Below, piece after piece: positions 1 through 64,000 of a stretch of 64,000 nt of DNA. The stretch covers positions 10,048,501-10,112,500 of the forward strand of contig OX485808.1 of NCBI GenBank assembly GCA_950295325.1. The letters are read 5' to 3'. Made by a program: the position numbers and the translations under genes. Source of the DNA: Polytrichum commune (Eukaryota > Streptophyta > Polytrichopsida > Polytrichales > Polytrichaceae). Numbering within the stretch: the stretch's first letter is position 1; the number at the start of each line of letters is the position of its first letter. Under the pieces are notes generated by a model. That model was not told where the DNA came from. It did no database searches and worked only from the letters and a program-made list of their open reading frames with translations.

Positions 1-199
1 ACCTTCTCCAATCTCTGGCAGGCCAAAATTCCTCTATCAATGTGGCGGGTTGTGATGATATGGGTTTCTTTAATTCCTCAAGGATGCATTTCCAATAGTC
101 CACATAGTTTGCCACGGCTTGAGCATACGATTTTTTTGGCCATTCCCACCTCCCAAATTTCTATATATTTTATGTGCCCTTTGCGATGAACACATGTTT

Positions 200-1220
200 A
201 TGTCGTGGCCTCTGACGTTTTAGCACCCTCTTTTCTCATGGTTTTTTGCGTTGGCATTTACTACTTCATTGTCCCACATGAATATTTAGGGCACGGATTT
301 GGGATCTCCAACTATAAGGGATGGCATGCCCTTCCCATCCTCACATCACATTCTAATGGACGTCTTTGTTGGCGACCATATATTGTCCATTGCTTTGTTC
401 TTGTCTTTCATGACCAACCATCCTTTGTCATCGACATAAAACTTGAATGAATGCTTAGACTCCAATCTCATTAGTGGTTGTTCCCACCATGTTGATGACC
501 ATGTATGTATAATTTAAAATTTGCAACCTCTTGCACAAACTTGAGTATAAAAATAAGTGTCTTTAAATTCATTAATGTTTTCATCATATCTACAAAAACA
601 TATACGTTTGTGCGGCGTAACCTTTCAGACTATTTCCCAAAGGATGCATCTATGTCCTTGTGTGTATGTCCCACAATGGAACCCCACCACCACTTCCTTG
701 AAAATGTGCCTTGCCATGAGCGAAGAGCATAAAACCATCAAATACTTGTCTTTGTTGTCTTAAGTTGTGTTGTTGAGTTGTAGATACAAAATTTAGGGGA
801 GTGGCATTTCTGTCTTGATGTAGCCCTCCTCATATGTTTGGGATGTTGACGTGTTCCTTGTGATGGAATGTGTACCACTCACAATACACAATGACTTTAG
901 ACATCGAGACTTGCCATGGAATTATGCATCAAAAATGATATTTTTGGGTAGAGATTGGAATATTTCTTTCATTGTGTTTACCAGCTTTTTCTCAATGCTC
1001 TTAACACATAACACAAGGAGAAAATAGTGTAATTGGAGTCACTAACCAAAATTCCTTTCCATAATGGGCAATTGCCTTTGTTTGTGTGCTCATCCTTGGA
1101 ATGTTTGTTTTTCTTGTATCTATCTTGTCATGTATCAAGGTGAGGAATACTAATTTCATCCTAAAAGATTTGTTCCTCCAAATGTGATGCAATCTTCTAT
1201 ACGTTGTTTGGTACCGCAAA
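200..1220 (-). pseudogene. Decayed DUF7869-type transposon-associated gene
   Basis: Minus-strand translation in shifting frames gives several blocks in the order expected for plant DUF7869 proteins, a family common as repeat-associated genes. TLIHDKIDTRKTN lies near 1110-1150. IVGHTHKDIDASFGK at about 677-633 matches the family signature VGHTHxDID. It is followed by an in-frame TAG at 632-630, then SERLRRTNVYVFVDMMKTL. FKFYVDDKGWLVMKDKNK lies near 450-395, followed by a tract ending IWSP with a stop soon after. Several stops and frame changes show it is dead. Further remnants may continue upstream to about 2400 (a CDYC-like block near 1885), but they are too eroded to claim. The family assignment is from recalled motifs only. 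Confidence 0.6.
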
Positions 1221-3499
1221 TGCTCTACTTGTTTTTCTGTGCATTCACCTAATCCTCTGAGCCTTGGATACTACGTGTAATGAAGCTCTTCAATTATTCA
1301 CACTTTGAACATCTTAAAAAATTGGACCGTGCTTTCTTTAAACAACATTCTTGAAGTGCATATTCTTCAAGTGGTCAATGATTGCAATACATGATGCAAT
1401 TGCAATTCACAATTGGCATGCATGATAGACAAACATCTTCATAATGCTTTGCAAGAACATTATTGAAGGCCATGACACTAGTCAAAGAGCATTTCAATTC
1501 TTGAAATTTGTTCCTTGTATCCACTCCTTGTTGTAAGGTATTGTGTGTTCCCACAATACATTGTAATGTTGTATGTTCCAAAATGGTGCACAGTGCTTGC
1601 ATAGTATAATAGTCACACAAAAAAGTACAACTCAGAGGTGTATGTACTAATAGGCTATCCAAAAACTCATTATGCTTGTATACAAATGCACTCATTGGAA
1701 ACAATGAAATGACAACCTTGTTGTATCTAATTGCAATCAACCCTAATCTGCTCCCAATTCTTTGAACTTGGTAGTACCCTCCTAATGTCTTGGCAATTGT
1801 TGCCAATGCATTTCATTTGGTGAGGCATTGTGTCAACATGCATTGGCACAATAATCACAATACCTTCCTTTGCCTACACAATACGCGGTTAGAGTCATTT
1901 CATTCTGATGTTTCCGTGCATAGAGGACACATTCCTAGCCTTTGAGCATTGCTTGTATACCATGTAGTAGACCTTGGTATTCCACCAAGCCCTTTTGCAC
2001 ACTTCACCTCCTATGGTGTTGATATACAACCTAACCTTTCTTTATGTTTGGTGTAGTTGGTCAACAATGCAATAGGCATATTCACGTATGTTATTAAAAG
2101 TTCATGCTCCATCGATAATTTAAAAGGGATTTTTGGGATTTTTTTAATGTTTTATGAAGCCTCTTTGTGCTATGTTATGCAGCCTTCTACACCTAGCAAC
2201 CCCATCTACATCATGCTCCTCTGATCTTTGAATGGCCATTGCCTCCACTAGAAATGATAGCAAGTCCTCTTCTTTTATCTTGGTTTTGTTAAGGGCAAAC
2301 CATATATGTGACATCACTATGAACTGCTCTATGTCGATAGTCTTCAATACTAGAAATGTCCACACTATTGTGTTTTTAGCAATTTTTTGTCCATTACATC
2401 CTCTAGTTCACATATTCTAATTTGGCCCAAAGCTACAACACAACCATTATCATCCATGAGTTTGTGCAACTAGTCCATCCAATTTTCTGTTCCTAATGGT
2501 GTGGTCCCAAGTGTGGGAGTATGATTCTAAAAGAGTTGACCCTTGGGATAGATAGTGGGTCTGCAATTATGGACTCTCCACAACACTTCTCTATCCACGC
2601 AATCCTACATATTAGCAATGCCACTTATGGGATAGGGATATGGCTTGCTTTTGTTTCCACACATGAGTTTTGTTACCTTTTACGACCATGTAAAACAAGT
2701 TTGTGGTCACTCCATTCGCCTCAAGGTAACAAATTGCAAAGGAGCTCACGCGAAACAACAACATCGTCTGGTATCAAGACCACATCAAAATTTCGTTTGA
2801 GAGTCATTGTGGGCTTATGCCCAACATCATCCAAAGTGGTGTTCATGGCTTGTAGAGGGGTTGGTGATGGATTGTGTGTGTAGAAGGAGGCATCAAACGC
2901 TGCAAAATCTAATCTATGTAGAGGTTTGCAATTGGCAACCGTCTAGAGGACATCTATGTTGTGTGAAGAGGTCAAGTTGAATGCTATGGTGGTAGGATAA
3001 AGTAGACATCAACCTCCAAAATCTTGGGGTTGAATCACAATCTTTGTGGAGGGAGTTTGACGATAATTCCAAAACCAACATTATCCTTCCCAGTCAACAA
3101 TGACACGATTTGTTGTTGACGTAATTGCATCAATGGCATTGATGTTTGTCCATGTTTCCCATCCCCCAATGGCTATTCACTCGAAAGAAGTCCAGGCAAA
3201 GGTACATTCTTTGCGACCTCATTGTGAAGCACAAACTATTGTTCAGCGAAGTCCTACATATTCTCTCCAATTTCATACAACATTAAGACAACAACATCTC
3301 ACCTTTTGGGAGCATGTGAGGTAGGCACACCCGATGTCGTCATGTCATCTACCACTCTCATGGACTATATCAATGTGGTCACCACTTGTGTTGCCAAAAC
3401 GAATTTCAAACGTATGAGAGATATTTCATTGCCAATATGCAAGATTAATAATAATCCATGACTCATGCCATCCCTATGGAGGCCATGTTGAAAATTTGA
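1221..3499. other. Repeat-derived, no intact gene
   Basis: This stretch has only short open frames on both strands, none with a recognisable domain. The minus strand between about 2400 and 1221 may hold the decayed 5' part of the DUF7869-type relic, since a CDYCANA-like peptide appears near 1885. I see no RNA gene or complete mobile element. Confidence 0.4.
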
Positions 3500-3519
3500 T
3501 GGCTAAGTGGTTGGTGGGA

Positions 3520-3680
3520 TCAAAACAATACAAATTGCATTGTATAGAGTGGCAATCTCTATCGTGGGATCCCGCGATACAAATTGCATTGTATGGAGTG
3601 GCAATCTTTACGTTCTATGGAGTAACAATCTCTATCATGGGATCCCTCGATATGAAATCCCTCGATATGGGACCCCACAA
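3520..3680. repeat. Short tandem duplication, 50-60-bp unit
   Basis: A segment containing ACAAATTGCATTGTATGGAG, then GGCAATCTCTAT and TGGGATCCC, occurs twice nearly intact and a third time as a shorter, more diverged copy. The end of the block carries two copies of ATCCCTCGATATG. It overlaps small open frames whose peptides simply repeat, so they are not taken as genes. Confidence 0.6.
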
Positions 3681-3689
3681 GACAATACA

Positions 3690-6600
3690 GTTTTCCATGT
3701 TATGTTACATAAACTAACCAATTTCATGTGATCCACAATTGTGGGATCCCATGATAAAAATTGCAATGATGATAGTGTGAGGCTATTGGTTCCTTTGATT
3801 TTGGATATGGCATCACCCATAATGTATCTTTATGCACTAATTCTTTGAAATTATGAGAAGCAAGTTGTGGATTGTCAAAGACAAGTGGAGCATGATACAC
3901 ACATCTCTAGACATGAATGGATAATGCAATTGGAAATACATATGTTAATTCATTTTTAAATTATTTAAAATAAATAAATACACATGTCCATGGTTGGTTC
4001 ATGCGAATGTCTTGCAATTTTCAATTAATATTCAAGAAATGACCAAACATCATATGAAGACCAATAGCATGAGACCATCGCACATAACACAATGTTGCAT
4101 AGCAACATCGAATGTAGGTGATGGTGAAAAGGTACCCTCAATAGTATCATGAGTTTAATACATCTATGAGTGAGGAGCATCATGTGAAGATACACATCCA
4201 ATGCTCAGACCACTCCACATGGCCACAGATAGATCACTTAGTGCATTTTAAAAATGACGTGCGGCATAATATAGAGAGGATTAAAATCATTTGAAATAAA
4301 AATTATAAAGGAATTCCAAATAATGAAGGGGCCATTAAATGTAGACAATCCCATTATTTGTAAGTTAGATGGACATAAAACGTGGGCCATTATTTTTTTG
4401 TAAAATTAATATAGGGGCTAAAGATAAGGATCCTAGAAGGTATGTTTAGTATGGTATGTAAATGGGTTTAGGACTCACGGGGATGGATGATAATTGGGAT
4501 TTCCGTTTGTCCAAAATTACTTAAAAGGAATATAGAGTACAAAAAATTACAGTGACTTGGACAATATAAGTAATGGAAGGGTGCAAACAAATGGGCCATT
4601 TTTGAATTTTAAGTAATTATAGGGAGGCTTTAATTCAACCCTTGAAGGTAAATAGCCCCAAAACAACAAAAAAACCCCAGCCGCACGTGGTGCACAAAAA
4701 TGCCTTAGAGTGATCTACCCGTGCACATGGCCAACAAACATACGCCACAACATGTGTATGGAGGTAATCACACGATACAACCCTAATGCTCTTTGAAAGC
4801 AAAGCAATATATGAATTTATCTTTGTGAGATGATATGATATCAAAGGTGCTTATGATGGCATATGGCAACACTTGGGGACTTGTCACAACTGCATGGAGG
4901 GGGTGCATTGTGCAAGGGACCTAGGGTTGTGTCTCTTCCTTTTTTGCAACTACTTTAGAAATTATAGATAGTGAAGTCTTCACTCAAAGTCCATCATGAG
5001 GTACGATGTGATGTGCAAGCAAATCGCAGTGGGATGTGGATAGGAGCACCACTTTGTCGTTCCCGGCAAACAAATTCATGGGCAGATTTAAGGAATGAAC
5101 AAACGAAACGATTAAGTTTGCAATTATCTTGTTGGACAAAGTTTGTGCCATTCAAATTGGGGATACAAATGCATTTTTCATGCATCCATGGATGTCATAC
5201 CGGCGATGGTTATACTTGGACACTATATCTAGGTGAGAAATGATATGTTATGTCATTTTTGAAAATTAATTAATAAAAAAATGTGATTGCCAAGTACCCC
5301 ATATTGTGCGATTCCATTCAGTGTGTATGTTTTCATAATTTTCATGTGACCTTCATCTTCAAATCCAAAGTGTTAGGTGACGTTTATTTTACAAAAAATT
5401 GAATGACAACTAGCATACATGTACATCCCTATCAAACTATTTCCATGTCAATTATAATGAAATTTCTTCCTCATCCATGTGCTAATATTGTTGTGGTCGC
5501 TTTGCTATGCTTACAATTGTATTGGTTTTCATGCACAAAATTGCATCTTGGTTTTTTAATAAAGGTCAAACCATGTACACTATTCACTTTGAATTTTTGC
5601 CCCATAGTGCTCTATTATTGGGTGCTTCCAAACTTGCCTACTTGGATCATTTATGTTGTATCATAACATTAAGTAGAAATGCTAGCATGGCACTTTTGAG
5701 TACCCACGATATTACCTGAATTAACAAGAAGGGAAAAACTTGCAAGTAAGCTAGGGTAAATGAATGGGGATTTAACAAAAAAAAATAGTAGCTTTGAAAA
5801 GGTGTTGAAAAGATTTCCAATGTTGGTTTTGGAAGAATTCTCCAAAAGTACAACTATGTTTTTGACCCCATTAACTTTTTTGGTTGCTTTATAGTTATTT
5901 AGATTTGTTTAGATTTTAATTTAGCCTAGATTAGAACCTTTGCCGCACTTGGCATTAGTTTGTCCTAGAAATTGACATAATTAATTCTTAGTAATAAAAG
6001 TGAGTACCCAAATAGATTAAAAATAACAAAAAATTCAAATCTAACACCACCTTTGCTCAAAAGAGCATCAAACCGACGCACCCCCATTTGATACTATTTT
6101 GAGAAGGCCGCCATTCTAGGCTTGCTACTTAATGTTATGACCAAGATTGATGTCCAAGCACCTTTTACGACTATGAAGATTGTGTCAATATAAGATCACA
6201 ATGAGGATGTCACAAAGTGGGATATCTTATGGCAAGAACGTGTAGATGTGATAGTGGAGTTGCGCAAGGTGAGTGCACGCATAATGAATATGTTTCTAGG
6301 ACAAATGGCATTGGAATATAGATATTGTTGGATTTGGAAGTGGGCCTTGTAGTCAATAGCTATGTCCACATAGAGAGAACAACCATCACTGCAATTGTGT
6401 TTTCTGCCATCATACAGTCACAATATATGCATGGATTGTAGGAATGAACATGGAATGCAAGTTATTGAAACTCCGCATGTGTGTCATTATTGTTTGGAAG
6501 ACTATTGATTTAGATCAGTGAGGGACGAATGATTAGTTGAACATTGGAAAGGAGATATTTATAAAATGAAAATTTTAAAGAATAATGAATAAATAAAATG

Positions 6601-7540
6601 AATAAATAAAGGACCAGAATCAGTGACTACATCAAGAGTTATCAAGCGTGTGCCGAAAAATAAACCAAAGATGGTAGCATTCAAGGTTGTAGAGCCGTTG
6701 GATACACCCCAAGGAAGCAAGCAAGTGTTGACATCTCAAACACACCTAGGGTATCAAAGGTGGGTCCCAAAAAATGCAAAGTTTTAAAGACCCAATCCGT
6801 AGAGATGACTATAGAAGAAACATTGAAGAATGTCATTTTCAAAGGCACTACCGAGTTGAGTCACAATGTGAAGATAAATACCTCAATTACGAAACGATTT
6901 GCACACTACTTTTATTGTAAAAAAACAACAAAATTAGTGGGTGGAAAATTTGTAATGGTGCCTCTTTCGAGCCTCCACGTTGCATTTAGATCCATAAAGT
7001 ACAAGCAGAAAGCATGTGGACTAGATAACAACAAACCTCATGACTCTCAAGCTTGTGCATACTTGAAAACGAATCTTTTGTTTGCCTCTCACAAAGGATC
7101 ATGGAGAGAAGATAGCCCCAAATGATTTCCATAATTGGATTGTTCTTGAACTGCAAAAACTATTGATGAAGTCACTATTGATGAAGTTCACCTCTACATA
7201 AGTGGGGACTAACAAACGTTGGAGAAATGCAAGAAAAATTTGGAAGAGAGACGTGATCTTTCATACCAACAAAAGAAGAAGTTGGATGAGCATGAGGTGT
7301 GATTTTTTGGGAAGCCAAGCCACATGTTCCAAGGTGCTTGTCTCAAATCCTAAACTTGAAACTAGATAAAAATGATCGTAAAAAGTCGTATGCCCAACAA
7401 CTTTGAGAAACCTTATGAGATTTGGATTCAAATGAGTAGACATGCTCCTAGTGAGTGTGGCATACCAAAAACTATAGTATCTGCATGACTGCCACATAGG
7501 TTGGATTGTGTCGTTTTGGACGGTAGCATGCCACCAAATT
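3690..7540. other. AT-rich spacer, nothing recognised
   Basis: I see no gene here that I can support. The longest plus-strand open frame (6760-7125, 121 codons) is rich in Lys and Thr and matches no family I know. Its flanks contain many stops, and there are no convincing exon neighbours. Confidence 0.4.
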
Positions 7541-7544
7541 TCTC

Positions 7545-7660
7545 CTAGTGGTAGTCCAATCTCTTTAAAATGCATGTCTTTTTGGTGTATGTTCTTAGCT
7601 CGTGACCTAATTACCCACCACTCAAATATCAGTGTCCAATTAAGATAGGTTACCAAAGTA
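7545..7660 (-). repeat. Dispersed repeat family A, copy 1 (inverted)
   Basis: Read on the minus strand, this copy has TTAATTGGACACTGATATTT, then GACATGCATTTTAAAGAGAT and TGGACTA. The same ordered blocks occur in the plus orientation near 8.5, 40.6 and 43.2 kb. It lies inside a 157-codon minus-strand open frame (7261-7734), which is therefore probably repeat sequence rather than a gene. Confidence 0.5.
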
Positions 7661-8479
7661 GGCTCACTTACCTTAGAAACGCATTGATCCAAGTGATGGA
7701 CTAAAAAAGCATGGGGGTGCACTGTACTATGCATGTATGATTATACATGAGTGCACAAAAGGGGAATTAATTTGAACTTTGCCATACTACATAAACCTAT
7801 ACTACACAAATTATAACTTATAGTTATGTACATCTGCGGAGGACCTTTAAAACGTATACAACATGTGTACTTGTATGGTAGTGTCACTAGACTTTATAGG
7901 ATGCATAGAAAATTTGGTAATTATTGAGTAGCGTGTAGGGATCCAATTGACTTGATGGACCATCTATCAAATATGGAGATGGGATTATATTGTTATTGAA
8001 AAGGAACATGCAACAAGTGGACATACAATCTTACTGGTCCTTTGATGGTAAACTTCGAAACAATAATGTCATTAGTCATATTCTTCTGGAGTCGTCCCAA
8101 TTTACAAACAAAGGCCTTGATTATCTTTGAACAAAGGGTTTTCATAGCAATGACATGTAGACTAACATTGCTAGCAATGTCATATAATACATGGGACTTC
8201 CAACTAGACCTTTAAAAATTACTTGTCACAAAGGTCTTCGTAAAGATCACCATCTCAAATCTCAATGATGTGTCATGTCTTCAATGGACATGAGCACAAC
8301 AAATGTAGATTGTAGCAAGCAAGCCCCGCAACATGGTAAGCACTACGTTCGATATCGTACACGTGTCACACGGTGATGGGTTGTAGCAGAGTTCCTTGTG
8401 TATAATAATCTGGCACATAGTGATGACATAAAGTCAATCTTACGAGTAACATGTGGGGGTATTATTGGGTTACTTTTCT

Positions 8480-8820
8480 TATTTAAACACATACATTTGA
8501 TTGGTCATTGTGTGGTCGAGTGGCGATTGAAGAACAAACACCAATTAGACACATGTTTGAAAGAGATTGGACTACATTTCAAATTTTATTAACCACTCCA
8601 CACTCAATAGTGGACACAATTTTGAGGACCAGCAAACATGCAATTCCAATAACTAGAACTTAATCAAGGAAGGTCCGATGTTCAACTTGGATTTTGTTGA
8701 TGTCTCATCATAAGATTGCTAACACAACACAAATTTGAAGACGTAAATCTGACTAATAAAAGATGGAGAACAAGAAAACGAGCCACTTAACACCTGCATA
8801 CCTTAGGTTATAGGAACATT
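8480..8820 (+). repeat. Dispersed repeat family A, copy 2
   Basis: This copy aligns by eye over about 340 bp to 40555-40920. Shared blocks in the same order are TTTGATTGGT, GTTTGAAAGAGATTGGACTA (here) against GTTTAAAAGAGATTAAAACTA (there), ACACTCAATA, the AACAAACATGCA block, GTTGATGTCTCATC / GTTGTTTCATCG, GCTAACACAACAC / GCTAATGCAACACGA, and the ending CACCTGCATACCTTA / CACCCACATACCTTA. No coding capacity or terminal repeats are evident. Confidence 0.6.
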
Positions 8821-9970
8821 TCAAACTCTGTTTCCACCCAATGGCAAGAATACTTAGGACTTCATTTTCTTGGAGAATTTGAGTTAAGTCACAGCTAATG
8901 CAAGCAAGTTTGAATACAATATCATAGATGTTCACTGATCGATCGACTCGCTAGAGTTGTGTTTTACAACTCCTTTAGTGTGTATGCCTATTTTTGGATA
9001 TCCCTATGAGAACCACGGACAAGCACACACATTAAGGACTGCACAATCAGACTTGTAATCGCTCAATGAATTGCAGAAGAGTCTCCGAACATTCACGGGA
9101 ACCAAAATGCATCAGCCGTAGTAGGCAACTCCAGAGGTGTATATTGCATATCCAAGGAGGTAGCCTGTCAAGATCAGGAAGATGGGCAGTAATGCAAACA
9201 GTTATTTATTGATCATACTGTATAGGCATTGTTTTCAGTACTTCATAGTCACCATCGAATAACAAGAACGGTACGTGTACAAACGTATCTCCACGATTTT
9301 TCTGTCTTTATCTTGACAACGAGCTCAACGTCGAGCTACAAGTGCTTCTGCATGCTTGAATGTGGTGGGAAAACTAATAAGATATCGTACCCCAAGGATT
9401 CATCATCATCTGATTATGAAGATAATACCAGAAATTACAACTAGAAACATGCTTTCTTACGCTGAAGTAGCAATACGAAAACTGCATAATTTGTATGAGC
9501 ATCGACTGCACCTACAAACTGGAATCATGGATCGCGCTGACTCTAGGGTTTGAATGTATTTAACAATGAGCATTAGGGAAATCTTACAGAATATTTACTG
9601 CTGAATTGTTAGTGTCTGAGAAAACGTCCTTGAGTTGGTAGATGGAGCAGGTGAAGAAAATAGATTCCTGTGTTTGCAACATCCCCTTAATGCCACGGTT
9701 ATTGAAACAGAAATGTGAATTCTAACTTTATGATGTAGGGAACCCAAAATCAGCTAGTACGGCGCTAAAAGTTTCGATGGCAAAGAGGATCTTGAACCTG
9801 GGAAAATGCTGGAAGCACAAGCATTCCACTTTGTTAGAGAAGACTACCTAAGAAAATATCTAAACCTCGATCTGTACGTACTAAGCTAGAACTAGGCTTT
9901 GTACATTGCCGTCACTACTAATTACCTTTTAAAAGGTGCATGGGCACATGCATATTGATCAACGCACTTA
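8821..9970. other. Region 3' of the DYAD gene
   Basis: This is the downstream flank of the minus-strand DYAD homologue, and the part nearest 9970 is presumably its 3' UTR. A small stem (AGAGTTGT and ACAACTC around a short loop near 8953-8971) is the only structure noted. Small open frames at 9229-9553 have no family resemblance. Confidence 0.4.
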
Positions 9971-12900
9971 TCAGATGGACTTCTGTTTCTCGAGGACATT
10001 GAGACTGTCACAGTGTGTGCCAGGAGTGGATGATCCGATTGAGAGGGACAATGAGAGAGAACACGCCGGACTAGAAGCATCAGCGTTTGAGGAGAAATCT
10101 GCAGTGTGAGGAGTAATGACCATTGCTAACTCCTTACCACCTGTTTCGACGCCCCTGGTCATAAGTGGCAGAGTGGGCAACGCTGGAGGCGAAACGTCGC
10201 TGCTGTGGCGCCAATGTGGAGGTGACAGCCCAGGAGGGTATTTTGTCGGATCACGCAAGGGTGGTGTTCTTTGAGCTTGCAGCTCTCCAGGTGGTGGTTC
10301 GGCACGTATTCGAGTCGAAGCGGGAAAAGCATTGTGTTGCTGTACGCCAGGGCTCCCTGTATGACCAACTTTTGATGCAGAATTGTGATTTGCTCTGTGC
10401 GACGGATGACCCGTTCCTGGCAAGAGGACGGAATGGCTGCTACTACCAGGCACCTGAGTATCCAACTTCCCACCAGGTTGCTGTGGCGCCATGCATCCAA
10501 ACATTCCCGCCATAGTTGCAGCGACTTGAGACTCTGCAATGGACCTTGTTGAGCTGTTTGTTTGAATGCACGAGATTCCGGAAGGCAGTGATGAGTACCC
10601 AGACGTCCGTGCTGAGCCTGAGCCAGTAACATCGGCGCGGATAACCTCCAGAACTTTCGGGTTCATTGCAGCAAAATTGGGGTTGAACTGGGAGATGTTC
10701 ATCATACTTGGCCAAATGAATGTTCCCGGTGGGCGGCACACCTTGAAGCCAGTTGGTCGACTTCTCACAACGCCCTTAAAATCTTGAGAATAAGTGGAGC
10801 ACAGTGATCTCTTCTCCTCGTTCTCCGTAATAGCAGGTTCGTATCCACCAGAAACAGCAGTGGTCGGAGTCAGGTTCTTCTGTTCATTGCCTCCATGGGC
10901 TGTTTGACGAGAGGTATCATGCACCAGGTTATAGTTAGAAAGTGCTAGTGCAAGACCTTCAGTATAATTCGTTTGATTCTCTGCAGTATTACCACCAGTG
11001 CTGCTACTGGTGGCACTTTTCAGACCCGTACACTGCCTCAAATTAGGAGAGTCATGATTTTGAGATGCAAATTCATGACAGACAGGTGAAGTTCCAGGAG
11101 GGCGAAGTTCATATGATGTCAAATCTGTTATGCAGGTTTCTTCACCTTTGGAGACCACTAGTGGCATGAAGTTTCCGGTTGGATTGGACTCAAGTAGGTG
11201 CATGGTGGGCGTGGTCATAACGCTTAGCTCAGAAGGTGGCACAAAACCCAGGATCCTCATTATGCAGCTGACATCCGCCTGCACAATATAAACGAACGTT
11301 TTTCATATTATCAACGTATGGAAGAACAACTTGTAGAAAAGAACGCAACCAAACATACTAAGAAGCAAGCTTGATTACCCTCGCAGTTTAGTATATCGAC
11401 CAACACGCGCCACTTAATTGATCGGTTTTCCAATGATCGATACAACCTAAGCATGTTGCCTCTATTTACAAAAAGCAGTGAAGAAATTTAGCACCAAAAA
11501 AGCATTTTAAGCTACCTGCATCATAGTGACTGAATTCCGAACATCTTGTAATTGTCTCTCCAGGTCTTTGTTGCCGGATGAACTTTCTTGTTGCAATTTC
11601 CGGTCCTGAAATGATCACGAATCTCGGATAAGGAGAAAGAAATCTTAGATGAAATTTCTACAAGACATTTGATTGATTAAAGTCAATTTTGTATATTTCC
11701 CATCACGTAATAAACCATTAATTCAAGCCAGCTAGGCAGGGCACCATACCTCAGCCATTAGTTGCAATTCGTCCTCAAGCTTCTGAAAACGTTCCACAGT
11801 CGTGCTGAAATTGGAGCTGTGATGGAGACAACATTGTACTGTTACCATTTATAAATAAATCACGCCCAATCTGGGTGCTAAATAGAGTGTGCCACAAAAT
11901 CATTGCAGACACTTCCTAGCAGGTCATCTTCGCAATATAGATATGTGTCGGACTTACTAATTTCTTCTTCATCACCATATCTATCTCAGGGCTCAAAACA
12001 TACATATGTATGTCATATCTCTCCCAGCTGCTGTCTATGTGGTAGTTATTTGTCGTTAAGTCCAACGAAAGTGATTGCGATTATCCCATGTTGACAGACA
12101 ATGTATAGAGACAATAGAACACCAACTCCAGTACTTACCCTACTTTCTGGTCTTGATCAAATTGCTTCTGCATAGTGGTCAGTGCCGCCCTGAAATCAAC
12201 CATATCCTTTTGGATTCTCTGAAAAGAATGTCAACTATGGCCCACGTTACTGCCGCTCATTATAGGAACTATCGTGGGTTCACGTACCCAGAAGAGTAAT
12301 AACGTAAATGGTAGCACCAAGTTGAAGTAATTTTTATGGGGTCGAAGGCACTCAATCGCACCATATAGCAATAACGAGTGTGTGTCGATATAACTATTTG
12401 GTCGATGTGGCATCATCTCAAATGTCATTCACGATAGAGACCTCACCTCAATGACAACCTCATCTGTTTTTCTGAAAGGCACCAATGGGAGCCTTGTCAG
12501 CCGGTCCGCTTCAGTTGCCATTTCACTCGACTGGTCGGATCCTTTAAGTCTCACACAGAGAACCTTCATTTCACTGAACAACAGCGTGCTTGTTAAAATA
12601 TTGTAAAACAGCACCTCAAATGCAACTTGTCACTTTATAATACAGCCATGCCATAAGTAGGAAGAACATGAAATATTTGAAAGAAAGGATGCCCTAAATC
12701 ATTCTCTTCTTCCCCCCTATACTTCCTTGGAATTTCCGGGCAACCTATGTTCGTTTAATCTACGACTTCTTGCTTACATAGGATACCCCATGCAGCGATA
12801 GATGGTCTCACAACAATCAATCCAATAATTGCATGTTCGAGCATGCAAAACATCAAGAATATCGCAAGGGGGAACATACATATATTGTAGGAAGGATGAG

Positions 12901-14883
12901 TGTCACCAAACCTTTTAAGTTTATCTACCGTCTCCTTCAGGCTCTTCATCTCTGCGGCTTCAGAAGCAGTCATGCCTCGATTTATTTGCCAATGTCTGCC
13001 AGCTAGCCTGTCGCCAGGTTTCCAGCCGGGTGGGGGAATCCAAGATGGATCTTCAACTCCGGCTGCTTTCCGCAGCTCCATCAGACTTGGATGCTCAAGC
13101 CAATATTCCATAGCGCCTTCAGAATTATGTCGACGACGAAATCGCTCACCCGTACTCACGACCGTATCCGTCATGTGCTTTAAGAGGTGGTCTAGTAGTC
13201 CAGTATCACCGATGTGCTTCCTGGCTTCCTCGCGCAGAGCGGGCCTCAAGATAGGTCTTCCAGGTACAGCTTTACGCGCATGCATGATCTCGATAAGCTT
13301 CAGCTGCGCTGATTTATACCTGGATCCATACAAGTAAGAATGTGATTAGGTGAAATGCTGAATCGCCTTCTGCAAATCTTGGAAATGATAATACCGCGCT
13401 GAACGATTGTGACAATTCCAGAAATACGGTCCAATGAACAACGCGTTTGGTGTGTCAGTCATCACAAGTTAATGACGGAATAACATGATAGATTAAACTT
13501 GTATTCCAGGTCCCCACATGCCCAGGGAGATAGCTAGTACAAGATTATTTTCCCATTCCATGCATCACGGAAGATCGCGACGTGTTAGGTACTAAACAAG
13601 TGGAGGACCGACCAAAATGAGTTCTAAGTTCGTGCTTGAAAAGTCTCTGAAAGCCAGACAGTACATATCATCCTCATCCTCAAGGAACCGGTATAAGCAA
13701 ACGTCTACAAAGCGCTCTAAGAAAACATTTAGGATAAGAATGCCTGAAACTAGCACGATCGTGCAAAAAGTGGCGAACCTCTCACTAGACCAGCGGCCTT
13801 GCATGTCCTTAGGAAGTTTGAGAATGTTATGCTGCATGACTCCTGAACTCGACGACAGTTTGTTTAGTCTGTCTCGTTGCCCGTGATTGTTCCTCGATGG
13901 CGATTTGCGCCTGATTTCACCGGCCTCCACTGTTGATCTTAACTGCCTGTCTCGCTGCCGGTATAGCTCAGAAGGGACTGTGTTTGGCGACGTCTCCCAC
14001 TTGTTCTCTGTAAAGTTGTAAGGAACGTACGACGTTTCTTGAACATTTTGGTCAGCACTAGATACATGTACAGTTGTAATAACTCTCTCTGAATTAGCCT
14101 GGTGAAGTGCTATGCCACTGCTTAGGCCAAGATCGCAAGAATCGACGCTTCTCCTGCTGTCATAGGAGACCTTTTTTCTGAATCCCCAGCGAATAGGTGC
14201 ATCTTTAGCTTGTCCTGCAGCTTCTGGAGGTGAATAAGTTGCGGCAGACGTTATACCTGGAGACTCTTCTACGGTAACATTCTGGTTGTATGTCAACTTT
14301 GTCAAGAGCTCGGCCGCCGATCTCACTGTCACTAAGGCTCCGTCAGAAGTGTTGCCATCAAGGTCCTCTTCAGAAGTAAGACCACTTCTGTGGCGTTCCA
14401 GACCATTGGATGAGGTCGATGTGCTCTTCCACAGCGTGAGCTGCGTGGAATGATCCTTGAAATTATTGCAGAGATCTCGAGTGATTTTATCTCCCCTCAC
14501 GTCATTGCTTAACTGGTCAATTTTCCTCTTCTTTTCGAGAGGTAAGTCGTCATTATAAGCGTCCGAGTCTTGGTCTGATGACGCCACGGTCACGAGTTCG
14601 CAAAAGCCTTCTGCCGCGCATTGAGGAGTTTTTGGTGCGGACAGCCAAAGGCTCTTCCGATGTGGTTGAAGTGCATGTGCAGTATTGCATGAGACCGGCC
14701 GTGTAAGCGCCCGTTTCGCAGTTCTCGGACTCATTTCAAACTTGATACTCTCTTCGAGCTCCGAGTACTTCGCGCCTGAACCCTCGACGTCAGCCTCTAA
14801 CCTACCGTCAACGCTGCGCACCTCGAATGTTTGCGTCGAGTCTTCTCCAGTTCCATGACATGATCTCCTCCGGACAAGAACTT
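9971..14883 (-). CDS. DYAD: DYAD/SWITCH1/AMEIOTIC1-type meiosis protein
   Basis: Homologue of the plant nuclear protein that controls meiotic entry, sister-chromatid cohesion and early prophase. Exons, in transcript order: 14883-13779, 13319-12912, 12573-12447, 12218-12139, 11816-11750, 11605-11516, 11278-9971 (stop). All introns are GT-AG and keep one open frame. The family core spans the first junction and exon 2: GRWSSERYKSAQ, ARKHIGDTGLLDHLLKHM, FRRRHNSEGAMEYWLEHP, IPPPGWKPGD. RWGFRKK upstream also fits the family. Exons 2-6 continue as a charged, probably coiled-coil segment. The last exon encodes about 435 residues rich in Ser, Pro, Gly and Thr, longer than the tail I recall in Arabidopsis or maize. 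The first in-frame ATG in the large exon is 14734-14732, giving 1,011 residues. However, the frame stays open upstream to a likely acceptor at 14884 without an ATG, so a small 5' coding exon is probably missing. Identity is very secure; the start is not. Confidence 0.93.
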
Positions 14884-15228
14884 CTGTAGAGACACTCGGT
14901 CAAAACTCGGATCAATTCAATCAGCAGACCACATCATCGTCTCCTGCACCTGCACCTGCTGCGAAGAAAACATCAGCACAGAACAAGCCGATCCACATGA
15001 AGCATCAAACATCCACGTAACAACACAGGACGTTCACAAGAGACCTTAGGCTTCTCACAGTCGATTACAATACCACACTTGATATTGAAATGCCTTCAGG
15101 CGCGGTTGCATCACTTGTACACTTACTTAATTAAAACTTAGCCAGAGATGAGAACAAAACAAGCTCCAACAAATGGCGAGTAACTCAGGATAGATCGATC
15201 AAATGTAACCAGAACACACATACTTACC
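14884..15228 (-). other. Probable first intron and leader exon end of DYAD
   Basis: A strong donor, CTGTG|GTAAGTATG, ends a likely leader exon at 15228. An acceptor CTCTACAG precedes the first coding exon at 14884/14883, and other acceptors lie near 14955. I could not find an upstream ATG that joins in frame to the large exon, so whether this leader is fully non-coding is open. Confidence 0.45.
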
Positions 15229-15600
15229 ACAGATCTTCCTCGATTGTGAAGCACCGCAAGAGCAAATGAGAAGAACCGAACACAGAGGAGCTCAGTGCGC
15301 GCGGTAGTAGAGGGAGCTCTCTCTTTACCTGTAAAGGACAAAGCTAAAGAGTTCAACAACAACACTTATGAGCTGCTTGTCTCGTGCACAAAAGAGAAAT
15401 CTAGGAACCTGTAGATATGGGATCCTAACATGTCCGCCTCCGTGGATAGGGCGCATAATCAGCCCTATACGAAGATAAGCTGGAACTCCTTAGGCTTTGG
15501 TACCACGTCATCCTGCCGCCACCAATGAGCGACTAGAAAAGCAACCTCTTCAAGAACAACTCTGACGTGGCACACCCTTGAGGTTTCCTATCCATTTGTT
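15229..15600 (-). promoter_or_regulatory. Candidate promoter and 5' leader of DYAD
   Basis: This segment is GC-richer than its flanks. Reading the minus strand it contains GTGCCACGTCAGAG and GGATGACGTGGTACC, two ACGT-core elements (TGACGTGG type, bound by plant bZIP factors) in opposite orientation about 60 bp apart. A CTCATTGGTGG box lies between them. These are motif observations only, and no transcription start can be fixed. Confidence 0.4.
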
Positions 15601-17113
15601 GGGGAGCATTGAAGTGCTTGCAATGTCAAGTAGGTACCATAAGGCACCAATTTTGTAGTCTATGGGAAATTTCGGCAACTTAAAAGGGTCGGAAGGAGTG
15701 TAGGATTGTTACAAACTAATATTTATGCAATTCCGGATTTCCAGTGAGTTAAAAAATAAGCTAAAAATTAAAAATTAAAAAAAGCAAGTGACTTTTCATA
15801 ATGCGAATTGTGTTCAAGTCTGGTTATTTGTGTTCGTCATGCTGCCATTATATAGGAGAATATGTATTTAAAGACCTAAGATATGATGTGCGGAGACATT
15901 TGACATCATAGTGGAGATATTAAAATCGGTGTGTGACAACAATTTAGTCCGGAATTGGTCAAAACATCTTGAATTCATTAAACACTAGTTTGCATTTACA
16001 TGCCATATTTAAGGTAGAAGTGCCCAATTCCATAAATGAGATCATTTTCATGTTCAATTTTTGTCCCAAAGTGTATAGCTAGCATGTATTCAAAAATCAT
16101 AAACTAGTGATAATTAGAGATGAAATTTAGCAAAATACAAACTCTTTGGTTGAGGAAGACCATAGGTTAAACGTCCAATCCTGATTGTCTTAGGGTCGGG
16201 AGGGAGGGAGGGAGGGAGGGAGGGCCACTATGTAACCACTTTGAACTATAGAGCCAATATTAATTTTCATCAAGCATGTGTAAACCAAACGATGACAAAT
16301 TTTCATGTACTCAATCATAATAGTCCTCTACCTTGAAAGAACAAGAATCAATTGACGTGATTCAGAAGTATAATGACCAAAACATGGAATTTCAAGGTAA
16401 ATAAATTTATCTTAGTTAGAAACCATGGCATAAACCATCATTCTAGAGTTGTATCCAAATAGTTTAGCTAGGTCTATCGTTGTTCATTCAATTGTCATGT
16501 AAGCCTATCACAAGACAAACTTGGATATGAACATGTTCAAGCCTACCAATTGGTGCCTCAATGTTCTACTAGGTTTGTTTCATAGCAGGTTTACATGTTA
16601 ATAACATTTGATTGAAGAGGATCCTTCAATTTCTTTGTGATTTAAGAATATACAAATATACGAGTTGTTTTAGATCAACTCTAGCACTACTATAGAGTGA
16701 CGTATAGTTTAACACTTCGAATGCCAAAAGCTAATTTTCACATTTAACATTATATTAACTAATCTGAGACTTTCCGTTGTCTCAAATTAATATATGGATG
16801 AGAACAACAAGAAGTTGCCCTAAGCATAGGCTACGGTATATCAGCAAGAAATATAAAGCCCAATCCCAAAGTTAATGGTTGGTCAATATAAGCCTATTGG
16901 GTAAAGCACTTGAAACCTATCTCAACATAAAAGCTTTGAACTTCATGCACATTGATTACAGATAAACCCCAAATCCTTCAGCCCAAAAAACTAAAGTTTA
17001 GTAAATGCATATTGATTGCAACATAGGAGTTTTGTCCCAAAAATATATATATCAAATAATTATATTTATAGGATCCCATAAATAGATATTCATCCAAACC
17101 CAAACATAATAGG
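15601..17113. other. AT-rich spacer with a GGGA microsatellite
   Basis: No gene is supported here. The only distinct structure is a simple repeat of GGGA units at 16198-16224. Confidence 0.5.
16198..16224. repeat. (GGGA)n microsatellite
   Basis: About six and a half perfect GGGA units. The G-runs could form a quadruplex on this strand, though nothing nearby suggests a function. Confidence 0.9.
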
Positions 17114-18241
17114 ATTTGTAAGCAAGGATTTCATGTTAACGTCTGTCACATCGCATCACGTCCTATGACGAAAATGTGATGCCGGATCCAAAAACGTCGC
17201 ATCAAAGGGGGGGAACAAATTACCTTGGGGTAAACTATTGACTATGGATGAGTGATCAACGGAGCAGGTCGATTACTAGTGCGCAATCAATGAGGCAAAT
17301 CAACTGTTGGAGAGTAGTCAATGGGGCAAATCAACTACTAACGAGCAATCAACTTCTAAACTACACGACTATATCTTAGCAGTCATCTAGTTTAGAGGCC
17401 TTTTGCACCACCACAATAGACAAGCCAAGCATATGTTTGTGAGCACTCAATATGTCAACAACCTATCCCCCCATAGACATGTGGCGTCCATGGGTTAGGT
17501 GTGGAGGGTCACATCCAATTGACGCCCTCCCCATGGGTATATATGGACCCCACTTCCCTTCCACCCTCACTCTACACTTGCTCCTATGGGTCCATGGTTG
17601 TTAAACTACCATTGCCACTTGGAAAATGAGGTGACTTCGAGGCCCCATTTGTGGGTCTGTGTTCAGGAATTGAACTTTGTTGCACCACATTGACATACGT
17701 TTGTTCTCCATTCCACATGTGACATCATAATCCATAATCTATTGCAACCATTTTTTTTATTAAAAATACGGGATAGAGCTTTGAAACATTACTGGAAGTT
17801 GCAAAACGTAAACACTTATTTTGGAAGTGTTTTACATAATAGGATATTGTCTAGACGACATAAGTGTAGGCTTTACCTTAAAGGAACTCATCAGGTGTTA
17901 GTGCTTAATTTGGAAGCATAATTCTAGGCCAAAAACTTTTGGTTTGCGCAATGATGGCGGATGAAGAGAACACACCATCAGATGTGTAGCATTGTCCAAA
18001 GGTATGTGGAGTGGACACATATGATGAGGATGTCCATTCCAAGCGCGAAAGTCGATTAAATATCCAAACATAAGTATGGGTTATGGAAGGAGGTGAGCCA
18101 TAAGATTTTGGGATACCGATGCTAGGAGGGTTGGGGGTATATGTGGGGGGACCAAGGGAGCTCAATCATGGGCATATGCTTGAAATCCTTGCTTACAAAT
18201 GAAGGTCAAAATGTTCTATCGCCAAATTTGTAAGCAAGGAT
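17114..18241. repeat. 20-bp inverted repeat pair with a third partial copy
   Basis: ATTTGTAAGCAAGGATTTCA at 17114-17133 is repeated exactly in inverted orientation at 18181-18200. A third direct copy (17 bp) starts at 18225 and is followed at once by a short repeat, CGTAAGCAAGG. The outer pair could be the ends of a roughly 1.09-kb element, or the 18181-18241 part may be a local hairpin. No target duplication is obvious, and the interior has no recognisable transposase. Confidence 0.5.
17235..17375. repeat. Degenerate ATCAACT-rich tandem block
   Basis: A loose repeat of phrases such as GATCAACGGAGCA, GCAATCAATGAGGCAAATC and GTCAATGGGGCAAATC, with about 40-bp spacing. It resembles the larger array at 20.5-21.1 kb in motif content and may be the same family. 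Confidence 0.45.
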
Positions 18242-20499
18242 TCGTAAGCAAGGTGGGGGTCATCATCAAGCAATGGATGAATATGAGAAGTGGGTAGTTG
18301 GACTTCTTCCACGTCCACCCGTTGCCATCCTCTTCAACATTATCATCCACGTTGGATTTGGCTATAATGTTTTCATACACACCAAGTTCAAGTTCAAATG
18401 GTACATTGGGTATTGACGTTGTTGGCAAAATGGATATTGTTGTTGTTGGAGTAGCAGGATGCATATTCACGTTTGAAGGAAAAAAAATCCCCGATTGGCG
18501 ATATTAGACCACATATGAAGTTCATCATCGTCCAAAGTGTCATCACCATCAAATGCAAATGGATCCTTGGCGTTGTCAAGGCCTAAGTTCCCTCCACTAT
18601 GTCCAAAGGTCCCGAAGAATCTCCATTGAGTTCCTCACGCAGGTCATCATTTATATCCTCGTCGGCTAAATAGTCAAAATCTTAGGATATCATGTTTATA
18701 AAAACCATACATCCGAGTCACAATCCACCCTCACCGTGCCAACCGTGCATTGGTATATATATAAACCAAATTTTTTGAGCCCTAGTCAAATTCAACCAGT
18801 TTCTTAGCTTTGTTATGCACAAATGAGTAATTGTTCTAAATCCTTTGGAGAAGAACAAACTTGGGCCAATATATGTTTGGCCAAAGGGGCTAAGTGTGTG
18901 CCACCTTTGCCCTCAAGATCCCTCCACTTATGGGGTGGAATGTTGGCTTTCATGGCTATAGGCAAATGCACCTTTACGCTCCTTAAATGCTTGTAATTGA
19001 GCCATAACCCAACCTTATTGATTATCAATTATCATAAACTTAGTCAACCTCCTCACGGCATTTCTCCTCCGGCAATCACTCCACCGACTTAATTAGTTCA
19101 TGTAGATGGTCCAATTGGGATGTATGACTATTTGTTCCAATGCATGTTTGACCTTAATGAATCGATTAATTATTACAAAGTTGGTGGCAAATATCATGAA
19201 CCTAGACATCTTCAATTCCAAATTGGGCAAGTGGTGAACCATTATAAGACATTGGTGGACCCAAATGTATTTGACAATGTCCATCACGCTATCCACAACA
19301 TTCTTCACCCATCGTTATTCTCTCCAACCCTTCAATAACAAGTTCAAAAACAATGCGTCGCACACCCTTGCCAATATACGTATGGTCACTCACGGCTAAT
19401 ATTGCTAGCCGTATTGTCCAATCACACTTGGACAATATTTTTGGGCCCCCTCCAGCACTATATCTTTTGACCTTGGCGGCAGCATAGTCGACATCCTTGA
19501 TGCTACCGATGGTGATGATAGAACCAAGGTTCATGTCATCAACCAGATAAATTTGAATGACATTCATCAAGGGCTAGTGAACAACGTTCTCCCATCCGTC
19601 CGAACAAGTAATATAGCCATATTTGTGGATGAATGATTTTGTCTTCAAACTCTATCTAATTTTAGGTACTGCACTATGCATCGTCATATAAACATTGCAT
19701 AATAGATTTTTAGTTTGTATAAAATTCTTGCCTCACAGTTGCCTTCACGGCCTTGATAAACGCAGGATGACGAACAATACTAATGGAGATATTAGACTTG
19801 TAGAATGCATGTAATCATTTCATATCCAACAAGCATTTGCATGCCCTCCTTGAGGCCCATTTGACAATGGAAAAGCACGTGCAATTTGGCAATCTACTCA
19901 AACAACGCATCCCCTGCCACTGATGGTATGAGGGCAATAAAGTGTTTTGACCTTCATTCGCATTAGATTATGCACTACATGAAACTTAGTGTTGGGAGCC
20001 AGCTATGTTATCTTTCACTCTCTCAACGCAATCATCCAAAACTACCAATGAAATACCGCAATACCTGGAAATTTAAACTTTCACATCCGGCCCTTGACGT
20101 TGACACAATGCCATTCCCATCACCTTGTCATTATTTTTTTGCTACCCCAAATGGGCTACCATATGGTCCTTCCTATACATTAGTTTGTACTCTACCTTCT
20201 TGTACGTTGAAGTCCACTCTCTGGGAACTCACCAAGGCTTCCATTTGTCTTGCGTACCCATATGAATATAGCCCACTATCTCTCTCCACTTGCAGCAAAT
20301 GCCTAAAGGCAACCAAGGTCAAATAAAATTGGTAGGAATCTCGAATTTCAATGAAATAGAGGCTTGATAGTCCTAGTGCATTCACTTGCACTAACTACAA
20401 AAAAAATCATTTTGCATAAATTGTCATGTTCAAACCCATACCAAGTTTATTATGGTGGCAAGGCATGGAAATTTTCTTTTAGAGGTTGTCAACTACCTC
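18242..20499. other. No supported gene
   Basis: Several 60-118-codon open frames occur on both strands. None has a recognisable domain, and their frames are not linked by good splice sites. I treat the stretch as decayed repeat DNA. Confidence 0.4.
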
Positions 20500-21075
20500 T
20501 ACAATTGATATGGCAGATGACTGCCATATCGACTGCAACTAGCACTCAATATGCAAGTTGACTTTCATATAAACTACCCCTAGACGTTGACATGGCACTC
20601 AATTATCATGTTGACTATACCAAACAATTGACAAACTACATTGACTGCAACCAAATAGCCGACTATCTGAGTCGACTACTAAAGATCAATTGACTACACT
20701 AAGACAATTGTTGGTTATTAAATCGATTGCTAACAAACAGTGGACTGCACTAAGTAGTAATTGAGTGCCCTATGATAACTGCTAAGTAGGAATCAATAGG
20801 GTAGTTGACATGAGCTGACTGCAACCCAAAGTTGAGTATTAAGTAGAAGTCAACTATCCTAAGTTGACTGCTAAGTAGCAATCAATTGTCTTGATTAATA
20901 GCCCTTAGTCAACTACTAAGTAAAAGTTAATTACCAATTGGTCAATTGCCCTTAATCAATTGCTAAGTAAAAATCAATTGTCTTGGTCGGCTACAACCTA
21001 GTAGTCAATTGTCCTTTGTCAAGTGCTACTTCACAATCATTTGCCTTGGTCAATTGTCACCTTGTAGTCGACCAA
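20500..21075. repeat. Degenerate 40-47-bp array rich in CAATTG/GTCAACT
   Basis: Recurrent phrases are GCTAAGTAGCAATCAATTGT, ACTAAGTAAAAGTTAATTAC and GCTAAGTAAAAATCAATTGT, spaced about 45 bp apart, with many GTCGACTAC / GTCAACTAC variants. The units are strongly diverged, which suggests an old minisatellite. No gene overlaps. Confidence 0.6.
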
Positions 21076-22364
21076 AGGTCTCCTCCATCGTGAACATTGG
21101 ATGGAAGCACATCCAACGATTAGGATTGAGGAAATTAGCCCCACGGGGTATGAGACACTATAAGGAATGGGGGTCCTTTCTAACATCAAAATGACACATA
21201 AATGACAATGTTTTGCGACCACCACATGTGTCAGGGTTTGCGCCGGTGATCCAGGCCAGTGTGGATCCAGTGTCATCCTGGACTAGTCCTATTTTTGGTG
21301 AAACATCTGTCCAAAGTGTGTCTACATTTCTACACCTTTAGTGTGTGGAAAGTGTGTCATGTAATTTTCAAACAACCTTGACCTCAGACATTAATTACAA
21401 ATAATTAATGCGCACATGAAGCATTTATAGCCGTGCATGTTTGCAGGAGCACCTAGGTATACGGAGTCGCCCACATTGGTAGCCACACCGTCCGTATTGG
21501 CATGGGTGGCCGTATTGAGTATTTTGGTTGTTTGCTTCCATGTCTTGTATTTTCTACACGTCGCATTCGTATTTTAGGGGCAACAATACTATGAAATATT
21601 TGGCCATTTACGTATTGGCCTCTTCTTATGGCCAAAATTTGTGATTTTGGCAATTAAACCATAATACCATATACGATTATTATTCTAACTGTATCGGACC
21701 ATTCAAGAGCAGCAACTGAATTCTATGTTCTTGCACAGTGGAAACAATGTATTCATAGGAAAAAAAATTACAATCTCTTGCAACATTGTTTGCGGTTGTG
21801 GTTGTGTGCTTGGAAAACGGTTCCCTTCACACGAAGGTATTCATTGCACTAAAAGTGACGCGTCTACAATGAACGTCTCAATTAACAATTATGATATTTG
21901 GGAAAAATCATTGTCTTGTAGGGCTTCGTATCGCCGCACCCTCCCTCTACCTCTGCCCCAAAAAAAAACGCGTGCTTGGCGCCCTTATGCTGATAATCAA
22001 GCCTCCTCTTCCTTCTCCTCCAAATACCGTGTGGACCACGTGATAAATGTGTTGGCAGGCGGGGGAGACGTAGTCGTCGAGGTACTTGGAGCCTGCATTC
22101 TCCTCTGGAAACATTAACTCGGTGTTTTTTTTTATGCATCTTGATGACCTTCACCAACTGCTGTTCCATCAACAAGCTTTAGCCAATGCCTTGTTCTGTG
22201 CTCCTCGGAGGTGGCGTGTTGCCCGTAATTCCTTCCGCCACCGATTTTATTCCATTGCCAAGATGCAGCACCCAACACAACACTGCGGCTCAGACAAGAT
22301 CCTGCGACCATTGTTGCCATTGTTATTGTTTTACACACTGAAACAACTACCCTCCAAGCCCGTC
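21076..22364. other. No supported gene
   Basis: Small open frames occur at 21725-22338 on both strands in a moderately GC-rich stretch (21900-22330). I recognise no domain in them. It could be the body of the element that also contains the foldback at 22365-22530. Confidence 0.35.
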
Positions 22365-22530
22365 CAACACCATATTCGAAATTTTGGGAGATTTCCAGTC
22401 TCCCAATTTGATGACAGTTTAGGTGGAGTCGACCTAAAATGTACCCAGTGGGTACATTTTAGGTCGACTCAACCTAAACTGTATTTTCCCAAAATCATGG
22501 AATTTTCCCAAAATTTCGAATATGGTGTTG
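22365..22530. mobile_element. 166-bp foldback (long inverted repeat) element
   Basis: The arms begin CAACACCATATTCGAAATTT and end with the reverse complement. The centre, AATGTACCCA then GTGGGTACATT, is an almost perfect palindrome; its inner arms (CAGTTTAGGT, AGTCGACCTAAAATGTACCC) differ at one position. The part between outer and inner arms is less well matched. The whole could fold into a hairpin with essentially no loop. The structure fits a miniature inverted-repeat element, but no clear target duplication is visible (flanks CCCGTC and TCCACT). Confidence 0.8.
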
Positions 22531-24798
22531 TCCACTCGCATGCATGAAAACAGAATAATAAGCATCGGGAAAATGGAAGGGTCTCATGGTTAAAACACTT
22601 GCCGTGGATCTATACCGTGGATGAACCATTGGAGGTTGCTTCACACGCCCTGTGCCTCGTCTTGTTCCTCGACCACCACCTCGGTTTCCCGCCCCTGTCG
22701 CAGCGGGTGCTGAATTCCTTCCCCGATCGTGCATGGCGTCGGTTCCGTCAAGCTTCTTGGGCGATAAATTAAGATTCAAATTCCCATGGTCTGCCATTTC
22801 GTCTAACATCATTTGTGCACGATCACCTCCACCAAACTCTATGGAGGTCCCCCGTCCACGCTTGGAACGAATCCGCACCTAGCCCTATAAGGTGGGAGGT
22901 CTTATTGACCTCAAGTGGGACATTGGGGCTTAATTAGCATGTCTACCATACTTTGACCAACGTACAAAGAAGGTCAAAGGGAGTTGGAAGATACGTGATG
23001 CGTCAAACCCTTGCTGATTTTGGATTGGATTTTTGTGGCATTGAGGCGTGAATATTGTCGAGTTTGTGAGCACATTCAAATTATGATTGTGAACACAAGT
23101 CTACTGTGTTACTAAACACGATGATGGAACGGAGATGAAGTATGAGAAAGAACAAGCCACAAGGTTCCAACATGGTGTTTAAATGGCCTAATAAAAGGCA
23201 AGGGCATGCGAATGTGGGATTGGTTAATTCTATTGGGTCAGAACAAAACTTAACGCTCTATTCAGAAGGTAGTGCTCCCATCCATCAAATTGTCCGTGCC
23301 CACTCATCTGGGCAAGGAGGACCTTCTGAGGCCTCACGGTCATCCACCAAGAGCGGAAAGTCAAAGGTGAAATTTTCAAAAGTTATAACCAAAAAAGGTC
23401 CACAACGCCATCATACATTGGCAATGAGGACAACATCAAATGGAAATTTCTCAAGTTTTATCTAAAAAATCAAGTGGCCAACCACACGAAGAAGTTGATT
23501 GAGGAAGCCATTCGATACGCAGTGGATGGTACCAAATGTATGTATGATCAAAATCTCACATAATTTTACTTTTGGGTGAAGAATAAGGCCTAAACTTGAA
23601 TTCTCAACTGCAAAGAAATGGTTGATAATGTTTTTCCGCCCTCATGATCGGGCGAGGTGGTGACCCATTAAGTGGCAAAAATATGGGCATTGCTTACATG
23701 GTGGGAACCTCAAGCCAAGGGATTTTCCAAGATGGCCAACAAAACAATTCCTTGGAAGGAACATAAGTTGGAAAAGTAGTTAAGGGTGTCTAGCTCATGC
23801 CAATTATTATGGATTCTGAATACAACAAAGGTGGTCGTTTAGGATCACAATAAAAAAAAAATTGGGAGGGGTACCTCGGGGGGTTGACCAACTGAAAAGT
23901 GGAAGCCACGTGAGAACAACTATAGGGTGTTCTTTATTCATTGGCAAGAAAATTTATAAAAACTTTGGATCTACCACAGCCTACTTAAATTGCAAAACAT
24001 GTGATTATATATAATTTACCATAAGGGGAAAACCCCCACTTTAGTTATATGACAAAAAAATAATAGGGGGAGTTTCTTTAAATAAAATGAGTATATTCTT
24101 ATATAATACCTGCAAAATGAATGAAAATTGAAAGATTGGGTTATGATGTGTACACTCTTCTTTCATCAATATATAGCAACGTGGATATACGCCATGCCAT
24201 ACTGGATTCTTAAGTTTGCCTTCATACAGAACAAGTAAATCATAATTTTATAAGTAATTTAGCATTATTTGAAAGAATCTAGGTTTTCTTTTATAATTAC
24301 CTATAGGGTGCAGAATATTTGGTGAAGTTGTTTTTTTCTACTTAAAGGGTTCCCTAAAATCCAAATGAGGAGGTAAATAGCCCCCATGAATATACCCTTT
24401 GTACTCATGTGGTTACGTAACACAAGTGAGAGTGAGCCCCTCGAGAGGGGTACAGGGAGATTGTCAAGGTGAAAATTGAGGGTGACAAACATGTGTCTTC
24501 AAATATTGCATGGGCCCCAAAAGCTCTAAAAACAACAAGATTACGGCTGATAGAATCCAAGCTAGTGCAAAGGCTTTTGTTTTTAAAAACTTGTATCCTG
24601 GCTTCATCAAGTTTTGGTTGATTAGTAATGAGACCAATGCGGTCTACACACTTTGGTGGAATGGGGGAACTCTATGAAAATATATATTTAAGATAAAACG
24701 CATCAACCAAATGATGACCTCATGTTGATGTATCCAACCACATGGCAACGATGGGACCAAGTTGAAAGGCTCCAAAAGTTGAAGAGGGTAAAGTTGTC
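22531..24798. other. Probable decayed element, no intact gene
   Basis: On the minus strand a 127-codon GC-rich frame (22878-22495, opening with GTG) encodes an Arg/Gly-rich segment and runs into the foldback. On the plus strand 23142-23465 encodes 107 Ser/Lys-rich residues that I do not recognise. Its continuation (AIRYAVDGT, then ENMGIAYMVG-like fragments) needs frame changes. It may be the upstream part of the kinase-like relic that follows. Confidence 0.35.
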
Positions 24799-25014
24799 AT
24801 GGGCTTTGTTATGGCTTTGTCAAAATTGCTCAATGAAAATGTGCAACACAACGATCTTTCCATAGACAATACTATGCTCCATCATGAATCAGGCGGAAGC
24901 CTAAAGTTTAAAGTGTGTGAATGGGGGTGTGTGTTACACACAGGTGAGAATGTTGAATCATTGTGGCATTGTAGACCAAATTTTTGTCTTTTTGATAACT
25001 TTTTGCATTCTTAG
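24799..25014 (+). pseudogene. Kinase-like fragment (relic)
   Basis: This 71-codon frame resembles the catalytic part of a protein-kinase-like fold. QHNDLSIDN (residues 16-24) fits the HxDxxxxN catalytic loop, and KVCEWG (38-43) sits where DFG/DWG is expected, with Glu in place of the metal-binding Asp. The rest of the kinase fold is missing. A possible donor, ACACAG|GTGAGA, lies near 24940. I infer a relic, possibly carried by a repeat. Resemblance is by motif only. Confidence 0.4.
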
Positions 25015-27941
25015 TTTATATAGATGGACAAATGCCACTTCATAATTGAAAATTAGTGGTAAGTGTGTACATAGATCATTCAAAGAGAGGATTAGTGAAA
25101 ATTTAGTGACAGTTACTCAAAAGACAAGTTTGGCCGACTATAGTCAATAGGAGAATAGAACTGTAACTAACGGACTATAGGCAAGTAAGGTAGTTAGTAA
25201 CCGAACCATCCCCCTCAAAAGATATATTCGGGAGAGGAAGTGGATATAGGCAGTCATAGTGGACTCCAGTGTAGAGCGAGAGAGCAAGTAATCCTCTCGA
25301 GAAGAGAGTGGTATTTTTTGTGAGCAATATTTTTCCAGAGTATTAACAAGTCTCTAAGGGACTTTAAGTCTCATCCATTTTGAAGTATTCATTGTGTGAT
25401 TGGCTTGAGCGGGGAGGGATGTTTTACTCCTATCTTTACTATTAAAGTAAAACATATGTTTGAATGAAATCTTACCAGTTCGACTCTTGTGTGTGTGTAT
25501 GATTCTGATTCCTGACTCTTGTGGAAGGGAAGGGAATAAGTTTTGGTGATGATGAATTATTCAAAAACCTCAGATAAGTTGAGTGAGAAGAGGCTTACCC
25601 GTAATGTGTACAGTCCACCCTCTATAAATGTTAAACCTATAAGTGTTAACCCTCTCTAAATGTTAATTTTCTTCTACTCCCCATATATTGCATAACTAAA
25701 AAAACTCAGAGTGTCATTCTTGAATCCTGTGAAAGGGTGAGAGAGGTTTCTATCACGAGTAAGTGAACAGTGAAATTGGGGATAATATAGGGCCCTTAGA
25801 GCATCCCCACTAGCCCGGGCACCGCCCCGGGCATAATGGCCTCGGTGGCAGCCCCGGCACAGTGTGAGATGCCCGGCACATCCCCTCAGGCCCACTAGCC
25901 CCGGTACATACCGGCTTGCAGACCCGCTCCGAGGCCGACCCCCGCCCGGGATAAGCAGGCCCCGAAGCCCTGCCCGTGATTAGATGCCCTGCCCGATGCC
26001 TTGCCCGAGAATATATTTTCTGCCCGGTTTCACTGCACGAATTTTATTGCCCCGCCCGGGAATGAAATAGGATGGAAACACTAAACTTCAGAGGACTCCG
26101 AGTGGTTGATCTTTATTCTTTGAGTGTTCTGATGAGTAAGTAGGTACAAGAGTCGATATTTAGGCTACAAATCCTTGATCCCTGGGAAAACGTTGAAAAC
26201 AGTTTAACATTAAAGGTATGGTTAACTTCGAGAAGAACGTTTCTAGACAGAGAGTAATTTTTGGGTGGTGAGATTAACTTTGTATGACGACAGGAGCCAG
26301 TACTGAATGAGAAGTTCGCGACTCATTTCTTTTTGGGAGAAAGGGGAATTGGAGAACGATTGTCTTGTTCAATTCATAACAATGTTATTCGAGTTCAATA
26401 GACTTCTATACTCAACTCATCAAGACCAAATAAGGGATGTGATTCCCTGAGTACGAAGATCTCGGGTGAGATTAATTACATCCTTGTGTTGGAACTGATC
26501 TTTAAACAAACCAGAGGGAGAGAGACACTAGCTTTGAGTTTGCTAAACCGTGGCAATGGCAAGTGGCCTTGTTAACGTAAGTAGCTTCAAGACGCGGATT
26601 GTCAGTCTCTGAAACCTGTGTATGTCATTTCGGTAAATAATAATGAACTTATTATAGAAAGTGGAGCAAGAGCTTAATTTGTATCTAAATTGTCTGGTGT
26701 TGATACTACTATTCACTTTAATTTGCCTCAGTGGGGACAAAATGTGTCACATAGTGAACTATCCTATATGGAATCAAGACATGGGCGTAATTTAAATAAG
26801 AGTGTGCAAGCCGGAGCCCTTTTGTGGTGTATATCATCTGATGGTGTTTAGCTACTGGCAAGGTTGGACAATTGACGTCATTCACCAAAAGTAAGGGCAA
26901 CATTGGTAGTACATGTAACCATAATGGATTGTAAGTAAGTAAAGCGTATTGTTGTCATCAAATAAGGATGTGATAGTAACATGATGAAAGAAGGGAACCC
27001 AATAGAGACACCTATCCATTAGATGGGCACGGTAGTGGCAATGCTACCGGGTAATGGGACAAAACCAGTAGTATGGTATGGCAATCAAACATTATATTTC
27101 TAAAATCTAAACAATGTTTATGACCAAAACTCTAACCACGTGGTCATGACCCAAGTGTGCACTAGATTCAATGGTCGACTTGCAAAGTAGATCAATTTGT
27201 GACATCCAACTTGGATTTATTGTAGGGCACATCCACCGTCTATGTTTGTGAGTGGAGTTGTTGGTAGTCCCTTAGGAGTTAAGTTGGAGTTAAGTGTTCA
27301 AGGGGTTTTTCTTATGCGCCCGAAATCAAGTATGTGCATATATTGGAATCCCCCTAGAATCACAATAAATAAGTCCTCAATTAGTTCAACTCTTAATTGA
27401 AGTTTGATGATGAGTCTTGGTGAGGATTGTGAGTGCCTCCACTGCAAGGCCTCCACCTACAACATGGTCCACCGAGGATGAAAAGGGAACAATCATCCCA
27501 ATGCTTAACAATGTTATGTGTGGCCAAGTCCTTCACAAAGAAATCAATCAATCAAATCAACTAAATCCATTTGGGACTCGGTTTTTCTTTTGAAGTACTA
27601 CAAGGAAATGTGCTATAGAAAAACAAGACAAATGTCATGGTTCTATATCTTCAACATTTTTTGAAAATGTGAAGAACTTCCTCCTTAATTAATTCATAGG
27701 TTGACTCATAAGCTTTGGAATCGAGACATGGGAAAACTCATTCCATGAAAGACAAAATAAAATAAATATTCTAAAGAAAGAAAACATGTAGACATTAACA
27801 CAATGTACACTCCGACAAAACATGTTTGGGAGAGAAGCTAGAACATGACCATGAACATGCTCTCATTTTTCCAAAAATCATAATTTTCTCGCACATTTTT
27901 GGGATTACTTTGAGAGACATTTAGACTTCTATAAACCACAA
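25015..27941. other. Repeat region with possible LTR and GC-rich segment
   Basis: About 25080-25530 has the texture of a long terminal repeat (purine-rich GAGCGAGAGAGCAAGTAATC, then a T-rich 3' part), but I found no partner LTR or reverse transcriptase. About 25800-26060 is a sharp GC-rich segment built from GCCCGG-type words. From 26100 to 27940 only short frames occur. Confidence 0.35.
25795..26060. repeat. GC-rich GCCCGG-word segment
   Basis: This segment begins AGGGCCCTTAGAGCATCCCC, a phrase reminiscent of the ends of some plant miniature elements. It then carries many near-copies of GCCCGGG / CCCCGGC / TGCCCG. Its base composition is sharply different from its AT-rich flanks. I could not find a matching inverted end, so the element type is unknown. 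Confidence 0.45.
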
Positions 27942-28187
27942 AGAGAGGGAATTATTGCATATGACCGTAGCTCTCATTCATCCAACATAAGAACCCAAAC
28001 CCCAATAGGTTTGTGGCCAATTCATGTTAAATGACTTGGACTGCGTTATTTTGGGGTTTTTGAAGCTAATCGTGGTCTCAAATCAACTCAAAGAAGTAAC
28101 ATACATGCTACATGTTATTTCATGGCTTTCATGTAATAACAAGTGGGATGAATGAGAGGTACACTTGTATGCGATATTTCCCTCTCT
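27942..28187. mobile_element. Inverted-repeat element family M, copy 1
   Basis: Terminal inverted repeats of about 45 bp: left GAGAGGGAATTATTGCATAT then CTCTCATTCATCC; right, read in reverse complement, GAGAGGGAAATATCGCATAC then CTCTCATTCATCC. There is no coding capacity. The internal CATGTTAAATGACTTGGACT region also occurs in the other copies. Size and structure fit a MITE; superfamily not determined. Confidence 0.7.
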
Positions 28188-30291
28188 CATGTAACCACAC
28201 TTTAGATTTATTTAAAACATGTACTCCACATACATTTTGTGGATTATGTATTTCTTCAAAGACACTTTCATAACACAAATTCAAACCTAAGGTAGAAAGT
28301 GCTTAAGCCAACACCTTACAATCTTGCACTGCAAATACATACTTAGTCTAAGAATGTCCACCATCTTAATACCATACTCCCCTCAAGGTTTGGAAAATCT
28401 ACTGACAAAACTTTGAACCCCTATGACTTTGTTTATGGAATCCATAATAGACATTCTTTGATGCATTGGATTCCCCTTTCAACTGCTAAGAAGAAACGCT
28501 TATTTTCACGAATCCAATAATAATAGTAGTTATACTCAACACTTAAAGTGGCAATTTTCGCACCCTTTACCTTATGTCTTTCAATTTTGGACGATGCCAT
28601 TGAGGCAACCACTTATGTGGTAGGCTTACTTACCCGTAAAGTGACACACCCATGACAATAAGAATGGTCAAAAGGTCATTTTGTGTACAAGAAAGTAACA
28701 CGTTGGTACCCAATACCAACTTTGAAAGAGTGGTTGGATGAAGACAGGTCTCCCCACATTGGTGACCTATATTGTAGAGGGTGCTCTATTTCATCTTTAT
28801 TAGAGCTAGAACATAGATTCCACATGAGACTCATTTAGGTCCCAGCCAATCTGAGCATGACACATAAAATCACGCATGGAATTTTAAAAAAAATTTAAGG
28901 AAGAAAAACCGTTTTTGTTGGGATACAGAGCTATCCATAATAACTAATTTCAATCGTTACTTGTAAAAAAACTACTTGAAATAGGTAACTCAAGTTGAGT
29001 ATAATTTAGGGTCCATATCAATGTTGGTCAATGTATTGGTGGGTGCATTGGTATGAATAATTAGCATGTCCATAATGGTATCAAAAGACCTGCCCATGGG
29101 TATCAAAATTAGAATACGAGTTAAATATTGATATTTGGTGGGAATCTCAAGGTGAAAGAGTCTTTGTATACTTGGGTTATCATACCCAATTTAAACAATA
29201 TGTTATGTAAGCTTGAACAATATTGAATTATTAAGAAGAAAAAACAAAGAAAACATCAAATATCTATAGCCTACTATTATCCGAAGTATAAGTATATAAA
29301 TAAATAACCAGTGTCGGGCAATCTGACATGAATTTGAGCATGTTGGCCCTACCTTGCTCAAGAGTCCTCTTGTTGTAGGGTGGGGTTTATTGCCTACCTT
29401 GCAGCGGGTGGGCTCTTGGCTCCCTACCTACCTAGCTAGTTTTTTTCTTCTGTCAAGTAGAGAGAAGATTTCACATCGGGAATCGAACCGCCAACCACTT
29501 CATTTGAAATTGGGTACCTCTCCACTATCACCAGTACTTTAGGGTCATCTCGGACCAATATCCAAAGCATACCTTACTTGGACCTTACTTTCGGATTCAA
29601 GGATGGGCCCCAACTTTGATGATTGGTGTCTCAAACTAAGAAGACCAAAGATTTGGTTGGGAACTCAAGCCAGATTAACACCACTTCAAGTTCTTCATAT
29701 CTTGGACCCAAACCCTACTGCAAACTCCTTGGGTCCATAAACTTTGATCTTGACCAATAAGATCGCTCGATTTGGGATCTAGGACATGCCCTCCCTCTTA
29801 TTAAGTGTTGTGAACATTCATCCTTTGCACTCATCAAATATGTTCCAAAAAGAAAAGAAACGAAAATCCAGTGTTGGGCAATCCGACATGAATTTCAGCC
29901 TGTGCGTTAAAAACATTGGAAAGCAACTCTGACAAGAAAGTGTCAATCAAGGCACCTGATGTTAAATTCTAAATGTTGAACCCTTGTTTTGTGTGATCAG
30001 ATACCATTTTGCAGCCACTTTGGTGTGAAATTTCATCTGTAAAACATATCAAAACAATTGTGGTTTGTCTTTCTCTGATCAGACACATCCATACTTAGAA
30101 AAAAAAAAAACTCAACATTTTTAGAAAATTCCAAGTCAACATTGAATTTTATGGCAAAGAACACATACACAAGTGAATTCCATGGTAGAAGATATTGAAA
30201 ATACAAGGAAATCTGGTTGAGAAAGGTGTTATCTAGCATATTGGGAGCTTTGTTCTTTTGCCGCCATTGATAAGCTTTGAAATACATCATA
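28188..30291. other. Dispersed repeats, no gene
   Basis: Contains part of a repeat shared with the intron of the membrane-protein gene (29020-29185 with 50945-51115), a SINE-like block on the minus strand (29330-29545), a short repeat (CAGTGTCGGGCAATCTGACA near 29310 and again near 29871), and a block shared with 33.3-33.6 kb. No gene is supported. Confidence 0.5.
29330..29545 (-). mobile_element. Possible tRNA-derived SINE
   Basis: Read on the minus strand, TGGTGATAGTGG resembles a Pol III A box. About 40 bp later GGTTCGATTCC matches a B box exactly, within GGCGGTTCGATTCCCGATG. No tRNA cloverleaf can be built, so a true tRNA gene is unlikely. The 3' tail and target duplication are not clear. 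Confidence 0.4.
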
Positions 30292-30615
30292 CACTAGTAG
30301 AAAACTATGCCCCAAAAAATTGAAGTTGAAATCCTCTGTGGTTCTTTTGACCAACCTGATCTGCAGTCGTTAAATGACCGCATCTTTGTTTTTTAGCAAC
30401 TAAAAGTTTAGGATTTGGGGGTGTGTAATATACCGTTGAAAAGGTCTTGAAAATATCTTTCAACATCATACTACATGCCCCTAAAGTTTTAAAATTGTAG
30501 TCGTAAAAGGAAAAATAAATATTTGTAGTCGTTTAGCAATGGCATATCAAGCTTGTCAAAAGAACCACAGCTGAATTTCAATTTCGTTTTTTTGGGGCAT
30601 AGTTTTCTACTAGTG
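30292..30615. mobile_element. CACTA-type miniature transposon
   Basis: The 324-bp element starts CACTAGTAGAAAACTATGCC and ends with the exact reverse complement. The perfect terminal repeat is about 28 bp, and imperfect pairing continues for about 60 bp (the GTGGTTCTTTTGAC block recurs inverted). It is flanked on both sides by ATA, a 3-bp target duplication. CACTA ends plus a 3-bp duplication are the hallmarks of En/Spm (CACTA) elements. There is no coding capacity, so it is non-autonomous. Confidence 0.85.
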
Positions 30616-30697
30616 ATAGGGTGGTTTTGCACTAGGATGTAGGACCAAATTAACTCCAAACTAAGATGGATTCAATGTCAGGTTTCATCTAGCACCA

Positions 30698-30930
30698 GAA
30701 GGTATTATCATATAACGAGCGTACCTTTCATTCATCCCAACCTAAAAGCCCAAAATAATATGCAACCCGAAGGTCACTTTTCAGTTGATTGACACCGAAA
30801 TTAGATTTAAACACCCTAAATTATGTTATTCGAAGTCATTTGAGATGAATCGCCAACAACCCTACAGGGGGTCAAGCTCTTATGTTGGATGGATGAGAGT
30901 TGTGCTCGTATACAATAAGTTACCTTTCTT
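30698..30930. mobile_element. Inverted-repeat element family M, copy 2
   Basis: The left end has AGAAGGTATTATCATATAAC, GAGCGTACC and TTTCATTCATCC. The right end in reverse complement has AGAAAGGTAACTTATTGTAT, ACGAGC and CTCTCATCCATCC. Read in reverse it aligns with copy 1 (CATCTCAAATGACTTCGAAT here, CATGTTAAATGACTTGGACT there). It lies between the CACTA element and the tandem array. Confidence 0.65.
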
Positions 30931-30963
30931 CATACAATTGTCCGGTTATAAGGGTGATTAGAA

Positions 30964-31945
30964 GTTACCAACTTGAATGAGTTTGCAAGTATTCCAAATA
31001 AGATACACACAACATTGAATTCAAAACCAACTCTATGTACCAAAATCACACCTTTGAGTCTTGGAGGCTTCAAATGTAGGACTTTGGTCCATAATGTTAG
31101 TTGTAGGCATTGTTTTAGTGGTATTAGGAAGCTAAATTACGGGATCACATCAACCCGGGGAGGCGGGACATGATGGAATTGTTCACGCAAATGGTGGTTG
31201 GGCCATCTCGATCGCCGGAGTTGCTTGAAGGTCTTGTGCAAATGCTTGAAGGTCTCGCTTGAAAGCTACCAACTTGAATGAGTCCACATGTACTCCATAT
31301 AAGGTACGCATACCCACAACCGACACTAATATTAAAAACCAATTCTATTTTACCGCAATTTTACATTTGGAGGCTTCAAATGCACAACTTTTATGGGGCA
31401 TAATGTTGGTTTTAGGTCATGTTTTAGAAAAAGGCATGATGGGGATGAAAACGTTCACACAAATTGTGGATGAACCATCTCAATCACAAGGAACGCTTGT
31501 GGGTCTCACGAAAATGCTTGTAGACATGTGTTGTTTGAAAGTTACCAACTTGAATGGGTCTGTAGGTTCTCCACATATGGTACGCATACCCAAAGCCAAC
31601 AATGGACATAGGGCCAACCAAAATCATACATTTAGGGACTTCAAATGCACAATTTTGGTGTCAAAAAAATTATACGTGATCAAATATTTAGAGAGGGCGG
31701 GACACGGATGAAAATGTTCATGCAACTTTTGCGGTGGGGCCATCTCAATCACTGGGCACGCTTGTAGGTCTTGCTTGAAAGTTGCCAACTTGAGTGAATC
31801 CAAGTATACTCATCATAAAATACCCCTACCCAAAACCAACACTGGATCAAAAAAATCAACTCTATGTACCACAAGCATACATTTAGAGGCTTCAAATGTA
31901 CATTTTTGATGTATGAATGTTGGTTTAGACAATGTTTTAAGGTGT
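30964..31945. repeat. Degenerate tandem array, 240-300-bp unit
   Basis: Four units start at 30964, 31265, 31541 and 31781, each opening with GTTACCAACTTGAATGAGT or a variant. They share ordered blocks: CAACTCTATGTACCA, TTGGAGGCTTCAAATG, ATAATGTTGGTTTTAGG, GGCGGGACA, GTTCACGCAAATGGTGG and GCCATCTCGATCACCGG. A detached piece at 32258-32335 carries GAGGGCGGGACACGGATGAA and the following block. Unit lengths shrink along the array. Open frames here are by-products of the repeat. Confidence 0.8.
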
Positions 31946-33715
31946 TTGTGTGTGTCGTACGTATATTTTTCTCTATACACCCACTTCTTGTAAGACATGA
32001 AACTTGCAGTTAGTGCGAGATGATCATCGGAGCTCATACTCATTATCAGAGCGAAGATTCTTGTGCTCATTAAGTGGGCATATATTCATGGTTGGCATCA
32101 TATTTCTGAGTACGTACTCCAGTCTCTTTCCAACACATCTCATTTCAATTGGTGTTTGTTGTTAGATTCACATCTAACAACCCACATACCAACTCAATCA
32201 GATGTAGGTGTCCAAATTATTGCTATGTTCAATTTAGGCACGTCTATCATACCTTCGAGAGGGCGGGACACGGATGAAATCGTTCACGCGGGTGGTGGCT
32301 TGGCCATCTCGATCACCGGAAACACTTGTAGGCAAGGACGTCACACAAATACAACCCGCCAACATTTAGGGTTTGGCCGCAAGGGAAGCCCCAACACAAA
32401 TCTTGGCTCGGAAAGCGACTCCAAAGGGGCAAGGAGCTTCGACTTTTATATATATATAGAATTTGGTATGTGTGTATATATGTATGTGTATATGTATATG
32501 TACTTAGTAGATGTGATTGTTCCTTGTTTTAGGTTGTATTGTGTTAGGTTGTGGGAAAGAAAAGTACTACATAACAAAATTCAAACACCTCTTTGAATCC
32601 ATGTAAGGTTTGTAGAGTAAACCATTAAGGGCGTAAGGGCTCAATGTACAATATACATCTTCAATACATACGAGCTTCACTAAGTCTATAAATGGTCTAT
32701 TTTTAGAATGGGAAGCTTTTGAATTTATATCATGTAAATTTTGTATGTGGAGGAATATATTAAAATGTGATCGTCTTGGTCATAAGACAAAGTATATTTG
32801 TGTATCCAAAGGTTTTCAAGTTGTGTATTTCGATCTAAATCTTCAAGAACATAAAGGTATATGAACTTATTGGAAAAGGGGACTTGAAGAATCGATTAAT
32901 TTTAAATTGGGGAGTCATCCTCTTCGTCAATGTAGAACACCGCCTTAGATGTCAAGTTGGTCATGTGTGCATGCGCAATTACCTTCCACTATTAAGGATC
33001 TACATGTTACAAACCAATCTACTTTGGAGTCATTTTTCCCTACTCACTACATACAACTAATCAAATGTTGGTTCCTGTTTAAATGCAAATGGAAAAAAAA
33101 TGTTTCTCCTCTCCGTGCTTTACACATTCTAAAGAATTGATGACCACTAGAAGATTATAACTTCCTCTACTTATACTTGCCCATTTTCCTGAAAACACAT
33201 CTAAAAATTGGAGTCCACATCGAGCTAAGATTGAACAAAAATTTTACAATCTTGAACTTAGGTTTCTACTTTCTTAGTGCAATTTACCATGTCAAAGTCA
33301 TGTCTCCTACAAGACTTGTTAATTAGGGTGGGTTAGCATTAGGGTTTCGGGTCCAAGAAACTTGGGGATTATAACACCGTCGACGAGTGGTAATTACAGA
33401 CTGAAGATTGGTTTCTCAAAGTAAGTAGGAATCCCAATATATTTTTCTCAAGCGAGGACCATTGAGATTTGACAAAAAAACTGATGTTGCATTACCGCCA
33501 CTTCATTTTCTCATGTTCTGGACTCAAACCCTAGTGTAAACTCCTTGGGTCCAAATTTTTACTTCTCAACTAATAAGGTTGCTTGACTTTGGAGGTTCCT
33601 TTGGTGTTGGAACTTGGACCCAATTGTAAGAACCCCCACTCTGAGAGGATGGCTGAAAATGATAGTAACCAAAGCCACTTGCTTGATGCACTTGTTTTTA
33701 CCTACAATCACAGAA

Positions 33716-33735
33716 AGAAAAGAAAAGAAAAGAAA
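33716..33735. repeat. (AAAAG)n microsatellite
   Basis: About four near-perfect units of AAAAG/AGAAA. Short and of no evident function. Confidence 0.8.
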
Positions 33736-35825
33736 AAATAACACCCGTATTATATACCGGCATGAATGTGAGCCCGTTAACCCGATGCTGATCATGTTAC
33801 CCATGATGCCTACAATCACACATATAGGTTAAATGTGTGGACGGGAATGGGGGCCGCAAGTTTAACCTCACGGAGACATTGTGTAGAAATTTGGTCAACA
33901 GGAGATATGTACCATTGCCAAAGATGAACATGACACCAAGTCTACCCATTTACTGAGCCAATGCTTGCATTCCCGACCTGTCTCTTTAGGTGCAATACCA
34001 CAACATTGTGATAGGTAACCGAATTCCAAAAACAGGTTACCGAACATTAATTTTGTCGTTTTGTAATGGATAAAATGTCCACAAAACACCCCCAAGAAGC
34101 ATTAGTTTGGGACAAAATCTCCAAAATTTGATCGAGAATTTGTACTATCAGTCATATGTGGTTTCATCGCTCCATTGCTTGTTACCATTTTTGCTATCTT
34201 AAAATTTGATTGTGTGTTTGATTTTGACATGGGGTAAGATCCAACTAAACCCTTGCCTATTTAGAAGAAATTGGAAGAAAAACAAAATAAAATACAATTT
34301 ATAGAGAACGTGACCAACAACAATACAAGACTTAATGGTAGGTGTTACCAATGTCATGTAAGTTTGGGGGAGGTTGGGGTTGCTATTTCATGAGGATGTT
34401 CAAGTAGACCCCTTGGGTATAAGTTTCATAAGAGTCGATCACTAGTGGATTGGAGGGACATAGAGCCTTCACACTGTATGCACCAAAGGAGGTAAGAGAG
34501 GGGAAGAGACGCATGGTAAAGCAATCACTGTCAATTGTGGTGTCTAGTGGGCCCCACCATCATGCGCATGATCGTAACCTCTGACATGGCTAACTAGGTT
34601 TTGCCCAACCTCATCACATAGCTCAATTTGGATTTATATAAGTTTCAGGTTGATCTAACTCACTAGTGTAACTAATGACACACATGTATCTTAGAATGAC
34701 TACCTTCCGGTACATGCAACATATATAACCAAAACACAACCATATTTTGGTACATCAAGCATGTAACATTTAAACATCAATGCATTGATCTCAATCACAT
34801 ATGTATTTGTTCTTGCCAAAAAAATCACATGAGTTTGAAATTGGATCTTAAGATTTTCAAATTGTATCTAAGCGCCAAGAGTTGCATTCGGAACCCTACC
34901 AATGATTACGTTGGCATGATGTGCATCTGCCATCACATATACTTAAGTCTCAATGGCATTAGATTTACTCATCACCAAGTGACAAATCCATCTTTCCAAG
35001 TTCCATGTGCTTCTCTATATGAAACAACCATGTATACTTCGGTACATGGTTAACCACAAGGAATACCTTGTTGCTGTGAGGCGCTCTAGGCGATTATGGT
35101 GGTCACCAATATAGAGTGTGTCCAAGAACCTCATGTGTAGACATGACTGAGCTAGTCAACTCCAACATATTGTATGCTTAGGACACAATTTGCAATCTTC
35201 AGCTACAGAGGAATGCTCGGGGAGGAATGCAATTCTCTTGTAGAATCTGAATCTACACAAACAATGAAGATAATGTCACAGTTAAGCCTCCTACATCACC
35301 ATTTATAAATTATTACTGAATAAATTTAGTATTCAAAGCCCTTTATAAATTAGCATCAAGTGGCTTATTGACGAGGTTGTCATGTCGAGTTTATTACATC
35401 TCAACTACAATTATAAACACCATAGTCAACTGGAACCTAATCTAAGCCAATCACATTGTGGATCTAATCAGTTTTGTAATGTACCCTCGGTTGATTATGG
35501 CCTCATATGTTTAAGATGGGCGGTAATTGCAATCTGCCACTTACACATCCCAAATAAGATACCAATTCCATCCAATTAAGATTAGTATATACACCATCCC
35601 AACAACCCAAACAAATGTGTCAAATAAAATCCAAATATAGATGTCCAAATGCAGAGGTGGACCAAATTAGCCTTCGCCACCTTAAGCCGGTGTGGTAGCA
35701 CCCTCTCCCAATCTTCCCATGGTTGGGCACGCATTGCCTCATTCAATCTCATGTGTGACATGTGACATGTGTCACGTACTTGGATAGCCTTGTCCTAGAC
35801 AAAAGTCACAAGCTTTGTGACTCTT

Positions 35826-35841
35826 TATATATATATATATA
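35826..35841. repeat. (TA)n microsatellite
   Basis: Eight TA units in an AT-rich setting. Confidence 0.8.
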
Positions 35842-36049
35842 CGTACTACGCAAATCGGGAGATTGGGATGCATACAATACAAAGGAAAAGGCATGTATGT
35901 TGCACAAAATGCGGGAAACACCATTTGCATGAACACTCATGAGTTGCGGGCACATCCAAATTGCAAGCTTCTCCCTCCGTATATGATATGGTGGCAAGTT
36001 GGAATACTTGAGATCTCACGTGTCGTCGAAACTTAAACTTACTTGTGTG

Positions 36050-36070
36050 ATGGGATGGGATGGGATGGGA
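36050..36070. repeat. (GGGAT)n microsatellite
   Basis: Four tandem units of GGGAT in the plus strand. Not telomeric in sequence. Confidence 0.8.
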
Positions 36071-36458
36071 TATGTGGCGATGTTTCAAGTGGTGGGCACA
36101 CTTGTAAGGTAGCAAGCACAAACCCTTCTTAGTGGAGACCCATTCTCACGATGTACCTAACCTCTCCGGTTCTACAAAAAGTGTATTACACTAAACAATT
36201 ACATTTAGTGTGTATTTGGAAATATGCAATGCGATAAGTATTTACTATATAACTCTTATTTTTGTCAAGAAAAGTCAAGTTTGGACAGTATGGAACAACA
36301 TAAAAATTGTTGTGCCAAGAAATATTAATGATAAAAAGATACAATATTGTGTAATTCCAAAATAATAAGTGACACTAAACACAATGTTTAGTGTACAATG
36401 ATTATCCCAATAAGCACATGTTGTTGTTTAGGGTCTGCAAAGCCAATGTTGGTGTCAA

Positions 36459-36484
36459 AACAACAACAACAACAACAACAACAA
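36459..36484. repeat. (AAC)n microsatellite
   Basis: Perfect AAC run of about eight units. It makes a poly-Thr tract in an overlapping open frame, which is an artefact. Confidence 0.9.
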
Positions 36485-36539
36485 TAGTAAATAACCTCCA
36501 AACTGCATATAAATTCTGGGCTATTATGTTGGACAAATT

Positions 36540-36562
36540 AGAGGTACACTCATACACGATAA

Positions 36563-36596
<34 letters not shown>
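36540..36596. repeat. Family M end fragment fused to a CT microsatellite
   Basis: AGAGGTACACTCATACACGA leading into ATCTCCTCTCT matches the right end of element family M (AGAGGTACACTTGTATGCGA in copy 1). The terminal CTCTCT then runs directly into a perfect (CT)15 tract at 36567-36596. The microsatellite may have grown from the element's end. Confidence 0.6.
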
Positions 36597-36598
<2 letters not shown>

Positions 36599-37394
36599 AT
36601 TATTGTTCACTACGTTTTCATATCTTTCACCTTCCCAATGAATGAGTTTACATGAACACCACAAATCCCTAGCTTTAGAATTCGCCTCTCGATCCACCCC
36701 CTTCCCTCCTATTACCAACCCACCACCGTTTATAGGAAGCCAAATTATGCACTTCCAATGTACAAAAGGTTAAAACACAAACTCTCCCACATTCGTACAA
36801 AGATTCCTACCCCGGGAATCAATTACATCGGGAGCTCGATCAATCATGTTCCATGAGTGGTGTGACCTCCTCAACATGATGGGGCGGGGCGGGCATCGAA
36901 TCGGGATGATCGATCTCCTTCAACACCGTGGTTGTTCGAGTTCGAGCCAATCGTGTCATTATCCACTCATTTTTAACGAACTCACACTACTCGGTGCCCC
37001 TATGATTACCCCCACAAGCGGTAACTAAGTGCTCACCCCATGGGTTTTCCTCAACTACGGTTGAGACATCTATAACCAATGGAAAAGAAGAGAGTTTGCA
37101 TGTGTTAAGGAGGAGTAATAGCGGGGAACTACTTCTCTTGTGAATTGCTACAAATTGGTACAATTATTATTATCATTTTTCTTTTTCTTTCGTGGTTATG
37201 CAAAATTGTTACAAATTTCGAAGTGGTAAAGTTAGGGTAACAAGTAGTTGATATATAGGTTAACCCATAATTGCTCATCTAAACTCTCATGCTTGGCTAT
37301 GACAGTTTTCAAAACTCTGAAGAGGGCAATCAATCACAAGTTACCACCACATAAACCTTAACTCCTTCGCTTTACAATGCTGCAAATATTGTCA

Positions 37395-37580
37395 CTTACT
37401 AAGTGATTTTTCATCCATGGTAACACTTCATCACAAGTTGCTGAAAAGAGAAGCTAGGGTTTTGGCCAATCGATGAACTCATCCATCACCCATGACAAAG
37501 AAGTGTCATCCAATAAGTTACCATAGTGACATAAAATACCATATGACACAAAACGTCACAGTTTAGTGTAGTTAGCATGC
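37395..37580 (+). repeat. Dispersed repeat family B, copy 1
   Basis: Shares ordered blocks with 41720-41935: AAGTGATTTTTCATCCA, TTCATCACAAGTTG, GATGAACTCATCCATCA, GAAGTGTCATCCAA, AGTTACCATAGTG and AAAATACCATATGACAC. There is no coding content or inverted end. Confidence 0.7.
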
Positions 37581-37929
37581 ACACCAAAGAATAGGATATA
37601 ACCTCGTGGGTAAAAACGACACTCTGAGTGAAATGGTATAGCAACACGTAACTCCGAATTTTGTAACCCACACTAATTAGAGGAAAAGAGTGTGGTGATT
37701 GTTGTGCGGTAACTTGTTCCGTCCCGTAACTTAACTTAGCCATCAGGGGTCATCTTCTCACCACCACCAGTCCGCTGCTGTAGTCTTACCGAGGGTAACT
37801 TTTGCATGGGGACCACCCATTCTTTTACCTTCCATCATGTGAAAACCTCCTGTACCCCCAATTATGAAATAGACTTACCTTCCTTACCTCAGTACCTCGC
37901 ACCTTCAACACCCGATTTTACTTGAAAGA

Positions 37930-37993
37930 ATAACAATAACAATAATAACAATAATAATAATAATAACAATAATAATAATAATAATAATAATAA
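37930..37993. repeat. (AAT)n/(AAC)n microsatellite
   Basis: About 64 bp of AAT units with scattered AAC units. The poly-Leu frame on the minus strand is an artefact of it. Confidence 0.95.
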
Positions 37994-38316
37994 GATGATG
38001 ATGGAGTTGTTCATGGTCAATGTTTCTTTTAACTCGAGAGAGTAGGGAGAGAGTGTATTCGAGCAAGCCCACTCTCCTTGCATCTGTATTTGCACTTTAG
38101 CATCTGTATTTGCACTTTAACATCTGCAATGCAGATGTTGATGCAAGGAAGTTGCCCACTCACTGATGTAAATATCAAACACGGATGAAATTTATGCTAG
38201 AGGCCTCAAACTTCCTGCATGTGTGAGAGATATGCAAAGAGGGTATGTATAATAAGACAAGCGTTTTTTTTTAAAACCTTTGACCTACTACTTTTCTCTA
38301 GTATTAGCTAGTTATA

Positions 38317-38566
38317 GATGAACCAAATGAGTTTGAGAAATAACCGGTTGAGGTTTGAGACTTGAGAAGAAAATAACTGGCTACAAATGATCTGGATGAG
38401 TTTGAGAAATAACCGGTTGAGGTTTGGGACTTTAGGGAAATTACTATTTACAGATGAACCGGATTGAGTTTGAGAAATAACGGGTTGAGGTTTGAGAATT
38501 CTTTAAAATTAACCGTCACAAATGAACCAGACGAGTTTGAGAAGTAGCCGGTTGAAGTTCATGACT
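38317..38566. repeat. 68-bp minisatellite, four copies
   Basis: Four diverged units share GATGAACC, GAGTTTGAGAAATAACCGGT and TGAGGTTTGAGA. GAGTTTGAG starts at 38329, 38398, 38466 and 38533, so the period is 67-69 bp. No open frame runs through it. Confidence 0.85.
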
Positions 38567-38723
38567 ACAAAAATTTACCAATCATTTTAGAGGAAATTCA
38601 AAAGTTAGTATTGAAAACAACGTAGGATGAGTGGCAGTTTCGCTTGGGTCTACATCCTAGATGGAGGCCACTTTTCATTCCTGGATGCAGATGTAAATCC
38701 AAGAACAATTGGGCTTGCTCTTA

Positions 38724-38871
38724 CTGTATATAAACGTATCTCTCATCCATCCAATATAAAAACATGACCCCCTATTAGTTTGTTGTTAATTCATCTCAAA
38801 TGACCTCGAGCATAGTCATTTGGGGATCTTTAAATGAAAGCCTAATATATACAATGTCCCCCCCCCCCCCC
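38724..38871. mobile_element. Family M fragment ending at a C-run
   Basis: GTATATAAACGTATCTCTCA then TCCATCCAATATAAAAAC, and CATCTCAAATGACCTCGAGC, match one end and the inside of element family M. The expected second end is absent. A 14-C tract at 38858-38871 stands near the break. Confidence 0.55.
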
Positions 38872-40554
38872 ACCCCCATCATGAATTTTTTACGTGCACT
38901 TAAGGGTGGGCTTACATCAAGATCCAATCCAAAAACTTGGTGTGCAAAACGCCTCTTCACATGGACCTTCATTGTGGAGTCAAGGTTGGACCTAAATTTT
39001 GGTTTCTCAAATTAGGTAGGGTCTTTTCTAAAGCCCATGAAAATGGCGTTTCTTTAGTTTTTTCACGAAATTTTAAACATAGACCCTATAGTGACGTCGT
39101 TAGTTTGACTTATAAAGTCTTGGCATCAACTTCTTGTTGAATTGATTAAACTGTGAGTTTGAAGGCTTATGCATAAAGTGCCCAAGTTTTCTTAACCCTT
39201 ACATTGTCATATTCCAAGAGTGGTTAAAGAGTTGTTGTTTTTAAATAACATGTGGCTTTTCTAACTTGTCCTATCATGATGAGTGGCCCCAACTGAACTT
39301 GCATAGGTCGATCCATGATTTACGATGGCAAGCTTCATGAACATATTATTTTAGATTTAGATCCTGAAGCCCTCTCACAATTTTGGGATGGCAAGAAGAA
39401 TTCTAAGGAGTTTCAACCGACTTCTAAAATAGGCTTCAACACACGATGTGCTTACGAGCTCTTAATAAATTGTATTCTCAACGAAGGATAAAACTCACAG
39501 TTTTGTCCCTCTTTGAAGGACTTTACGGATAGTTCTATTGGAGTTATTCATGAATTAAAGTAGATGAAAGCACGGGTTCAGTCCCAAACCCTGAGTTTAT
39601 GAGAATCTACACAAAATCACCAGGAAGGCACCCAAGTTGTCTTAGTGATTAAAACCAAACGTACAAGAGTGGTGTCAAGTTTTTTAAAACCCGGCTTTCT
39701 AGCTTGTCCTACTAGGATGGGTAGACCAAGCAAGCCTTGCACATGTTGGGTCAGGATTTAGGACAACGGATCCCATATACATACCCTATTCAAGATTGTA
39801 AAATTTTCACATTTTGAAAAATGAAAAAGGTGATCTGCAAATTTTCACCCAACTTTCAAAACATGCTATGATACACGACGAGCTAATGAGCTCTTCATAT
39901 AAAGTCTTCTCAAAGAAGAATGTAACCCCACGGTTTCGTCACTCTTTGAGAGACTTTACGACTAACCGTATTGGGTCCATGCTTTTGCTTGCGATCAATA
40001 GGAATGCTTGATTTCAAAGTTTCTTTGGCATTGGCCTTAATGTAAACCCACTCCACAAGTATTTACGATGTGATGTTTTTGTGAGGGTGCTTAGAGTAAA
40101 AGCTAGGGTTGGACATTGATCATTTTAGTGGTACATCTAGACTCATAGGCTAGAGCCACTTTGGGAAATCCATGTTCCGGCTATGATTGACTCGGGACAC
40201 ATGTCGTTTTCTTATTAGACTAGGTACTACTCTTGAATGCTCGCACTTGCTAATTACTCAAAGTGCGGTGCCGACCTTGACAAGTGCAAGCTTTCCTTTC
40301 TCCCCGTTTTGGTTAAGTTAAGCTAAGATTTTGATCCGAATCCTTCAATGCTCTGAAAAGTCCGACTTCATCAAATAGAGAGAGCAGGTTCAACCTTTAC
40401 CGTAACAAATATACAATATTTGGTCAAACCCAACAATTTGTTGTCAAGATTCAATGCTTACATTGGCATTTCAAGAGCCCACCAATCACACCGTGACATG
40501 TGTCACTTTTGGGAATAAAAAAACTCCTAGTTTAAGGTAGATGGGGTCTTAAGT

Positions 40555-40920
40555 GGCTCGTTTTCTTAATCGGATCCTGGATTTGATTGGTATGTGGTTT
40601 GATGAGGATCAAAGAGTGAACATTGTAAAGACGTGTGTTTAAAAGAGATTAAAACTACGTTTTCAAATATTAGGAATTGGTCTACACTCAATAATAATGA
40701 ACATAATTGGGAGGACTTATGTTTCCAGTTTGAGAAATCAACAAACATGCACTTCCGATTAACCATAACCAAATAAGGGGAGATCCAATTTTCAATCCGG
40801 GTTTTGCAGTTGTTTCATCGTTGGTTTGCTAATGCAACACGAGTTTTGTTGTGTGGAATGTGATCGGTAGAGGTTGGAGAACATGAAAAACGAAGCACAT
40901 AACACCCACATACCTTATGT
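40555..40920 (+). repeat. Dispersed repeat family A, copy 3
   Basis: Aligned by eye to 8480-8820 and, in its first third, to 43190-43345 (TTCTTAAT, GATTGGTATG, AAGACGTGTGTTT, GAGATTxxACTA, TTTTCAAA). It is the best preserved copy. No terminal repeats or coding capacity were found. Confidence 0.6.
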
Positions 40921-41719
40921 TGAAATTGACACGAATGGAATTATGAACATGCAAGTTGTTCATTTTCCGTGTTTGGATAATTCGTTAGGCTTTAAGCTAA
41001 TTCGAGGCCCTTCAACGCTCCCAATCTTGTGGTAAAAAGTCCAACTTTATCAATGACCAAAAAAATGAGTAAGGTACACCTATCTAAAGAAATACCCGGC
41101 ATTTAGGGTTTTCAAAATTCAATTTTCAATTTCAAGAGGTCCTTGGACTGGCTAATCGCATGATGACGTGTACCACTTTTGGGCAAATAACTATCAACTA
41201 TGTTTGAATTTGACACAAACTTAGAGTAACATCATTTCAATAACAAGTCTTCACACCATTCACTTGGTCTCCGGAGATTAAATAGATTACCAAATATCAC
41301 ATTTTTTTGTAGTGTTATTCACTCAATAGGGCAAAGTCTACTAGCTAGGCTCGTAGCTAGGGGTCCAGCCACACATCCCGGTTAAGGGCCACTTCACACA
41401 TGACACAAGAGCCGTGACCTTGAAATTGTGAGAGCCCGAAAGAAAGTGTTTGAAGGCCGTCCCAAGACACTTCCAAAATCATGTAGTGTGGTCACGGACC
41501 TTCAAGTGTAGTGTGAGGTCATATGTGACCGGACCCTCAACCAAGTGCTCTTTCAATGAATTTCTATTCATGCAGGGTCCTCCCACATGATACATTATGA
41601 TAAATCAATGGTTGTGAGATTTCGGAAGCTATGGTCTCCCGGTTTTGTGTTAGGCCTACCTACAAAAGGTGGTTTTTGAAAATAGTTCAAGTGACCATGA
41701 AACATGATCCACTTGTCAA

Positions 41720-41935
41720 GTGATTTTTCATCCAAATTTCAATCATCCATAACAATATTTCATCACAAGTTGTTGACAAGAGAAGGTAGAGTTTGGCAAA
41801 TGGATGAACTCATCCATCATCCATGACAGTATTTGTAAACCTATTCATAAGAAGTGTCATCCAAAAAGTTACCATAGTGTTGTAAAATACCATATGACAC
41901 TTAATATCATATATAGTGTAGTTAAGATTTCTCTT
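41720..41935 (+). repeat. Dispersed repeat family B, copy 2
   Basis: Second copy of the sequence at 37395-37580, with an insertion of about 25 bp in the middle. The best conserved block is GATGAACTCATCCATCA. Confidence 0.7.
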
Positions 41936-42184
41936 AATGATTTCCTTGCTATAAATGAAATCAAGGTGATTGCCGTAAGAGGGAGTGGTGATCTTGAATA
42001 TCCCATTTATAATATGTGGCTCTATTGTGGGCACAAACAACAACACAAACAATTATGATTGTTGGGTTGGATTGGGAATTGCCTTATATGGTGAGCAATT
42101 GTGATTTGTGTATCACAAATTATCATTTCAAGTTTTCAGAATAGGAGTTGAGATGCAAAAGCTATAGGACGTCAAAGTGAAGAT

Positions 42185-42185
<1 letters not shown>

Positions 42186-42222
<37 letters not shown>
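42186..42222. repeat. (CT)n microsatellite
   Basis: Perfect CT run of 37 bases. Confidence 0.95.
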
Positions 42223-42224
<2 letters not shown>

Positions 42225-44200
42225 CTTTCCCAATCATGTCAACTTGAACTTAGAATGAATAACACGTTTTGAGCACGTAGTCCAATTTTATCGTAACATA
42301 AACCTTCTTGGTGTTCATTCAAAACTACAAGCCTTGTCATACACCACTCTTAGGGTCCAACCACACATCTTAGTTCAGGTTTTGGTTAGAGTAAGTAACC
42401 ACTCAAATCAGTTACATTGTGACTACATTGCCCGGTTAAGAGAATTAGCTAACCTATATGAGAGCGAATCAATGTCATGACAACACCACGTAATTAAAAG
42501 TTATCAAACTAGAAGTTAGCTAACTTTTGGGACCTTGCTTTTGTGAAGAATTCATAAGTCATCCATGCCCCTAATGCTAACTAGCTTTTACAAATGAGTA
42601 GCCCAAGTTTTTTCCTCAAATGCTCGCCTTTCGTTTTCCCCATCCCTTCTTCGTTCTGCTACAAGGTGGACCACACTATTTCTTACATCATCCTAAATTA
42701 ACACATATTTTAGTAGAATAAAAGAATATTTAGTGATATAATCACAATAAATTTTCATTTTCAAAATAATAATAATAATATGAACTAAAAATGGTGTGCA
42801 GCATTGAAACCCTAATTGTCAGCCTTTCATCCTTCTTTCATCCTTTGAGCTTGCTCTATTGGGATTTTGACCATGTCTTTGCAACCTGCAAACCCAATTG
42901 TTGCATGCCACTGGCTCAATGGGCTTTATGATAGCTAATTTTGTCAAAATTAACCCTATCTAAAATGAACTTAGACTTTAAGTGTTTTTTTGAATCAATT
43001 GAACACCATGACATTAATCAAGGTTTCATTTCATATACACAACATGGGTGCCCTTGAATGCAAATAGATATGTTGTATTTTGATCATCTCCATGCTCGTT
43101 GTGTTTGAACTACACGTTTTTGTGCGTGCAAAGGTTCGATTGGGATCACTTGGATGCTCAAGGGTCAAGGTATGTGTCTTATGTGGTTGCTCTTCTTAAT
43201 TGGACACTGATAATATTTGGTATGCGGCAAGGCTTGTAGTTAAGAATGGAGCCATAAAGACATGTGTTACGATGAGATTGGACTATGTGTTCAAAACATA
43301 AGCCATGTTTTAGACTCAATTATCAACACAATTGGGAGACCCAATGTAATCATTGTAATAGGAAGAGAATCTTTGTTTTTGCCTCTTATAACTTTCGCGT
43401 CTTGTGAAAACTCTGGTGTTGAAACATGAAATGACACTCAATTCAAAAATTGTAGTTGCTACTAACCAAATGACACAATTCTTGATCCGATTCTGCTACA
43501 AAAGTGCACACTAGGTACAGGGCCACATGCCTCATGAACTAGGTAAATGGATACAAGGAGCCTGTCATGGCTTGTAGTAAGTGCCCAACCTCCAAAGGCG
43601 TGCTAAGTGGTGAGATAGGCATTGGGTGTCTATTATAACTCACAGTTTTAAGGCGACACAAGTCCATTACTAGACGTGGTAGTCATGCCATGACAAGGTT
43701 ATCAATTACGGTTGGTAATGCCTCCTCCCATCCGATCAGGAATCGACATGTCGAACAAACCTCGTGGCTTCACCACTGCGTAACATTGGTGAGAGAAATG
43801 ACTTGTTTGGTCCCGTGAGCAAGAAGATAATGTATGAAGAAAATCAAAAAAATGTTCAAAAAGAGAAAAGAAACTACCATGAGAAAGTGAAAGCCCGTAC
43901 ATTATGGCTTCCCACATAGGGATCCTGAGGAATTGCAAACTAGGTAATGGATGCGAAGAACCCTACCAGGGGTTGTAGTAGGTGCCCAACTTACTTGGCG
44001 GTGAGGTAGGTGTTGGGTGCCTACTACAGTCAATGGCATGGTGACACATGTCCATGTATAAGTCTTGAGGATCCTTACATGGGAAGTCATAATGGATGGG
44101 TTCTCCCTCTCTCATGTTTTTTTCTTGTTTCTTTTATAACATTCTTTTGATTTTCCTGAAAATTCATTTTCTCAATGGAAAGGAGTAACGGACATAATGG
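42223..44200. other. Dispersed repeats, no gene
   Basis: Family A copy 4 lies at 43190-43345. A diverged duplication pairs 43535-43665 with 43940-44065 (ACTAGGTAAATGGAT, GTGCCCAAC, GGTGAGGTAGG, TTGGGTGCCTA). No protein-coding gene is recognised. Confidence 0.5.
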
Positions 44201-44894
44201 TCATGTGATGGCAGGATCGCCTCATATCCAATCAGAAACAGCCACGTCAGCAAGAGGGTTTAGCCTGGTCACGGCGCCGGGGAAGATGCTGCGGCGGGTG
44301 CCTTCCGCTCGGAGGTTGGAGAGAGTAGGGTAAGCATCTCGAGGTTTCGAAGTGGAAGCGGCCCCGAGTGGTGGAGATGGGAGGGATATTTGAAATACGG
44401 GGAGAAATCAGCATGCAATACCTTCCGATTGTGCGGGCGATTATACACGCCACTGCAAACCGGAGCGTATTGTGAGAATACGGGACGCTCGCTAGTCTCG
44501 TCTCGTCTCGCACCTCCGACGAGGAGCCTCGAGTTTTGCCTCCTTCGATGGAAGACGTTGTGATGAGCGATAAGCCATGTGGGAGCATGATGATGTTGGA
44601 GGTTTGGAGGTTGTAGGCGTGCTAATTTAGGAAGAAGAAGAAGATTTTGGTTCTCAGTGAACGTTCGTTGCCTTTTAGAAGAATAGAAGGCGACCGGTGG
44701 AGTGCGTTCTCTTATTTATTTTTATCAAGGATTTGTGTAAGGGCGGGGTCCTTGGTTAGGATTGCGGTTGGACATGGCGTAGCGGATAAGAAGGGTTGAA
44801 AGGGGCGGAAAGAAGGAGAACCGGTTGCGGAAGGATTTGAAGGCCCGAGCAGAATTAGGGTTAGGGGGCAGTTGGGAAGAGAAATTTGGCAGCC
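44201..44894 (+). promoter_or_regulatory. GC-rich upstream region of the FAM133-like gene
   Basis: This interval is clearly GC- and CpG-richer than the spacer before it, with CGTCTCGTCTCG near 44496-44512. It directly precedes the ATG at 44895. I read it as promoter and 5' UTR. Two 113-codon frames on the minus strand here (44247-44588 and 44712-45053) have no family resemblance and are probably compositional; a divergent transcript cannot be excluded. Confidence 0.5.
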
Positions 44895-47845
44895 ATGGGG
44901 AAGAATCAGGCGTACAAAGCTATGCAGCGGTCGAAGATGTCGACGACCAACGCTGCGGGCGGTCCGGGCGAAGAGGTCGATGATGGCATGGTGTGTATTC
45001 TTCCGCCCTCCATTTTTCTCTTCTACTTCTACCTCGCAGATTTTTTTGGGCATGTTTTGAGATGTATATGGGCAAGATGGGGTTATTGAAATTGTTATGT
45101 TACATTATCTTTTGACGCGGTCACTTGTAAAAGGCACTCATTTCCATCATACAATCACATTACCAGGGGTGGGCTTCATGTGGAATGTGAACGAGCATTT
45201 TCACTTTGGAATGTGTGGGTACATGTGTTTAGTGTCTTTCTTTAATTAGGGAATTATGGAATTTGTCAAATGCACCGTCCTCTAAGGTCTAAGGGGGTTA
45301 GATTATTTTGAGATGCACATTTGTGGGTTAATTGATAAGGCGTATCTCTCAGTAATGTATTGTTCTGAATTGTGTAATTCTGCTCAAGAACTAGAGTTGG
45401 TGAACAGTTCCGAGTCAATTTAGAATGTTAAGAGTTTATTCATTTCAGTTTGATTCTTCGTCTTTATCTTACTTTTTTAGGCCAATTTTGTTGTTTTGGT
45501 GCTAGGTAATTGGACTAGGGTTGAAATAGTGTTAGGAGTCCAACGTTCAAACAGTAGTAGCAAACTGTGATTTTGTTTTTGGGTCGCTATGTTTTTCAAG
45601 GAAGCTTGACATTAACCAAGAAACTCGTCAGATGTATTCTGGTTGGGTTCTGATGGACCCAGATTTCATAATATTTGAATCAGCAGATACTATATCAGTT
45701 TTTCAATTTGTAGAATTGTGGTCTGTCATATGTATGCAGACTTAGATGCACGTATATTTCCACCTCTGGATTTTTTTTGCAGTTTTGCTTTCTGCTGCAA
45801 TGTGAATGTTGTGAGGATATCAGAAATGCAGATGATCACGTTCAGATTGGCATACTGGATGATGGATGTATAGTCCTCTAGTGAGTATTGTTTTGGGTAT
45901 CTTTGGTATTTCTATATTGGGTCTGCACAATAGTGTAGAGTTGAGGATGGAGGGTGTAGAAACTTTTTGGCTCTTTGAAGAGATACTGACGAGGAGAGAC
46001 GCAGATGGACGGATCTTTCCATTCACCAGAGTGGCATGCTGCACGTCTGGCCTCCCTTCAGACTTCACACACTGTAACCTGGGAAGAGTGGAAGCAGAAA
46101 CAGAAGGTTCTCCTTTCACTACTCTTGACATAATCTCCTTTGGTTTGTTTATGGTTCTGTCTAGAGAAATCCTGTGTTCTGGGATGTAGTAACACCCTGC
46201 GTGCCATCCATGATAGTCCTTTATTTATGATGTGCCACATTGTGTCGAAGGAGTATCTTGTGAAGTTTTTCGAATTCAGTTGTAATATTGTTGATGATAT
46301 TTTTATTCTAACTTCCTGTTGTTTTAGTCATATGTCTTGAAATCACTTGAAGCTGTGTTTTAGAGTATTCAAAACAATATGATGAATACTCTGAACTTGG
46401 GTATACTTGTAGGAGGAAGCGAAGCGGCAGGAAGAATTGGAAGATGATGAAGCTCGGTTAATGAGAGATTATCGTGCACAATTAGATGCTGAGCGAGCCA
46501 AGAAGTTAGCACGTGGTTCAAATCATGCTACTTTACGGGAGAAAGTGAAGAAAGGTACATTTATATGTCTATACTGATTTATATAGTGTCGTACTCTTTG
46601 TTGTTCTACATAGAAGCTCTTGTACAGCTCATAAGCAATATCTGTTGGCAGCAGCTCATGAAGCTGTTGAAGAGGTGGTGCAGTTCTGCTACACTGGGTT
46701 AGGATGGGTTCACGACATTGATCTGTTTTCCTAACTTTGTCTGGCAGGAAAGAAAGATAAGGACAAAGAGAAGGACAAAGACAGAGATAAAGTGAAGAGT
46801 AGCAAAAAAAGGAAGGTGAGTGATATGTTTTCTGCTCTCTTGAGCGACAAATGTCTTAATGCTTCTTTGTTTGCTTGTATGACACAATCCCTTTTGTCTA
46901 GTTTAATTGTCTTGGATATAATCCTTTGTGACGTATGTAGTCCATATTGATGCTTGTCAGACGACACTTGAAACTACATGTTGATTAGTGAAGGAAAGGC
47001 AGCATCTGAAGCAACAACGCTATAGCCATAAAATGATGCCAAAGTAGTTAAGAGCACAAAAAAATTGGAATTGAAAAAAGAGGAAATGAGTTGTGTCTAC
47101 TGATCGTGATAAATGCCAAGAAACAAGGTGGATGCACTATTGTTGATGTCTTGAATCAATCAACTCTGCAACTTAGAAATTGTATACTTTGCTCAAGATC
47201 CAAGTATCAATCTGCAACCAAGGGAAGTAAATTAGGGGATGATACGATTTGTGTTATGGGTTTCAACTAAGAGAGTAGGAAGAGAAGAGTTGTTGGGGCC
47301 AACATTTGGAAAGGACGAGTGGGAAGAGAAATGTGTAAAGTAAAAACTCAATGTGCTGGCTCCTTTCATCCTCTTGGAGGAGCCATCCTCAGGTAGAAGC
47401 CTACTTCAAATAACATAAGTAGTTCAAACTTAATATTACACGTGGACATTTGTGGCATTTTGTCATGCTTATGTACAGTTTTGTGAACTTATTGCACGTA
47501 TAAAGAGCGCGGCATTTACCATGCTGCCCTTCTTATAATGCAACAAAACCTCTCAGTTTGAACTGATTTTGAGGAGAATTTGGGTTGTTTTTGCAGAGGT
47601 CTTCTAAGAGGCGACGTGGCCGAAGTGACTCTGACTCTGAAGCAGAGAGCTCAAGCAGTGATGACGATCAAAGAAAGGATCGAGACCGGCGTAAGAGCAG
47701 AAAAGATAGGAAGGACAGGAAGGAGAGACATAGATCACGAAGGAAGCGATCAGAAAGCACTTCCGACAGTAGGAGCCATAGTGAAGGTGAGGGTAAAGGG
47801 CCGTTACCTCTGTCCTCCTTTTTTGAAAATAGTAAAGATGAATAG
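44895..47845 (+). CDS. FAM133-like Lys/Arg/Ser-rich nuclear protein
   Basis: Five exons: 44895-44990, 46005-46106, 46413-46554, 46748-46815, 47597-47845. All junctions are GT-AG and in frame, giving 218 residues. It starts MGKNQAYKAMQRSKM, which with DGSFHSPEWHAARLAS (exon 2), TVTWEEW and RLMRDYRAQLDAERAKKLA (exon 3) is the pattern of plant proteins often annotated as FAM133. The C-terminal half is Lys/Asp/Arg/Ser-rich (KKDKDKEKDKDRDK, then SRKDRKDRKERHRSRR) and ends GPLPLSSFFENSKDE. Such proteins are probably nuclear, and I know of no established biochemical role. A donor, GAAG|GTGAGGG, lies near 47787 inside the last exon, so an isoform could splice there and continue downstream (acceptor near 48213). 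Exons and start are secure by conservation; the 3' end is less so. Confidence 0.8.
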
Positions 47846-50220
47846 GTACATGAAATATCTACACCTCCCTGATATGTGTACTCCTAGGAAATTTGTGGAC
47901 ATCTTTGAGTTTCAGATTGCTGATTTGTAGACTAATGGGCTGATGTATTTGAAGTTGCTGTTCCTCATGGACATCAATTTAGGTACTTGTCCTCTTTAGT
48001 TCTAATTTTGGAACGTTCTTACAAGGGCATCCTTAGGTAGTTGATATAGAACCAGAGGTGACTTCATCTTGTATGCATGTGCATCAAGATTGCAGATGAG
48101 TTGTTTATCAAAAGAGGAAAGAACAGTGATATTTGAGCAGGCTGCCCAAGATCCACCTGCTTGAGTGAAAGCTCCATTTTAAGATGCAGATTGATCTGAT
48201 GGTGTTTGTAGGTCTTTCAGTTAGTTCCTCTCCACTAAAGAGTTCCATGGGTCTCGTTGAGGCTGATGATCCAGATGTTAAAGCTGTGTCTACTTTGTTA
48301 CTGTTGTATGCATTTTCAAAGTAAAGTCTTAGAGAGACCAGTATACTTGCATGTAACAGGTTTTCTTTCTTTGCAGCTACTGCTAATGTTCTTTCTAACA
48401 ATTTCTTCAGCACCCAGTGCTTGAGCAGATGGCTCGAGTATTCTGTTTAATGAAAACAGCATATTGGTCTTGTTTTAATATCACAATTCTATCTTGCTTT
48501 TAGATTACAGAACAGCAATCGATTCTGACATTTAGGATCAGCCATCCTTGGATCTCCTCAATTTTGGTTCCACTTTCCAGTTCTGAAGCCTGGATTTGTT
48601 ATGGTTTGATTTTTCTGAGTAAATTGTGACAAATGCCATCTACAGGGGCTGGTATGTGGATGTCTCCTCTTTTATAGAAACTGCTGTGGACTAAAGTAGA
48701 GCATTCAAATTGTTTATTATTGACGATTGTTGTGTGTATCATATCCTTCAGCATTATGATGTTGGTTCAGAATGTCGGGAGATGTGGGGAATGGGAAGGT
48801 GGGTAACAAGTGTCTCAGCAATCAAGCTGGTAGAAAAGTCAGCAGGAAAGTTCTAATTATAGTCTGATCATACTTGATATAAATGCGCTTACAATGTGAA
48901 GTCAAGTTGTTATGGCTTGATGTGAAGTGTACACAAAAGACTTGAAAAATTTGTGAATCAGGTGGTATCTGAAAATGAAAACGAAGGAACCGAGGAGCAG
49001 GCTGTGGGGAAATGTACGAGTGCCTGCCCTTGACATGAGAGCTGCTCCTTCGCTGGATCCACATGGCAAAGCTGTTAGTTTACTTGCCAGTTTTAAGTAC
49101 TTAACAAGAGACAGTAAAGGAGATGAGATAAAGTAATCCTTGTAGTCAGTTTCAAAATTAAGTTTAAAGCTTTGTGTACTTCATAGTAGCCACCAAATAT
49201 TTGAAGTGGAAGTAAAGAGATGGTTGCTACCTTTGCACAATGTTCCCATTATCTATGAAAGAGGTATGTCAGATAGTTTCATAAGTATTGAGCATGGTTA
49301 AGAACTCAGTTCCTATCCTGTGTTGCGCCAGTCTGTACTTGCAAAATAGTCCTCTAATTATGCCAGTCTCCAGAGTTTTATATCCTCATGTTTATGACAT
49401 TTGAGTCTATGAATGTCTTGTCGTGTGCTTTAGAACAATGTTTGTTGCTGTCTTTGTCCGTTGCCAATAGCCTCCTTCAGTGTAGTACAGTGAAGTAATT
49501 GATGAATGTGTTTGGTGGAGGAACACATGATGCACACTAATTCTAATCAGGAAAACCAGTCCATGTTTTGGTGCAAGCATTCATATTGCTACATCTCTTG
49601 AAGGTGCCAATGAAATTATCACTTATGCATACCATCAAATTACCTACCAATTTGGACATTGGTCTCTTCCCAGTATATAACTTTTCCTGTACATTCATGT
49701 CCACCTCAAGCAGATGCTCCATGCAACTAAAGCAGTCATTGGGCTGTTGAGAACCTCTGCACTGTGATAAACTTAATGAAATATAAGACAAATTTACATG
49801 CAGTAGCCAATGCAATCCTCAGGTGGAAAGCTTTCTGGGACACACCCTCAAAGATTTGTTGCACAATCATGCTTATCAAAGTTCCTTCCAAAGATGTAGT
49901 CTAGGGTTTGGTGCTCAAAGCTGCTTCATGTGGTAGCCATCCAAGTCTAAGCCATGTTTCTAGCAGAGAAGTTTGGACAATTTTGGCTTGCTCCAGAGAT
50001 ACACCAATGTCATTCAATGACTGTCAACTTGGATCAGTGTTGCTTCCTTCACAACATATAGTAGTTGATCAAAATCACTGAGGTTTCATCATGCTCCATG
50101 ATCTAACATGATGCTCCTGGGAGAGCTCCTGCTCTGGATCAAGAGGAATGTCGAGGCAAATAGATTTACAACCCAATTTGAGATAGATCTCCTAATGACA
50201 ACTCAGATTTAAACAGTGAT
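47846..50220. other. Spacer between the FAM133-like and membrane-protein genes
   Basis: It holds the 3' UTR or downstream introns of the FAM133-like gene and then the 3' flank of the convergent membrane-protein gene. A possible alternative last exon starts at the GTTTGTAG acceptor near 48212. Around 48960-49135 there are two overlapping short frames (55 codons from an ATG near 48975, and a Glu-rich frame after an acceptor-like AATCAG). Neither matches a known family. Confidence 0.4.
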
Positions 50221-52508
50221 TTAGGTCTGATGCTCCTTTGCTACCCTCTCGAGCTCATAATGTTTCTTCATGACACGTGGCAAATACATTGGTAACAGGA
50301 AACAGAACAGATTGAACCACCAGAACACCATGTTCGCAACTGCAAGCCCACGCCCAAATAAAATCCAGTTCGACGCACCGATCAACGGAGTGCTCATCCC
50401 ATTTAAGCCCACGCTGTTAACGCCCTTGTTGAAATCACTCTTGAGCCAGGATGCGATTGAAAATAGCCTCCGAGTGTTGTAAAAAATTGGCACAAGCCCA
50501 CGCACAGGTAATGATGTGCCCTTCGTCTTTGCAGCGACGATTTCTGTGAGCACCTGGCAGGCCAAGAAAAACAAGTGGGGAGACGCAGATGAAAGAGCCC
50601 CACGATCACCCTGTACAAAACTGCCCAGAATGTAACCAAGGGGCAGTAAAAGACCGACAATGCCTCCCACTGCAACGTATGGTCCCAGGATCTTGCTCCC
50701 TTGGAAGATTTTGGGATGAATCTCCATGCTTGAAGAAGGAAACACCAGTTTGTTCATCAATACAAAGTAAATAGATGCAAAGACAGAAAATGCTATGTCT
50801 CCAGCGGGGATCAGCCCACTTGCAATGAGCACCAGGAGTAAAATTATCATCTGGAGCTGCATGATGGAGATGGGCATGCGAGGTTTTTGGATCCTTCCCT
50901 GCAAAATATGCGAAACATATACTATTAGATCTATAAATATTGAGGTTCAGACCAATGTTGGACCGGTATATAGGTGAATACATGGTGTCAATAATTAATA
51001 TCAATAATGGTATCAGAGAACATACTTGACTGGTATCAAAATTGTAACACCAGTCAAATATTGATATTAGGTGGGTATCTCAAGATGAAAGAATCTATAT
51101 ATAAATCCAAGTTATTATTTGGGTCAATACCATTCTAGACCATATTGATACTAGGAAGCTTTTGCCTAGGTGTAGAAGATTCTTAAATGGTATTGAAACG
51201 AAATATCCTCAAACATCCATACCCTATTGGTACCGAAAAATATAAAATCCTCAGTATAGATACCCGAATGATGTCAAAAAAAGACAAAGAGGTATCCAAC
51301 ACTGCTTCAGACAACACTTACAGATGAAGGTAACCAGTCAACCAAAAAGAGCCAAGAGACATAGCTGATCCAAAGCTTTCAGAGTTGCATATTAAATACA
51401 AATCAAATAAAAGTAAGCAATTAAAAACTAGAATGAAAAAGAAAACAAGTCACATATACGGCAATAGCCAAATGGTGGCAAGCCATTTGAGCAGGGGCCA
51501 TCCACAACAATTAATCTCCATGGAAGAAGCCATCTTCCATGACATCCAAACGGAGTTCATTGGTTTCTGGCAGTGGATACTTGTCTCGAGTTTTGGCTAC
51601 TGTATCTCCAGGGGTAATGGGAAGACTCAAGCAAATTGATGTATAGGATATGTTACTGAGACCTCATTGAATTCGAAATTTGAAGCAAGGAAACCAGGAG
51701 AGATAAGACAAAACTCTAGGAAAAGCAAAAGCCAGAAGTTTAGTTTATTGGAGAAAACACCTTTTATTTTCCTGAAGAGGCTTTGAAAAGCTCCCCTGTT
51801 AAGCAATCCTCCAAAGACTTGATAATTGTATGAAATTTCTAAATGCACCATAAAGACACATTTACTATTACACCATAGCCAACAAGATGTATGACATGGA
51901 TGCCTAGATGGCAACACTTTTTGGAGGTGAGCCTTTGGACCTAAGTTGAGAGTTGGGTCGAGCAAAAAGCTAGACCCAACTCTCAACACAAGTCCCGCAA
52001 ATATTAATCAAGATCCGTCTTCAATGATAATTAATCATAGTTTAATAAATTTTGGAGGCTCAAAAGTTGAGACGTTGCCTCCATGTTGGGACTTGCTAAC
52101 ATGAGTGGGACTTGGGACTTTGGGACTCGGGACCTCATGGGAACCGGCCCTAAGTATGGATGGGACTGACCTACTTGCTGGCCGCTTCCCATTCTCAAGC
52201 ATCTTCCATTTTCAAGGTTCTAAGTGTTGCGATGACTAAATGACTTTGGGAGTCGTTTCCCCTACTTGGGACCGGCACCTGCAAGTGGCGCTTCCTCCAT
52301 GTAGTTCACATGCTTAAATGATCCATCGACCAATAGTGTCCTCATTTTCAAAAATCCCCATCTCATATTGGGGCCCCTATCCGGCAAGCAGAATCATTTT
52401 CCTTCAGAGACAAATTCAGTAAAATCTGAGTACAGAAAACAAATGAGTAGGTACCTCTTTCTTGGGGTCTGAGAGTTTCTCATTGGCTGGGGCGACATTT
52501 GGCGCCAT
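50221..52508 (-). CDS. DUF7733-like plant multi-pass membrane protein
   Basis: Two coding exons: 52508-52455 (18 codons, starting MAPNVAPANEKL) and 50898-50221, joined at GAG|GGA through a 1.56-kb GT-AG intron; product 243 residues. Predicted membrane segments, by eye: about 33-49, 54-72, 91-114, 125-145 and 205-230. Family-like features are the opening helix ending ASGLIPAGDIAFSVFASIY, SPHLFFLACQVL, the motif FYNTRRLFSIASWL, and AVANMVFWWFNLFCFLLPMY near the end. I recall this as a plant-specific family with no assigned function. The intron contains a dispersed repeat (50945-51115) also seen at 29.0 kb. Family name is from memory, so moderately sure; gene structure is good. Confidence 0.78.
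50945..51115. repeat. Dispersed repeat family C in the membrane-protein intron
   Basis: Related to 29020-29185: both have GACCAATGTTGG or GTCAATGTTGG-like starts, ATAATGGTATCA, GGTATCAAAATT, TTAAATATTGATAT/TCAAATATTGATAT, GGTGGGAATCTCAAG/GGTGGGTATCTCAAG and GTGAAAGAGTCT/ATGAAAGAATCT. The phrase TGGTATCAGAG here resembles a retrotransposon primer-binding site, but no LTR pair was found. Confidence 0.55.
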
Positions 52509-52571
52509 TTCGTCCTTGCGTACAAATTCTTCTGCCTTTGCGTCTATACCACCAACCTTCTTGCGAGCTGG

Positions 52572-53466
52572 CTAATTAGTGAGTATGCTGCGACTGAAAA
52601 ATTGCTGTCGCGGAACAGGCTGGAGAGACGAAATTCACAATGTTACTAGGTGTGTACAACCCCAGCTCCTCCATTAATCCTCTAGTCTACTCCGTCTGAG
52701 TAAAATAATTCCCTATAGAATACATGGTGTCCACACATTTTTCGGGGAAAACATGCAACTAGCCTGGGTATGGCGCTAGAACGCTTAACTACGAACCCTC
52801 AGAATCACCCAACTGCAGGCCAGAACCCTCAAAAGCTTAAAACCCACATCTCCTCCAACCTGTAATTCCTTCGTGAACTACGGCCTCCAATTTTCCACAG
52901 CAAATTCTAAACCTCAGACACCACACCGCATTCTCCACCCCACCCCGTGTGTTAAGTGGGCCCAAGTCTCTCCTTGGGAGCCACGCGCATGTGAGCCATT
53001 GCCTAGAACTGCCCAAAAAACAAACCCAATAAAAAGGAAAAAAAAACTCAAACCTCAAGCCTGTGCATCCTACGACGCCTTCCGGACCCTGGAAGTAACT
53101 CAATCTACAAGAATTCTTCCAATTATAGAATTTTACAAAGCTCAGAAACCACGGGACGAGCTACGGCCTACAATTGTCCATAGAAAGCAGTCAGAAGGAA
53201 TTCGCAAATGACAAAGCAGAGAAGGATTCAGAATGTTGGAGACCTGTTGAATTGCATACCTGTGTCGGGTGAATTTTGAGGACTAAGAGCATGTGATTCG
53301 TCTCCGAGAGTTCGTCTCCGAGAGTTCGCAATAGTAACAAGAAGTTCTGGGATGGTAATAAATTAAGCTGAAGCTGCGACGGGGTTTCCATTGCGAACAT
53401 CTTTCTCCGATCCGAGGGTGCTGGAATCCCCATCGTTCCCATATCAATGGTGCAGATGTTGCGCAT
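52572..53466 (-). other. Possible upstream ORF in the membrane-protein mRNA
   Basis: A frame from ATG 53466 runs 69 codons to a good donor, ACACAG|GTATGC, at 53260. A pyrimidine-rich acceptor, GTCTCTCCAG, lies just before 52619. Splicing these keeps the frame and ends at TAG 52572, giving 84 residues (including SQNFLLLLRTLGDEL and PVPRQQFFSRSILTN). The stop is 63 nt before the main ATG at 52508. It could be a uORF, a separate small gene or chance. A nearby tandem 15-bp duplication (GTCTCCGAGAGTTC, about 53303-53332) lies inside it. No homology recognised. Confidence 0.35.
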
Positions 53467-56400
53467 TTCTGTTTGAGCAAAAGAAGAATGGCAATTGAGT
53501 CGTCTGGCAGTCTGGCAATCTCACAATGTGACCTAAACCCTTAAAGGACGTGGGTTCTCAATATTATACGGCCATCTACATGGACTTCACCAAGTTTGTA
53601 AATCATATTCTATATATTGATGTGTTTGAAACCTTTCTATATACATTGTCTTATGTCAAGGAGAAAAATAAAAATATACTCATACTAGACATTGATGATC
53701 TAAATACCGGTTACACGTGTATTTACATCCAAGGGCACCAAGTTGCGTTTTTGAACTTAAATATTCAAAAATATCAAAGTGTTTAACTTACTCAAATAGT
53801 GTGATTGAAGAATAAGTTGATGTTAATATAGATAGGGTCACTTTTGACATGATTAGCTGAGAATGAAACTGTGTAGCTCAAATAACATGCTATTTTTATT
53901 TTTTGCTTAGATAGGCCTAGTATTGGACCTCTTAGATGCTTAGGAGTTAAGGAATTATCTTGCTTAGAACTAGGTATTCCATCATTCATTCAATTAATTG
54001 CATGCAACAACTTATGATCCAGGTGAACAAAGATTGAGGTAAAATTGGATAAATTAATAGGATTTCAAGTTTTGTTCATGATGACATTCTCAATGAATTT
54101 ATGAGAAGATTTTATGTGCATGATCAATGTTCATGTGGATGCATTGTTAGATTTGTGTGAGCAAATTTGCCTATGGAATTAGTTGTCCCGGTTTTGTTCC
54201 CATTGATTGTATCAAATTTGGCCAAACCACACATTGATGTAATTTGTGTTTCTACTATGCCTATGACCTACTTGTTGACGATTTAACATAAAATAAAACA
54301 AATTACAAGCATGCACAAGCATCATTGCTACTATAGCTCTTAATGTAGATTACCCAAAACAAAACACATTTTACTTTGAGCCTCAACCAAATTAAGCATC
54401 CAATCGGGCTTGATGGAAAGGTTAATATCTGCTCAAGTTGCACTCCTTCAAAATTTAAAGTGTTGGATCCACCTTCAATAATGGGACCCACATAATATTA
54501 TGGTTGTCTTTTATGCATTACCATAGCAAGTATGAGAGTGCATGCACATGATACACTCATGAAAAAGCCCCATGAATCACCTTGAATCAACCAACTTAAA
54601 TCGGTCCAAGTAATTACCAAATCTAGTGTTGTGGTGTTTCAATGTCTTAATTTGACATGTTTAGTGCTTTAGAGTTTTAAAGTCAAGCACAAAGGGATCG
54701 ATAGTATTTTTCAGGAAAGGTTGGGGATGTTTGCTAATAAGAGTGCAATGTGTGAAAATGATAATTCCATATTATGTAGGTGTATGTGTAGGGTAAGGGG
54801 TATGTTGTGGGGAACATCAAAATGCACTCCCATTTTTAAAATTTTAATTATTGAAAACCTCTAGGAAACATGAAACACTAGTATAATGTAACAATGTTGC
54901 AATAACATTGAAATTGCAATAGTGAAACACTATCAAAGTTGCATTTAACATGTGGAGGTAATTTGTATGCGGATTGCCCAAAGTAAACGTGGTGTGTAAC
55001 CCATGTGGTAGACCTAGCCATTGGGATCCGCTATTTGTTCATGACATCACGAACATTGGCAATTATGCAGGATGTAGGTGCTATGTGTCGACACATTAAA
55101 AGGGAATCACGACTGTAAAAATCATAATTTTACCAATTGAAAATAATTTGCTTTCAAAACTTGCATTGGTAAACAACAATATTAAGAACTTGGGCTAGAA
55201 ATGTGCGATTGATAAAACATGCAGTCATTTGACCTCTTCAAACTGCGATGTGCAATTTGAATGTTGTGAACCATTCGTGCTAGAAGGGTTCTTGCATGTT
55301 GCTTTGCAACCTCTACCATCACCATGTCTTAGACTACATGTAGCAACATGTGTAGAGTTTTGTGACACTTGTGTGGCTCATGTGCCATCCCTTGAGTCAA
55401 CATAGATAGGCATGTATTGACACACCTATGTATAGGCAAGCACATATAGACAATCATTGAAAATTTGTCCTTAGGATTTTCTTGGGGACAACTCTACAAT
55501 TTGGATGAAGGATTGTAGGTAAGGATGGATGGATGAAAAGGATTGTTTCTTCAGCTGACATCGGATGAAGTTGGCGGTTATCTGGGTCTACCTTTCACCC
55601 CACCTGGACACCAACTAACATCACCCCCCCCTCTCCGTCCCTACCCCCACCATACACAATCAATCACTCCATCAATTAAGGATAGGGGTTGCCCTTTATA
55701 TGCTACATGCATATGGAGAGATATGGAAAGATAGTGCAATTGCAAACTTTGAAATTCTAATTGTGATATCCACCTAGGCTCAAATTGATGCCAAGGGCAT
55801 ATTTAATGCACTCTTATTCTAAAGAGTGTAGATGGGTTACTTGTAGATTTTTAGACGGAAAAATTGCAAGAATCGCCCATGTCTGACATGATGAAGCCAT
55901 TTGAGAGAGGTTTCTTGAAATGCAGTGCACAAATTTCCAAATATTTGTGGATAAGATAGAGACGATGGCAATTTAGACTTGGGAATCCAAAAAGAGGATT
56001 GCAAGAACAATTCAGAGTCTACAATGCTTTTGAAGCTATTAAACGGGGGTAAGGCATGTTTGGGATGCAATGTACATGGTTCCAATTGATTGCAAGAAGA
56101 TTGGTGAGAAATTAAGGATGGATAAAAGAAAAAAATTGGCAAGAAAGTGAGGCATGAGGTGGCAATGTCATGACGAGGTTTGATGGCTAGAATTAATTCA
56201 AAGTTGAGGATAAATAGGGGCATGGGTTGAATGTGGTTGGACATGAGGTGTTGTGATGGTACTCTTATATATGATTCATTACACTAGTTGCAATTTTAAA
56301 AATCCATAGGTAGGATTCAAGTGGTTCATGTGTTTGACATGAGAAGAATGATGAGGCATTGGAGAGGAGACGATGATGTTATGAGTATGAGTATAAGTTA

Positions 56401-56839
56401 CATGTGGGGGAGGATAGTTAAGGTGCATGAGGATGGAGGTGGTATGAAAGAAATTAAATAATCATGAGGTTCTTGAAACAACTGTGAATGGGACGAAAGA
56501 GATAACATTCAACGACCTAGGGTCCAAGAACGCCATGACGGTCATTTAGGTTGTTTTGCAATTTGATATAATCATCTTAGGTTTTGTAGCAATGTGAGTT
56601 AGGAGGAAAAGAGCAATAAATGACAGTATATGAGTAATGGTTGGGTGCATAGGAAGAAAATCATAACCAAGAGTGATTGAAGAAGAAAAGTACGTGATGG
56701 ATCCAATCATGTCGCAAGGGTTCAATGAAATCATCGTGATGTGAATATCACGGTCTCAATTGAGGTTTTGATTGAATAGAATAACACAAAGTGTAGGCAT
56801 TTGCAAGAGAGGAAGGCTTCATAATCCCTTGCCATCACC
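53467..56839. other. AT-rich spacer upstream of CFAP53
   Basis: No gene is supported. The longest frame (minus strand, 56244-55837, 135 codons) has no domain and low-complexity flanks. The last few hundred bases must include the promoter of the CFAP53-like gene; TATATAT near 56264 is too far upstream to be a convincing TATA box for the ATG at 56840. Confidence 0.4.
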
Positions 56840-59800
56840 ATGGCTTCGTATGTGCGTCCCAAGCGGATGCCGTCCAACGAGGACCGCATCTACAAGGCGC
56901 GCCAGTATGAGACAAAGTTGCAGGACTGCATAGCAAATGTGAAAGAGTACAACCAAAACATGCGAGCGGCGGAGTTTGCATCATCGTCAGCTAAGAATAT
57001 AGAGTTTCGCAACATAGAACAGAAGTTCGAGGACATAAGGTTGTGCAGGGAGCAGAAAATGGCGTGTAGGAGGGCGAGGTTGAAAGTGTTACTGGAGGAA
57101 GAGGAGAAACTCTTACAAGAAGAATTGAAGACTACAACAATGGGGTTAGCTGAGAGACGACAATGGCTCGAGGCAAGAGCTCGGGCTTTGAAACAGAAGC
57201 AAAATTTGGAGCAGTGCCAAAATGATCAGTATGTGGAGGAGCAATTGAATAGGGCTTGGAGGGATAATTCCGATGATGTCAGGGTTCAAGATTCGAAGAT
57301 GGCTGTGTTGCGGGCGGTTGAAGGTAGGAAACGACAACTAGAGGAAGCAGTAGCGAGAAAAATATTGGAGGAGGAGGAAGGTAGGAAGATGGATGCCATG
57401 ATGGAGAAGGAGTGGAAACTCAAAGAGCAAGCGTTGTTGAATGAGGTTCAAATGAAGGAGGCCAAGAGAATTGAGGCCATCGATATCTTGCATGAGCAAC
57501 TGGCCATGGTCGAATCATTGCGGCGTGAGGAGAAGGAAGCTGTCAAGGCAGAAATGGCAGCCATGAACAAAAGATGGCGGGAAGAAGAAGTTGAGCTCAA
57601 GAAACAACAAGAAGAGAAGAAATGCTACCAAGTATAGACCAAAACATGTTAACTTGAAATTTATTTATTTATACACAACAATTCCAAGCAGAAATACAAC
57701 AAACACACACACACACATACACAATCTATTCCATCAAATATAGTGGCAAATGAACCTTAGGCATTGATTTTTTCACCTTCTCCTTGAGCATTTTTCATGC
57801 GATTCTTGCCAAATATAATTATTGAAAGTAGAAAGGCCCATCCTTTTGCATCCCTAGCATATATTTGTAATTTTTCTACAAAAGTTTTGACCAAATCAGG
57901 TGATGCATGTGGACAAACTTCATGGTCCTATTTAATGGCAATTGTTTCAAATACAGAGTTAGTGATGCAATGCAAAACCATCTGCCCATAATTATGACTT
58001 ACTATGTAGCCTTCAATTCCTTCACCTTCTTTTTGGACGGAAATAAGTTATCATATGATTCTTGCCAAAATTGATTACATTAAAGTTGAGATGCGAGTGT
58101 TTTTGCAACCTTAGAATATGTTTTTACCATTTTGTTTTTTACAAAGTCTTGACCAAACCGAACAATACATGAGAAAACTTTTCAAGTAGAGATTTAATGT
58201 TGTGATGCAAATGCATAACCGTCGGCATATGATAATGTCTTCATCGGTCACCTTTGCAATTGATGGTGTACAGCTTGCAAGAGCAAAGGCAATAAACGAA
58301 CAAAACAAGAACTCACGATGTCAGAAGAACCAAGAATATGAGCGGGACAAGCAATTTGAGGCGGATTGCATGGCTATGACAGCGGCAAGGGAGGCCGCGG
58401 AAACATTACAAGAAAAGGAACTAAAGGATGCTCAAAAGAGAGAGGCTAGACAATATGCTGATCATTTGAAAGCAGTGATGGGGCGACTTAATGCAGATGA
58501 GTCGGCTCGCAATGCGCAATACAAAGCTGAGGAGGATGCTGAGTGGGCAAAGAGGGAGGCCGGGTGGAAACGAGAGGAAGATCTACGAAAGCGTCTCTGG
58601 AATCGTGTTCATGAGGAACGGCAACAACAACTAATGGAGAAAGGTATGTTTGACCTCCAATCGATGATAAAATCTTCTTCGAAATTCCATACTTCATGTT
58701 TTTGAAATCCTAGAAGCAATCCCTAAACTTGTCCTAATGCCAAGGAGTTTTCCTTATAATATGGGAGTTGCCATCCTAGGTATACGGTATCTCAAAACAA
58801 TAGTTATTCTCACTCAGATTTGTGAATCGCAAAATTTATCCTTGTTGATGTTACTTGAAACTCTACAAGCTTAATTTTTGACACACCCTTAAGGCAATTC
58901 AAACACAAACAATCTTAGGATCTTCATCCCTAAACCTAATAAACTCTGATTTTCATTTTCATGGATGTGAACACCGATGTTTGATCCATTAGAAAGACTT
59001 CGACATAATATTGAAAGCCAAAAAAAGAGTGAGATGGAGTACAACGAGAAGATGGCTCAAATGGCAGAGGCTGACAAGAACAGACAACTCGCAGAACACA
59101 GGAAGGTAAGAGATGACGATCACTTGATCCAACTTTTTGGGTTCATGCCATTCTCATTTTGTCAAAAATTGGTAAACCATCAAAGTGCCTACGTGTTTAA
59201 GGTAGGGTTTTCCCTTTGACTCAATGAATTCTTGTTGCCAAGGGTTGATCCCTTGTGATTTCTTATCAATTGTATTGCACACAATATTCACAATTTCTTT
59301 CCACTTATGGTGCATGCTCATAGTGTTTGAAAATGAATGACAAAAAACCTATTTTCTGAGGTTCTTTGAGAGCCAAACTTGTTTTAGCACATCCCGGCAT
59401 GCCGAAATAAGTTTGAGCATCAATCAACCAATGTAGTTGTTCAAACCTCCAATTTACCTCAAGCATGGACCGTAAATGTACCAAACATCGAAGGCATTGT
59501 ATGCAAAACAACCAACTCTTGACCAAAAGTCATGTTGAGTTAGAGAATAACTACCTAGAATACACAAGTGTGAACCATATGTGAGGAGGTGGCACTTTTA
59601 GGCCGACATTGCATGTCAAAACAATGTTTGACAATATTTGTTTGTATGGATGGATTGTCATGCAGTCAAAACATGGTTTACTGGATGAGCTTGAGGAGCA
59701 AATCAGGAATAAGCAAGCTGCTACCATTACTGCCAAGGAGCAAAAGCGTGTTGAATTTGAAGGTATGAGAAATTCCCCTCCATAGATAGCTAATTCTACT

Positions 59801-60228
59801 CTTCACGATACAATCAAGAGGGAAAATGTGCTTAGTGGTTTAAAACGATACTCCCTCTGTTTCAAAATAAAATTGTGGTTTCTATTTCAGTGCGGGATTA
59901 AGAACAGTGACCGGATTTGAACCACAATGCGCTTTTTAACCAAAATTGGGAGCTGCCGAAAAGTTGCCGACGTCTCTGTCATGCCCGGAGGAGGTCCGTA
60001 ACGAAACCATGGTTTTATTCTGGCACGGAGTTTATGCAGAAACCATGGTTTTATTGTGAAACAGAGGGAGTATGATTTTATGAACAAAAAGCTTATAATT
60101 ATATTTGATTTGCAGGGATTGTGGATCAAGAAAAGAAGTATGCGGAGAAAGTGAAGTGCGCATCTGCTGTGCTGCCATTCCCTGAGCCCAACTTCAAGCA
60201 CAAGCTCGTGAAGTGGTACGAAGATTAG
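56840..60228 (+). CDS. CFAP53: CFAP53-like cilium and flagellum protein
   Basis: Five exons: 56840-57631, 58274-58643, 58993-59105, 59666-59762, 60116-60228. All introns are GT-AG and the frame is continuous: 494 residues, close to the roughly 500 of animal CFAP53. The protein is almost wholly charged coiled coil (trichohyalin/plectin-homology type). RRARLKVLLEEEEKLLQEEL and the following RARALKQKQ and VEEQLNRAWRD match the order of the conserved CFAP53 core. KHGLLDELEEQI and VDQEKKYAEKV match its C-terminal region. It ends FKHKLVKWYED. In animals and algae CFAP53 is an inner-lumen protein of ciliary doublet microtubules needed for motility, so here it should act in sperm flagella. Exon 1 ends CAA|GTATAG; exon 3 begins after CCATTAG. 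Exon edges are by eye, and homology is judged from pattern. Confidence 0.85.
57700..57722. repeat. (CA)n microsatellite in CFAP53 intron 1
   Basis: Run of CA units with one CATACA interruption, just inside the first intron of the CFAP53-like gene. Confidence 0.8.
57757..58260. repeat. Tandem duplication inside CFAP53 intron 1
   Basis: Two diverged copies of about 250 bp: both start TTCACCTTC(T/C)..., then GATTCTTGCCAAA, ATTAAAGTT/ATTGAAAGTA, TTTTGCA, CTACAAAAGTTTTGACCAAA/TTACAAAGTCTTGACCAAAC, AATGCAAAACC/AATGCATAACC. The second copy abuts the acceptor of exon 2. Confidence 0.65.
59851..60070. mobile_element. Stowaway-type MITE in the last CFAP53 intron
   Basis: The 220-bp element begins CTCCCTCTGTTTCAAAATAA and ends with the inverted form GTGAAACAGAGGGAG. 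It is flanked by TA on both sides (59849-59850 and 60071-60072). CTCCCTC ends plus a TA target duplication define Stowaway (Tc1/mariner-derived) elements. The inverted pairing continues inward (AAATTGTGGTTTC with GAAACCATGGTTT). It has no coding capacity and its right end lies 43 bp before the exon 5 acceptor. Confidence 0.88.
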
Positions 60229-61258
60229 AAATCATGGTTAGGGTTTGCACAAATTTAAAATCTCATTAGATTTCCACGACATTTTTAATTTCTTCAACCT
60301 GGGCAAGAAAAAAAAGAGTCTCCTATGTATATCTAAAAGTTTGATCAACTTCTCCAAATAAGGTGTTGTAGTGAAGAATGGAACAGTAATGGCTGCTCAT
60401 CTTCTCTGGTTTTTGTTAGATTGCATATTAGTGTGAAAAATGTGAGTTGTTTATTCCAGTGAACTCCAAACACCATGGTTCCATTTACTATTGTTTGAAT
60501 CTAGGTTTTCTTCCACTTGCACAGGCATCGTCACTACAAACTGGCTATTCCAATTCACTTTCCGTTAGTGGATTCCAAAGTTTTTTAAAGTCTATTTTCT
60601 TGATAATAAAATCTACTGTTTGAAATGAATTGGTTCATGCCAAATTTTGACCAAGTATATAATTGCTTCATCGGGAATGGTTGTGTGCATTAATAATTCC
60701 CATCATGAACAAATTATGCACTCCATCCACAATTTCCAGGTTACAATCTGTCCCCTATTTTTCCCTCATTGCTTTAGATGACATATTGATTCAACAAATA
60801 CAAATAGGCATAAACAATACGACCAGCGTGGGTGCATTGAAACTGTTATAATCACAAACTTTGAAATGACGTGATTTCATACAGTTGGTGTTTCAAAGCA
60901 CCTTCTGAAATTTGAGATAAATAAGCCATGCAATCTTGCAGTATACTGTGGCCAATGAGTCCCAAAACATGCTCAAAGCATACATTGAATAGGCCAATTC
61001 AAGTGCTACAAATTGTTGCATCTAAGGTGACTTTTAAATTAGAGATAGTGTGGATTCGAATTTTTATGTACAAGAGGAAAAAATATGAAGTATTGTCTGT
61101 CAACTTCTTTCACCCTTTACTAAGGTAGTCTAGGCTTGGACTTCAATGCGTCGCTCATTTTTAAGTGTTGAGTTATTGCTCTTGAGAGCATCCCATTACT
61201 GCTTTGGTGGTAGGAAAGAGAAAACAAAATACAAAAAATTAGAGCAGTTCATGAAATC
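60229..61258. other. Spacer 3' of CFAP53, no gene
   Basis: AT-rich spacer carrying the 3' UTR of the CFAP53-like gene (AATAAA-like sequence near 60605). Nothing else recognised. Confidence 0.5.
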
Positions 61259-61718
61259 TCAATTTTGATGAACTTTTGGCTTCGGCTTTTGAAGTTTGGG
61301 GAGAGCTACAATAAGGACTCCATCCTGCATTGGCGCTATATATCACTGCCTCCATATCGGTGTTCTCAGGGAGTTGGAATCGATGCAAGAAGTTGCCATG
61401 TGCCCGCTCCACACGATGCCATGTATCACCCTTCTAGACTTCTTTCTTCCTCTCCCCTCTAATCTCTAGCAACCTTCCTTCCAGCAATTGCACTTTGACC
61501 TCCAATTTCTTCAGTCCCGGAAGGTCGGCCTTGAAATTAATGTGTGCTTTAGGAGTTTCACGCCGATCAATTTGTGTGTTGGCGACGGAGTGAGCTCCAT
61601 GTGCGAAACGTTGTGATGGCGAACTCCCTAGTCGTTCTTCAAGTGGTTCCCACACAATTGCAAATGCCCAGAGTTTGATCACGTTGTTGCCACAACCGCC
61701 AAACAACGCCATGGACAT
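61259..61718 (-). pseudogene. Class I small heat-shock protein (HSP20) pseudogene
   Basis: Starts MSMALFGGCGNN, with VWEPLEERLGSSPSQ, then the alpha-crystallin domain: ETPKAH, FKADLPGLKK, EGRLLEIRGERKK. A TAG interrupts at 61436-61434. The same frame then continues with WHRVERAHGNF and FQLPENTDMEAV. A one-base frame change near 61322-61330 moves the homology to another frame, DGVLIVALPKLQK, ending at TGA 61261-61259. Overall length and order match cytosolic class I HSP17-18 chaperones, which are usually intronless, as here. One stop and one frameshift suggest fairly recent loss. A sequencing error could explain one of the two lesions, but hardly both. Confidence 0.85.
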
Positions 61719-64000
61719 GTTTGCAAACTTCCTCTGTCAATGAAGTCATGACTACTGCCGCGCGCGCTTAGAAATCAATCGATACTTTCACCTACTCGAA
61801 ATTACTTACAATGCGCAACAAACTGTCCCCTACGTGATCTCGACACCTTGGACATTGGATGAGAGCTCTTCAAGAAAGAAACATATAGCGCCGACAACAG
61901 ATGGTTGATGAACAATGGGAAAACTCAATACTGATCAAACTGTCGATGGAAAACGAGAAACAAACTACATGATGAAACATAACCGCGGAAACCTACAACT
62001 ATCTCGACAACCAAACACTTGGAAAAAGAAAGCTCTTCCAGATTGAAATGAGGAGGTGATTGGCAGGGCAGATGGATGGTGAACAAAGGAATTGAAGTGG
62101 AGATGGCCGAAACCGGTGTGGAAATTTCTGTCAACCAATACAACGTACTCTATTGTATCAACAATGAACATGAAATATGTACTCGGATTGCTAATCTTCC
62201 TCATAGCACTTGACACCTGGCACGCCCTACTACCTATGGTCCATCCAATTATAGTGGGATATCTTGGTGAACTGGGTATTTTTGATTAACCATGTGGAAA
62301 TCTAGGGGCTTGTTCTCGGGGGAGATGGGTGTAGGCCGGCTTGAGAGGAAGCAATAGTCTTTGGGAGCCTTTTAATTCTTGTGATGTCCATTTTAGGATT
62401 ACATATAAACTATACCAACTCAAAATCAAGCTACACCATAGTTCACAGAGGTGGTAGCATCATAGTCTTGTTTCTTATATATTCTTTTATTTCTTCTTCA
62501 AATTAACCCACTTCTTGTAGAATGTGAACACGAGATCAAAGGAAATCATTAACATATCCAAACCAAGGCCGTGACCAATTTACTCATAATTCGCATAGCA
62601 CATTTTAATTATTTATCTTAATAATGAAGTTCTATGATTCAAACTTAAGTTAGCTCATGGAGCAATGCATCTTCTTGAGCCAAGAGCAGCTCATGGTGTG
62701 ACTATAGAGGAAATCTACTTGATCTCTTGGCTCAATACTCTTAACAACAAGATGATTGAAAGTTGCCTTGCGACCACATTGTCGGATGGGAGGACAACAA
62801 CCAAGAATAATGTCCTCCCAAATGTCCCTCTCTCGAAGCTCTTCACTGCCTAGCCACACAAAACTGAAATACTCGAGACGATTTCGAAACGATTTCAGAG
62901 AAATCTACTTCAAGTGCACAACTACAAATGCATCTGATATGCATGTTCTTTGGAAGATCAGAGACAAGTGTACAAGTGTTGGGCATTTGATATGGTTTTC
63001 TATAGCTTGTAGGTTGCATGTAGTTTGTTAGTAGAAAGGTTAGCTCATGTTTCTATATTCTTTTGTCTAGCTTTCCCTAGTCCCCTTTCTCATGAGGAAT
63101 CACCTTAGTGCTCCAAACTTTCAAGAAGTTTGACCACTATTTGATTGGAGCAAGTAAGTGACAAAGTGAATCAATTTTGCAGTCAACTCAAAAATGATAT
63201 GTCAAGCCTCACCAATATAGCCAAACTAGACTCAAGAATAATGCCTCTTGATTGTGGTCCCTTCATAAGATTGCTCAGAGGGCCTTCCTTGTCCCGAGGG
63301 GCTAGTAGATCCCGGCGAGTTAATCGAGAATAATGTTATGGGATGTTGGGAGCTCAATCTGAATCTAAGTCATCTTGCATTATTGATTAGAATTAGAAAG
63401 AGAACAAAGAAATGATTCTAAGTAATGTTATACATTATAATAACAAGATTGCGAATGAATATTCATTTCTACGAGATCTATTGATTTCACCCTTGGAAAT
63501 TAAACCTCCTCTAAACATGACAACACATGGTGACAACATTTAGATGCCCATTTAGGAATCCATATTTGAATGCGGAAGAGTTAATTCATTGACTTGTGAG
63601 GAAGAAGTTCAACAGAGATGTGAGTGGATGCATGCTTTGGAAGAAAGGATTTGCATGGAGCTCAGTAGTGCCATCATACCACGAAGAAGTAAGATTTCCA
63701 ATTTTGTTTTTCAACAAGACAATGACCACGGCAAGAGAAGAATGGATGATGAGCTATAGTAACAACGAGACATCCACCTACTCAAGCCTATTCATGGACA
63801 CAAACCATAATTTATGGATGAAATAGTAGCACATGATTAGAGCTATTGAAAGTCTTTTTCATTGGGTGCAAGCACAATATAGTGGACAACTCTTGATTCT
63901 TGCACACGTTTAAGTGAAAGTGATTCAAAACAATATACTGACTTTAAAATTGTGAAAAGAAAAGATCGTAAACATTTAAAAAACATATTGATCTACAAAG
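61719..64000. other. No supported gene
   Basis: Open frames are short (62-91 codons) and unlike any known family. The first few hundred bases would have been the promoter of the small heat-shock gene, but I found no clear GAAnnTTC array. No repeats stand out. Confidence 0.4.

Follow-up and report, generated by a model that had tools for sequence, protein, structure and literature searches.

An intact CFAP53 gene in a moss genome with apparently no outer-arm dynein heavy chains

The window, by which we mean the whole 64,000-nt stretch of moss DNA analyzed here, carries a five-exon gene on the + strand that runs from an ATG at 56840 to the end of its stop codon at 60228. Its coding sequence of 1485 bases has a sole, terminal stop and specifies a product of 494 residues, and all four introns are GT-AG. 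The features of this gene, which we call CFAP53, are as follows.

56840-57631, + strand: exon 1, with start codon and residues 1-264, donor GT after; AlphaFold model all-helical
56888-57124, + strand: ELLEn-like stretch, residues 17-95, matching the published pattern (PMC10973386) only after two relaxations
58274-58643, + strand: exon 2, AG before and GT after
58993-59105, + strand: exon 3, AG before and GT after
59666-59762, + strand: exon 4, AG before and GT after
60116-60228, + strand: exon 5 with stop codon, AG before
60154-60228, + strand: C-terminal tail, residues 471-494 and stop, past the part aligning with Chlamydomonas FAP53

An earlier reading of the sequence alone had described a full-length, splice-consistent gene at this position, and that description held: the coordinates were base-exact, the product had 494 residues, and the C-terminus that it quoted was reproduced. 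We searched the whole genome (407.8 Mb in 64 contigs, with C1, C2, C3, C6, and C7 measuring 77.9, 70.3, 59.2, 44.7, and 42.1 Mb, respectively) with the product. Five matches at E ≤ 0.001 corresponded to the five exons at C6:10105340-10108725, and among the nine candidates scored, no second place reached that threshold. Transcription of the gene is predicted from sequence alone, which leaves some room for a silent or decaying copy of a flagellar gene. The five exons are nevertheless intact, with canonical splice sites, no in-frame stop, and no other copy found, and we regard such decay or silencing as extremely improbable. Judged by its sequence, this is an intact, ordinary ciliary gene of a plant with swimming sperm, in which its presence is expected.

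Elsewhere in the window, ARAGORN and Rfam searches of the 64,000 nt returned nothing. An exon-like stretch at 12758-13345 (- strand) may resemble plant meiotic proteins of the DYAD/AMEIOTIC1 type, and Pfam gave no match to it. An open frame of 241 aa at 50224-50946 (- strand) carries a DUF7733 domain (238 bits, cut-off 27). The stretch at 61437-61736 (- strand), 1.2 kb downstream of CFAP53, matches the first part of an HSP20-like domain (profile positions 6-40 of 102) at 19.9 bits, just below the cut-off of 20.8; it ends at a stop and is possibly a truncated small heat-shock gene.

To define the identity of the product, we compared it with Pfam and the PDB. Pfam placed it in one family, TPH (PF13868), with a score of 49.7 bits (cut-off 27, E 2.6e-13). 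When all PDB sequences were searched up to E = 10, four distinct sequences matched, the best being Chlamydomonas FAP53 (E 1.3e-16, residues 11-470 to 7-462) and the other three following at E 9.9e-05, 1.9e-04, and 2.2e-03. Three of the four are named FAP53 or CFAP53, and one is named only trichohyalin-plectin-homology domain-containing protein. The best matches were checked for an unrelated coiled-coil family, and Chlamydomonas FAP53 headed them instead. Because E, A, K, and R are frequent in the product, a shuffle control was added. Local alignment with FAP53 residues 7-462 scored 393, with 118 identities over 445 aligned residues, against a mean of 148 (s.d. 13, maximum 203) for 200 shuffled FAP53 sequences. 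Chlamydomonas FAP53 (PDB 6u42, 8glv) is, like the moss protein, a TPH-domain helical protein of similar length (482 vs 494 residues) and collinear with it over the span given above, but identity is only modest (26.5%) and the moss tail past residue 470 is unaligned.

The same genome encodes a second TPH protein against which this assignment could be set. A TPH profile search, with five candidates scored, gave three matches, one in CFAP53 and two in a gene at about C1:7.361-7.368 Mb. The joined pieces of the latter yielded ten distinct PDB matches at E ≤ 0.01, every one named CFAP45 or FAP45 (best 4.8e-36). With 100 shuffles for each comparison, moss CFAP53 reached Z 15.7 against FAP53 and 2.1 against FAP45, and CFAP45 from this genome reached 0.4 against FAP53 and 30.7 against FAP45. 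CFAP45 is a further microtubule inner protein of the TPH family in this genome, but it belongs to a separate orthologue group, with both cross scores near the shuffle level. Neither of the companion filaments, MNS1/FAP127 and CFAP141, was identified in the genome, which for MNS1 does not argue that it is missing. A CFAP45 identity for the product of 56840-60228 was rejected, as its PDB matches contained no CFAP45 chain and its Z against FAP45 was low.

The initial naming of the gene as CFAP53 is therefore borne out by the TPH domain, the PDB matches, and the difference in Z. On these comparisons, made with FAP53 and FAP45 chains, the product is an orthologue of CFAP53/FAP53, in a group distinct from CFAP45. 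Trichoplein (TCHP) presumably has a TPH domain, as does the product, and the ELLEn module is common to TCHP and CFAP53; no TCHP or MNS1 chain was among the results. That it is a relative of TCHP or of some other TPH protein, and not a CFAP53 orthologue, is nonetheless very unlikely given its collinearity with FAP53 almost from end to end and PDB matches that are CFAP53, not CFAP45, chains.

We then examined the parts of the protein that might bear on its attachment. The N-terminal ELLEn module of FAP53 is described in PMC10973386 as contacting FAP67/NME7 and tubulin. The strict published pattern is absent from moss CFAP53, and residues 17-95 match if W->F and one LIV->M are allowed, a relaxation chosen after seeing the sequence. 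None of 20000 shuffles matched the relaxed pattern, and Chlamydomonas FAP53 (residues 7-462) itself fails the strict and relaxed forms alike. A single-sequence AlphaFold model of exon 1 (mean pLDDT 82.3, pTM 0.29) places helices at residues 13-47, 53-98, 103-142, and 151-263; an all-helical prediction is as expected for a helical filament. Foldseek gave no match to this model up to E = 10, a null result that is uninformative because extended helices are hard for the method.

At the other end of the protein, the last 40 residues had no PDB match up to E = 10, a weak test with so short a query, and residues 463-482 of Chlamydomonas FAP53 fell outside the sequence compared. A plant-specific C-terminus, as the earlier reading had suggested, is a candidate feature. 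For bovine CFAP53, PMC8595878 describes R158 and Q495, a residue close to the C-terminus, as a possible contact between neighboring molecules. By analogy, the unaligned tail of the moss protein may belong to such a joint between neighboring CFAP53 molecules, although this is a guess.

We also asked what kind of organism the gene belongs to; the earlier reading had assigned it to a land plant. A LEAFY C-terminal profile search of the genome gave six matches in three loci. These loci lie at C1:40.57, C1:62.30, and C7:8.64 Mb (L041, L042, and L043). Two loci carry MRDYVHCY and GAWCQACY, and one carries MRHYVHCY and GAWRQACY, where we take D312/C345 to be type II and H312/R345 to be type I. LEAFY is described as a streptophyte gene whose types are defined by sites 312, 345, and 387 (PMC6588583). 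According to the same source, both types occur in mosses outside Bryopsida (Tetraphis, Andreaea, Sphagnum, Takakia, and Polytrichum commune), Bryopsida have type II, and a type II copy is also found in one liverwort, Plagiochila. Two type II genes and one type I gene thus fit a moss outside Bryopsida as the most likely source, with a liverwort possible, and the land-plant assignment stands, the LEAFY genes marking a streptophyte that is most likely a moss.

Next, we surveyed the genome for further axonemal genes. A dynein AAA1 profile search gave 37 matches in nine places, comprising eight loci and one isolated fragment; with 40 candidates scored, the heavy-chain count is a lower bound of at least 8 loci. 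Five of the loci were compared with the PDB, the outer-arm reference being the best chain named outer arm or DNAH5/9/17. Among the best 60 of 84 in each case, L032 scored 533 bits with the Chlamydomonas I1 beta chain against 336 for the best outer-arm chain, L031 scored 632 (8glv_Cn; next named DNAH10) against 412, and L026 scored 589 (8glv_Fm; next DNAH6) against 404. L029 scored 596 bits (DHC2) against 399, and L028 scored 526 (8glv_JG; next named DNAH7) against 342. We take DNAH1, 2, 3, 6, 7, 10, and 12 to be inner-arm chains and DNAH5, 9, and 17 to be outer-arm chains. All five heavy chains compared, of the eight loci, were therefore nearer to inner-arm than to outer-arm chains. L025, L027, and L030 are 74, 70, and 89% identical to L028, respectively, over joined pieces. 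No outer-arm heavy chain was found in this AAA1 search, which scored the best candidates only and in which five of eight loci were typed.

By eye, none of the eight loci resembled an IFT dynein, and the five compared with the PDB were axonemal. The isolated AAA1 fragment (L033, C2:18741735-18742010, C2:18.74 Mb) contains an internal stop, has no neighboring matches, and is probably a dead copy.

The doublet partner of CFAP53, NME7/FAP67, also has a gene in this genome. Seven NDK profile matches fell at five places, and for the one at C2:9.756 Mb, the eight best PDB matches were long NME7-type chains at 123-151 bits, against 91 for the next match; five of the eight carry the name FAP67 or NDK7, and the other three are called only nucleoside diphosphate kinase. 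An NDK match at C7:33.99 Mb, followed by a DPY-30-like stretch, resembles NME5/RSP23, as judged by eye only. A stretch of 11 kb on C2 holds five DM10 matches whose profile ranges suggest three DM10 domains, as in RIB72; p28 is represented by one locus (five matches); and eight PACRG-type matches lie at C1:29.97-29.98, C1:30.12, and C2:45.72 Mb. The inference originally drawn from CFAP53, that the host builds motile flagella, gains from this set (the dynein heavy chains, NME7, CFAP45, p28, PACRG, and RIB72-like), which supports motile flagella, presumably those of sperm, in the life cycle of this moss.

The lack of outer-arm chains in our search is in keeping with what has been described for another moss. 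Physcomitrella patens is reported to be without outer arms but to keep inner arms, in a preprint citing Hyams and Campbell 1985 (PMC12637542), and to be without outer dynein homologues (PMC3936282); the heavy chains found here agree with this reported absence. Chlamydomonas differs in having outer dynein arms. Animal CFAP53, as described in bovine and mouse studies, shares its family, by name, and its published doublet position with the moss protein, but it is also tied to the outer arms, and its part in attaching this motor is what CFAP53 is best known for. In bovine cilia, Pierce1 and Pierce2 attach to CFAP53, reach across the microtubule wall, and anchor the outer-arm docking complex (PMC8595878), and mice with mutant Cfap53 lose the outer arms of node cilia but largely keep those of tracheal cilia (PMC7817014). 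We did not find this link in the moss, where the controls were silent too. A genome search with the docking-complex family (ODAD1) gave no matches, and a Pierce search gave one sub-threshold match. The docking-complex profile also gave sub-cut-off signal in 6 of 14 prokaryote control genomes. Since NYD-SP28 and RIB43A, coiled-coil/ciliary families intended as positive controls, likewise had no matches in the genome, the docking-complex and Pierce negatives carry little weight. The Pierce candidate (L005) showed nothing recognizable by eye and, at 20.8 bits against a cut-off of 27, was rejected.

FAP53 is described as a filamentous inner protein that spans the outer junction and is thought to help position the B-tubule (PMC10973386). 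Taking these data together, we are confident, short of certainty, that moss CFAP53 is an orthologue and, in sperm flagella, acts as a filamentous microtubule inner protein, with the NME7-anchored role at the outer junction kept and the outer-arm link probably gone. The protein would be made in developing spermatids and would run as an extended helical strand within the A-tubule, close to its seam and to the outer junction. Its N-terminal part would be held to NME7/FAP67 and tubulin, and from within the A-tubule, it would help to place and hold the B-tubule. Because inner-arm but no outer-arm heavy chains were found, the connection that would lead from the lumen to the docking complex of the outer arms has probably been lost, with selection presumably keeping the structural role; the NME7-anchored junction role would then explain why CFAP53 is retained.

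A different site of action has some precedent, as CFAP53 in mouse node cilia is found chiefly at the base and assists the entry of TTC25 and dyneins into the cilium (PMC7817014). In moss spermatids, CFAP53 could similarly have its main work at the basal bodies, the blepharoplast, or the spline, or in the import of axonemal parts, and not along the axoneme. We consider this unlikely, as in Chlamydomonas and mammals CFAP53 forms part of the doublet over the whole length of the axoneme, and NME7, its partner there, has a gene in this genome. Returning to the outer-junction role, a further proposal is that CFAP53 was kept in a plant lineage that lost outer arms, its selected function there being outer-junction architecture (perhaps also inner-arm or basal-body support) and not outer-arm docking, with the Pierce/docking surfaces relaxed or re-used in mosses. 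We judge the case for and against this to be evenly balanced. The unaligned tail is a candidate for such a re-used surface. If the proposal is true, moss sperm would separate two CFAP53 functions that are mixed in animal mutants.

Previous work on plants offers little on this protein. Loss of many flagellar structural genes is reported for Gnetum, conifers, and angiosperms (PMC9023351), and the available part of that account does not name CFAP53 among those genes; nor is it mentioned in the available parts of PMC5406480, PMC8128824, PMC2239267, and PMC11151096. Literature searches on CFAP53/FAP53 or microtubule inner proteins with plants, in which subscription journals are thinly covered, showed no study of plant CFAP53 among the papers listed, and those on FAP53 with land plants or microtubule inner proteins with Marchantia returned none. 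Animals without CFAP53 are described as losing or weakening outer arms, at least in some cilia, and other work of CFAP53 is hard to see there for that reason. A moss that has both CFAP53 and NME7 while apparently lacking outer arms would offer a clean test of the lumen role, and this apparent separation of CFAP53 from outer dynein arms is the point worth keeping.

Finally, we note the positions of some flagellar genes. The distance between CFAP53 and an inner-arm dynein heavy-chain gene at C6:10028219-10030592 (- strand), which is 17.9 kb to the left of the window, is 74.7 kb. On C2, the RIB72-like locus and a PACRG-type locus are 63.5 kb apart (C2:45.65-45.73 Mb). For two pairs within 85 kb among 16 axonemal loci, P(2 or more) is 0.001 with genes uniform and 0.016 with gene space taken as one quarter of the genome; the limit on distance was chosen once the pairs were known, and three extra PACRG, NDK, or DHC matches were omitted or merged. 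Clustering of flagellar genes in this genome is possible.
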